This document shows positions 1-64,000 of a DNA stretch of 64,000 nucleotides, in pieces. Location: contig JBAJFE010000026.1 of assembly GCA_037903355.1 (NCBI GenBank), positions 6,820,001 through 6,884,000 of the forward strand. The letters are read 5' to 3'. Under the pieces are notes generated by a model, which saw only the letters and a program-made list of their open reading frames with translations, was not told the DNA's origin and ran no database searches. The translations under genes and the position numbers were made by a program. The stretch comes from Trichuris trichiura (Eukaryota > Nematoda > Enoplea > Trichinellida > Trichuridae). The stretch's first letter is position 1, and each line of letters opens with the position of its first letter.

Positions 1-2307
1 GATTACGGTTTGAATATGCAATAATTATGCTAAAAACAATACAAAATTCAGTAATATAGTCTATTGGTTGTCAAGCAAAGGGAGAAGCGGTCTTTTTTGA
101 GAAAAAACGTTGCGTTGTTAATTGACAGACGAGTTTCCCTAAGTTTCCTTAATTTGCTTTAGTACAGTTAGGACAAGTTGAACAAGTCGTAGTCATCAAG
201 TGATACCTATCGGCATCCGGTTTGAAATGTCGCTTCGCACCGATTGAAGTTGAGTGAATTGATCGATGTGCCCATCGATTTCAATACTGTTGTCAAATAG
301 GCGTCAAAACAGCGAGGCGCAACCACATATGCCCCACCGAATAGCTGTGCCTTCAAGGTACTAACAAGCGTCGTGTCTTAGGCGTAAACAATGATCAGCT
401 CATCCGTTCCATTTTTAGCATCAGTGGAGCTGCTGCTCTTATTTTCATATTGTTTACGCATACTGGAAATGAGGAAAGACGAAATATGTACGACAAATTT
501 AAAATAGCATTGTTTATTATTGTTCTACCACGAAATTCGAGCAGTTTCGTAGGGTGTGACAAAATTCAATTTTCTACGTGAACTAATGATGGACCACTTG
601 TTGTTGCTCTTCGTTTTTAAGCTGTCGAATTCCGATGCACTTAATTTTTAAGTTGGGATTAGCTTTGCTTGTTACGCTTCGCTTTTGCAGCAGCGAGTAA
701 CGACGGCCCCATCGTCACGTCCAACTTGTTTACTATTAGTTAAAGGCGCCTCGAGCTAACCTTGAACACCGCTATTAAGAGACAGCGATGCTTTCTCGGT
801 TTGATTAAGTTGGAATTTTGTAATTGGGTGACATTCGCTGAAGCGCGTAATGCAGTATGGCAAAATCGAGTTTTTGCTATTATTGGACTTTGTAATCAAG
901 CTTGCAGTCTTCGCTCGAAACAGTAATCAATATCTTTTAAAGCCTCCAAGGTAACTCGTGGCTTGGTTGAAGCGAACTATTCTTTCTTCGCTTATTGTTG
1001 GTTATGGTTGAGTTCGTTTTTCAATATTCACTAATGCTTATTGGTCGCATTAGTTAAACAAGCGCCTCTGAGCAATCTAAAGTATAGCCGCAATCGGTGA
1101 TGCTTCATTGTAGCAGATGCTGGCATTTGTACGAGTGCAAATAGTACAAACACTTTGGGCAGTTCAACTTTTATTAAACTCAGTCCTTGAAAAGCGCCTA
1201 ATTCGCTACTTGCTTGACGTTAAGTGCATAGTTGAATTTGGAAATCATTGTTGCCTCTTATTAGATCGTTCAACAATCGCGTTGCCAATTTGGTATAAAA
1301 AATTGCTTTAACTTCGCTTGTTCTCCCGTAAGTTTGTTAAGTTTAAAAGTAGACGAAAAAAACAGCGAACGCGAGCGTGTTCTACCTTTTTAAAATTCTG
1401 TTACGTAACAGTATGCAAAAGTTAAAAGTGTAGGTTCTTCTTCAAAGTTGGACGTAACAAATGCTTTTTCTTTTCTACGGACGCATAAAGTTCTGTTAGC
1501 ATTAATGTATACGGAAGACAACCTGCCTAAGTGTTAAGAGTTTATTTTGTAATTAATTTCAACGTCAGACGTAAGTAATGATTAATAGGCATTACTATTC
1601 TTTCTAACATTAATGTGTTAATAGTTAAAAAGGCGTAAAGTATTTTTCTTACCAACACGATACGTATGTGTGCAATAGGCAAGCTGTCAATATTTGGGAA
1701 CGTACTTCCCGCGTTTCACTTTTGTACGAAACCTGCACATTGCTAAATAAGAAAAGAGAAGAAAATGCGAACAGTGAAGTTTGCTGAATAAGAAACGCTT
1801 AGTTAATAATTACTAGTTGTTAACAGATGCTTTTTATGCATATATTTTCTTTTGCAACGAGTGTGTGCATTTCCGTGGCAAATATTGGTTGCGTATACTG
1901 TGTTAGAGTTTGTTAGAAATTCTTCTATAGCCTTCGGGTCGCAGGCTGTCCTATCTTCAGCTGTGTACGTATAAGCTTCTGAAGGTAGGAAAAATTGGTT
2001 CCTCAAAACTCCGGGATATCTTCTAGTAAACTGTCTACTACAACCGCCTATCTGTGATCTTTTTTGTCCAGCAAATAAATGGTACAATATTAGAATGTCT
2101 TAGCTTGGAGAAAAACTAGAGTTTGTTTATAATATGAAAGAGCGTTTTTCTTTATTCTAAACATTTACTAAGCATTCTGTACAATAGCAGAGAACAAATC
2201 GCCAACGTATTAAATCGAGTCTTCTCACCTTTGCTCCATTCATCCTACAGTAACGACACCTGCGCGACAAAGTGGGTTGTTTTTCATTGTGTTGCCGATT
2301 ATACCTT
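1..2307. other. No gene recognised (AT-rich non-coding)
   Basis: Only short chance reading frames occur here, with no domain, signal peptide, splice-linked frame or repeat I can support. It may be intergenic or intronic to a gene outside the window. Confidence 0.5.
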
Positions 2308-2446
2308 CCTTATATCTTGGCTTTGCCTTAGGTTAGGACGGGAGAGGATAGCCGACAAGAGTGCAAAAATAACTGGTTGCTTTAGGCGTAGAACCTTGTC
2401 GGCTATCATGTTCTGCCCTAGCCTAAGCCTAAGCCAAAATATAAAG
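2308..2446. repeat. Fold-back repeat with telomere-like GCCTAA units
   Basis: Two imperfect inverted arms (about 2308-2362 and 2396-2446) meet at a short centre. The inner arm ends are GATAGCCGACAAG and its complement; the outer ends carry GCCTTAGGTTAG on one side and GCCTAAGCCTAAGCC on the other. No coding capacity. Related sequences recur near 34.2, 48.3, 55.8, 57.1 and 62.4 kb, so this is a dispersed, non-autonomous, MITE-like family. Confidence 0.7.
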
Positions 2447-2524
2447 ACGGCGCTGTTACATAGCAGCGGGAAAACAGCACACTTTGCCCCTTAAGCGTTG
2501 CTGCTTCGTATCTTTTTCGGTAAC

Positions 2525-3209
2525 ACAGTAAAACCTGCTTAATCCGAACCTCCATAATCTGAATCCCTCTCTAAAACGAACTCGTGGGAGAGAGCAATAG
2601 AACGACCGTATACATTAAAGATAATTAGGTTACTTGTGCGAAACGGACAGTCTCTTGGCGGCAGCAGCTATAAGGGCAGTAAACAACCCAACAACGGTCC
2701 TTTCCGTATACGTTAACATAGGCGCAAACCAGCTACGGCTCTGCCGAACCAATCTCGACCAATAAGTTGATTGCAGCAAGGCACCTCGAGACCTACGTTT
2801 CCCCGAATAAACAGGATCATGGATCAACAACTTGATGTGTTTCAATCTGTCCGCATACAACGCAATAATCGGCCGCTAACTCAATTATTTTCGAGTCAAC
2901 AGAGCCGGCTGGAAATTATGAATATGGAAAAATAAGTTCATGGCAGCTATTTCCATGTCGCTTCACGGTCCTGCGTCCACACCATATAAGAAACTGGTTT
3001 CTGCTGGTCAGTCGTTTTTCTTGATCAGATGGATTTTGCTGCCTTCGTTAAGCTATTCACCACTTGCAGAGACTGGCATCACGCTGTAGACGCCAGGAAC
3101 ATGCATCTAAAATTGCATTACCTGCTTTTCTATGGCCTACTGTAAGCCTCCTCCTTAATCTGAACTACCCTCCGCCCTGACGTGTTCGGATTAGGGAGGT
3201 TTTGCTGTA
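2525..3209. mobile_element. Tigger/pogo-type MITE
   Basis: The ends are inverted repeats: ACAGTAAAACCTGCTTAATC at the left, and at the right the complement of ACAGCAAAACCTCCCTAATC. The ACAG-AAAACC-CTAATCCGAAC pattern is typical of pogo/Tigger-like DNA transposons. The 685-bp interior has no transposase, so it would need one in trans. A second copy of the left 170 bp lies at 22709. A clean TA duplication is not visible at these ends. Confidence 0.65.
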
Positions 3210-5159
3210 TTAGCATATAGTTAACCTTGTTCGCAGTCATGCCGATGTCATCAACCCTTTAAAGGAAGATAGCTTTATTGACAAAGACGACTTAGTTATC
3301 AGCGTCAGCTTATTGCATTGTGTATGCCCAAACTGTTCGTATATCGAGAAAAGTCGGCAAGTCGAAGGGAAGAGAATTTTTTAAAAATAAATCCGAAAAT
3401 TTATCATATCAATCTAAGCTCCACTTCTAATGCGTATGCAACATTACTCGTAAGAACGTTTGCCGATTTCGCTTAATAAAGAAATGCCGTAATATGTTTT
3501 TTGAAATCAATGACCTCAATTTCTAAAGTGATGACGTAATTGTCTTTTTACTCAATGGCCCCATTTGCATATGCTATTTTGATACAGTATAAATCTCTCT
3601 TTCTCAAGGAAAAGGCGGATATGCCTTGTTGGAATTGAGTGATGCTGCTTTCAGTGGGCACTTTTACACAGTTGACCAATCGTAAAGCACCTGATTCAAC
3701 CAATCATTGAATTAGCGACTCAACTCGACGACGACGTCGACTTTCATAATTGTCCGCTACATTGGCTGGAAAATGTCCATTCAAAGCCGCTGATGAATAA
3801 GCGTACTTGCTGCTTGATTGCCCTTCTACGTAATAGCGGTGTTGGAAAGTCAATTTTTAAATATAACCGCTAAGCGCACCCACTTGACCGTACAGTTGAC
3901 AGAGCGCCGTATCGATGGTGGGCGATTGGTTAATTGCCGATATTTGAAGTTTTCGCCCATTGCTAATTTAGCCTCTCACTCTCCATAGCGCCTACGCGCG
4001 CGCGCCCAACGTTTTTAACCTTGTGCGAACAAGTTGAACAGGTGCGTGCGTGACCGGTTGAGTTGACCTTCTTTTTCATCGTTTATATGCTTTTGGCATT
4101 TTTCTGTTATCGATAAGATTGGACGGCATTTACCTTGCTTGCCATTTTTAATCAGTTGCGCTTTTGAAGTGACAACGTGAGATTGTTAGTTTCGATAAGC
4201 TCGTCTTGCAACGCGTCCTTTAACCGTCGCGATGGCTACAAATGGAATTCTGCCGTCATTTTCACCAGTAGGTGTTCTTTATAAACTTGCATAATGACAA
4301 GGGGCTTTATTTTGTCAAACGTAGCATTGTAGAAGTTGTAAAGTTCGTTTGTCTTGTCTCTTCGTGGACAACAGCTCGAAAAACTCTTGTTGATCTGTAG
4401 TTACTTCCAACCTTCCAAATAGGGACGAGATTTGTTGACCATATTGGGCGGAACTAATTGTCTCCATGCCAACAGCCTTATTTGGCAATCTTGGTTACGC
4501 CCGCTAGTCGCATTATGTGATTGACAGCGCTAATGGAGTTAAAGAATAATGACTTAACGTTTTAAATTATAAAATTATGATTAATGTTTTCCCGCCTGAC
4601 ACAACGTTGTGCTAACGAGTGTGAGGCTCGACAACCATTAAGCCGTTATGGTTAATGTGTTACTTCGATTCGTTCGCAAAAGATGACGCGTTGTCCGTAT
4701 GCAAATTTTTTTTTAAATTTAAAATTTAAACCGCTTATATTCAGCTAAGGCGCACTGTTCCCGCTTGCTCGTAGCTTTTTAGCTACCAGACGCCCAAATT
4801 TGGAAGAAGTACGCCATTAACACTTTGCCTAAGGCCGAAGGGGTTCTTCTTTTTACTTTCAAAGCAACATTTAAATAGCTTATGCAAATTTGGCCTTTTC
4901 GTCAAAGACATATTGAAGCAGCGTACTTATTTTACTAATAAAACTGCTTGTCAATATGATTACTAAGTCTGCTGTTGGAGCAGAGGCAATTCAATTATCA
5001 TTAGCGTTTTAAAAGTTAACTAGTTAAGGCTGAGGCGTGTTGTTCTTTTGAATTCGCGCTGCGTATTTACGAGATTTCGAACGGAATTTATTCGAACGGA
5101 AAATCGTGTCGACTTTGTTCGAACGAACGGCGGATTACTTTCCGAAATGGATTTTATCC
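3210..5159. other. No gene recognised
   Basis: No open frame with convincing splice sites or domains. A short alternating CG run (near 3990) and AT-rich segments are the only compositional features I see. Confidence 0.45.
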
Positions 5160-5235
5160 TTTTTTTGGCTTCTTTTTGTACGGATTTTCTATGCCCCGTT
5201 GAAAAAAAAACTTTTATTAATAAACTGTCCGTAGC

Positions 5236-5264
5236 TTTCGGGTCCGAACTTGACCCGTCATCAG
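5236..5264 (-). ncRNA. Hammerhead-ribozyme-like core (left palindrome arm)
   Basis: Mirror copy of the core at 5293-5321, read on the minus strand: CTGATGA (5264-5258), stem II GGGTC/GACCC and GAAA (5239-5236). Confidence 0.5.
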
Positions 5265-5292
5265 CGGTCTAAGGATACGTCATCCTAGACCG

Positions 5293-5321
5293 CTGATGAC
5301 GGGTCAAGTTCGGACCCGAAA
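5293..5321 (+). ncRNA. Hammerhead-ribozyme-like core (right palindrome arm)
   Basis: CTGATGA at 5293-5299, a C, then stem II GGGTC (5301-5305) pairing with GACCC (5313-5317), then GAAA at 5318-5321. This CUGANGA-stem-GAAA layout is the conserved hammerhead core and is known from Penelope-like element termini. Stems I and III are not convincingly resolved by eye. Confidence 0.5.
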
Positions 5322-5396
5322 GCTACGGACAGTTTATTAATAAAAGTTTTTTTTCAACGGGACATAGAAAATCCGTACAAAAAGAAGCCAAAAAAT

Positions 5397-8300
5397 GAAA
5401 TTATTTGGTCCCGTACGAAGACACTACATCTTCAAAATGGATTTTATCCTTTCCCAATTAGCCTTTTGTCTCGTCGGTCTTTTAGGGGCTTCAAAGGTTG
5501 ACTGTCGTTTGAATTTCTGTCTTCATGCTTTTTTTGATTGTAGAAATTCTTTTTTCCAAACCTACAACCAACACGCTTGGCCTGGTTGCAGCTTATGGCT
5601 GCGACCTCAAAAAGTTGTTGTTTCCACCTTTTTTGCTTGTTTTTTGGTTTAAATGACGTCATGGTGAGTTGGATTTGTTTTGCTTTGAAGCAGCTCGTCT
5701 CCGTCAGCTAATTGAACTTTTTTTTCGTAAAGCGACGAAGGGGAAAAGCTATTCAGTCGAAGTTGTGTACGCAAACGCTTTGGGGAATTTTCCTAAGCGT
5801 TCGAGTTATTTTTTTGACATCATAAACGACGGTATTCACCCCAATAACGAAAGAAATGTGTTGTTTTTTCTTGAGGGTGAATTTGCATAATGAATATTAC
5901 TATTTTTTCTTACGGTAACTAACAACCTTTGTTTCATTAAATGGACCTGCCAAACAGTTCAATTTGAATGAATAGCCGCTTGGCTATTATTCTACGATCG
6001 ATAAGGTGCCGTGGACAATTATCGAAAATGGCTGCGGTAAATTATTTCATTATGCCAACAATTTATAGCTGATTGTTTGCTCCAAGTTGCCGTCTTCTTC
6101 TCTTTTTTCTAATAGTCGACTCGCGACAGCAGATGTAATGGTAAACCTGAACGCGAGGCTCATTTTTCCCGACGCAGCTACGAGCTTTTGCCAGTTTGAA
6201 AACTGGCCTTTGTTTGCATTGGTAAAATAGGTTTCGAACTAGGCTAACAGGCGAAAATTCGCTACGCATTCAATGGGGCGTTTACTTTGCTCAACGAGAG
6301 GGCTTTGCCCGCAATTCAGTTCCAAAACGCGCGTCGGCTTGAGGGGTTCGCAAATTTTTTAATGCACCCATCGCCGACCTTACTGTTGTCATTGCGAATG
6401 AACCGAAGCGCGGCGCACGCGCGAAACAGGAGCACATTTTTTCCCTTTCAATTAAGTTCCAACTAAGTACGCGCATTTCAAAAATTTGCTTCGGCCATTA
6501 GCGTCCTATTCGTACGTGTTTTTACGAACGATTTCTAATGGACGCAATTCTACAAGAGTTCAACGTTCAGCCGTCCAATGGGATCACTGTACGCCATTTC
6601 GACGGGTTGTCGTCGTCGTCACCCATTAAGGATATGCTAACTTCCGTCTTCCATTATTGCGCCCGCTACGTTCAATTGGCGTCAAATAGGCCATTTTGAA
6701 TAACAGTCTGAAGATGACGTCAGCAGACGGTTCGATATAGTTTTTTTTCAACCAAATCGCCCTTTCTGACCTCGCTCGCAAAGTAGCTCCTTTCGGCGTC
6801 AAATCGTCTTGATTAGGTAAGCGCATTTTTTCGTTTCTCACCTGAAAAATTCGTTCGGACGTTGACGAAATGGACAGTTGCCATTAGGGGGCCAATGAAA
6901 AAATGCTCTTTCGATTGTTGTCCATTCACCTTCACCATTGAGAGATCTACACCAATGGGTGTAGGATAAATCACTCCATTCAGTAATCGCTCGTCCAGTT
7001 GTAAGAACCGTTCGCAAGAACGCTTAGATGAGTATATGCAAATTTCAAAGTAACACTTCTTGGCATGTAAGCTGAAAAAATTTGCACAGGTAGGTTGCTT
7101 ATATGCAAATAATTTGCTTTGTCTGGATTGGTTGGTTGGCGGGCGTAAATTCTTGAATGGCGGTCAAATTCCGTGCATTAAAGCGAGTTGGAAAACGGTT
7201 GACCGGATCCTTCGTCGTTGCCGTCTTCGACTCGTCATCTTGTCGTCATCAAGAATGCGCCCGCTTGAAAAATCTGTTCGTCCGGCTCGCTTCAGTACGT
7301 GGTCGTCGTCAATCGATCGTCCGTTGAGTTCATTTGAAAAGTTGTCAATGACTCAACCGTAACTTTTCGCACCTTTGCCAACGGACGACATTTGCCTTGC
7401 GGGGTGTCCCGTTGAGGACGAAGGACTCTTACGTGCGCAATGTCAGCCTTAAAAAGGAAAACTCGTTGACGTTGTCGCCGTGATTCACATTGAATTCCAA
7501 TGTTATCTATTTAACTACTTTTCTTTGACAGCTGCTGCTTCAGACGTACTCATTCAGTGCGCACACGGTGTCTTCTTCTTCATCTTCAACGTCGCTCAAC
7601 GGTGAACATTCCTTAATGATTATGTTATTGTTGTTGGCAGGCTGCTTGTTTCTACATCTTTTCGCCTACCGAGCAAGAGCGGGACGCCTGAATTCAAAAT
7701 GCGCGTGCCCATTCACATCCCTGCCGATGCGTATACATATTTTATTAATACTTTTTAGTAGTAGGCATTTCTTCGCGCGCCAACTGCGTGAGGCGTCTAA
7801 AGAACCTTAATGGAAAGATATCATCGTAAGTTGCCGTTTCGTAGTCGGCCGTCCATTCAGTTCGGCGCGCTCAATGAATGACCTTGCCTATGAACCATTT
7901 CTTAACCTTTTCCCTTCCTTGACCATTAGCATCGATCTTCGCCGCGTCCGTAGGGTTGTCTTGTGGCCATTTGCTCACTTGAAGTTTCGTTCAAATTGGT
8001 CTGCCGCCGTTATGGGGCGCATTAATAAATTTTTTTGAATGGGCAAAAAAGTTGTCTCCCGTTTACGCGCGGGCGCTGATTGCGTTAGCTCTCCGCCGAC
8101 CCGCACGTACACTCCGTGCGGTCAAAGGGGAATTCAACGGGCGCGTTAGGCATTGGGGAATTTTTGCTCGGTGAACGTGTCGAATAACTTGGAATCGACC
8201 CGTCGCCAATTGTCGAGCTAGTTGGTATCCGGTTAACTTTGTCATATTATTATCGTCGTCATTTTGCTGTCGTCAATGGCGGCTTAAAATTGCGCGGGCG

Positions 8301-8970
8301 TTATTGGCCGACTTCAACGTTGAGTCGAGAATTTTCGAAATTGACTCAGCTCTGCCGATTCGTTCCATTTAGCACTGAGCATTAAATCCAATGGTTCTTT
8401 TGGTCGTCTTCGAACTTTGCTAATTGCTTAGCCGCCGTTGTTCCTTAACGTCTCGACACGCGGAGTCGCCTTTTCCGTATGTAAATATTGCTTCAAGTTT
8501 ACTCATTCAGTCGACTGTGTTGGCTGTCATTCACTCGATCTATCTTGCTGATGGGTGCCGGTGGTCGCAGATGAATTAATTTTTTGCCCTGAAAAGTATT
8601 TCATTAAAAGTCAACCTCCTTAAATGGTTGTATGTCAACTTATCATAATGTTTATTACCGATTGGTTTACAGAAACTTATGTGCGACGTCCAACTGTTAC
8701 GTCATTGGGTAGCAATGTGTCTCTCTCCTTCAGGCTGTCGTCAAATTATAAGTTCCCAGTGGAACAGTGGAGGCGTGAAAGTTTTTTCACTCCAGACAGG
8801 TGCTTTTACGAGTGCTTCTAAATAGACTGCGTAGGTGGTGCTTTGTTGCGATAGTAGATTCAATTAGGTATTCAGCCATATAGATTAACTTTGCGTTTTT
8901 CCCCTCTCTCCGTCTTCTTTTCGTTCTTTCAGTAGAATGCGGCCGTTTCTAAGGATACGAAGATTATAGA
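5397..8970. other. No gene recognised upstream of pyruvate kinase
   Basis: Several short frames open here, but none shows a domain or an exon-intron chain. The 3' part presumably includes the promoter and 5' untranslated region of the pyruvate kinase gene. Confidence 0.4.
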
Positions 8971-9172
8971 ATGAACAGGGGCGTATTGACGGAGCAAGAT
9001 TACGTTCGTTTTATCCACAGAGTGCTTCGAAACTTAGAACTCTTCGTACCGACTCACTTTATCGACAGCTATGCAATTGAAGAGGTGTACATCCATTGTA
9101 TGAGTTCAATTTTGAGGATGACTGATTGGTTCGCGATAAAGTTTTTAAAATGATTTCCTTCTCTACTCTTAG

Positions 9173-12100
9173 ACGTCGATTGTTGGTTCAATTGACCGAG
9201 AAGCGGATGACAAAATAACCACGTTGAATCCGGAAAGAATAGCGGCCAAAAAAAGAATGTTTCGCCGGTTAACAATCGACGAGGAGCGCTCGGGCACCTA
9301 CTATCGTCAGGAGCAAATGGGCACCAAGCAAGACAAGAAAACCCTTTTGGAACACCTATGCAACCTGAGTATTGAAGAGCCGGTGATCCCGGTGCGCAAA
9401 ACAGGCATTATATGCACCATTGGTACGCGTTTGTCCGCCGACTACCTTTTATTCATAGTACTTTCAAGGGCCCGCCTCGAGGTCAGTAGATATGCTGGTC
9501 AAGATGATGGTCAATGGAATGAACATTGCCCGATTGAACTTTTCGCACGGCTCGCACGAGGTGAGAGTGAAAGTTCAATCCATTAACCTAATAAGGAAAA
9601 CTTTGGCCATTGCCCTGTCGGCCATTGAAGTGGCCGAATTTCGATCTTTCCTCTTTACTTGCCAAGCGAAGATGGGCGATATTGAAAAATGCTGTTCGAT
9701 TATTTTCCGTCTTGACGAGACGGCGCGGCGAGCGATGTCGACCACTTTTTCATGCTTAAAAAGAAGGCTTAGCTTATTCTCGCTGATATAGCACCGTCTA
9801 TCTTCTATTGGCTAGTTTCCAATAAGGCTACGAATCATAGTTGTCGAAATGACGCCATTTCGCCTACGTGTGTCGTCATGTAGGCCGGCAAACACGCGAA
9901 GAGTTCAACTTTTTAAAACTATATATGCTAGACAATATCTTTAACGTTTTACGAATGTCCGTGCAGTCAACGTTCGTTCGCTTTTGATGTCCTTGCCAGT
10001 GTGCGGAGAGAAGTTCTTTGAACTTTTTGAGGATTCTTGTTCATCTCCACGCTTTTAGGTTGCGCCTGGCGGTAGCAAATGAGCGCGGCCCATTTGCTAC
10101 CGCCTGAGAGAACACGGGCATTTTTTCTACCTTTTTTTTCTAAAAATAATTTCTTTAAGAGCTTTCGGCATTTGAGTAAGTCTGAAGTTCCAATTACGAG
10201 ACGACTGGAGGAAAGTTGCTTCGCAGCCTATTACCAACCATTTCCGCTTTGAGATTTTCCATTTCGTTTGGTCTTCGGCTGCCCTGGTGGCAGTAAGATT
10301 CGCGGATCAATAAGCTTTCTAAAAAGCTTGCCAATCAGCGGTTTTAACAAACTTGTTACGCGGGAAGTAATGAAGCTTCAAGAAAAGTAGCTTAGTTTCG
10401 CGAGGACGCCTTTAGACTTTATTTTATTTTCTTGACTGGCTTAATAATGAAAGTGGAATGCGCGGTCGCGTTCTTGAAAAGTCAGGTTAACAGCTTTGCT
10501 ACGCAGTGCTTTTTAATGATGCGCAGGTTGTTTGAATCATACGGTATGTTAGTTGTTTTCTCCGTCGCAACGCGAAGGTTCTAAATTGACGGCGTCTGGA
10601 CGTATAAAGTTTAACGCCGCTTCAGCATACCCTAAAGCAATTTTTAGTATCAAACAGAAGGTTAAGTCTAAACATTTTTGCGTCAAAACGTCCTCGCGTC
10701 GTAACGGTCATGTCCAGTTGGACGCGGCGGCGCTTCATTGGCTGCATTGTTCATTTTTGCTTTTTTTTATTTGGCAAGAAGAAAAATAAAATGCGCGTAC
10801 TGTACACTTGAGAGTCTGCTAACTGATTCGCAGGTTGGCGCTAATGCGATAAAGTGCGCAATTTGAAAAATTTTCAGTACCACGCGGAAACTATTGAGAA
10901 CATCCACGCGGCGGTCGGATGCTTCAATGAGCCTCGGGTGGTCGCCATCGCCTTGGATACGAAGGGACCCGAAATACGCACCGGAGTGTTTGCCTCGGTT
11001 AGCTATTGACAAATCATTGTTATCAAAAGGTGAATGCTTTTTTTTCTAAACAAAAAGGGCGTTGATTCAGAGAAGGATTTGAAAAAAGGCGAAAAGTTGC
11101 GTTTGACAACGGACGACAAGTACCAGGAAGCGTCTACGGAGTCTTTAGTCTACGTCGACTATAAGAACATAACATCAGTGCTGAGCGTAGGTTCCAGAGT
11201 CTTCATCGACGATGGTTTGATCAGTTTGAAAGTGGTCTCCGTCGGTAGGAATATCGAAGCACCTTGGACGACCTACGCTGAGGGTGTTTTCTCATTTCAG
11301 GTTCCGACTATTTGGATTGCGTGGTAGAAAATGGAGGTAAGCTCGGCAATCGCAAAGGCGTCAACCTGCCCGGTGCAATAGTGGATCTGCCCGCCGTGTC
11401 CGAAAAGGACATTCGGGATTTGCAATTCGCCATCAAAAATGACGTAAGCCTTTGTGTCGCTATGCAAGCGTGGATCAGCGCTTTTTTGTTCAACTTTAGG
11501 TGGACATAATTTTCGCGTCGTTCATTCGCAATGCCGAGGGCGTCAAAGCCATAAGAAAAGTGTTGGGCGAAGCCGGGCAGCACATAAAGGTGGTTTCCAA
11601 AATTGAGAACCAAGAGGGCGTTGCCAAGTGTGATCCCTTAAGCTTTCCTCGTTCCTTCAGCCCTTCTATTTGCCCCTTTTCAGCGCTGACGAAATTATAC
11701 AAGCCTCCGACGGAATCATGGTAGCTCGAGGAGATTTGGGCATTGAAATTCCGCCTGAAAAAGTGTTCATTGCCCAAAAGGCGATCATCGCCAAATGCAA
11801 AGTAGCCGGCAAACCGGTCATCTGTGCCACTCAGATGTTGGAGTCTATGATTTACAAACCTCGACCAACGCGGGCCGAGAGCAGCGACATTGCTAACGCC
11901 GTTTTGGATGGCGCCGATTGCGTCATGCTGTCCGGAGAAACAGCCAAGGGCGCATATCCATTGGAGGCTGTCCAAATCATGCACGAGGTACGCACCAGTG
12001 TCTTCAAGTAACAGCTAAGAACAGACCATTTCCAAATGCGCGTTAGCGTTTAGGCTTTGCTTTTTAAAGACCATTTCATCCAGCTAAAAGCTTGCATTAA

Positions 12101-14822
12101 ATAACTACTGAGAATTAAATTCAAACATTTGAAATTACAGTAAGCGATAAGTAGGATTGTAGGTATGTAGGTGTCATCTTCAATAGACAACTAAGAACAG
12201 ACCATTTCCGAATGCGCATTAGGGCTTAAGCTTTGCTTCTTAAAGACTATTTCATCCAGCTAAAGGCCTGCATTAGAAAACTACTAAGAATTAAATTCAA
12301 ACATTTGAAATTTCAGTAAGCGATAAGTAGGTTTGTAGGTGAATATGTCTTCTTCAAGAGACAACTAAGAACAGACCATTTCCGAATGCGCATTAGGGCT
12401 TAAGCTTTGCTTCTTAAAGACTGTTTCATCCAGCTAAAAGCCTGCATTAGAAAACTACTGAGAATCAAATTTAAACATTTGAAATTACAGTAAGCGATAA
12501 GTAGGTTTGTAGGTATGTAGGTGTCTTCTTCAAGAGACAACTAAGAAAAGATCATTTCTAAATGCGCACTAGCGTTTAAGGTTTGCTTTTTAAAGACTAT
12601 TTCATCCAGCTAAAAGCCTACATTAGAAAACTACTGAGAATGAAATTCAAACATTTGAAATTACAGTAAGCGATAAGTAGGTTTGTAGGTGAGTATGTCT
12701 TCTTCAAGAGACAACTAAGAACAGACCATTTCCGAATGCGCATTAGAGTTTAAGCTTTGCTTCTTAAAGACTATTTTATCCAGCTAAAAGCCTGCATTAG
12801 AAAACTACTGAGAATGAAATTCAAACATTTGAAATTACAGTAAGCGATAAGTAGGTTTGTAGGTGAATATGTCTTCTTCAAGAGACAACTAAGAAAAGAT
12901 CATTTCCAGATGCGCATTAGCCTTTAAGCTTTGCTTCTTAAAGACCATTTCATCCAAATAAAAGCCTGCATTAGAAAACTGCTGAGAATTAGATTCAAAC
13001 ATTTGAAATTACAGTAAGCGATAAAAAGGTTTGTAGGTAAGTAGGTGTTTTCTTCAAGAGACAACTAAGAACAGACCATTTCCAAATGCGCATTAGCCTT
13101 TAAGCTTTGCTTCTTAAAGACTATTTCATCCAGCTAAAAGCCTGCATTAGGAAACTACTGAGAATTAAATTCAAACATTTGAAATTACAGTACGCGATAA
13201 GTAGGTTTGTAGGTAAGTAGGTGTCTTTTTCAAGAGACAACTAAGAACAGACTATTTCCAAATGCGCATTAGCGTTTATGCTTTCCTTTTTAAAGACCAT
13301 TTCATCCAGCCTAAAAGCCTGCATTAGAAAACTACTGAGAATTAAATTCAAACATTTGAAATTACAGTAAGCAATAAGTAGGTTTGTAAGTAGGTGTCTT
13401 CAAGGGACAACTAAGAACAGACCATTTCCAAATGCGCGTTAGCGTTTAAGCTTTGCTTTTTAAAGACTATTTCATCCAGCTAAAAGCCTGCATTATAAAA
13501 CTACTGAGAATTAAATTCAAACATTTGAAATTATAGTAAGCGATAAGTAGGTTTCGTCGAAAAAGAAAATGCGCAGTTCAGTTGTTCGAGATGTTGCCTT
13601 ATGAAATTTTAACTTAATTCAGATTTGTCGACAAGCCGAGGCGGCCTATTATCACAACAGCTTCTTTAACGAGCTTTTGGCCATCACTCCTCGTCCTACG
13701 AACGCCGCGCATACGGTTGCCATTGCGGCCACCTCGGCGGCCATGATGTGCAACGCTTCGGCCATCATATTGGTCACCACAACCGGCAGGTATGGTTTAG
13801 GGTTAAATAGTTTTTTTGTTTAAATGCAAAAAACGAAACATATTCGGGGAGAGCTATTTGCTTTGGTCGGTCGAGAAGAAAGCGGACGCAGCGGAAAACG
13901 AATGCGCGCGCTCGGTCACGCAAGCGGCCTTTACACGATGAACGTAGAGCCAAGTGACCATTTTGGGTTATTTTAGATCCGGTGAGATAATATCTCAAAA
14001 ACGACCGATCTGTCCGATTCTGGCCGTAACGCGCAATCCCAGGAACTGCCGTCAACTACACTTGTTCTATGGCGTTAATCCCATCTTCTTTCAGCGTATG
14101 GCAACAGCTCTGTCTGTCTCTCTCTCTCTCTGTACTCTATGTATTCTCTTCTTCGCAAACGCGTTTTCGCTTGACATTTTTCTTCTGTTGCCTGTTTTGC
14201 CGTACGACTTTTCGCGCTAACAATATTTCACTTTCTCGCTGTCTATTTCTAGCTTAGCCGATTAGTTAAACGGCAGATTGCACGCAGCGATGGCGCGCAG
14301 CTTTGCGCAAGTTGTGTACTCCCAATTTTTTGTTTTCTTTTTTGTCGTACCGTAACGCTGGACGTTATGTCTTGCTTTATTTATAGAACCGCCGCGTTGG
14401 TTTCCAAATATCGGCCGCCTTGTCTTGTCATATCGGTAGTTCGCGACTGGCATATTTCTAGAAGCCTTCACTTGCACTACGGAGTATATCCATGCATGAT
14501 GCTTGGTAGGAGTGTAGCTGTTTTGTCAAATTTGTTTTTACTTTATTTTTCTCTTTCTCTCTCTCTCTCTGTCTTTCTGTCGCTCTGAGGAGATTACTAA
14601 CGCGTTGCTTGTCGCCATCGTACCAGCTAATGCTTGTTTTCAGAGCCGCGAGATCCCGACTGGTCAACGGACGTGGATAAACGAATCAACTTTGGCATCA
14701 AGGCGGGAAAACAGCGAGGCTTCATTCACGCCGGCGATATGTTGGTTGTAGTGACCGGATGGCGACAGGGTGCCGGATTCACTAACACAATGCGCGTCAT
14801 TGAAGCACCTGCGGATCCGTAA
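9173..14822 (+). CDS. Pyruvate kinase (multi-exon)
   Basis: Makes pyruvate and ATP from phosphoenolpyruvate and ADP, the last step of cytosolic glycolysis. Exons, approximately: 9173-9422, 9469-9560, 10878-10997, 11073-11244, 11301-11443, 11500-11627, 11684-11987, 13623-13789, then either 13977-14095 or 14387-14505, then 14644-14822. Family landmarks in order: [33 protein letters not shown], a B-domain exon ([12 protein letters not shown]), the active-site signature [11 protein letters not shown] with the catalytic Lys, [32 protein letters not shown], and the C-terminal [15 protein letters not shown]. The frame is open back to the acceptor at 9172, so the start is either Met 9258 or in an upstream exon. 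One candidate is 8971 (ATG) spliced at 9084, which keeps frame but adds an N-terminus not typical of the family. The 1.6-kb intron 11988-13622 is filled by a tandem repeat. Confidence 0.95.
12010..13555. repeat. Intronic tandem array, nine copies of about 175 bp
   Basis: CTAAGA of the repeated (CA)ACTAAGAAMAGAYCATTTC block occurs at 12015, 12191, 12365, 12541, 12715, 12889, 13065, 13241 and 13411, so steps are 176, 174, 176, 174, 174, 176, 176 and 170 bp. Every unit contains CATTTCATCCAGC-TAAAAGCC, AAACTACTGAGAATTAAATTC and GCGATAAGTAGGTTTGTAGG. Differences are scattered point changes and small indels. It lies wholly within one pyruvate kinase intron. Confidence 0.97.
13977..14095 (+). other. 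Pyruvate kinase alternative exon A (119 nt)
   Basis: Acceptor TTTTAG at 13971-13976, donor GTATGG at 14096. It enters in phase 2 (completing Arg after TTTG) and leaves in phase 1, giving 39 whole codons. It encodes the C-domain segment containing [10 protein letters not shown] and LHLFYGVNP, close to the family consensus. It aligns without gaps to exon B, and either exon joins 13789 to 14644 in frame. Confidence 0.85.
14108..14135 (+). promoter_or_regulatory. CU-rich tract downstream of exon A
   Basis: A (TCTC)n/TGTC run just inside the intron between exons A and B. Such UCUU/CUCUCU tracts bind polypyrimidine-tract-binding proteins in animals. The regulatory role here is inferred. Confidence 0.45.
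14387..14505 (+). other. Pyruvate kinase alternative exon B (119 nt)
   Basis: Acceptor TTATAG at 14381-14386, donor GTAGGAG at 14506. Same length and phases as exon A. It encodes [17 protein letters not shown] and LHLHYGVYP. Gapless comparison with exon A gives 14 identities in 39 residues by my count (S6, R9, P10, C12, V17, R19, R25, L27-H28-L29, Y31-G32-V33, P35). The consensus AVTRNP is replaced by SVVRDW, while the KYRP part is closer to consensus than in A. Including both exons, or neither, shifts the frame because 119 leaves a remainder of 2. Confidence 0.85.
14540..14588 (+). promoter_or_regulatory. CU-rich tract downstream of exon B
   Basis: A second long CU repeat (TTTCTCTTTCTCTC... 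GTCTTTCTGTCGCTCTG) in the 138-bp intron after exon B. Together with 14108-14135 it brackets exon B. A role in exon choice is inferred. Confidence 0.45.
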
Positions 14823-15213
14823 TTGATGTCTGACGATGCGTGCCTGCGCGTAGACTTTATTGTGGGACGATTTAATCGCCGGACGCCTTTTCGTTTTCAA
14901 GTAGTTTTACCTTTCGTCCCGCATAGGCGTGCACCCATTGTGTCTTTGTTACCGTTTTAGGTTTTTCGTCCCAAATGTTTTTTTTAGACATCTCCTTCGA
15001 AGCAGTTCGCAATCTCAGCGCTCCTTATAAGGGGCTGTAAAAGAATAATTTTACTTCCTGACGTGTTGACTTTTCGTAGTTTTAACTACCGCGTGCCGCC
15101 CTGTTCCTTTGTTTCTTTTTCTTACAAACATCCCTGCGTGTGGCAGTTAAAATGATTTCAATGTGTCACACTGTTGCCTTTGCGCGGGCGCGTGTCCAAG
15201 GCGAGCTATATGG

Positions 15214-18200
15214 TCAGCTTGGCTTGTTGTCACTACGCAACTTGTCCAAAAAACCACCAAGATACATTGGATCAATGCCGGGAACGCTCATCACTATACC
15301 AACCGACCGTTCCTTGTTGTTTTTCAACTCCGCGTCCACCACTGACGGTTTTGAAGATTCGTTTGATTCCTTCGGGCGAAATAGTAGTTGGTTAGCCAAC
15401 CGTTTTAGCACATTGGTGGCCAGTCGTCCAGCAAAGTTGCCATCGCGTAAGGAGTCGACAAGTCGTTTAGCCTCGTCCTCTCTTTGCAATAGTTGGACAA
15501 TAGTTTGAAGCGCCTTTTGGGTGTCCATGGGCGCTTGTTGTCTTTTTTCTTTTCTTTTTGCCGACTGAAGAAGTGGCGGCATCAGTTGGCCAAAAAGTCG
15601 CTGAAAGAAATCGCCGGCGCCTACAGACTGACGTAAGCGATCCAACGGGTTTCCACCGGCCAATATGGAACTTTGGACAGTTCTAAGAAGAGAGACTACT
15701 TCGTTGTTACGTTCGTTCTCCTCCTGATCGAATGGTTGTCGTAATTGTTTGACACCCAAGTTGACACCTTCAGCTTTGACGTCAGCATCTTCGTCGATCA
15801 TTTGAAAGCTGACCGGTTGCAATCCCAATGGCATTGGAACGTACAGACCGGTAAGGACGTTGTCAGCTTCCTTTACGGCACCGTTGACCGCGCCAAAGCG
15901 GCTAAGCAGAGTGGCTGGTTTTTGAAAATTTGGAGTCGACAAGCTGCCTTCGATGCTGCTTTTGTGTTTACGCTTGTAGTAGAGTCCCTTAGGAATGAGC
16001 GAGTTGAAATTGCCGCCAAAACCCGTCGCTGGATAGAACGCGTCGGCTGGCGGCTCCGGCACAGTGTCGGTACGCCCAAAAAGCAACCCGCCCTGATAAC
16101 GTCCGTCGTTGTTCGGTAGGCTAAATCCTCTGGAGAAAATTGGTCGAATTGATCGACCGGCGGTGTTCACAAAGGCATTGCTTCTTGGCGGTTCCATGAC
16201 CGTTGCATCTGCAATTACAACTTTACGCGCGCGGTCGTGTAAAGAGCATTGTTTTTGATTTGGAATGAATGAATAAATTTTTTTTCTTTTTACTTTCGAC
16301 AAGCGACCGTCGGGTTCTGCACAGCAAAGCTGCCGGCGAGAGCGAGCTGCGTTTTGCCCTCTAATGGAAATGTGCTCATTGAGACAGCGTTGGACGACTT
16401 CGACCAAAATTGGCAAACAAAGATCTGTCGGCTAAGTTTTCCGTTTCCATTCGTCCGCTCAATGTTTTACCGTTCATCCAACGTTTGGGCAGGTGGACAG
16501 CGCCCCGTAGACGAGTATCGTGGAATCCGTGATCGCCAATGCTAGCCGACTGACCGCTGGGCAGTTGCATGGCCAACGACGATTGCCTATAGTCGGCAAC
16601 ATTGGTAGAAGCTTTGAAAAGTACGTGGTCAGGCTGTTCGCGCGACTGGACATTCAACCAACTGAACAATGGTCCCGAAAGTCTCGGTTGAAATTCATTA
16701 GTCATTATTTCGTCAATTTTATTGGTCGACCGCCTCGGTTCCGGTTCCCTCAACGATTGCCACGTGTTGCTTAACATAATATTGTGTATGGACGGCTGAG
16801 ACGGGTCGATGGCTTTGGTCGATACGTCGGCTTCCTTCCTAATCGTTGGCGGCGGTCTAAGTGGAGCGGTCGTCTGCCTTTCTTTTTGTTCGCCATTTCT
16901 TCTGTCACAGACAAAGAAGGTTCAAGTCAGCCGTGTCAAGCCGAGTAACAAGAAAAAGTAATCATCACCCCTTAACGTTTTTTTCCTAGAAAATAAATCT
17001 ATTTCTTTCAAGCAGGTTCACCCGTAAGAAGAAGAAGAAGAATAAGAAGGTGCAACTGTCATCAATTGTCAAAAATGGGTGAAGGGTGTCCCAACCAAAA
17101 CCATTTTACCATAGGCTTTTGAACGAGCCAATGGTAGACTAATTGATCTTACAGCTTTTTCCTATTTCGTAACTTAGCTCTGTTCTCACCTTAGTTGCCC
17201 AATTAGGAATTGAACAATACTTGAATATATCTTACTTTGGTGATTTGATGGACAGCAATTGTATTGCTCTTTGATTCAGCTCAGTGAGCCGACTGACCGT
17301 CCGATCGCGATGAGTTGGAGCCGGAGAGCTGTACAAGTTGGGACGTTGCATAGTTACGAACGACGCTGGTTGACTTTGAGTGACCGTCTCCATTAAGACT
17401 TTTGTTGTTGTTCTTGTTGTCGTCGTCGTCGTTGTAGTTGTAGTAGTTGTTGACTCAGCTTCATCTTCCGGCGTACCATTCCCGCTGATCTCGTCGTAGT
17501 TCAACGATGATTCATTTACATGTTCAGTGCCGATCAATGGGCCAAAAGGATCCGGCGGTACAACAGACTTTTCCGGCTGCTTCGAGTCGTCTTTTTCAGC
17601 GCTGACACCGCCAAATACCGGAGATAGGAAGCTAAGCGGACCACCGGAAGCGACATTGGGTTTTTGCTGTTGATGAGGCAGACCAACGACGGCAAAAGGA
17701 AAAGTGGGATCACCTCCTTTTGGTTCGTTGTTGAAGAATGAGCCCGCAATTGGATCGCTAACGATGGACGGTTTGACCGACTGAATCAAGTTCTGAACAA
17801 GTCCTTGAACGACTTGAGCCACCGGGAATACTTGGCTGCTCGATGACGATGATGATGATGCTGCATTGGAGACGGCCGCCGCGCTGGGTGCCTGCGCTCC
17901 CAAGACGATGCCATTTTTGGCCAGTATATCAAGGAAGGCATTACCCATACCGGGAGCTTGATTTTCCTGCGAGTCTACTATGATGGATACCATCTTTTCC
18001 GTAGGCACATTCTTAAGTAGCGCTGCCGATTGGGGGTCAACTTTTTCGTATACTTCAATTTGCCTCTTCAACGCGGCGTAGGCCATTTTCTCCTTGCTTT
18101 TACGAAGCAGACCGTCGAGCAGCGAAAGACCCAATTCCTTACCAATACTTTGCACCGACTGACCCAAGCAGCAGTGGCTAGCTGAAAAGTAACAGCTTCT

Positions 18201-18425
18201 CAGTGCTTACGCGATGACTCTATTTCTATCTGTACGGCAATGGCGCCTATAGCCTAAGCGTTGGGGCAGAACCCGACATTTGCTTGTCGCGGCGTTATGG
18301 CATTATTAAGAAAGACAAAAATGACTTAAGTGATCATTAGAGGGAAGAGAAGTTGGCAACTTACTAAGAAGAATGAATAAGAAGGCTTGAAGAAGGCAAC
18401 AGGTCGACCAAGCGGCGGTGATCAT
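15214..18425 (-). CDS. Secreted Ser/Thr/Gln/Pro-rich protein, unknown family
   Basis: I do not recognise the family. Read on the minus strand, the first exon begins at ATG 18425 and encodes a signal peptide (MITAAWSTCCLLQAFLFILL). It splices to the exon ending at 17232, then to an exon from about 16897 to 16430, then to 16220-15214; the last donor (GTCGAA) is weak. The mature protein, roughly 770 residues, has a helical start (MAYAALKRQIEVYEK), an eight-Ser run, a QQQ stretch, an acidic patch followed by twelve consecutive Thr, a long polar segment with RR/KR sites, and a C-terminal helical part rich in Leu/Gln (QKALQTIVQLLQRE). The Thr run suggests O-glycosylation, as in cuticle, eggshell or mucin-like proteins; that is inference. 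It is convergent with pyruvate kinase, 390 bp apart. The signal peptide and long frames make a real gene likely; exon borders are approximate. Confidence 0.65.
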
Positions 18426-19912
18426 TGTCCACCGGAGTGATTTGGCCGAAAATGAATGCGCCGCTTTTGTACCGTCGGCGCCAAGTAATATAACCGGCAA
18501 AATGGCTTTAGCAGCAAATGTGCCGCGCGACGGTCGAATCGTTGCTGTCTATAGCCATTGACGGTACTGTCTTGACAACGACGACGACGAAAACGCTGTT
18601 TGGACAGCGTTAGTGGCTCGCTGCGCCTGTCGACCTGAAAACCTGGAATTGTATTCATCATGTTCACGCTTCGTTAATTCAAAGTAAGCCCACTTTTCGA
18701 AACGACGTAACAATGCCGTCCGGCCGAGCTTAATGCAACTGAACTTTTGCCGCCTCTATTTTTCGATACAATAACTTTTTAGATAATAGCATCGCAGCTG
18801 TTAAGGTTCGATTCAACTGGCTCTTCATAGGCAATTTTTATTTCTAATTTAAATTTTCTTCTCCCTTAATGGCACTGCGCCAAATCCAGCAGCGTTTAAG
18901 TTGGAACATTTATTGTCGCATAATTATAATATGCAAAATGTCGGAACACGTTTGAATTCTAAGCTGACCGCGACTTGATGACGATATGCTAATTCGGCCA
19001 AGTTTCAATTCGCGTTCCGCAAAGTTGCAGCGTCGACAATGAACACACACACACACATACAATTGACTGCACTTTGAACGACGGTCACTCGACTATACAA
19101 AACACTGTCCCGATTTTGTTCCAATTAGTTCACTGTGACAAGTCGCCGCCGGTCGCGTCATTTCCGCAAAGCGACGGCACGCGGTTTTCATGCCTATAGG
19201 CGACCCTTTGGCAACGGAGGTGTTGGCAAATGGCACCTATGGCATCCGTGAGTGAGCATTTTGCTTCGGGCTATTCCGTTGATCGTTGTTGGCATGTACA
19301 ATTCGGGCATTTCACTTCTTTTTTTAAACGCTCGAACAACGGCCCTGTACTAGCAGCGTAAAATTCCAATCCGTCTTAAAGCGTGTCTGAGCAAGAAAAA
19401 GTCCGGTTGATTAAATGGTCTGATCGCGGCGGGCGACTTTGGCAAAATAGGATACGTAGGCACGGTTGGTATTGTTGGCCTTGAACTGGATGAAATTCTT
19501 ATTTTGAAAAGTTTCCGATGCAGCGGCTAGAGCGCCCTCCTATTTTGTAGTATTCTCGTCTACAAAGCGAGCTAAATATTTAAGAAAATGCACGTTTGTT
19601 TTGCCACTGCCCGCGTTGCTTTATTCGTCGCGTGACGCCGTCTTTAGCCGGCTTGGAAATTTAAACTTTTTCTGCAACAGCGTTAATCGGGTCTTTGTGG
19701 GACTTAACGGAAACCCAAATTTTTGCTCCGCTGTCGCTCTGTTTATCGGTTGACAAGTCTAATCTTGTTCGCCAAATATGGAACAACAAATGTTAATGCC
19801 AATTGACGATGACGACGACTGATCGCTTCCGAATGGCAGCGATTCGGCATACTTGCTTAGACGAAGCGCGAATGCTCAAAATAAACACTTATCCTTACAA
19901 ATGCCGACTTGC
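18426..19912. other. Probable upstream region of the secreted-protein gene
   Basis: No supported coding sequence. A short (CA)n run lies near 19043-19057. Confidence 0.4.
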
Positions 19913-20230
19913 TTATTCATTAAGCTTTGCTGTTGAATAAATAACTTTTTCGCTGAAAAGTGTTTCTCGCAAGTCCAATTTTATTTTTTTCATCATCAGC
20001 TCTGCTTTATGTGGATCGACCTGTTTTATGTTGAAGTAAAATAAAGGTAAAATTGAAAGCTTCTCCAATGCTCGCCTGCGTAGTGCCGCTATTAGTACCT
20101 TCAGCGAGCATTTGGAAATGGCAGTACTTATTAGCCCTGCAACAGTTTTATAAATCAAATTAAATTTTAAAAATTGACATTTATTTGAATAATCCCTTAG
20201 AAGGGCCGTTGCGTCGAACCGTGAGTACAT
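19913..20230 (-). CDS. Hypothetical 105-aa protein
   Basis: An ATG-initiated frame with a Lys-rich, amphipathic C-terminal half (HKAELMMKKIKLDLRETLF) in otherwise AT-rich DNA. No family recognised, and no neighbouring exon could be linked to it. It could be a single-exon gene, a terminal exon, or chance; the protein-like composition is the only support. Confidence 0.25.
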   Translation of the reverse strand: MYSRFDATALLRDYSNKCQFLKFNLIYKTVAGLISTAISKCSLKVLIAALRRRALEKLSILPLFYFNIKQVDPHKAELMMKKIKLDLRETLFSEKVIYSTAKLNE

Positions 20231-21494
20231 TTTTCCTGCGTGAAAACTCTCTTACTTTTCAAGGTGCCGAAAAGGCTTATCGTACGAAAAGAATCTGATT
20301 TTTCGTCCGCCAATGTTACGTTTAACAGCTATTCAACAGTTTCATTACAATGGTGATGTTAATTTCAGCCGCCCTGTTAACTGGTGTCACGATGTACCTG
20401 CTTTTCTTTTTTTAATTATTTTAATTACTGTATGTTTGCGAGGCTAAGGGAAAAACGATCGACATTGCAAATTTGAATATTTTGTTCATTCGCCAAAAGA
20501 TACATCTACGACTGGAGGTAACCGTAAATTCTTGTTTTAAAAAAATCTATCGCTTTTCGTCATCGCTTTGAAAATCTGTTTATGACTCTCAGGTAACGTA
20601 CTACCGTAATCCACCTACAATGTTTGCGGAACCAGAAAAGGATAGTCTGTAAGAATGGAACAAAGCTGTGACTAAATATCAGCATGAAAATACCAAAACA
20701 AGCTGTGAGATTATCTAGGAATGATGTGTATAAATGAATGATTTGAATTAAATACTTTAAAACAATAAGAATCTCCTTGCAATGCTGTTTCATTAAAATA
20801 AGCGCAAAAATGGGCTTCTATTTCACCTTATCTCGTCGACATATGAATTGCAGCTGCGGCGGCTAGTTCAATCGATGTGAACCAAATAGTGGCAACGATT
20901 ACTGAACTTCTACTTTAGCTATTGTCATCATGGAGACCTTTTTGGTCCTGTAATAACTTTTTGCGTTCACCAAGACATTTTTGCATGCTGGCCGCGATAG
21001 AACGTATGTTTGTGCTATGACTGTTCCAACGAACTTTAATGAAGATACGGCGGGGTGCAGAGTGAACTTCGTTAATCTTTTTACCTACTTATAACTATTA
21101 TATGTGCACGTAATTCAGAAGACGCACTGTTACTGCAAGAGAAATAGTAAACTCGTCGTTCATCGCGGCAGTAAGTCTCAACGGCTAAACGATGTGCAGC
21201 CTTTTAATGTATTTCGTCCGCCGTTTTCAAACAAAGGTGAATTAACCGACTGCCGTCTATCGCCTATGTAGCCATTCATAACTATTAATAGCCGTGTATG
21301 AATGATTCGTCAGTATTGTTTAGCGGATATACGCTGTTGCACTGCTCTTGGAATGTTCTATCAATGATGCTACGTTTTAGGCAAAAAAACAATCTTTTTG
21401 AATGCATTATACTTTATACGGGAACAAACAGCGCATTTTTTAAAAATTTTACCAGTGAAAAGGCATTGATTGAATTTTAAAAATAAACCAACTT
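20231..21494. other. No gene recognised
   Basis: AT-rich sequence. A 77-residue hydrophobic frame (20560-20793, minus) has no further support. Confidence 0.4.
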
Positions 21495-21585
21495 GTCATG
21501 GTTGTAAGGTCTTCCACGGCTTTTCCCGTTTTCGTTGTGCTGTTATCTGTAATTAAACTAAACAACTGCTCTACCAACGGATGGA
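21495..21585 (+). repeat. Solo 5'-end fragment of Penelope-like family B
   Basis: GTCATGGTTGTAAGG through CTACCAACGGATGGA, about 91 bp, is nearly identical to 24581-24674. It begins at exactly the same base as the nested family B element, which supports that base being the element's 5' terminus. Confidence 0.8.
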
Positions 21586-22113
21586 TGAGCCGTTATTAAG
21601 AAAAGTACAGATATCAACTTGTCGCGTATTAATATATTAAAATATATCAGATGATGATAATTTGCTTGCTACAGTGCAGTCATAGCGGCGAAACAAATAC
21701 GTACGTAGTGAATTCGTAAAATAGACATGCTCCATTCCAACATTGTCGTAGTTGAACGTTGGCTACGCGACGCTTCGTTTTCCAATGTACCCTATAAGGA
21801 AAAAAATTTTTTTTTATAGATTGGCAACGAATGATTTTACTGGAAAAGTATGAATTTTTAAAAATGAACCAAAGAAAAGCTATTCGTCCGTACCCATTTT
21901 TATTTAATGCAGTTATAATGTACAAAAAACGGCGCGACGAATCTACAGACAGAAGAAGTGACTTTCTTTACTTCCGTAATCGAAAAAACTTCATTAGCAT
22001 ACGCGTTGACTGCAAATGGACCTTTCTTCATTCATACGATGCATTGGTACACTGAATTGCGTGACGGGTGTTATTTGTTCGAGTGGTGTTAAATTCATGG
22101 CTTAAAAAAGTGC

Positions 22114-22404
22114 CTATAAAATAAAGATGACCCACTTTAAAAGCAAAATGATCACCAGTTTGTTACCGAATAACATTTTAATTGTTTGCATTGCATCTTC
22201 AATGGCGCTATCCATTAAAGAATGTCGCACATCAAGTTCGTCAAGGTCCTCTTCGCTATCGGAGTCAGTTTCGTTCGATGAGTAGGCTAATGTCTTCTCT
22301 TGCTTGTTTGGCGTCTCTCTGTCGCCACATTGGATCAACATTTGAGCTACAATCAAAATTCCGCAAATGCTCAACATTAAAGCTGAATGTCTGCATGCGG
22401 TCAT
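22114..22404 (-). CDS. Small secreted or membrane protein, 96 aa
   Basis: Starting at ATG 22404, the protein has an N-terminal hydrophobic segment (HSALMLSICGILIVAQMLI) suited to a signal peptide, an acidic stretch (ETDSDSEEDLDELD), a helix, and a very hydrophobic C-terminus (LVIILLLKWVIFIL) that could be a membrane or GPI-anchor signal. No family recognised. The ordered signal-acidic-hydrophobic layout is more gene-like than the surrounding frames. Confidence 0.35.
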   Translation of the reverse strand: MTACRHSALMLSICGILIVAQMLIQCGDRETPNKQEKTLAYSSNETDSDSEEDLDELDVRHSLMDSAIEDAMQTIKMLFGNKLVIILLLKWVIFIL

Positions 22405-22708
22405 GTTGAATGGTCTGCTGCAACGACGATCAGAACTCCCAGCATACAATGTGTCAGTTTTGATTGCTCATCTATCTATGGCACTATTAGTAATCCAAAG
22501 TTAAACTTCATTGTTACTATTCACTTCCTGACAAATCGGTTTAAAGCAAAAGCGCAATCGTACTGCTGTAATTCTTGCTGCACAATTTTATGAAATCACT
22601 TCACTGCTTTCTTAGCGCCTGTTAAACGATGCGCTGATTTTTTAAATTGTTTAAACTTTAAAACGGCTCTTGTTTTTATAGCTTAAAATTTTGTTTTTAT
22701 TAATAGTA

Positions 22709-22880
22709 CAGTAAAACCACTCTAATCCGAACCTCCATAATCGGAGTCCTTCTCTAATCCGAACTCGTGGAAGAGAACAATAGATCCGACTGTATACATT
22801 AAAGATAATTAGGTTACCTGTGGGAAAAGGGCAGTATTGGCGGCAAAGGGTACAAGAACAAGGCGGCGGTATCTGCAAAT
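22709..22880. mobile_element. Left end of a Tigger/pogo-type MITE
   Basis: TA followed by CAGTAAAACCACTCTAATCC and a further 150 bp matches the left end of the element at 2525, including CTCGTGGAAGAGA and TAAAGATAATTAGGTTACCTG. I do not find the right terminus, so this copy is truncated or strongly diverged. Confidence 0.6.
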
Positions 22881-23236
22881 ACACAACAGTATCTACGGCA
22901 TACATGTGGTGCAAATTGCTTATGAAGAAGATACTTTTAATATCTAGTGTCTCTACGGCACATACGCGGTATACTACATGCATATTCCATATGCATGCAA
23001 ACATACCTTGCGGGTAAACACATACGCCACGGATACTGTATACTGCAGGGGAACAGTGAAAGGTCTTCGAGCGTCAGTCAAGCAGAACGGATACTTCATG
23101 TTGTAAGGCGGGCTTGACAAGTGCAAACCGATCTCTTTAAGCATTGGAGCATCTCCAAGGGAACCGCTTCTTCGCAAGAGACAGGAAAATGAGTAATAGC
23201 ATTAATTAAGCAGTATTAACGAGAATGAAGAAAGTA

Positions 23237-23509
23237 TCATAGTAGATCTTCAGATTCACGGGTTTGGCCTGTTGGATGTATCTGTAAGTAAACTTCAAAG
23301 TGCCCTACCAACGGATGGATGAGCAAATTGTAAGAGAAAATAGAGAACAATGTGCATACCGTACGTTTCGGAACTGCTCTTGTTCCGTCGTCAGCAGTAT
23401 GAGGGAGAATGTTTTTATTCGGCAAGGGGTTTATATAGCACATGGGAACAATGGGTGTTTGATTAGTTGGGTAGGGCGCAGCATTGGAATTTATTAACCA
23501 ACGCAGCCC
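23237..23509. repeat. Left inverted terminal repeat (PLTR) of family A
   Basis: Runs from TCATAGTAGATCTTCAG to AATTTATTAACCAACGC and is the reverse complement of 27167-27437 with scattered substitutions. It contains a hammerhead-like core on the minus strand (23366-23394). Confidence 0.9.
23366..23394 (-). ncRNA. Hammerhead-like core in left PLTR
   Basis: On the minus strand: CTGACGA (23394-23388), C, GGAAC, a 7-nt loop, GTTCC, GAAA (23369-23366), then CGTACGG. Same layout as the copy at 27280-27308. Confidence 0.6.
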
Positions 23510-24580
23510 CTAAATGTCGTGACGCTGGCCTGCTGCCAAAAAGCTTCCATCTAAAATGGAACCACGCTCACAGTCAACGAACGAGTAATTTATTAAAATC
23601 CACCGGTTTTTCCCTGTTGAGAGCCACCATCATGGACCATAGGAAATCAATAGCCCACTTAAGGTATGTTCCTAACAACTCTTCAGCCTTCCTCTTTGAT
23701 TCTCTAAGACCGGATCTCTTCTGCCAACTCAGACTCCACATTAGAAATACCAGTTCCCTAATAAAAATAAACCAAACCACTATTCTAAACAAAAAGCTCC
23801 AGTCTTTATTCTGTTCTCGCTCCTGGGAGTTCCGTAGGTCCAACACTAAGCAAGTTCACCCTCCTTCACTCAATAATAAAGATAAAACTATCGTTAATTT
23901 GAGCTCACTTGTCCTTAACAATACTGAACAAACAGTTTTAGGTAAAGGTTTAAATTTTGTCCCCACTCCCAAACCCCCCCCCCATTTTAGATATAATTTC
24001 CTCCACAGAACACAGCCTCGCCTACACTGATCCAAAAATAGCAAGAGAAATCAAAGGACACATTTCCAGCCTCGTATTACACAGTAACAATAACAATCGT
24101 CCAACCCCTAACTTGAGCATTTCCGAACGGAGGGTCATTAAAACTCTAAAGTCGAGAGCTGATATTGTCATCACAAAAGCTGATAAAGGTTATACGGTAG
24201 TTATACTAGACCGAACGGTTTACACACAAAAGATAAACGAACTCCTGAGCAACCCGGTCTACCGTCCCATAAAACGCGACCCGACTGATAAGACGCGAAA
24301 ACTCCTTCAAGATATGCTAGTCTCCTTCGCCGATGAAACCCAAGACCAAATTCTTTCTAAAATAAACCTTAATCTCTCCTATACTAGTAACACTAAGTGC
24401 CCCGAACTCTACGGCCTACTCAAAATCCATAAACCAAGGGTCCCATTTAGATCCGTCGTTTCTAGAATCAACAGTGTCACTTCAAAACTTAGTTCATATC
24501 TAAAAACCATAATCCAACCCCTAACAGGCAAACGTGATTCCTATGTTAAAAACGGGAAAGAATTTTGTTCCGCATTAAAA
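23467..24580 (+). pseudogene. Family A Penelope protein, N-terminal part (broken)
   Basis: The reading frame from about 23467 shifts at a C homopolymer near 23981 and continues in the next frame to 24580. The second part contains ITKADKGYTVVILDR and CPELYGLLKIHKP, hallmarks of the N-terminal region of Penelope reverse transcriptases, and SVTSKLSSYLKTIIQPLTGK. It stops at the family B insertion. The frameshift and the lost core make it non-functional. Confidence 0.85.
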
Positions 24581-24669
24581 GTCATGGTTGTAAGGTCTTC
24601 TACGGCTTTTCCCGTTTTTTCGTTGTGCTGTTATCTGTAATTAAACTAAAACAACTGCTCTACCAACGG

Positions 24670-26436
24670 ATGGAACACCCAGTTTTCAAGAACGCATTAA
24701 AAGTCGTAAAAATAATGGATAGTCACTCAAAACGAATCCTGTTTTCCGCTGGATTATCTCTGCTCGAAAACGTTATAAGACAACACAGATTTACACTAGC
24801 GAATTTAAGAGCAAACTACAACAACACACTCAGTTACCTCAGAAACCAGCTACAAAGAGCAATTTACGAAGCCTTGGTCAGACATGTGGAGGTGGCCGCA
24901 GGAACAGTTTGCACAACACAAAAACAGGTATTAAAAAGAAAATTCGATAGACTTCAGGCGAGTTTCCTAGTGACTTCTCTAAATACCTACAGTAATAGCT
25001 TACAAAGGATCACTGAGTCAGAACAAAATACAACAATAGTAAACCTCAGCTCCTGCCCTCTAAGTCAAAGTGAGAAGGCCATACTAAAAAAGGGACTGAA
25101 CTTCGTTGCCACCCCTAAACGAGCACCCATTCTCGATATCATTACCTCAATTGAAGACAGCTTATCTTCGACGAACCCACAAAGAGCCAGACAGATCAAA
25201 AGCACCTTATCTACATTAATCTTAAATCACCGCTTCAACGCCCCTCCTAACTTTAGTCGACATGAGATGAACTGCCTACATCAACTTCGAAATCAACCCA
25301 ACAGAATTATCACTAAAGCTGATAAAGGGAATAAAATAGTTCTACTAGACAGAAACACCTACATGGAAAAAATGACAGCTATCTTAAGCACCACCAATTA
25401 TGCCCCTTTACCCACTGACCCTACAGAGGCTTCCCGGAAAAATCTTCGATCTCTCCTCATCACATATGCCGCTGAGACCAAAGAACCTGAAATCAACAAA
25501 ATGATAACACATCTTAAGTTTGCATCAAACTTCAGACCCCCTGAGCTCTATGGTCTCCCAAAAGTACACAAACCAGGGATTCCAATGAGACCAATAGTCT
25601 CCACAATTAATAGTATCACAAGTGAACTCAGTCGATACTTAGGAACGATCATCAAACCACTTACTGGCAAAGAGCCGTCTTTTATCAAAAATAGCAAAAA
25701 TTTTATCAACGAAATCCGGAGTCACTACCTAGGACCAGATGAGATTCTGGTTAGCTATGATGTAAAAGAACTATTCCCGAGCATCCCCATATCAGATACA
25801 CTTGAGATCCTATACAATCTCCTCAATGCAGACACAAGTCTACCCACCAGAACTAAACTAAATCCCTTTCACATTGTCAAATTGGTTTCCTTTTGCATGG
25901 AAGAAGGCAATCATTTCACTTTTGATAACAAGTACTACAAACAATCTAGCGGAGTACCTATGGGCAGCCCCTTATCTCCAGTATTAGCAGAAATATTTAT
26001 GGAAAGCTTCGAAAGACAGATGTTCGCAACGGTAGACAGACACATAGCTCCACGCCTTTTCAAAAGGTACGTAGACGACATATTCGTAATTATTAAAGCT
26101 GGAAAGGAAGAACAATTTTTACAATTCCTCAACAACATCCGCCCGAACCAAATCGTTTTCACAATGGAAAAAGAAGACAACAACACCCTACCCTTTCTAG
26201 ACGCTTTAATTATTCGCACAAACGATGGGCTTAAAACCAGAGTATATAGAAAACCCACGCACAGGGATCAGTACCTCAACTTTTCATCACATCACCCCAG
26301 ATCAGTAATGCGTGGTATCCTCTCCGGAATGATTGACCGAGCAATCAAATTATGCAGTCCTGAATATCTTCAACCAGAGTTCAACTACATTCGGAAAATT
26401 TTCTACAAGAACATACCCAGAAATCACAACCGCTGA
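24670..26436 (+). CDS. Penelope-type reverse transcriptase without GIY-YIG domain
   Basis: An intact frame of 588 codons from ATG 24670. The N-terminal third is charged and helical. It continues with ITKADKGNKIVLLDRNTYME, PPELYGLPKVHKPGIPMRP, catalytic motif A SYDVKELFPSIP, motif B SGVPMGSPLSPVLAEIFME, motif C KRYVDDIFV (the two catalytic Asp), and a thumb-like SSHHPRSVMRG segment. It should copy RNA into DNA for its own retrotransposition. Family A and most animal Penelope proteins continue into a GIY-YIG endonuclease; here the stop comes before it, as in the endonuclease-lacking Penelope branches. The TGA stop lies inside the CTGAAGA of the ribozyme-like core. No internal stops, so it may be recent or still active. 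Confidence 0.88.
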   Translation: MEHPVFKNALKVVKIMDSHSKRILFSAGLSLLENVIRQHRFTLANLRANYNNTLSYLRNQLQRAIYEALVRHVEVAAGTVCTTQKQVLKRKFDRLQASFLVTSLNTYSNSLQRITESEQNTTIVNLSSCPLSQSEKAILKKGLNFVATPKRAPILDIITSIEDSLSSTNPQRARQIKSTLSTLILNHRFNAPPNFSRHEMNCLHQLRNQPNRIITKADKGNKIVLLDRNTYMEKMTAILSTTNYAPLPTDPTEASRKNLRSLLITYAAETKEPEINKMITHLKFASNFRPPELYGLPKVHKPGIPMRPIVSTINSITSELSRYLGTIIKPLTGKEPSFIKNSKNFINEIRSHYLGPDEILVSYDVKELFPSIPISDTLEILYNLLNADTSLPTRTKLNPFHIVKLVSFCMEEGNHFTFDNKYYKQSSGVPMGSPLSPVLAEIFMESFERQMFATVDRHIAPRLFKRYVDDIFVIIKAGKEEQFLQFLNNIRPNQIVFTMEKEDNNTLPFLDALIIRTNDGLKTRVYRKPTHRDQYLNFSSHHPRSVMRGILSGMIDRAIKLCSPEYLQPEFNYIRKIFYKNIPRNHNR

Positions 26437-26460
26437 AGACGGGTCCCGGTCGACCCGAAA
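26433..26460 (+). ncRNA. Hammerhead-like core at the 3' end of family B
   Basis: CTGAAGA (26433-26439), C, GGGTC (26441-26445), a 6-nt loop, GACCC (26452-26456), GAAA (26457-26460), then GCTCCGGAG. The stem sequence matches the 5.3-kb copies and differs from the family A copies in a pairing-preserving way. Confidence 0.55.
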
Positions 26461-26485
26461 GCTCCGGAGTTGACGCGCATTAAAA

Positions 26486-27211
26486 CGAGAACTACTCCGT
26501 AAGAAAACCTTTGCAGAGCTAAAACATATTTCAAATACATTACGTGATAATGGGTATCCCAGTAAGTTCATCAATTCCATCATCAGACAGTGTGAACTAA
26601 ATAAACCGTTACCGCCGTCCCCACCCGATAACCAACAGCAACGCCCAGTTCTAGTCCTTCCCTATTACAACGGCTTAAGTGAAAAGATCAGGAGGCTAGG
26701 CCACTCCTTAAATTTCAACGTTAGATTTAAAAGTTCGTGTAATCTTCGTTCGATTGTGAGAAATGACAGGATCAAGGTTCCTTTTGAGAGCAGACCCGAT
26801 GTCATTTACAAAATAAAGTGTGGTTGCAACGCCTCCTACATAGGAGAAATGGGCAACACTTTACTTAAGAGATTCGGCCAACGCATGAAGAATGTGTTGA
26901 CATACAAGAACGGCGAACGAAGACTTAACGGGGAACAGGCCACCGGCCAGGGGCGTCCACCAACAACGGACCCTCGAAAAGCCATGGAGAACGCGATAAG
27001 TGCCTCAGTGATTGTTGAGAACGCATCTCGGTGCACACTCGACCCGCACCCGAAGATCATATGCCACGAAAACTTATTACATCTTAGGCGTATTAAGGAG
27101 GCTCTGTACATCCAGAGCAACTCCACTATCAATCGCGACAATGGCGTGGAGGTTAGTGAAGTATGGGCTGCGCCGATTAATAAATTCCAATGCTGCGCCC
27201 TACCCAACTAA
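26486..27211 (+). pseudogene. Family A Penelope protein, C-terminal GIY-YIG part
   Basis: The open frame includes SKFINSIIRQC, a linker PPSPPDNQQQRPVLVLPYY, and the endonuclease module VIYKIKCGCNASYIGEMGN followed by LLKRFGQRMKNV, then a long helical tail ending CCALPN. GIY-YIG nicks target DNA during Penelope integration. The module itself looks intact, but it is separated from its own reverse-transcriptase core by the nested element and an apparent deletion. Confidence 0.85.
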
Positions 27212-27437
27212 TCAAACACCCATTGTACCCATGCGCTATATAAACCCCTTACCGAATAAACACCTTCTCCCCAACACTGCTGACGACGGAACACGAGCAG
27301 TTCCGAAACGTACGGTATACAAATTGTTCTGTATTTTCTCTTACAATTTGCTCATCCATCCGTTGGTAGGGCACTTTGAAGTTTACTTACAGATACATCC
27401 AACAGGCCAAACCTGTGAATCTGAAGATCTACTATGA
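27167..27437. repeat. Right inverted terminal repeat (PLTR) of family A
   Basis: Reverse complement of 23237-23509. It overlaps the end of the coding part and is followed by a 38-bp unique tail ending GACACCCTGTCTTTCG, which is also the 3' terminus of the copy at 40131. Confidence 0.9.
27280..27308 (+). ncRNA. Hammerhead-like core in right PLTR
   Basis: CTGACGA (27280-27286), C, GGAAC (27288-27292), loop, GTTCC (27300-27304), GAAA (27305-27308), then CGTACGGTA, which would allow a very short stem III with cleavage after GUA. Confidence 0.6.
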
Positions 27438-27945
27438 AACTATTCAAGCCTGTTAAAAGACACCCTGTCTTTCGAAATGAAGAAAGTAAAGATTATCACT
27501 GCAAACGCAAAACCAAATATGATTTTAAAAATCTAACAATGGGCATATAACGCAGCTACAGCCGTTGTTCCGCAACGTAGATGCCAATGCTGCAAAAATG
27601 GCTGCTTCTTTCTACTACGGCAATAGCTTCGTCATCTCGCATCATTTTAACTTAAAGCTAAGCTTCCCTTTGGTTTTTAAAATAAAAATACCGCTACTCC
27701 GCATATAAAATCAACGCATTGATGCCCGCCGCGTGTACAAAAAACTATTGGAAATAATAATTTTTGCAAAACGAGCATTATCGCTAGCGTTAGGAAGAAA
27801 TAAAATTTAAAAAAAAATACAAATGACGCGAAGACGTCAAAATTTACAAAACCGATGGAAAAACGGCAAAACTTTAATGCTACACTAAACTACTGAAACG
27901 TAGGTAATATTTGTGACAGTAATCTGTGCGTATTTTTTACCGTTC

Positions 27946-28434
27946 TCAATTTTGCGCTTGTTGGATGTTGCCTGTTTTGGTTGTTCGTTGAGGTGCCTTT
28001 AGCGTAGGCGACAGTGCGCACTGCCGTATTTGTGTAAAATAAGTAAGCATGTCTGCTTCCTCTTTCGAAGTATAAATTTTATTGGCTTTTCTACTTCTTC
28101 CGCTCGCTAGATTTAAGCAGGTAACGTCAAGCGACGGCAAAAAGCAGTAGCGTGATTTTTAACCGATCAAATCTTTCGGCATCAATTATTCTTACTGCTA
28201 TTTGTTTTACACGCGCGTCGCAATGCAATTTTATCTTCAAGATAGATCGTCTTCGCGGAGTATCGTCGTCTTACAAAAGTACGAATAGCTCCATTGCGCA
28301 GATGGAGGGAAATCGAAACTTTTAACTTTAGCTATGCCTAATTTTTCTCTCGCTTCTGCTTCAGCCAATAGCTTCCCCCTTTTGATTGCCGCGGAATGGA
28401 GCTTACGTACTGGTTTCTTGCCACATTGATACAT
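27946..28434 (-). CDS. Small basic protein, two exons, family uncertain
   Basis: Exon 28434-28275 splices at a GTAAGACG donor to 28106-27946, giving about 105 residues from ATG 28434. The frame also stays open upstream to an acceptor near 28478, adding CCPTCAFRTFSN, so an extra 5' exon is possible. The N-terminus is basic (CGKKPVRKLHSAAIKRGK) and could target mitochondria. A WSYSYF motif precedes a Lys/Arg-rich second half. Small mitochondrial ribosomal proteins such as mL52 have a similar length and a WSY motif, but the match is too weak to name it. It is head-to-head with the DDX20-like gene, about 630 bp away. Confidence 0.45.
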
Positions 28435-29065
28435 ATTTGAAAAAGTTCGAAAAGCGCAAGTGGGGCAACATCGACGTTCTATAAAAAGGTAATAGTAGCG
28501 AAAGTAGAAACCTCAAAGAAACTTTGAATTCTGATTAATGGCGTTTCAGAGTTTGCTGAAATTCCATTCCTTGGTGTTATCCGTGGGGAATTTCCAGGTG
28601 TTCATTCAGCTTACGTCCATTAGGACTGCTTTTAGCAGTGACATAAAATACTTCTTCGGGGCTTACTTTTCAGCTTTAACATTCGTGTGTTCACTTACGT
28701 ATTCCTCGGTAAAGTTATCGTAGGTGAAAGCGCCTGGTTTCCCTTAACTACTTACGTTTAGTTGACCAAGCTTCGTTTATTTATCCACGTGCGGTTATGT
28801 AATTACCTTATTTCACAACAATGTAGCCAATAGATTAAGCAAGCGCGAAGAGAAGGCTTGAATTCGGCGCGAGTTCGTAACAAATGCAAAGGCAAACCTG
28901 TGAAAGTTATATATTATTATTATTATTAATCTTGATAAAGTGCTCAACTTTTGTAAATGACAATTCGTTAAATAGGATATAATATTTCAAAGGTTTAAGA
29001 GCAAAAGTCGTAAGTAGAAAGCGAAGTATTCTTTTCCTTTCGCAATAGATGATTAATCCATTTAG

Positions 29066-32000
29066 TGGACGGTGATGATCTTCCGGCGAGCACGGATTTA
29101 GCGGGAGTTGTTGTTCAAGCGCCAACCAATCCATCTATACCAACCGAATTAGATAGTAATGAAGATAATGATAAAAACGAGAAAGAAGAAAAGGATTTAG
29201 CAGAGTAAGTAATTTCGCTGTTAGATATAGACTTGGAGTACCCTTTCTTGCAGATTAAACGAGATCAAGAGGAATAGCGCAACTGTCCAACCCACTAATA
29301 ATCTATGTAACCAAAAGATAGCTGCAATTAAATACGAAGAGCTCACTTTGGACGTGGTAATGCCGAATGGCGAAAAATTTGAAAATCTTAACATTTCGAA
29401 GCCTATATTGGACGGATTGGAATTTATTGGTTACAAATATCCCTCGCCGGTTCAAGTTAAAGCAATACCTCCCGGTTTGACTGGTCGCGGTAAGTTATCG
29501 CTTTAACAGCCGCCAAATTATTGAAATTTTAAGCGCAACTGTATTGCGCAGATATCGTATCTTTATTCGAATAAATCGACGCTAAAGTCTTTCAGAATAA
29601 TACTTCCCTAACGCGCCGTTGCTTTGCGCCATGTTGGCGTTCGTAATTCCCATTTTCATGATTTATAAAAGGCTTTTTAGGATACGGTATTGTTTTTTGA
29701 TCTTCAAGTACAGTGTTCCTTTTTTTTTCCAGACTTAATTGTACAATCGAAAGCAGGCACCGGCAAAACATGCGTTTTCACAGTAATAGCGTTGGAGATG
29801 GTGAATACAGCGACGAACAGCGGTTTGCAAGTGTTGGTGATCACCGTGACGCCGGAAGTTTGCCTTCAAGTTTACGATACGTTTCGAAAGATTGGGCATT
29901 TCAAAAAGGGCCTGAAATGTTTCTTCAGCGTTGGAGGCGCGCTTTTGCAGCAAGATATAAATAATCTGAAAGAGTCGCAAATAGTCATTGGTACCATCGG
30001 TGAGTATAAGCTCTTTTTTTGTTTACCTTGCTTTTCGTAACACACTTTTCATCTGAAATTGGTATGATAAGTCAAAGAACAGCTTCAGCTTACGTTCGTG
30101 TTACTGTTTGCTAAAAATTGCAAGTGGGCTTTGCGCAGTTTATTTTTATTTCTCTTTTTCTCTTTAAGGACGTTGAAGTAACGCAGTGTCAATAGAGTTA
30201 TGTTTCATGTTTCAAAAATGAGCTGCGTCGGAAACTCTCTTTTTTTTTATCCATTAGTTAACTCGTTTGACGCGAGCGATTTTTCGATTTCCGCTGCAAA
30301 GACATCTTTTCAGGACGTCTGTGCCATTTGATAAAGAATGGATACATGTCGGTGGACTCTGTAAAATTACTTGTGCTTGACGAATTGGATAAACTTCAAG
30401 AAGATAATGTTGCTGACAACTTTAAGTACTGACAATGCTATTCGCAGGTGATATTTTATCTTGTTTTTTTTCTAGCTGGATATTTCACCATCTTCGTCCA
30501 AATAAACAAATTATAACTGCGTCGGCAACGTATCCGGTTACTTTTCGAGAATGTTTGTTTCCGTACATGCGCGATCCTTGTGTTGTTCAGCTGAGCTCAA
30601 ATGAAGATCACTTGCTGGGTAAAAGCGGTTTTTTAAAAGAAAATCTCAATGTATGCTCTTCTTCAGGAGTGAAGGAGTACGTTATGATAAACATGAAACG
30701 AGACGTCTACATATGGGAAACAAGAATGGACGCTTTAGCATATCTCCTCAAGGAAGTTGCCTACGATCAATGCATTATCTTTACCAATTTCCAAGCACGG
30801 TTAGGGTTAAACTTTACTTCGTCGACGGTTGCAGTTTTGTTTTCGTTAGGGTTGAACAAATAGCTGGCGATTTGGAAAAACGAGGTGTCAAAGCGGAGAC
30901 CGTTATCGGAACAATGTCATTGCAACAACGAATGGCTATTATTCGCCAGTTGATACGCGAAAGATATCGTCTTATTGTGACAACCGACTTGGTATGGGGA
31001 TAATTTGAATGAATTTAAAATATAGTAAAATAATATGTTCTTTCGAACTTCTTTCTAAAATTTTAAATTACTGTGCCGTTCTTTACAGTATTCTCGTGGA
31101 CTTGACTTGCCTCATGCTAATTTGGTCATCAATGTGGAGGTGCCTGTCAGCTGGGAATCGTACGTGCATCGAATTGGACGAGCTGGACGATTCGGTAAGG
31201 CAAAACGATGCTCAGATTGGCAATTTAAATTTCCCACTTCTTTTATCTTCCCGCAGGTCGGCAAGCAGCAGCCGTTACTCTTGTCTGCCAGCACAGAGAT
31301 TCGGATACGTTCTTCGCAATAGCCCAAGGATGCTTTTCTTTTTTCAAGATTATACCAAAAAGAGCTCCAAAAGATTTGGTCTCCAATGTGGATTTCTTCA
31401 ACAAGTGTCGATCCTGCGCCCTCGACAATATTACTCCTGCGGCGTTGTGGTCAATGTTGCGCAATTTCAATGCTCTCCTGGAGGCTGACCCTGTCAAGGA
31501 GGCAAATGACGTTAAAAATAATGGTCTTTCGGCTTCAAACTTAACAAATCAGAAGAAACGTGCCGGCGAGGTAACAGTTGCTTTGTTTGCTTTTGAATCT
31601 AAATATATTTTTTTTTCTTCAAGTATTCCGCGGTAGCGACGGAAAAGGGAAGCAAAGACGAACAGGAAACTCTAGCCAACGATATCTGCACTTCTTCGGG
31701 CCAAAACGAAAGCGAACGTCGCGCTCAGGGTAAGTTCAAGGCTGCTTGCAAGAACAAATTCACCGGATGGCACCCTAATGTACCTATGGAAAAAACGCAA
31801 TTTCTGCTTGAGTACATAAAAGCAAAGCAATCCGAAAAGTCAACTCCTATTGACGTGGAGGTTCAAAAATTGCGTTGCTACGATAGTCGCGTGTTTTGCG
31901 AGGTTCTTCAACGCTGCTTGAAGAAAGAACCGCCGGCGAATCCGGAAGTTTCCGCTTTTATGGCTTCTATACCAAAAAGGGCTCCATTTCACACCGCCCC

Positions 32001-33083
32001 GTGGGGAAACAAATCTTCGGGAAAAGATAGCGAGTCAAAGCAGTCAGACATACCGAGCGATAAAGAAAAGATAACACAAGCAGATTGCCATGATAGTTTC
32101 CAAGTGGAAGGCGTTCGGCAAGAAATGTCTCCTACGAAGAACAGTACGAACTCTGAAGCTGCGAAATCTGAAGACAAAGAGGAAACGCTAGAGAAGACTG
32201 AGCCATCTGTGTCCCAACATGAAACCATCAGCACTACGGTTAATCCGCCGGAAACAATGGACGTATTGTACAACTTTACCCTTCCTACGAAGTCCACCAT
32301 CAAAGTCGCGGAAGAAAACGGCGCTCCTTTCACTTGTAAACTTTTTGCAAAGAGGAAAACGAGTCTTCTTTAAGTGTCCATTTCTTTTTTGCAGACTTAG
32401 AAGAGGCGAACGAAAAAACGTTGGTTTTACCCGAAGTGCCCACGTCAAGTGCCCAACTATCGGCGCCAGAGTTGGTAGACAATGTTGACCTTCTAACCGA
32501 CAAACTGCGGGATACCGTTGTTGTTTCCCTTGCGGAGAAATCCGAAAAAGAGCACGCCTTTCCGCCGACCTCGAATTCAAAAGTGAAACCGGCTGAAGAT
32601 GAGCCAGATGGACTTAATGGTAACTGTCTGGTAGAAAGCGAAAAGGTGAATATAGAAGATGCGCGTTTTTGCCGCTGTACATTCGCTGCTTTTGTTGCAG
32701 TCTCAAGTTAATCAACAAAACTTGCGGGATGTTCAAATAGATGGCGCTGATGTACCAGTATTAAGTGTTGCAACAATGTTGGATTCGGCGACTGCCGATG
32801 AAAATGAGAATGCAAAACGTAGTACAACGACGGATTCGTCCACCTGGACGCCTTTGGAAATTGATGTCGACAAAAAGAAGGACGCTGATCGTAATTCCAA
32901 GCAAGGAGAACAAACGGGTAAGCGTCGGTATGTCGATAATGGTAGCTAATTTAAATTTTTAGACATTTCACGTACAAGCGAGCAGGTTGAAGAAGGTAGC
33001 GAAAATTTTGTTTTGCAAGAACAGTTTCTGCGCACAAAACGTTACGTTGAGCACATGTTGGCATTCCCCAAAAGTCTACCTTA
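29066..33083 (+). CDS. DDX20: DEAD-box RNA helicase, DDX20/Gemin3-like
   Basis: Gemin3 is the helicase of the SMN complex, which loads Sm rings on snRNAs. Exons, approximately: 29066-29204, 29254-29489, 29733-29999, 30314-30425, 30475-30799, 30850-30991, 31089-31194, 31257-31570, 31624-32335, 32395-32645, 32701-32917, 32963-33083. All join in frame; the first coding exon is probably upstream. Motifs: Q-motif region [14 protein letters not shown], Walker A SKAGTGKT, motif II DELD (VLDELDKL) in place of DEAD, motif III ASATYP followed by [12 protein letters not shown] as in DDX20, motif [13 protein letters not shown], motif [12 protein letters not shown]. Motif Ia reads TPEVCLQ instead of PTREVAVQ. 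A long, acidic, Ser/Thr-rich C-terminal tail, poorly conserved in this family, makes up the last 40 percent. AATAAA follows at about 33093. Confidence 0.9.
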
Positions 33084-34185
33084 AACTTAGCCAATAAACA
33101 CTTGAGCCTTCGTCATTCTAAGGAAAAGGTGCCTCTCAACGATTCTTTCGTCACTCGGCTAATATTCAGATTATAGAAAATGATTTAATAAGGAATTTTA
33201 ATAACAGGACATACAGGTCGAGCGTCTAAGGCGGTTTCAGGCTTAAGCTAAGTTCAGTCTTTCGAAAATTCAACCCACGCGAATGTTCCGCCGAGTTCCC
33301 GCCTTTCGGGTATTGATTAATTGATAGGAATGTGAGAGAGACAAAAATGCCCTTTGAGGATAGAATTCAGTACATTTCTCCCGCGGTTGCGAAATCTTGC
33401 AGCAAAAATAAGAAAACATATAAACCAATGCTTATTTGAAGATATTCTTCTGCCTATCCAACAACGTCGCCTACCAAGTCTCCCACCGTCATCTACAAAT
33501 TCACTTTGCGCTTTTATCTTCGGATTTCGGCTGAGCTTAAACTGAGGGCGTCTCTTATCTGCTGGCAACGTTTTTTCATGCAAATTAATAGAACAAAGCC
33601 AAGGTGAAAACCTTAGCTTAAGTGTATGCATAGGGCAAAGGGTAAGCCTAAGGGTTTGCCAAGTCCTACTACTAACTGTACAATAGTTTAGTTGTTATCA
33701 AGTTAACCATAAGCAGACATAGGCAAAAAAGCTCATAGGCAATGTGCTGCAGTTTTATGCTTGAAAAACAAACTTGTTTACTACAGATCGACATAAACAC
33801 TTGAAATAGCGAAACCGCCTTTTCTGAAATATGCTATTAGCTCACCCTATGGCACCGCTATCAACGTGTAAGTTTTCAAGAAACTGCAATTGAGCATGTC
33901 CGTTTTTATGGAAATATTGTTGTCTTTAGTCTTTATATAATGGGCAGTAGAACTGTAAGGAAGTCATCATACATATTTACTTAAAAAATGTCATCGTAAA
34001 GTACGTATGCATGCTGTAGCAAAGCGGAAGATTTTTGTAGCCCGCTAATAGCATTTTTCTTTCTGCATTATTTTATTATGATTTATATTTTGCTTTTGTA
34101 TAATTTCGCCACTTCTTCAACTAGTTTTGGTTTGTTTAAAGGCAAAACGTCGGTCTTGGGCCCACCGTCATACTGTAACTTCTCT
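33084..34185. other. No gene recognised
   Basis: Non-coding sequence 3' of the DDX20-like gene. It contains one degenerate TAAGCCTAAGGG-type repeat near 33640 but no supported gene. Confidence 0.4.
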
Positions 34186-34335
34186 CGTCGTTTTTTTCCG
34201 CCCTTTCCTAAGCCAAGCCTAAGCACAACGCATATATTTTTGCTTAGGCTCAGCTAAAGACAAAACAGGATACTTAACGCGCTCTCCCGTAAAGGCTGGA
34301 AAGGATGGCAGCGTGCTCAACAAGAAAGAACCTGC
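34186..34335. repeat. Fold-back repeat copy with TTAGGC units
   Basis: CCTAAGCCAAGCCTAAGCAC faces GCTTAGGCTCAGCTAAAG across an AT-rich centre. It is followed by GAACCTGCATTT, a box also found beside the copies near 48.2, 55.8 and 62.5 kb. Confidence 0.6.
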
Positions 34336-35224
34336 ATTTCTCAGAAGGTGGGGTACGCAACTGACGAGACCCAAGGTAAAGGCTTTATCTGTACTCTTTA
34401 TGTCTTGTTAACGACATGTTGTGTTGCATGTATTAAAATACATTTTCGTGGATAAAAGCTTGAGCCTATTTTTCTTAAAGCTCACGCTAAGATAACTTTT
34501 TTAAAAAATAACAGTTCAGAGGTCAATAAAATCTTATGACCCTTGATTTTAACGTTTACTTTCTTGGTACTAAGCCAGATGTTGTCCAAAGCAAAGCCAA
34601 GGTTTGCGTAACGTTGGAATGTTGGAAAAAATGGGACACCGATTATTCCATGACAAGGAATAAAAAAAATTAGCGCGCTTGAAGCACCGCTTCACTTGTA
34701 AATCAAACGACCATTTACGGGCATCGTGTTGAAAAATAAAGGACGAGTGGAATTATCGAACGAATGCAAAGCAGTCAACGGTCGCTTTCGAACAACTTCA
34801 ATGATTGGAAACCGGCCAACGATCAAATCAATAAAATGTTTTCAGCAACAAAGACAATTGCTGATGAGTATTGCTAATGCTCAAAGGAATGCAACATCGA
34901 GAGAACCGGCGAAAAGTACATACGTTTCAACGCTGCCCAGCAAGTACGCTGTAATGAAAGAAGTAAAAAATGCGGATCAATTAAATGAAATGTCATTTTG
35001 GAGTAATGCCTAATTTCCATAAAAATGAAAGCTGCTGATTTAATGAATTAGTTTAAAAAGAACGCACAGCAGCAACCGCCACGACGAAAGCATTTTAAAA
35101 CTTAGGCGCAGCTTGATTTACTTTTTATTATTATTTCTGCAAACTATTCATTTGATACGCTATTCGGGGAAAATAATATACGGAAACATATTGCCGCCGC
35201 CGCCACGCTTAAAAATTCACCGAC

Positions 35225-35599
35225 ATGGCAACCGAGCCATACTTTTTATTTAAAGATCGGGCGTTCATATGGGACCCATTTCTCGTCGGTCTAATCTATT
35301 TCAAAAGTGCAATTTGCAATAACGATTCCTTCGGCGCGCCGTTTTTTTCCAGTAAGCTATCCGAAGGAACACTGCCACCAGTAAGGCAATGCCACTTTTC
35401 ATCATTAGTTGTTTTCGAAGCAAAGCGAAACCCCGTCCCATTAAAGGCAAATTCAATTTTCAACGATTCCGCCTACACCTTCAGCGCGGAAGGAAAGAAC
35501 TTGCTCCGGACGCATTTCGGACGCTCGAGCTGGTCCCTGTACGATATGTACCTGAAAATCATTTGTACATGTCCTAAAGGAAAAGACGGTAAAAAGTAA
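35225..35599 (+). CDS. Hypothetical 124-aa protein
   Basis: An ATG-initiated frame with a balanced composition, hydrophobic stretches near the N-terminus (WDPFLVGLIYF) and a Lys-rich end. It is followed 10 bp after the stop by AATCAATAAA, a good polyadenylation signal. No family recognised. The frame-plus-signal combination is the only support. Confidence 0.3.
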   Translation: MATEPYFLFKDRAFIWDPFLVGLIYFKSAICNNDSFGAPFFSSKLSEGTLPPVRQCHFSSLVVFEAKRNPVPLKANSIFNDSAYTFSAEGKNLLRTHFGRSSWSLYDMYLKIICTCPKGKDGKK

Positions 35600-35730
35600 A
35601 TGTACGAATCAATAAAAGCAGCGAAGTTTTGCGATTTTAAAATCGCAATCAAACTTTAGTCTCGCCAACTTTATTCGCCCATTTGGAGCGGCGGAAATTG
35701 GTCGCGGTTTGATGCTTCTACCAATCTGCC

Positions 35731-36105
35731 TTAAGTGGTTGCGTATTGGGAAGCTGGAAAAGCTGGTTGATTTACGTCGTCGGCCAATTCGTTTAAACGC
35801 TCATGCGGTCCCGAAGAAAATGTAAACACCATTTCCAAGAGGTTTTTGTTGTTATTGAACTTGCCGAAATGATGCATTGCAAACGTTGTCGACAATGGCG
35901 ATTTCACACGATTGCTCAAGACGTAAACTTTGCTTGCAGCTGCGCGAAAGACCGTAAAATATTTCGTCGGAGAAGTAGAAACTAGGCGCACGTACGGCCG
36001 GGCCGACGCGTCGAAAACACCCGTGTTCGAAAAGCGGCTCTGCCGTATAAATCTTTTTTTTTCTTGCACCAACTCTAATATGCAACTCAACTTTCGACGT
36101 TCCAT
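35731..36105 (-). CDS. Hypothetical 124-aa protein
   Basis: From ATG 36105 on the minus strand: basic, then a Phe/Val/Ser-rich middle and a polar end (ERLNELADDVNQPAF). It converges on the frame ending at 35599. No domain recognised; another minus-strand frame overlaps it, so it may be chance. Confidence 0.2.
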   Translation of the reverse strand: MERRKLSCILELVQEKKRFIRQSRFSNTGVFDASARPYVRLVSTSPTKYFTVFRAAASKVYVLSNRVKSPLSTTFAMHHFGKFNNNKNLLEMVFTFSSGPHERLNELADDVNQPAFPASQYATT

Positions 36106-38044
36106 ATGCCGACGGCAAGGCAGCAGAAAAAGTGCCGAAGGTTCAAAAAACAATGCCGCTTTACATCATCCAAATGGGAGCGCACCAATCCAATTAAACC
36201 TGTTGACAAAGCCAATACGGACTGTTGTCATTGGCGCTTGAAGGCAATGCTTTGAGTAAAACAGACTTTTCGCCATGGCGGTTGTAAGCTAAGGCAATTG
36301 GAAGCATAATTGAAATAGAAAAGCAAAAATTAAAGCCACCAATAAATCGCGCCTCCTGCCATCATTCCAATCGATCTTAATCGAACATCATAGTAGCGTA
36401 AAGCATTTGACCAAAGTACGAACGTGCATTCTCATCATGCTTACTGTAGGTGGTAGAAAACTTTTTTCTCGAACTTTGCTTCAAGCTAGCGTTCCCGTTG
36501 AGCGTTAATAGCGTTGCAAGTTGAACATTGGGTGATTATTATTTTCGTTGCTTGGCAGGTTAGTTAGATTAGCTTTCGATTACGACGGCGGTTTTGCGTT
36601 CGGCCGCTAGTCCGCAACAAGCGTTCACTTGCCGTTAGAGCGAGCGTAGAAGGAAAGTGGGTGAACATGTTTTAACTTGCCAAATTGTGAGTGACATTAC
36701 TTTTTGCAATTCCTTTTTTGTCGCTTCCGACCTTCATTCCGCGACGCGCCTTTTACGCGGAAAGTATTTTGCCCTACTGGCTGGCAGGCAAGTCGCCCAA
36801 CGTTGTCCGGCTGACATGTAGCTCTTTGCGGTTGGGTATTTTTTCTCCTGCTCATTTCCTGTCAAATTCCCTTGGTAGCAATTTCTAGTCTTCCACCCAC
36901 GCTGGGGTATTAGTTTTGCGGCGAAAAAACCATTTTCTTAAGCTTAAGTTATTGTCAATGTTTTGTTGACTCATGGCCACTCAAGAATTGCCCAATTCTT
37001 GACTGGTTTGCATTCTAACAAAGCTGTAAAAAGGGGGAAATATGCGCGGATTGTTGCTAGCAAAGTTGGTTTCGCCTACCCGAACAGTAGTGGCGTCTCA
37101 AGTCGCTGCGGAGGAGGCTGCGATCATGACTTGTCCTTCTTTGTCTCAAGAGATTTTGCCTAATCTTAGCTTTTCATTGCGGTGGTATCTTTTGGCGAAT
37201 CGATACGTGCTCTCTCGCCTCTTCTTCTTCTTCTTGTTCCTCCAAACTGGGCATAGCTTTTAGTTATGCCGGCTGATCGATATCCCCTCCTATCCGTCAT
37301 TAGTGAAGCGTCAAAGCAAGTTCCTTTTTCATGAGGGAAACAAATATTTAGATTTTACAGTATTCTCCGGTGATGCTTTCCTTTTGATCTGATTTGTTGA
37401 TTTATCCTCCAGCAAAAGGCGAAGCGCTGTTGCTACTAATCCTTCTAACAATGAACGCAACTTGTGTTCCTTTCTTATCGACTCCTCTGGTCAGTAGGCA
37501 GAAACATATCTTATGCAAATATATGTATATATGGAGGTAGTTACTCACTTACGCACTTTGTTTGGAAGTGCGAGTATTAGTGCTTTTGCTATTTCAAAGG
37601 CTTAGTTGTCCGCAAAGCGTCTGTTTCATTTATCATTTGAGAAAATGGCAGCAATTCAACGCGCCTGCCGCTATGCCCTTCCGGCTTTAGGCTGTCGTGT
37701 GCCGGTTGATAATTAGAAATTGCTGACAGACGAGTTTTGCCATGCGCCTGTTGTGGGTGCAATGCTTTGTTTTCTTCTCGCCATCACTACCGTATGCCTG
37801 CTGAGCATTTCATTGCGTCAACGGTCTTTGCTTGAAAACAGGTTGATTTTTCCATTGCCCAATAGGCAGCAGCACCTTCCACCTTACATGGACTTAGCAG
37901 GCGACAATCTCTCCTGCGATTTTTTGAGGGTAGAACGGAACGTGCTTCATCGCTGGTTTTTCCAAATTTTGATTCGCCAAAATTGGGCAACCGTTTAGCA
38001 CATGTATACCGTTAAAATAGCCAACCGCTTTTCAGCAGAGAAGA
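36106..38044. other. No gene recognised; upstream of NDRG gene
   Basis: Several frames of 60-90 codons but none with splice-linked continuation or recognisable domains. The 3' end presumably contains the NDRG promoter. Confidence 0.4.
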
Positions 38045-41000
38045 ATGGAAGATTTGGAACTTGGAAAGTTGGAATTGTCACCGGCCGCCTTGCTCATATC
38101 AGCCGCTGAATCTCACAAAGACTACGAGGAGGTAAAATTTAATTTTATACACACAGAGCGCGGCAGTGTTGTTCGTAGGTGAAGGTTGACACGTCATTTG
38201 GCAAGGTGTGCGTCTACGTTGTTGGCGACCAAAAAAAACCCGCCATTTTGACCTTTCACGACCTTGGCTTAAGCGGTAATAATTTGCATATTTGGCCTTT
38301 TCCAAGTTTACGTTTTTTCCTTGTTTCAGCGAATCCGTGCTTCCAGAGCTTCTTCCATTTTAGCGAGATGTCCGCCATAAGCGACAAATTTTGCGTATAT
38401 CACGTCAACGCTCCCGGCCAAGAGGAGGACGCCGAACCGCTTGCGGAAAAGTATACGTTCTTATTCATTTTGACATCATCGCTTAGGCTTACCTAATTTG
38501 CATTATTCTCTTGACAGCTACGTGTATCCAACAATGGACGAACTAGGCGACATTGTTATAGCAATTGCGGACCATTTCAAGTAAGCTCCATACGCGCGCT
38601 CCCTTTGGCTTATCTTTCCCTTTTTCAGACTGAAAACATTTATCGGTTTTGGAGTTGGTGCCGGCGCGAATGTTCTTTGTCGGCTGGCGGTATATATGCA
38701 AATTTTTCTTTTTGCCAAAAAAAATCTTCGGACCAGTCGGCAAGATTTCTTGAGCGCGAAGGGTCCTTAGATTGTCTAATGCCTTTTGGCGGTTTGAATT
38801 TAACTCTGTCAGCTATGGCAGGATTAAGTTCAAATCAGCTGATCGTTTTTCGCTTATGCCAAGAGCGTGCGAAACAATTTTTCTACGCGTCCTCGTCACG
38901 CGCGCGCGTAGAGAAACTGCTGCAAGCAATAGGTCGAACGCTTAAAACGACAAATGTCGAAGTTGGCAAAGCGTTTCAATCGGGTTGGAATGTATTTGCC
39001 GACGTACCAGTGCGTGTTTGCCTTTTGTCAAGCGACGAGGAAGTTTTCTTTGACGCGAGACAAAAGTTTTGAAAATCTAAATTTATTCCCGAACACGCTT
39101 GCAATAAGTTGAGACCATTTTGTCCGGTTGTCATTTGCGTTGATCGAATGGCGGGCATTTTTGAGTTGTAGGCGCGCGATCCGTTTATAGATTTTTGACA
39201 CGCTATTTTGAGTAGGTGGCGTCCATTGCAAAGCCGACTCGTCTTATTATGCCAACTTTTTTTGCCCCAACATTTTAAGTCAACTTGACGCCTTTTCTCT
39301 CTTTTCAACAACGATAGATCGATTGGTAAGGACATTCTTTTCGCAACTTTCCTTGCGGAATTTTTTTTTCCTGTCAATGTGTCGTCCATTTCTTCGTTTC
39401 TTCGCGCGCTCGTCAATTCCATCCATAAGTACAGTAAAGTAAGGAGGCGTCAAAAGTATTGTAGAAAAAAAAATTGAGTTTTCCCTCTTTTCCATGCTCA
39501 ATATGCAATTAATCCGCCTTCCAATTGGTTAACGAACAACTGCCGAAGCTAACGTTGCGTACTAGTTCCCTTCAGTCCATTCGATGTTGCTAACTTGAAA
39601 GACGCATATTGTCGACGCGGGAGGGAAATATTCAAATTTTTAATCACGTAGTCACGCGACCTAAAAGTTACGTGACCAACTTAAAATCACTCCATTTGCC
39701 CCTTTGCATGGCGATGGTACGTTGACCAATGGGCAAACTTGTTTGCTTGAGAAGGCTGTGACGTCGAATCGGAAAAATCTCTGTCGGAAACGATGCCTGA
39801 ACGTTCGAGCTGACGTTGGTTTCTTCTTTTTGCGTTTAATGCCCTATAATCTATTATCATCTTAAAATGCAACATAACTCGTGACTTGGCTGACGTTGCA
39901 GCTGTGGTCATAAAGTGTCGAGCACTTTTCCCTCCAATTTTGCTATACTTAGGTATCTGCTTCCATTGGGTGCAAGAAAAGGTTGGAAAAAAGGATATAA
40001 GCGATGCGCACCCTTTAGTGATCGCGTGGGATGTATCAATGTTTACTTGAAGCCTATTGGCTTTGCTTAGCTTTTGCTCTATTGTTCCTCCCTGAACAGC
40101 TGACCATATTTTCCGTATGTTTACATTTTTCGAAAGACAGGATGTCTTTTAACAGGCTTGAATAGTTTCATAGTAGATCTTCAGATTCACGGGTTTGGCC
40201 TGTTGGATGTATCTGTAAGTAAACTTCAAAATGCCCTACCAACGGATCGATGAGCAAATTGTAAGAGAAAATACAGAACAATTTGTATACCGCACGTTTC
40301 GGAACTGCTCGTGTTCCGTCGTCAGCAGTGTTGGGGAGAAGGTGTTTATTCGGTAAGGGGTTTATATAGCGCATGGGTACAATGGGTGTTTGATTAGTTG
40401 GGTAGGGCGCAGCATTGGAATTTATTAATCGGCGCAGCCCATACTTCACTAACCTCCACGCCATTGTCGCGATTGATAGTGGAGTTGCTCTGGATGTACA
40501 GAGCCTCCTTAATACGCCTAAGATGTAATAAGTTTTCGTGGCATATGATCTTCGGGTGCGGGTCGAGTGTGCACCGAGATGCGTGCTCAACGATCACTGA
40601 GGCACTTATCGCGTTCTCCATGGCTTTTCGAGGGTCCGTTGTCGGTGGACGCCCTCGGCCGGTGGCCTGTATCCCATTGAGTCTTCGTTCGGCGTTCTTG
40701 TATGTCAACACATTCTTCATGTGTTGGCCGAATCTCTTAAGTAAAGTGTTGCCCGTTTCTCCTATGTAGGAGGCGTTGCAACCACACTTTATTTGGTAAA
40801 TGACACCGGGTCTGCTGTCAAAAGGAACCTTGATCTTGTCATTTCTCACAATCGAACGAAAATTACATGAACTTTTAAATCTCACGTTGAAATTTAAGGA
40901 GCGCCCCAGTCTCCTGATTCGTTCACTTAAACCACTGTAGTAGGGAAGGAGCAGCACCGGGCGTTGTTGGTTATCAGGCGGGGACGGTGATGAAGGTTTA

Positions 41001-43306
41001 TTTTGTTGGCACTGTTTAATAATGGAATTGATGAATTTACTGGGGTATCCGTTACTGCATAGTGTGTTATAAATGTGTCTTAATTCTGTATTTAAATATT
41101 CAGGGTCACAAACCGTTAGGGCCCTGTCAACCATCCCTTTAACTATACCTCTTTTAACTGAAATAGGGTGATGAGAAGAAAAGTTTAGGTGCCGGTCCGA
41201 GTGGGTGGGTTTCCTATAAACTGTTGTTTTTAACTTATTCCCTTGTTTAATGACTAAGACATCTAGAAAAGGGAGTTTACAATTATTTTCCTTCTCAATG
41301 GTTAGCGTTATCTGGTTGGGGAAGAGACTATTCAGGTGTTCCAAGAGAGTTTCTTCACTGCCTGATTTTATGATGGCAAAGATGTCGTCTACATATCTTT
41401 TGAAAAGGATAGGAGGGGCACAGTCTTGCAGAGTGCTGAAGGCTTTTTCTTCGAGATGTTCCATGAAGATCTCCGCAAGTATGGGGGAGAGTGGACTGCC
41501 CATAGGCGCACCGTCCTTTTGTGAGAAGAAACTATCCTGGAATCTGAAGTAGTTGCCCTCGCGCATGCAGAACGACACTAATTTAACTATGTGGGTGGGG
41601 TTTAATTTCGTCCTCTGCAAGATGGTGTCGTCCGCATCTAACAGAGTTTGAAGCAAGTTGATGGTATATTTTATGGGAACGCTTGTGAAAAGGTCTTTTA
41701 CATCGTAACTGACCATGATGTCACCGGGCTGCATTTTTATGTCTTTTAGTGTGGAACAAAATTCTTTACAATTTTTAACATTGGACTCACGTTTACCGGT
41801 TAGGGGTTGGATTATAGTTTTTAGATATGAACAAAGTCTTGAGGTGACACTATTAATGCTGGAGACAACTGGTCTTAGAGGGACACCTGGTTTGTGGATT
41901 TTGGGAAGGCCGTAAAGTTCAGGGCACCTAGTGTTACTGATGTATGAGAGACTACGGTTTATTTTAGAAATAATTGGGTCTTGGGGTTCATTGGCGAAGG
42001 AGTCTAACATATTTTGCAAAAGTTTTCGGGTCTTGTTTTATGGGACGGTAAACGGGGTTGCTGAGGAGCTCATTTATCTTTTGTGTGTAGATGTTCCTAT
42101 CCAGTATAACAACCGTATTACCTTTGTCAGCCTTCGTAATCACAATGTCCGTTCTAGATTTTAGACTTTTAATGATCCCCCGTTCTGAACTGCTTAGGTT
42201 TGGGGTCGGACGATTGTTGTTGTTGTTGCGCAATACTAGGCTGGAGATGTGACCTTTAATTTCTTTAGCCACCTTAGGATCGGTTTGCGCGAGACCGTAC
42301 TCTGTGGTGGCAATTATATCTAAAATCGGGGGGTTCTTAGGAGTGGGAACGAAATTTAAACCTTTGCCTTCTCTTTATGTTTACATTTTTGTTTTATTCT
42401 TTAGCTGAAGTATCCAAAACGCGTAGAAGCATTGATTCTAGTGAACTGCGTTTGCACCAGCGCCGGCTGGATCGAATGGGGCTATCAAAAGGTGAAGCCG
42501 CTATGTTTATCAATTGAATCTTATCGGCAATGTTCAATAATTTGCATAGGCGAACATTTACTATTTGAAAAATCGCGGAATGACCAGTCTGACGGTCGAC
42601 TATCTAATGTGGCATCACTTTGGCAGAAATTTGGATCACTACTCCACCGATTTGGTGACGTCATACAGGCAGTACTTTGCTCGGCTTCAGAATCCTCGCA
42701 ACTTAGCCGCTTTCATAATGTCTTATCTAAGGTGATTGGATGAACACCTGTTTTTTCTTCTTAACATTTTGACATCCCATTTTAAGGAGAAGCGATTTGA
42801 ACGTACGTCGCGAAGGCTCGACTATTGAGTAATGTTCCCGCGCACGCTTGAGCATGCAATTTTTCTTTTCTCATTCGTAGATGTCCAGTGCTTCAGTTGG
42901 TTGGCAGCGGATCGCCGCATATTAACGATACGGTCGAGTTGAACAGTCGATTGGATCCAACAAAGTCGAATTGGATGAAAGTATCCGATTCGAGCGGATT
43001 GGTACTCGAGGAGAAGCCCGAAAAAGTTACCGAAGCGATTCTTCTCTTTTTGCAAGGCGAAGGTCATCGTAAGTGACCAAAAGAAAAAGACTGTTTTTTT
43101 CGACGTTTTTCATGTTTGAATAATTTTCAGTTCCGTCGCTTAGTTATTTGAAATGGCGTCAATCGAGATCGGATTCAATATGTCAAACGAGGTCGAACTC
43201 CTTATGCGTACAACCAAAGGAAACGGAGAGCAGTCAGGTGCCGGGTAGAGTTGATGTGGTTTTTGAGGGTGAACCTGTCGGCAAGGAAGCTTACGCGGCA
43301 GCTTAA
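38045..43306 (+). CDS. NDRG (N-myc downstream-regulated) family protein
   Basis: An alpha/beta-hydrolase-fold protein without hydrolase activity, implicated in trafficking, stress and differentiation in animals. Exons start at ATG 38045 (MEDLELGKLEL) and run through VDTSFGKVCVYVVG, PAILTFHDLGLS, FCVYHVNAPGQEEDAE, YVYPTMDELGDIVIAI, LKTFIGFGVGAGANVL (to about 38690). After a 3.7-kb intron come LKYPKRVEALILVNCVC (from 42404), then TVDYLMWHHFGRNLD, VELNSRLDPTKSNWMKV, and a last exon ending AYAAA at 43304-43306. The GVGAGAN elbow has Gly-Ala in place of a catalytic Ser, as expected for the family. The Arg/Ser-rich tail (KWRQSRSDSICQTRSNS) matches the C-terminal phosphorylation region of NDRGs. The large intron hosts an antisense Penelope-like element. 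Confidence 0.93.
40297..40325 (-). ncRNA. Hammerhead-like core in PLTR
   Basis: Minus strand: CTGACGA (40325-40319), C, GGAAC, 7-nt loop, GTTCC, GAAA (40300-40297), then CGTGCGG. It differs from the 27280 copy by one change after the core. Confidence 0.6.
40394..42019 (-). CDS. Penelope reverse transcriptase plus GIY-YIG endonuclease (5'-truncated)
   Basis: A 541-codon frame holding RT motif A SYDVKDLFTSVP, motif B DGAPMGSPLSPILAEIFME, motif C KRYVDDIFAI, the thumb (SSHHPISVKRGIV), a Pro/Ser/Gln linker and GIY-YIG (VIYQIKCGCNASYIGETGN), ending CCALPN. The upstream part (42272-41988; ITKADKGNTVVILDR) continues in another frame, so one frameshift separates the N-terminus. Catalytic residues are present, but truncation makes autonomous activity unlikely. 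It is the best reference in this window for family A's missing core at 24580. Confidence 0.92.
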   Translation of the reverse strand: MQNMLDSFANEPQDPIISKINRSLSYISNTRCPELYGLPKIHKPGVPLRPVVSSINSVTSRLCSYLKTIIQPLTGKRESNVKNCKEFCSTLKDIKMQPGDIMVSYDVKDLFTSVPIKYTINLLQTLLDADDTILQRTKLNPTHIVKLVSFCMREGNYFRFQDSFFSQKDGAPMGSPLSPILAEIFMEHLEEKAFSTLQDCAPPILFKRYVDDIFAIIKSGSEETLLEHLNSLFPNQITLTIEKENNCKLPFLDVLVIKQGNKLKTTVYRKPTHSDRHLNFSSHHPISVKRGIVKGMVDRALTVCDPEYLNTELRHIYNTLCSNGYPSKFINSIIKQCQQNKPSSPSPPDNQQRPVLLLPYYSGLSERIRRLGRSLNFNVRFKSSCNFRSIVRNDKIKVPFDSRPGVIYQIKCGCNASYIGETGNTLLKRFGQHMKNVLTYKNAERRLNGIQATGRGRPPTTDPRKAMENAISASVIVEHASRCTLDPHPKIICHENLLHLRRIKEALYIQSNSTINRDNGVEVSEVWAAPINKFQCCALPN

Positions 43307-44328
43307 GCTTTCCCGCCATTTTTCCATCGGTCATCTACAACAACAATGCGCAGCTGTTCCAGTTTTACTCGTTTCTTTTCCTGTTTTCGCGCGCGCGCTT
43401 ATCATCTTTTTTCTTCTTTTTTAAAATAAGCGCTCACCTTTCAGGGAGCTTTCTTGTCCGTCCTTGTCCCTACGCGGTTTTTCTCTCGCAAAACTTTCCT
43501 CCTTAAAAGTATTGTTCCCTCGTAATTTTTCTTATCCATCAGCTTTTATTGTGTTGTCACACGCACATCCTCCGTATGTACAGCATACTTATCGCTCTGT
43601 TTTTGTTTTCGCTTTCAACAGTTTAATCCGGCGCGTTAAGTCGCTTTTGTGTACGACATTTCAGTTGTGAACTTGCAAGCTCGGTTCTCTCTTACGCGCG
43701 CGTAGCCGAAAGCGCCTCGTCCGTATAGTTGACCACAAATGGAAAAAAGTCACCCTATGGTTGCGGTGTTTTTCGCTCGTTGATTTTTTTTTGACGCCAA
43801 ACGTTGTCGTCCGTCGTTTCCTTTCGAGAGCAACGTACACACGCACACTTGCGAGATCCTTGTTAACTTGGCTTTGCTACTGGAGTAGCTTACGTTTATC
43901 CCTTTCGCGTATCTTTGATTACTGGGCGTCATTGACGACAAACTGCTTGACACAATGCGGGAGCAATTGATGCGCATCAAGTTTTGTTGACCATTGTACA
44001 TAAAATAAAGTGACAACAACAACAGCAACTACTACTATTACTACTACTACTATTTGTGGCGCCATCTATTTCGTAAATGCAAATTTTGCCGCTTCGCTTA
44101 GACAAGCAATCGAGTATTGCTGACTGCGCACGATCACAAGTTGTTTTGTGCATTAGCTATGATTGTTGAGTGTACCCGCGCTACGTAGTGTTCAGCAAAT
44201 GCAGCAAATCAAGCGTTTATAGTTTTATTTATGATCAATGCATCGCATTCACAAAAATTTATGTATCAACGACAAAGTTATATATGTTGCTTCAATGGTA
44301 AGACGCTTCGATGAACGGTTGGACGTTA
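43307..44328. other. No gene recognised between NDRG and the microprotein gene
   Basis: Presumed NDRG 3' untranslated and intergenic sequence; a short CG-alternating run near 43390 and an (ACT)n run near 44025-44050. Confidence 0.4.
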
Positions 44329-44553
44329 TTATGCCTTGGGTGCATCAGGTGGTTTGTCACCGCCGGCAGCCGGAGCAGCTGCGTCACCACCAGCAGCTGG
44401 AGCCCCAGCGGCTCCCTCAGCAGGTTTGGCGCCACCACCGCATAGCATCAGCATGAGAAGCAAAGCAGCTATAGTGACCAATTGTAGAGCGATAAGAGCA
44501 TTCATGCTCATCTGTGCCGAGCTGAATACAGTCGTTGCTATGGAAGCGAACAT
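44329..44553 (-). CDS. Microprotein with one membrane segment and Ala/Gly/Pro tail (copy 1)
   Basis: The frame runs from ATG 44553 to 44329. A second start, ATGAGCATG at about 44511, matches the start of copy 2, and the CAG before it could be a splice acceptor, so the protein is 60-74 residues. It has a strongly hydrophobic helix (ALIALQLVTIAALLLMLMLC), then CGGGAKPAEGAAGAPA, a GGDAAAP repeat and the end DKPPDAPKA. AATAAA is present downstream on the minus strand (near 44228). The family is unknown to me. It is divergent from copy 2, 2.35 kb apart. The tail has no Lys/Arg beyond a few positions and is probably disordered. Confidence 0.65.
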   Translation of the reverse strand: MFASIATTVFSSAQMSMNALIALQLVTIAALLLMLMLCGGGAKPAEGAAGAPAAGGDAAAPAAGGDKPPDAPKA

Positions 44554-46906
44554 GACTGTACAGTCACAAGTGAACGATGCTTGTACGGATCAGCTGAAGA
44601 TTAAGGACCGACTGTTCGTCACAACTCCAAAACAGAAGAATAAAACTGAGACATTTTTGCTGCCTATCTTCAGTTTCGATTTTAAAGTTAACGCGCGTTG
44701 AACTTTTCTGATTAGCAGGTACAGCTAGCGTTTATCAGCCATTGCTCTCGCTCAGCCGTCTTTGAATCAATGTTTTAAACCAGCCGAATTGAGTTCTGTG
44801 AGCTATCGTTCAAACGGGCTTCCTGATTCAATTCCGTAAACAACGAATTCCTACTTTTTTGCAATCGGTGCGGCGCGACCCCTACGGCTCAAAGGAGTCG
44901 TCTTCAGCGGATATTCCGTGTAATTTAGCAGCTAAAATGTTGGTACTTTTATTTTCCAGATGGCAAAGCTGCTAGCGTCTGACTGCTTCGTGACAGACGC
45001 GTCATAGCACCTTCGCTTTAAAAACTACGAAGCGGTCGAGAGCTTAACAAAAAAAACTTTTTACGCTGAGCATGTGCTGCGTTGACACGGCAAAAACAGC
45101 TTGGTTGCAATTCTCTATGTCTCCAGCCGGCTTCGTAATTAATTTTCAATCCGGTTGGTAAACAACGTGTTGGTACCTGAGCGACATGTACCGTACTAAC
45201 AGTTTTCCAGCGGCTCTAAGAGCCATTACGTAACAAATAGCATTTTTTAGCTTAAGCAAGTTGGGGAAAGCCAATTTATTTCATTCTGAAGCAATTGCAC
45301 ATTGGTGCAGCATTGTTTGTCAAATCTACGAGGAATATTTAAATGCTTAATGCAAAACCGATAAAATTAGTAACTCTTAACGTAATCTTAAATCCAGTAT
45401 TGCAAACTGAACTCATTTTGCCGGCGAAAAACGCAGCTATGAAAAAAATCCAATGGAGTAAAGGGGGGGGGGGGGAATTCAATTTTTGTGACAGCTAAGT
45501 TTGGGTGGGGCAAACTGCTTGTTTCAAAACACTGCGCGCCCTGCTAATTTATAGTTACGTACTAAAAGTAAAGATTGTTATTTTTAACTAAAACGTCGGA
45601 ATTGTTACCGTTATTTGGCCTTTAGGTGTACTGCAACCTGAAAAGCGCAGGTTCGTTTATGTCGAATACTCCAGCATCCTGTTTTTACGGAATCAAACTT
45701 GATCGTGAACAGAGTGCTTAAATTTTGGACGGGACAAGGTGTGATCAGAGGGTGTATAGCAAACGAGAATAAAACATTTTATTTTATGCGTATGCAGGTC
45801 GTCTGCGTACAAAATCCGAGTCTGTCTCTCAAGCTAGACGCTGTGCTGCTTTAGACGCTTTGCCGCTTAATGTGAAGCTTGAAAAAGTTGCTGCAGCAGG
45901 CAGCCGTGAGTAAATGCGGAGGAAGTGCCTTGCGTTACAGGATTGCGTAACGCCCAGGCTAATTGCGCGGTATTTTAAAAAGTAAATGAGATGCACGGAA
46001 CAATGTAACCATGTTTGTGAAGCTGTGCTAACAAAATGCCGCCTTAGCTTGCCAGAAGCACAAATAAGAAATCGAATACACCTTATTTCACGAAATCAAG
46101 TTTTTTTGGACTATACAACTGCTGTTCTAGATTTGCTCTGTTCTCGTTCAAGTTGCGTACCTGCTTATCTTTCAGAGTGGTCATATTCTAGTAGAACAAA
46201 GAAATTCCAGGTTATAAGCAATAAAATGTGAGCAGATTGTCAGGGATCCAATAACTTTTGATGTTATTTTTTACCAGATCGGATAGAGCGAGTTGAAGAA
46301 CTGACGCGACGAATAAACCATACGGATATGCAAATGTTTCGCTGCATGGCTTTCAAGCGAATGAAAAGACCGTAGACAGCGTTTTCCGAACTTGTATAAA
46401 AGTTTGCGCAGCATTGAAAGTGTCCACCGAGTTTTTAGTGCATTTTCTAGGCTGAGAGCATGTATCTCCTTTGGAGGAGCTTGGATAAAGTATCGCCAAT
46501 AAAAATTCATTCTTCTTTTGGCGGTATTCTTTTCAGCGCTTTTAAAAGCTCGCGATATGATTCCTTAAATGTCCACTTTCTACTTTCTAATAAAACAGGT
46601 GGTACAAACGCGTCCCAGCGTTAAATGACAAAAAATTGGCAAAACACTACAGTTTTGTGCATTTACATTCGAGTGTTCAGAATTCTTAGTGTATTATTTT
46701 TTCGCTGCGCCTATAGGGAGTCTTTCTTATGGTCATAAGGGTGAGCAGGTTGCGACTAACCTGCAAATCAGGAAATAACTTTAAAACAGCCAATTGATAG
46801 AGGAGCTACTTTGGTGACACGTTATTGCAGCTATTTGGCAGGCGAGAGAGCGGTCGACTACTTACTTGGCTAGTTACTGTCGCTTTCGCTGATCTGACTT
46901 CGTCAT
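44554..46906. other. Spacer between divergent microprotein genes
   Basis: No gene I can support. It contains a run of about 13 G at 45463-45475. A Cys-containing 81-codon frame at 45986-46231 lacks further evidence. Promoters of both microprotein genes should lie here. Confidence 0.4.
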
Positions 46907-47143
46907 ATGAGCATGATTCCACCAGTTGGGTTTGAAGTTTCAATTTATCCGAACAGTGCATTTGGCTGTTGGACTTTGCTTGGTCTCTACGTTGCTAGCC
47001 TTTTGGCAATCATAGCTTTGGCATTCCTTTGCGGTGGTGGTGCCAAACCGGCCGAAGGGGCTGCTGGTGCACCGGCCGGGGATGCAGCAGCTCCAGCAGG
47101 CGGTGCCGCTGGTGGCGATAAACCTCCAGACGCTCCAAAGTGA
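46907..47143 (+). CDS. Microprotein with one membrane segment and Ala/Gly/Pro tail (copy 2)
   Basis: 78 residues from ATGAGCATG at 46907. A short N-terminal part with PPVG is followed by a hydrophobic helix (LLGLYVASLLAIIALAFLC), CGGGAKPAEGAAGAPAGD, Ala/Gly repeats and the end DKPPDAPK. AATAAA follows at about 47201. The tail is almost identical in protein to copy 1 while most third codon positions differ, so both copies appear to be under selection for the protein. Function unknown; a small membrane or secretory-pathway protein is likely from the helix. Confidence 0.65.
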   Translation: MSMIPPVGFEVSIYPNSAFGCWTLLGLYVASLLAIIALAFLCGGGAKPAEGAAGAPAGDAAAPAGGAAGGDKPPDAPK

Positions 47144-47570
47144 TGAATAGTTCAATAGACGAATAATGTGGCAAATGTTGTTCAGCTCGTTGTGAAAAAT
47201 TAATTGATTATTGTTTTGCTATGCTGTGCATTGATGACCAATAAAATTGTTTGTCTGACTATGCGGTTATTGAGTAAATGCGCTAACGCAACGCAGAACC
47301 TGCGAACGGCTACTCTTAGTTTCCTTGCAGGTGAAGGTTTACTTGCAAATCCAAGAACTACAATCGAATAATTCGCATCCGCGTGTTCTGCTCGTAGTCC
47401 GTTTCATTTTTTTCGCTGACATACCTATTCTCTATTTTATAAATATACGATAAGAATGGCGGCAGGGTTGCGGGTCTACAGTAAAGCGGTGTCCGCTTGT
47501 CAATACCATTAATTTTGAGCTGAGCGAGTAGTATAACAAAAAACAAAAACGTTTCATATTTGATGTTCTG

Positions 47571-47732
47571 ATTCACGGGTTTGGCCTGTTGGATGTATCT
47601 GTAAGTAAACTGCAAAGTGCCCTACCAACGAATGGATGTTGGACGAATGGGTGCCCAAAGTGCCCTACCAACGAATGGACATCCATTCGTTGGTAGGGCA
47701 CTTTGCAGTTTACTTACAGATACATCCAACAG
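47571..47732. repeat. Inverted pair of family A PLTR fragments
   Basis: ATTCACGGGTTTGGCCTGTT and the next 55 bp match the outer end of the family A PLTR. After a short interrupted segment the same sequence returns in reverse complement, ending ACAGATACATCCAACAG. There is no coding part; this is a small fold-back derivative. Confidence 0.85.
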
Positions 47733-48204
47733 TTTACCAGTTGGTAGCTTCAGACCGCGCAGTGTTACTTCGTGAAAATAAAGCGGTATGGAGAAGCTGC
47801 TTTGCGTAAAAATTTGCGAAGCTTTTTACGGCACCGTGATCAAAACAAGCTATTAACAGAGCAACATTGGAGGGAAAGGTTTTAACGCGCAAATTCGACA
47901 ATCTTTTCAAGGACTCGCTAATAGATGGAAAGGGGCATTGGGCAATCATATCGTCCTACTTTTACTAGTCTGGTTTTGATCGTTTTCTGCTTGCGCTCAT
48001 AAGCGCAATGTTTTTTTTTCGGCGAGTAAAAATAAACAGAAAGTCTTCACATTTCAGTTAGAACTTGAACCATTTTATCTCCCAAAATTAGCGTCGAAAA
48101 ATTTTAAAGCTAATTTTTTTTTCTTCAGCCGAAACTTTAAAAATTGCTAGGAAGCCGCTGAAACAGTTGAAATTTGGAAATATTGGCATGTTTTCCTAGA
48201 ACCT

Positions 48205-48420
48205 ACCGTAATTTGTATAATGCAGGTTCAGTTTTGAAGAAGTGCCAACCATCCTGTTCTGCTGCCACTGGCATGCATGTAAGCTTTTCAACGCGCTTTT
48301 CTTTAAGCCTAGGTTTAAGAAAAAAATTACATTTCAGCTTAGGCTTAGGCTGAAGCATTACTGTAGGTTTGCCGGTCATCCTGTTCAGTCCTTACGTAAG
48401 CCTAAATGTGAACGCAAAGA
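48205..48420. repeat. Fold-back repeat copy with TTAGGC units
   Basis: TGCAGGTTC at 48223, then TTTAAGCCTAGGTTTAAG facing CAGCTTAGGCTTAGGCTGAAG, then TAAGCCTAAATG. It contains two exact adjacent TTAGGC units. Confidence 0.6.
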
Positions 48421-48969
48421 CTGCATTTCGGCTACGAGTTACGAGAGAGTGGAACAGGATGCCCTTCACGCTTCAGTCTGAGGGTCGAAGAGGAATAGCT
48501 AGCACTTTTGGAAAAAGGAACCTGCTTGGTGTGGATTACGGTAGGTTGTTTGCGAGGCTATAGAAAGCAAAAACTAAAAATTTCTAGCGCTAGGGATGGT
48601 GTTGTTATTGCCAAAATAAATTTATTGACCTAACCTTTTGTCAAAAGAAAGGAGATCAATTAAAATAATAATAAATGAACAAATATGAGAATGTACGAAA
48701 CGGCAAAGAAGTCCGGTAAAAAAACAAGTTGACCATTAAAATTCAACGCATAGCTTAGATTTGTTCAAACTTATTTATAAAATAAGCTACAGCATTTAAA
48801 AAAAAGGAGAAATGGCCAAAGACAAACGAGAGGGCTGCAGCGCACGTAGCGAAGTATTTTTGAGAAGAAACGCGCATAAATTCATTTCTGATGATTCAAA
48901 GTCACGTAGATGAAGTTCTGTGCCCCATGAAGGGAGCTTTCAACTTGCTATTCGGTCAATTTGGCTCCC

Positions 48970-49035
48970 GTCAAGTTGCACTTTGATTTGGTCACTTAGT
49001 CCTTACTAAGTGACCAAATCAAAACGCAACTTGTC
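48970..49035. repeat. 66-bp hairpin
   Basis: 31-nt arms 48970-49000 and 49005-49035 (core TTTGATTTGGTCACTTAGT and its complement) with a 4-base loop; only two or three mismatches. No coding function apparent. Confidence 0.85.
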
Positions 49036-49162
49036 TCTAGGCCATAAATAGACTTCAGCTTATACAATGTTGGCAAAGGAAACTTGTCCTTTTTACCTTG
49101 AGGTTGTTTCGCGATAGTTTTAGCGCGACGAATTGAGGAGTTGAACTATCGTCCCCTAAATA

Positions 49163-49495
49163 ATGGCAGCGATTCCAAAGACATGGACGACGAGATTTAA
49201 AATAAAAACGACAAAAGTTTTAAACAGCAAGCGAACCAAAAGCAACGAACAGACTACAGCCGACGAAAAACAGCGAATCAACCTCGGGGCAAAAACAGCG
49301 AGTTTCTTTGCTGCCGTTAAGCAGCATAGGGCATGTATACCCGCGATAGTTGGTCAAACGCCAAAAGAAAAGCATATTCTAACTTCGCGGCCGTATAAGG
49401 CAGCAACTTTGCTAGCGTCAAATCGTTTTCGCGTCAAATCTATCTCGCCAAAGATTGTGGTGTCAAATTTAGTTCAAAGGTTTACAATTATTTAA
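49163..49495 (+). CDS. Hypothetical basic 110-aa protein
   Basis: From ATG 49163: Lys/Thr-rich (KIKTTKVLNSKRTKSNEQTT), then an Ala/Phe segment and a basic end. Its composition could suit a nuclear or mitochondrial protein. No family recognised and no supporting exon. Confidence 0.25.
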   Translation: MAAIPKTWTTRFKIKTTKVLNSKRTKSNEQTTADEKQRINLGAKTASFFAAVKQHRACIPAIVGQTPKEKHILTSRPYKAATLLASNRFRVKSISPKIVVSNLVQRFTII

Positions 49496-49865
49496 GCAAA
49501 TAAACGTTTTAAAAATGTTTACACAAAGCTAAACAGAATTTTTGCAATCCTCAATTCTTTCCGTATAAATATTTTTCCAATCTTTGTCAACGAGCAAGCC
49601 TTGGGTGGCAATTAAGACCTGCGGGTTATTAGTTACGGTAGCTCATTCATTCGTTGTAGTTAGCCAGTTGTCGGTTTGTGTTTGGATTGGGACGTCGGTT
49701 CTGCTCTTCGACCTCTGGTTATCGTTTTGCTGTATGCGCCCAAAGAACTTTCTCTTTTCTGTCTTTGCTGGTGTTGCAGCCTTCGCGCCTTTGAATCCTA
49801 CCGCAGCTCGTGCCGCCCTAAAGGTTTTGCTTTCAGGCTTAAGTATTACAACATTCTGGTGCGAC

Positions 49866-52800
49866 ATGAGTACGGTGTCTCGAAACCGGTCGAAGCCGTC
49901 GGTGAATCCTGCTCCATTGGAGCTCATTGCGAGGGTGCGTGAACACGATGCTCAAGTGAAATGTTTGCTGGACGAAACGAAAGATATTATGAAGGTGCAC
50001 AGGGAATCGGTATGTGAAAAACGCTTCCATCCATTTACGTTCTCCACCCATTGTTGATATCTCTTTAAGGGGTCCGTCTCTGCCTTAGTGTCAAAACTGT
50101 TCGCTCAAATGCGCAACCTTCGTAACCAATCGTCAGCGGACAAAAAAGCAAAAGCCGACGTCGTTTCTTCAAGATGGCAAGGCGACCACAATTTGCTTAA
50201 AAAGGAAAAGCAGTGCTACAATCAAGAGGTGGCATAGAATGGACAACGCGGGCTTATCATAGCGACGACTTTTTTTTCAGTTCAAATGTTGTGGGCGTCT
50301 ACACTCCGTGGGAAAGTGTGAATGTACAACTGCCCATCTTGATGAGCAAGCGCTGAATTCCTGGCGCTTATCAGCGTGTGAAAGAATCCTGACCGCCTTC
50401 GTGCGATATCGCGACTCGGCTCGCAAATTTATGACTAAAGATCTGTTGACAAAAAATGTCGTAGATGGCGTTGTAGATAGCGTCACCAAAAGACGACAAA
50501 GTGTGGCCAATGGATTGCCCTTATCTGGTAAGTAGCAGTAGTTTCGCCTATGCGAATGCATTAGTTTATTTTTTCAAGCTCCCATGCAACAGCTTCAGCA
50601 GACCGATGAAAATCTACTGAAATCAATGATCGTCAACATCATCAGCGATTTCACCAATGGCCAAAATAAGAAACCAATTCCACACTTGAACTGCATGTTC
50701 AAAACTGCCGTAAGTTGACGACTCTGAATTACGAAACCGTAGAGGGCGGATATTTTAGGTTGGAGGCTTCCTCCAGAATTGCAGCTTGGACGACTTACTA
50801 TGGTTCACATGCAAGATAATGGAAGCGCCATGGCTTGGCGTTGACTGGATTCCGTCGCTTCTACGAAAAGTTATCCTGTCGCATTGCGATTCCAACCTGA
50901 AAAAGGGCTTTGAAAGTTTCTGTCGCTTCATGTTCGTTGTGTTGGAAATGTCAAGTTTGTATGCTGAACCAAAAGGTGATCCCGTTGAAGAGAGTGAGTC
51001 GTGGGTTGTCGTCGAGCCAGTATTAAATCAGGTTCGTAATCTCGATCTCGCAGCCGCGCGAAGCAGTTAATGTTTTCTGCTATTTTTTCTTTTAGGATAC
51101 ACGCTGTGGCCCAGTATCGGAGGAGACCATTCGTTTGTACTTTAACTTGTTGGACGTGAACGGCTTGGGCGCCTTTTCGGAAAAGATACAAAGTTGCGAA
51201 CAACTGACTTCGCTGGAAAAATGGACTCTGTATACCAGCTTGACTCAATATATGGTCTGCCTGACTGAAGCTACCTTGAAGAAATTCGTTGACAGGCGGT
51301 GCTACGACACCGCGATGTACATTTCATTAGTCACCGCGTAAGGTTTTTACTTACTCTACTGATTTTTTTAAAAAAATGTAAAATGGGAACTATTTAATAA
51401 CGTATATAATTTTTAGTCTTGATATTAATATACAATCTTCCAGTGTAGAGGTGTCTCAGTCTTAAATTACTAAGCATATACGAAGTGTCGGTTTCCTATA
51501 GAACCATGTTTCCCAAGGGAGCTATGAACTCCTGAGGAGTCCTTTGGCGCGCTTTTCAGTTAAGAGGTCACATGCCGCAAGTAAGTCGTCATGTTGAAGG
51601 TATAGTTCGCGGGCTAGCTGTTATGCCTATCGCGTAAGATAAATTTGCATTTCCACTAGGCGTGCATTCACAGTTTTGAAGCTGCTTATCCCCAGCTCCA
51701 CGACATCGACCAATCATCGCTCGGGATAATAACCAATCAGAATAGGGGGCGATGACAGCGTCTGAGGGAATGGCGGGTAAAAGATTGGGAAGCTCCTTCT
51801 TCAGCAACGAAGTAACCTGCCTGTTTCCATTGGCTATTCACATGCTCTCGTGACAGGCAGTAACGACTTATGTATCTTCGACGAAGATCCGCCTGAATAA
51901 GTCGAACTAGTTTCTTTTTCCTCTTAAAATTGAAAGCACCAAAGTTTTCTAATAGCGAAAAAGAAAAGTTGCCGCAGCGCATCGGAAGTACGGCTGGAAT
52001 TACCATTTTAAAAGCTTAATGATAATCAGGAAGTATCGTGCTGGAGTTACCGTAACGGATTAGCGCGCTGCAATTGTTCGAATCCTTAGACGAGTCCTTT
52101 GTCTTTGCAACCTGATACTCATTTTTGACAGGCCTACAGGCTGTAGTTTGTAAATTTTAAAAAGAGAAACGGCGCCATCAATTAAATGGACAGCTCTGCT
52201 TTTCCAATTGTTCGAACAAGAATCAAGCAGAGTTGTAATATTTCATCTAAACAGGGGAAAAGGCCGCTTTCATCCAGTAGCAGCCATAGATGGTTAAGCG
52301 GGCTTCTTTATCAGAGGTCGCAGACGTACAGTAACAGACAAAGAGAATAATGAAATGCAGGTTCGGTTGCGGAAACGTGCTCGCCATTCAAGCTTAAGTC
52401 GGAAGAGTGCCGTATGTTTAGCCACAGACTTACAGAGGCCACAAAAGGTTATCGTCATTTTATAATTCCAATAGTCGGAGGAGAATTCTTTGCGGCACAT
52501 TATCAGACAAACATTTTCCAAAGTCCGTGCTCTTTTCGTATGTGTTTTCTTCAACGCTTCTAAGCCGTTAAAAAAGTGCAGATTATCACAGGTGTTAAAA
52601 TGGACCTATACAGGTTCGTGTATTTGAATACATCGCTTTCATGGCGTTCCAGCCAGTGGCGCTGTTTCAAAGTTGCAAAGAGGTAATCATGGTTAGGGGC
52701 TTAATTCACTCGACTCTATGATGGGTGTTAGAGTTGAGCGGAGCCCCCAGAACAGCAATAATGAAAAGTTTCGAGGTATGAGCAGGAGCATCGTCCAAGC

Positions 52801-55800
52801 GCAAAACTCCTTTTGTCGGCTCGGTTTTTCGTCTTCCCTTGATGTTCTCGCGAAGTCTTCAAAGCAAGCTGGCTTAGTATTCTCCGGTAATTGTCCTCTT
52901 AAGTCTCTTTCTATATTTGCCCGCAAACAGTACAGTATCCCGAAAATAATCAGGTTTATTTTATTTGTAAACACGCGGTATGATAAGCAACACCGATTAT
53001 GCTTTTTTCGCGCGTAATATTTGAGAAGTGCAGGCTTCCTTTCTGTTTAGCACGAGGCCCTTCAGTTCAGAGCAGAGCGGGACGGCTGACGAAGTCCCAA
53101 CGCGACGATGGGACGCGTGATTTCCTTAATTGGTGCTGTCCATGTTGCAAAATGTTTAAAATGGAACAAACCTGATTATTGTCAGAATACTGTACTGTTC
53201 GCGGGAAAATGCGCGAAAAGGCTCGTCTTCTTTCTTTCCGGATAGTCTGTACCCCAAAACGTTGTCCTGCTGATGGCCTTAAGCGAAGCTTGACGATGTG
53301 CGAGGGATCAGCGTATCTTCACCCACCGTAAGGTTCTTTTGATTCAAGATTCCAGATCTTGTTGGGATCCTACGCAGCAAACTTCCAGCCTTTTCAAAAA
53401 GTTGTAATATTTCTCAACTGTTGAAGATAGAGGACTTAGCAACGGCTTCCTCTCAGTATTGCTTTATAAGTACTATGACAGCGGTCCATTTGGTCTTTGA
53501 AAGAGGTCACGTCGACCATAAACTGCTGTAGTTGAGTGTGACTTCCGCTGACTGAACATTTTCACCGACTAAGGATTCAGAGGCACTGCGCTGCCTGAGT
53601 CACTCTTCTTAGCCCTTACCCATACTCTGATGGAAACTGTTTCCCGCGCACCACGTGGATACATGTTAGGTATATGTGGTTTTCAAAATGATAACTTACA
53701 AATCATATGAGCGAGTATACGACTGCGAAAGCTTCGTCAGACCCATGTATGTAATGGCAACAATCTACCATAGCTCGCCACTATGTTACTATATGTCTGC
53801 TGACAGCCCTGTTTTATCGCTAAGCTCAAACGTGGGGCTAAAGGGCCTCCAGGTTAAACTGTATCTAGTCGAAAGCTGACCGCTCAAAATGTATACGCGA
53901 GGCGGTTTAGGTCCTCGACACTTTCTTTGTTTTCCCACCTTTCAAAGTTGCCCGAGAAAAACGATCGGCAGGTACAAGCGTACTACCTTGTGAGTGGGCT
54001 TACGGAGTTGACTTCGTGGCCCTGCATGTTGGTTGGATTATGCAAAGTTTAGAACAGAATATTTCATTGATAATATAGGCTTTCAAAGTAGTTATTCGGT
54101 TTCACGCTGTTGGCTACTCAAGTACTAAGCTTTTTCATGGATAAAAACGTTGTTAATGAACGATTCAGGTTTTTATTTTTTCTTGCGTCATTTTGGCGGG
54201 ACGGTCGCGCGATGTTTTTTCATTTTAGCTGTTGGATCAACTGGTTGTATTACGTTCGAAATGATTTGGCTGGCGACCTGCAATCGGAGAACGATCGTTC
54301 CATCGCCGAAGAGATGTACATCCGACTGAGCGGCTACAAAGTAATTGTCAGCGTTGAGAAGTATGTTCGGGCTGTTTGTTCATTTTGAAATTATTGCCGC
54401 CCCCTTTTAACTACCTTAGATATACTCTGTGGCAGTCGTTTTTGAGCATGCCAATTCCGTTGGGCGAACCGATCGACGAATGGCGCCTTTTGTACGTTCT
54501 TTTTCGTCAAGGCAAAGACGAAATAGCTGACGTGATGCAAATACCATTGCCCAGACTGAAGGGTCTCGTGCGAGGTTCATTTTTTTCTCCTTATCAGATT
54601 GGACCCATTGACACTTCTACGCGTTTTTGCAGAAACGGTTCGGAACACCAAATATGGCGTTCACTCGAACCCCGAAATTGTCCATTTTTACAATACAGTA
54701 TGCGCAATTCTGGAGCGTTTGAAAAACCCAGATACGGTTTCAATTACTACATTGGCTTTACTTTTGGTAGATCATCCAAAGGGCGATTATTCCCTTTTAA
54801 GCAATTGTTTTTTTTTCAGAGAGCTTTCAGTAGTGAGGACGACATAGAGCGTGTTACCTTTGAAAAGAACATGCTCAGCATTCTTCTTTCCAGTCCTTTG
54901 TGCGCTGAACAATTCATACCGGCTATGGACGAATGCCTGAAGAGAATGCCTAGCGCAGTACGATTGACTGTTTTTCATCTCTTTTTTTGTTTGTTACGCT
55001 GGCGAGCGCCTTATTCGTAATTTTTATTTTTTTTAGAATTGCGCCAACATTATTAATGTGCTATCGTTTGAACATCTTCGATTGAATAACAAAACATGGC
55101 CTATTTTGAAAAGTTGGCTTCGACACGGCGTTGAGTCGAAGCAATTCGCCCTTGCGGAGCGCATTGTTGCCGAGTTAGGCTTAGGACATTATACATTGGC
55201 TGACGATGCTTTCACTGCCGAATTGGTGGACGTGCTGTCGTTGCTGTTCAGAAAACATGTAACCGATTGCAAGTTGTCCAAGGAGTCAATCGCCAATAAA
55301 GTAATTGATCAATTTTTTGCTTTTTGTTGTTGTGATCTGCTCCCTTCGCAGATGTCGCTGTCTGGCAGTCGGAATGGTCGGTTCGAACAGTTTTGCTGGA
55401 GCGTCGTTGCGTGCGTCAAAGTTACGAAGCGGTCAAGAAATAGCGGTCAAAGAAGAGCGCTAAGAACCTTCTTTCCAACCAAACATTCACTGTTCGAAGC
55501 TTTTGTCCATTTTCAAAGCGGCAACGAATCGTAAGAGCATTTTTTTCTTAAAAATTACACATCTTCACGTTTTCACTTAACATATGCTAATTTGTTTTAG
55601 AGAAATATCGGTTGAAGACTTTTTGAAAGCTGTTACCGAATTGCGTATACCGGCAGCAGTCTTACCGTGCGTTATTTATCTGCTACGCAAATTTTTGGAA
55701 GACGAAACGGCTGTTTTACCTTCTGCTGCCAAGTAAGCGAATTTCCAACCGCATTTTTATTTGTTACGCGCGCAGGAGTCATACTGTAGTCCGCATAAAA

Positions 55801-58800
55801 TGCAGGTTCCTTTTTTGCTGGCGATCCTCTTCTGCCCTCAGCTTAACCTAAGCGCGAAAGTAGGGCTCACGTTTTGGCTTAGGCTTAGCTGAGGGCCGAA
55901 CAGTATGTGACTAATGAGCTACAGCGTCTAGTTTGACACTTGTTAACATTATCGTTGCTTTTATTGCTATTGTTGACGGCGGTGAACATAGTGTTCGTTT
56001 ACAGGTTTCGCGAATGGATGGATTGTTTGTTATGCTCAGCAAGCGATGGTCTTGTTGAATTTCCTCTTCCCGAGCTGTTCTCTCATCAGCTATCCGTAAG
56101 TTGGCCATTGGGATTGTTGTTCAGTTGAATGAAATGGACGATTTCAGCAAATAATTGCCGAGTACAAAGAAACTAAACCGTCAAAATGCAAGGATGTGAC
56201 GACATTTCTCTTTTCCACCATTTCTCCAGTACGCAATGCAGCCTGGAGGCAGTCCAGCGGCCATGTGCCGTTAATGGACTGTTGCTCTAGGACTGCCAAC
56301 ACCGTCGGTGATGGTGGTTATAATTTTCTTAGTCAGTTGCTCTTTGAGGTTATACTTACAGAGTTTTTTGTTGTTTCTACAATTGACGCAATTGTTGTTT
56401 TCAGAGCGGCTTCACCAGTTCGAACGAAGAGGTACTGAAGGACCTTGTTAAGGGATTTGATTGTTTCAAGGTGACCCACGCGCGTGGACATTGTTCCTTG
56501 AAGTATCCCGATATAGCGTTCACCTATGCTACCAAAGTGCACGACTACGTCATGACGATGGATTCAAGCGTTTCGGAGGTATAGAACGCTAAGACGCTTT
56601 AGCCTCGAATAAAATGTTAATTCTTTCTTTTTCTAAAGCGACCCATTTGGCGACTCGCCGTGGGTCATATGTGGTGTTTCATTTGTAGCACCGTTTGTCA
56701 TCACCGACTTTTCCTTTTGCTGACCTCACTAAGGCGACTTTACGAAGTGGTTACCAGCGACGAATCGTTCACCGGCCGGTAGGAGTTCGCCGCTGGCACG
56801 CAGATTTGTTTTTTTTCTTTAAAAAAATATCATTTCAGCGAACTAAACGATTTGGCGACTGACATGGTTAAGTTTTTGGAGTCGAAAAATTGCCAATTTT
56901 TAAAAGTTTCCCGACAACAATTGTACAGGTTTGTGTTGTCGCTTTCGAACCCGTTTCTGCACTTGCAAACGGTAGAGTAATTTTGATAACAACAGTAACA
57001 AGCTACGTCGATTATTTATTTTTTTCTCGTGATATCTGACGAGCGTCTGGCGGCTCCTTTCTGCCGAGCATACGGTCACTGTCATGTTCTGCCGGTACAT
57101 AAGCCTAAGCCAAAATATATGCCTTAGGCCTAAGCTTAGGCTTACGTAAGGGTAGAGTAGGGTGGCTGGCAAAGTCACAACACGACTTTTGGCCGCCAAA
57201 TCGCGTAATCGGTCTTGTTTGTTTTACTGTATATTTTTGAAATGAGCAAACCTGATTATCACCATGATTACTGCATTGTTTCTTGCAGGTAAATATAAAA
57301 GAGGCATTGTGTTTTAGCTTAAGCCCTTAAAGTGGTATTAATCATTCAACAACCGTTTGATAATTTCTCTCTCATTCATGAAACTATTATTAATGGACCA
57401 CCGCTGATCTGTAGTATTCAATTCTTTTTGGTTGTTGGTCGACTCGGGTAAAATCATTTCATCGCCAAATACAGCAGTATTGAGGCTTTGAAGTTGGTGA
57501 TTGACCAGTGAGCAAATTCTGCCATATATTCCTAATTGTCTTCACTTGTCGACCAGCGGTCATGGTGGTGCATCCGACATGTCCCACCTTACGTACAGGC
57601 AGTTCTCGTATACCGCGTGCGTTTGGTCACTTAAAAATCCTGAAAAATCTCGCGTTATAGGAGACATGTAAAGTATAGGAAAATCACGATTTGGTTCAAA
57701 GCGTCAGAAGGATTGTTTACTTGTAAACAACAACGGAGAGATATCTTAAATAAGCTAGGTTGAAACAGGAATTATGATGTACCTGAGCTACTTATTCTAC
57801 CGTTAGGCACGCTGACGTATGGATCCTCCTACACGGGGTCTGAATAACATTATTTTTTACGGCGATCATACATTAACGGCTGAGCTTTTATGGTAATACT
57901 CTTTACAGCGGACAGAGTTCAAACTGGCTTTCAGGAGCGGCGTGATTGCGTCTTTAGCTTGTGGAAGGAGTCCCTCTCAGTACTAAAATAAACGACCTCA
58001 TACCCAAGAAATAATGGAGTTCCGTTGGACTCACTTTTTTAATCTCACTATCCTTTGTTACGGGCGAACTGAGGTCCTATTAGATGTAGAAGGTACCGCT
58101 TCCTCGTCGTCACAATGTTTCTTCATTGCAGTAAAGTAGAATTCGAGCTTCTTTTGTTTCGCACGTGTACTTCTTTCGTACAGCAGCTGCTTATATGGCT
58201 CCAAGCAAGCTCGGATACCTCTTGTGGTTTTCCCGCTGCGTTCTGCATTACAATCTTTGTGTTCGTGGCATTGTAAACACTGTTCAATAGTTTCCAGAGT
58301 ATCTGACAGCTCAGCAGTGGTCATTTGTCGCGGAGGGGGCGGAGGAACTTCCTGATTTTCATCATCTTCTCTTCCTTCTGCTTACCTTGCTACAGAAAGT
58401 TCCTGCAGCTCCTCGGTGGTCAGCTCGTCCGGTTGACAATTCAAAATGTCCTCAATATCCTGATATTCCACTCCTTCAAAGCCTAGCCTGTTTGTTAACT
58501 GAACGCAGCTTTCAGTAATTTCGCATACTTGAGCAAAAGGCTCAAAGTCTTTAAAATTGCAGATCAGATCTAGGATGAGTTTCCGCCAAACACGGTGCAA
58601 GCACTGTTTTGATACGTCATTCCAGGTTTCTACGATGTTGTTAATGGCCATTCTCAGGTTATAGTTCTTCCAAAATTCCATCACAATTTCACGATTTTCT
58701 CCGTCGGTCCCGTCGATCAGCATCTTGTACGTTCGCCTTAAGTAGGAAGCTTTGAATGCTCCGATAACGCCTTGGTCAGGCGGTTGCAACAAAGAAGTTG

Positions 58801-61800
58801 TCCGTGCAGGCAAGAAAACAAAGTGGACATTTGGGTGTAGCTTAACTATCGTCGGTGGGTGGCTTGGCGCGCTATCCATGATTACGAGAACTTTAAAAGC
58901 CAAGTTCTTCTCGTTCAAGTATTTCCTAGTGTCATTCACATAAGCATTAAAAAAAATGTCAAGGCAAACTTGGGCGGTCATCCATCCTCTTTTGTTGTAC
59001 CTGTAGTAAACGTCCAAACTGCTTTTAACAATTCCCCATAAGGCTCGTAAATTGGCATGACAATGAATCCTCAAATGGATTCAGCTTAAGATCCCCACTA
59101 GCGTTGGCACTGAGCATTACAGTCACACGATCTTTCGCAGCGCAGATTCCTGCAGCGTGCCAACGCTTTCTGGAAATGTTGGCCCTTTTTGGCATACGGT
59201 TTAGATAAAGATTTGTCTCGTCGAAGTTAAAAATTTGATCGAGGCAGTAGCCCTTTTCTTTGACCAAGTTTTGTACTTCTACTGGAAATGTTTGCGCGGC
59301 GTCGACGTCCGCGCTTCCTGCTTCGCCACAGAGACGAACATTGTGAAAACTGTATCGATTCTTCAAACTGGAGAACCAACCACTACTAGCAGTAAATGGA
59401 AGAATTTCAGTAGGATTTGTAGACTGTTTCTTAAGGTCTTCGTAAATGGTAACTGCTTTTTGTCTGATGGTGGAAAACGTTGTTCCTATTCTTTTCATCG
59501 TTTGAGTTTCGATCCAAATGCTGAGTAGTTTTTCCATTTCTTCCAGTATTTTAAGCCTTGTTCTTATTGACATCGCAATACTTGAACTGGTACCGCTTAG
59601 GCAAGTCTGTTTAATTTTTTCTGCATAATTCCTAATGGTCCGCAAGGTTGATTCCTTTATGCCGGTAGCTTTGACGATATCCCGTGTCGTCTCATTCCGT
59701 TCATACCGTTTCAGTATCTCAAGTTTCTCTCCAACAGTCGGCGCCTTTCTTTTTCGACCACTACCAGCTGACTTCGTATCAGGAAGCGTAGACATTTTCA
59801 GATACTTAAAGGCTGTCCTCAGATCGCGGAATCAGGCAAAATACTTACGAATTGAGCTTGCAATCGGAGGGTGAGAATACTTTCCGAATTCTGTGCTAGC
59901 GTACTACGACTCACCGAAGAACCTCAACGATACCTGCGCTTCGGGAGAATTGAAAATGGAAACGTCGTCTGTACACATGTTCCTGCCGGCGCGAATTATT
60001 CCACCGAGCATGAATATCGATCAGTAGCCTGTTTGAGTATGCATATCGCAGGGTGCACAGCTGGGTCGGACACTACTTCTGATAAGAATCCTGAACGTTT
60101 TTGTCACATTTCGCTTGTTGGTGACCGAAGAACGCGCATAAGCTAACAGCGCGGCCTTTGTTTGCTCTCGGTGGATGAAAACACGGGGAGACCTTGTCAT
60201 ACGCCCACGCTTTCCAGCCGGCGAAATCGCGTAAGAGCGAAAACAGAATCGCGTTATGTGCGAAAGTGCTACAATTTCAAAATTGCGTATGAGCGAAAAC
60301 GCGTTATACGAGAACTACCTGCGTATGGAATGCTTGCCTCTTTCTGCCCACCACTTGCCTAAGATTAAGGCGAATTTTAAAAGCAAGGAGCGACATACGA
60401 ATCGCCTGAATGTGGGCATTTTATTGTTAAGCACGCTTAAGCGGGGAATCAATTTATTTGCATATAAAATTGTGAGCGAGTTTTTTGCTACTACCGTGTT
60501 TTGCAGCAGTTTGGTGGAATGGATTAAGGACAGCATATCCTTCTTGCACGAAACGAGCGACCTGTTGTGCTTCCCGCGCTCCGCTTCTCTGGAAACAATA
60601 TTAATGTCCTACGTAATACTGGAATACCGTAACTTATTCCGCGTCCGTTCAACTCCTTTTTTCGTTGAATAGGAAGACTTGACGTACGAGAATGACGGAG
60701 TGGTTGCTCAAAGCGGGCCATCGGCGCCTGTTGCAACAGCGGCGAACTTGGGCGGTTATACCAGCCAAATGTACCTTATCGAGCAGGAAATCATTGCCAA
60801 CGTTGCAACACCAACAAAGGAAGACGAAAAACCTGCTGAAAATGATTGTAAAACGTTGCGCGATGGAAAGAAAATAACGGCATGGTCGGACGTGACAATA
60901 ATAGAAGTTTTGACTGAATGCATTGAACGGTTGAAAGAGAACGTCAGGTTAGCGCATGTCTACTATAAACTAACCGCCTCCGACGTGACTGTTCCATTTG
61001 GGGTTTAGCGTCTTTAAAGAGATCGAAAAGAGTCTGGCAGTAATGTGCGACGGTTTTGCAGCGTCGGTGAAAATGTCCAACTTGTACGTCTGTACGCCGA
61101 TAAGTGTACGTTTTTTTCAAATTTCAAAATTTGTTTCCATTGCGCGCATTATTTCCTTTTGTCGTTGCAGAAGAAGCTGACCTACAGTCCAAATTTAACC
61201 GTCTGTCCGTTATGCCAATCCGAGGCACCCGCCGAATTGATAGTGAGCATCTTTAGATGAAGAATTTTCAAGATACGATGTTACCGTACCCATTTAAGGT
61301 AATAGACCACAAGTTGGACTTCGTCAAAGAAGAATTGTTAGACAAGGCGTGGTATAGCATGCTGCGAACACTCGACCGTCATTTTGACGATTTCGTCGAT
61401 GACTTCTGCGACAATTTCTCACTGTTTGCCTGCCTAGTACAGTAAGATATTTCTTTTTAAAAACTGCGTATTTTTCTGCCTAATAATTTATTATTGCATT
61501 TGCTTTTTTAGGGAATATTCAAGGCGTAGCGAAAATCGAATTCAGGCATCGTTAACGTACGACGAAGCGGAGAAGTCGAAGCTGATGGATTTGATGATTG
61601 CCGCGTCGGCATGCGACGAGGCTGTATTGCCGCCGGAAATGTGCAACTTTGTCGCCAAAAGTTTGCGTCAAGTGGTTGTAAAGGTGGGTGAGACTGCATG
61701 AAAAAGAGTAAAGGTTTTTTGAATTTTTACGATTACTTGACAGGCTTTTCTCCGCCGTTATCGCAATTACGAAGCGAACGAAATTTTGCGTACCATTTTT

Positions 61801-64000
61801 GCCGACTCCAACACGTTCAGCTTAGTCATCCAAGATTTGCCGGTTAACTTGCTGACTATGGATCAATTCTTTGTTGCCTACGAAAGTTTTCTACGGGTTT
61901 TGGCGCTTCCCGAAGGCGAGGACCTCGATTGTTGCATGGTGATGAATGTTGTAAGTGTTTTCTGTAATTTTTTTATGTTGTTATTTCACTACGTTCACTT
62001 TTGTCCTTCTTTCAGTTGGACGTCGCTCGGTTGGAGCCGGAATTGACCTCATCAACCGTAATGTCTTTTCTAACGCTAATTCTGTCTACTTACCGCGATT
62101 CCAAGTCGCTTACCTACCGGAATCCCGAAATGTGTTCGGTAACATAATGAAGCAGCATCTAGACAATTTGGCAAAGTTCTGTTTTTTGCCTTCAGGTTTT
62201 CAACAGTCATGTTCGCTTCCTCTTGCTATGCAACGAAATGGCTCACTTTGAAAGCGGGTTAACTTTGTTATTTAATGGTTTGTTCGCTTTTGTTGCTCTT
62301 GCAGCTTCGCGTTGACTATACGCAATTCTTTTCCCTGCAATCCACTTAGGCGTAAGACATAACGTTCAAATTTCTTTTCATTTCCCAGCTTTCCCTTGCC
62401 CAAACCTACGTCAAAATGTTAGCTTTGCGCTTAGGCTAATGCTTAGGTAACGACGGGAAAACGTTTTAGCGGTATTTTTTGCCAGAAACGAACCTGCATT
62501 TTCAGCTTACAGCATGACTAGTGACTGTTTAACGGAAAAATTCAAATTTTTTTGCGCAACAAGTTCCGTCGCTTTTTCCTACCGTATTTTTAGAGTATTT
62601 TGCCGATTGCTCACAATTGCTCAAGGAAACAGTGTCTGATCTCAATAGTACGCCAAAAATTGACATGTTACGATTCGAAGTGGTAAGTTGTGGACGTCTT
62701 AAACGCCAGCCGAACTATCTCGCTTGCTGAATCCATTTAAGGTATGCAATTGTTTGGATTGTTTGAACGATTGCACGCCTTCGTCTGATGGAATCGCCAT
62801 CGCGCTCACCTTGTATTACATCTGCCTTCATCGCAAGGTGGACTTGTGGAAAGCCGCTATGGAAAAGGAAGGCGTTGTTCCGACCGTCGAAGGTTTGATG
62901 ACGTCACGTCTGTTCGAGTTTTGTTTGTTTATGTTTGCTTTTTTTCAGAATTGGACGCAACAGTGGACAAGGCGTACTCATTCGCGGCTGTCCGCATAAT
63001 GATGCGACGCGACATAGATCCACGGCAATGGTGCACCTTGCTTGAACAGTACTATTTGATTGTTCGTTGTTTATCCAATTTTTTCATCGGTATCGATCTC
63101 CACTCTATTAATCGTCTTTCTCAGTATTTCTTATGTTCTATTGTTCGCAGAAACTAAGTGCGACATTGTTGAAAATACTTTGCTGTTACTGCTCATTGCC
63201 GGTTTGAGCTACTTCAATTCAACTTATTTGGACGAACGCGCAAAGAAAGTAATGGACGACTACGCAACGGAAATCAAATGGAACACTGTTGTTCCTACGC
63301 TAGAAATAATCAACTGCTTTATTTCGGTAATGAGGCGCTCTGCTTAGCGCGAGCTAGTTTTTTTAAAAATATGATTGTCCTTCGTCCTTTTAATTCATCT
63401 TTTTTTAGTTCATTGCAAGTGCCAAACGTAAGCAAAAGGTTTTCTTTATTCGGGTGGTCGTCCAACTTCGTTGGACCGAATTTGTCCGTTCATCCTTGGA
63501 AACGTTGGATAGCAGCATGCCAGTGATTGCCAGAGCGTTGGAGCTTTTGTTTAGTTGTATTTTTTGCAATGATGCGCAGGTAGGATTAGCTTTTTCAGAT
63601 ACGGTCTTACGTCTTACTTCGAGCGTAATTTTTTTGCAGCCTCATTCGAGCAGCTTAGTAGACTTGCTTGACTTGTTCAAGCTAGTACCCAAAGCGACCA
63701 TAGTTGGCGAAAATCGCCAGCAATTGCTTCTCTACTTTTCCAGAAGAGCAACGTGTTGCCATCTTTGCCGTGAAGAAAGTGCCCCCCAAAATGCGGCTTT
63801 CAGGTGTGTATATTTCAAGGATAATATTCTTTCGTTACAGCGTTGTGCAGAAAATACGTGAAAGTAAATATTAATATATATGTATACAAAATCGCTGGTT
63901 TTCCCTCACTTGTTTGGTCCATAAATGCTAAAAAGGTAATGTAACATTTTTGCAGAGCTCTGAAACACCTTATGTGCTTTGACGGCGTTGGCGGCCAGCA
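49866..64000 (+). CDS. EPG5: EPG5-like autophagy tether, partial (3' end outside window)
   Basis: EPG5 is a very large Rab7 effector that tethers autophagosomes to late endosomes/lysosomes. The chain starts at ATG 49866 (MSTVSRNRSKPSVNP); early exons are 49866-50009, 50070-50228, 50281-50527, 50579-50709, 50759-51031, 51095-51337, 54229-54360 and 54420-54570, all phase-compatible. Later exons include parts of 54840-55530, 55601-55735, 56404-56578, 56839-56980, 60256-61006, 61512-61683, 61743-61949, 62743-62894, 63151-63327 and 63408-63580. Identification rests on colinear similarity to remembered vertebrate EPG5: SRW...LDE near the N-terminus, DDLLWFTCKIME, EESESWVVVE before a leucine-rich block, the AMYISLVTACWINWLYYV segment, LWQSFLSMPIP...EWRLLYVLF, and TWPILKSWLRHGVE. 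It is all-helical with no catalytic motif. Exon borders after 56 kb are uncertain. Confidence 0.68.
51338..54228 (+). other. 2.9-kb intron of the EPG5-like gene
   Basis: Phase-compatible exons end at 51337 and resume at 54229. The interval holds only short frames and a TGCAGGTTC box near 52356, plus a stretch near 53150 that resembles one near 57240 (AACCTGATTAT), suggesting unclassified repeats. Confidence 0.5.
55828..55905. repeat. Fold-back repeat copy with TTAGGC units
   Basis: CTGCCCTCAGCTTAACCTAAG faces GGCTTAGGCTTAGCTGAGGG, with TGCAGGTTCC just outside at 55801. It lies in an intron of the EPG5-like gene. Confidence 0.7.
57085..57160. repeat. Fold-back repeat copy with TTAGGC units
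   Basis: CATAAGCCTAAGCCAAAATA faces CCTAAGCTTAGGCTTACG; GTTCTGCC at its left matches the copy at 2408. Intronic. Confidence 0.65.
58058..59795 (-). pseudogene. Tigger/pogo-like (DDE) transposase, frameshifted
   Basis: On the minus strand from ATG 59795: a Psq-type helix-turn-helix (KRKAPTVGEKLEILKRYERN), a second CENP-B/Tc5-type DNA-binding half (WFSSLKNRYSFHNVRLCGEAG), then the DDE domain with first Asp in QIFNFDETNLYLNRMPKR, second in VLVIMDSAPSHP and third in LLQPPDQGVIGAFK. All three acidic residues are present. A one-base frameshift falls near 59065-59075 (after DLKLNP), and an in-frame TAA at about 58379-58381 precedes an in-frame C-terminal extension (MTTAELSDTLETIEQCLQC) ending at 58058. 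No inverted termini found at the borders. It lies antisense in an intron of the EPG5-like gene. Original role: cut-and-paste transposition. Confidence 0.9.
62335..62510. repeat. Fold-back repeat copy with TTAGGC units
   Basis: CACTTAGGCGTAAG and GCGCTTAGGCTAATGCTTAGGTAA flank a central segment; GAACCTGCATTT follows at 62494. Intronic in the EPG5-like gene and more degenerate than other copies. Confidence 0.5.

Follow-up and report, generated by a model that had tools for sequence, protein, structure and literature searches.

The 64,000-nt stretch of Trichuris trichiura DNA analysed here (the window) carried a pyruvate kinase gene on its plus strand. The rebuilt gene consisted of eight shared upstream exons, two alternative exons designated A and B, and a shared last coding exon (Table 1), with matching phases throughout and GT/AG borders at every intron. 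The start of the coding sequence was assumed to be the first ATG, at position 9257. The introns flanking the pair were 187, 291, and 138 nt long, and among the seven other introns five measured 46-60 nt and the remaining two 1317 and 1635 nt. The TACTAAC heptamer upstream of the last acceptor may act as the branch point of that intron. The 1635-nt intron, which precedes the 167-nt exon, consisted almost entirely of a tandem repeat (12001-13554) with a 176-bp unit in about 8.9 copies; at least nine matches to the repeat unit were found in the whole genome, all of them within this array. On the minus strand, a converging open frame of 405 residues (15214-16431, stop to stop) ended about 390 bp past the pyruvate kinase stop codon. 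No Rfam family was matched in the region 9000-15200 at E <= 1; for the C. elegans gene F25H5.3 (pyk-1), an intronic snoRNA is given in PMC2474577.

Table 1. Features of the pyruvate kinase gene in the window and of its paralogue elsewhere in the genome
Feature	Position	Strand	Remarks
Seven upstream coding exons	9257-9422, 9469-9560, 10878-10997, 11058-11244, 11301-11443, 11500-11627, 11684-11987	+	Borders and phases consistent; encode the PK barrel (PF00224)
Shared 167-nt exon	13623-13789	+	Residues of PKM exon 9/10; ends TTTG/R in phase 2
Alternative exon A, 119 nt	13977-14095	+	PKM-like; AVTRNP kept
(CT)7 run	14118-14131	+	Intron after A; starts 23 nt past the last base of the exon
Alternative exon B, 119 nt	14387-14505	+	Diverged segment; SVVRDW
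(CT)7 run	14557-14570	+	Intron after B; starts 52 nt past the last base of the exon
TACTAAC, branch-point-like	14595-14601	+	Precedes the final acceptor; one of four on the plus strand of the window
Shared last coding exon	14644-14822	+	Stop codon; residues aligned with PKM W482 and R489
Intronless pyruvate kinase	G000:C26:401871-403442		523 codons, intact, counted from the first ATG in view

The sequence-only reading had described A and B as homologous exons, either of which completes the enzyme while both or neither breaks the frame, and recomputation from the sequence bore out each part of this description. Both exons were 119 nt long, were entered in phase 2 and left in phase 1 between AG and GT borders, and encoded segments that aligned over 39 residues with 14 identities and no gap. 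The isoform with A and the isoform with B were each 534 aa long, whereas the joining of A to B led to a stop after 492 residues and the omission of both to a stop after 447. The BLOSUM62 score of A against B was 70, compared with a mean of -40.1 (sd 13.1) for shuffled sequences, and none of the 20,000 shuffles scored as high; the eight other frame combinations gave scores from -61 to +3. On the two strands of the window, 426 segments of 119 nt were bounded by AG and GT, 87 of which were open in the 2-to-1 frame. Among these 87, besides A itself only B scored positively against A, and the next segment scored -17. Pfam PK and PK_C matched both isoforms above their cut-offs, with PK_C at 107.6 bits for the isoform with A and 103.6 bits for that with B. 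The exon anatomy is solid.

The two exons were neighbours, similar to each other, and equal in length and frame, which are two of the criteria for a mutually exclusive pair given in PMC5740500. By a further criterion of that source, the junction reads of each exon bridge the other exon, and reads joining the two are absent unless such joining shifts the frame; the joining of A to B does shift it. The proposed mutually exclusive use of A and B is the sole frame-preserving reading of two exons that both show a sign of coding constraint; with the splicing itself predicted from the genomic sequence, we consider it very likely.

In the numbering of PKM2, which was counted from the residue numbers given in papers, the swapped segment corresponded to residues 437-475. 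The pair began right after TTTGR, which aligned with KSGR of the FBP loop of PKM, in agreement with the placement proposed earlier; the segment opened at the equivalent of S437 in that loop and also contained the equivalent of H464 in the amino-acid pocket. Position 437 was S in A and T in B, whereas H464 and P471 were present in both exons and position 469 was V in both. At positions 454-457, A kept TRNP and B had VRDW, again as the sequence-only reading had it. The position of PKM K433 was occupied by T in the alignment of the window enzyme. Residues W482 and R489 of PKM, the latter an FBP residue, aligned with a W and an R encoded by the shared last exon. In PKM2, the mutation S437Y abolished the binding of FBP and H464A that of serine (PMC4072945, a conference abstract), and I469 contacts bound amino acids according to PMC10004559. 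The 39 swapped residues lie within the regulatory C-domain. Form A retains the ordinary PKM-like sequence, and the divergence of form B centres on TRNP and the helix that follows. It is plausible that the two forms differ in regulation and would answer metabolites differently.

The genome (72.7 Mb in 62 contigs) was searched with isoform A and with the B segment. In this genome the N-terminal domain of nematode cuticle collagen (PF01484) was matched 26 times, each time above the cut-off, as expected of a nematode; 14 control genomes gave no match, but the one known by name is a cyanobacterium, and these controls carry little information about other animals. Isoform A revealed a single further pyruvate kinase, encoded on contig 26 in a frame without interruption, that was 58% identical over query residues 24-531 and was matched by both Pfam PK and PK_C; the B segment revealed no additional copy, and one scan each of viral_contigs and genome_contigs showed no relatives outside this genome. 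The paralogue contained no intron, whereas nine introns lie between the coding exons of one isoform of the window gene. In a tree of residues 1-436 from four sequences, the paralogue and the window gene were grouped against PKM and Aedes 6du6 with a bootstrap of 100, and the identities of the paralogue over these residues were 264/425 with the window gene, 243/426 with PKM, and 235/410 with Aedes. Like a retrocopy, the gene on contig 26 was intronless and derived from the lineage of its parent. An A-rich stretch was seen by eye after its stop codon; at such an age, a poly(A) trace and direct repeats are expected to be eroded.

The relationship of the paralogue to the two exons was analysed on the 39-residue segment. 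The tree of seven sequences grouped the paralogue with B at a bootstrap of 94 (200 replicates), and the same pair was recovered in 98.6, 94.4, 98.5, and 93.4% of quartet bootstraps when PKM, PKLR, Aedes, and yeast, respectively, served as the outgroup. Among the seven sequences, P447 and V454 were found in B and the paralogue only. This grouping supports the entry of B into spliced mRNA, and the paralogue is probably an old copy of the isoform-B mRNA. Should this grouping be correct, the genome long ago took up a copy of an mRNA that contained B but not A, and the duplication that produced A and B is older still; the paralogue would then attest, with moderate support, to the past production of isoform B. 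In the paralogue, position 464 was Q and the equivalent of W482 was F, and with these two changes its control has probably been altered again.

The grouping with B might also have been produced by convergence or long-branch attraction, in which case the paralogue would have arisen before the duplication of A and B or from an A-type mRNA. The segment is short (39 residues), and the two rival trees were 4.97 log units worse and were not formally rejected (AU p of 0.055 and 0.056, from a test set that contained the best tree twice). In addition, the paralogue was identical to B at 17/39 positions and to A at 14/39 but reached 18/39 with both Aedes and PKLR, and its C-terminal part was fast-evolving, with 21/56 residues identical to the window gene. 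Such an origin is nevertheless rather unlikely in view of the bootstrap and quartet values and the two residues unique to B and the paralogue, and it concerns the fossil part of the interpretation alone and leaves the exon pair unaffected.

The distribution of nucleotide differences bears on whether both exons are in use. Of the 39 codons, A and B differed in 20 at the first position, in 13 at the second, and in 27 at the third (second versus third, p = 0.038), and the corresponding differences between B and the paralogue were 17, 8, and 28 of 39 (p = 0.0012). Nine of the ten comparable fourfold sites differed between B and the paralogue. This pattern suggests coding constraint on both exons, to which it lends modest support, because an unconstrained exon at such depth should lose its likeness and probably its frame. 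If one exon, more likely B, were instead a dying duplicate left out of splicing, a single isoform would be made. The exon pair is known here from genomic sequence alone, and B has lost several residues that other pyruvate kinases share, T454 and P449 among them. However, B retained its frame, its two splice borders, and R445, P446, R455, R461, H464, G468, and P471, and the enrichment of its differences from the paralogue at third positions also speaks against decay, which renders a dying duplicate improbable. More improbable still is a pair that acts mainly as an off switch, in which inclusion of both exons or of neither shifts the frame and lowers the amount of enzyme: both combinations do yield early stops, but a homologous, constrained second coding exon is unnecessary for this function, and the skipping of both would place the stop in the last exon, where the transcript may evade decay. 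We favour, with good confidence, two full-length pyruvate kinases from one gene, which would arise because the two copies of an exon duplicated long ago are spliced in a mutually exclusive manner.

A candidate for how the choice between A and B may be made was found in the introns next to the two exons. Two runs of (CT)5 or longer were found on the plus strand of the window and none on the minus strand, and one lay downstream of each alternative exon. Among 40-base stretches of the plus strand, those richest in pyrimidines were located downstream of B and contained the run in that intron. Overlapping matches to (CT)7 in the genome numbered 1,261 + 1,317, and among the 100 matches listed, from the first 3.5 Mb of contig 1, 13 clusters were counted by eye on both strands, about one per 270 kb. 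In mammals, according to PMC3498831, PTB/nPTB and hnRNP A1/A2 repress PKM exon 9. The position of the tracts together with this analogy hints that a PTB-like protein bound to the CU tract following each exon might bias the choice between A and B, while products with both exons or neither would be discarded through the frameshift. A model of the PTB/hnRNP-L family gave 15 partial matches on contigs 26 and 20 and none above the full-length cut-off; these matches may be other RRM proteins, since the model also matched one control (Synechococcus). Long-range intron pairing as a docking site and selector was considered and rejected, as the three introns did not pair above the level of their dinucleotide shuffles (z of -0.06, 1.52, and 0.35; 200 shuffles each). 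Steric exclusion through a very short intron between A and B was ruled out by its length of 291 nt. The sequence TGCATG, the binding motif of the Fox-1 family, was present at 14493-14498, inside B near the donor, and occurred 15 times on the plus strand of the window. The SL1 RNA gave no match in the genome, and likewise none in the control genomes, so this search was uninformative.

Together, these parts compose a fuller reading whose chances we regard as evenly balanced. Nematodes would have built a switch by duplicating the exon adjoining that of PKM1/PKM2, by which position 437, where the FBP site starts, and positions 464-471, a wall of the amino-acid pocket, are swapped in a single step. 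The switch would be so old that an mRNA of isoform B returned to the genome as a copy and persisted there as a separate gene. If this is true, the same alternative is encoded twice, once through splicing and once through a gene copy, and one isoform would survive as a record in the intronless paralogue. The textbook example of glycolysis rewired by splicing is PKM1/PKM2. A further exon duplication, in a different phylum and in the adjacent half of this regulatory region, would show that evolution revisited the spot, and the natural swap would separate the roles of the FBP loop, the turn at 454-457, and the amino-acid pocket.

Comparison with PKM clarified which segment had been duplicated. The window gene had exon lengths of 92, 187, 143 + 128 = 271, 304, and 167 nt, and these seem to equal the lengths or sums of PKM exons, namely 92, 187, 271, 151 + 153, and 167 nt, which suggests that old intron positions are shared. 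The last of these values was confirmed in PMC3498831, in which PKM exon 10 is 167 nt long. The exon preceding the pair had this same length and spanned the same residues as the PKM segment, with PKM IAREAEAAIYH aligned within it and its end, TTTG/R, facing KSGR of PKM. In both genes the boundary follows SG or TG and splits the R residue, the human boundary falling at exactly this residue. The sequence-only reading had proposed that the neighbouring segment was duplicated rather than the PKM1/PKM2 one, and this was confirmed: the residues swapped in PKM were covered by a single exon in the window gene, so the duplicated module is the segment just downstream. Duplication of the 56 residues up to the FBP loop defines the PKM1/PKM2 type, and in the window gene these residues were accordingly encoded once. 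An independent origin of the worm pair, which had also been claimed, would follow from the different segment duplicated, and nematodes may have evolved their own isoform switch, similar to PKM1/PKM2. Taken as a whole, the interpretation given in the sequence-only reading was partly supported.

As with PKM exons 9 and 10, the pair concerns the same enzyme and the same C-domain and consists of two homologous exons equal in length, only one of which would enter a given mRNA, and the alternative segments of both genes touch the FBP site. The difference is that PKM swaps a 56-residue segment (167-nt exons, PMC3498831), whereas the window gene swaps the following 39 residues (119 nt). No report of an exon pair of this kind in a nematode pyruvate kinase was found in the open-access literature. 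The nematode coq-2 exons 6a/6e likewise belong to a metabolic enzyme whose action is altered by mutually exclusive exons; coq-2 is, however, a different gene, in which substrate use in the active site is changed rather than a regulatory domain (PMC8659336). The pyruvate kinase of Daphnia pulex, also an invertebrate enzyme, is described in PMC7318467 as the product of two mRNAs with different 3' portions, one with exons 1-9 and the other with exons 1-7 plus 10-11. By that description, alternative C-terminal parts already have a precedent in an invertebrate pyruvate kinase.
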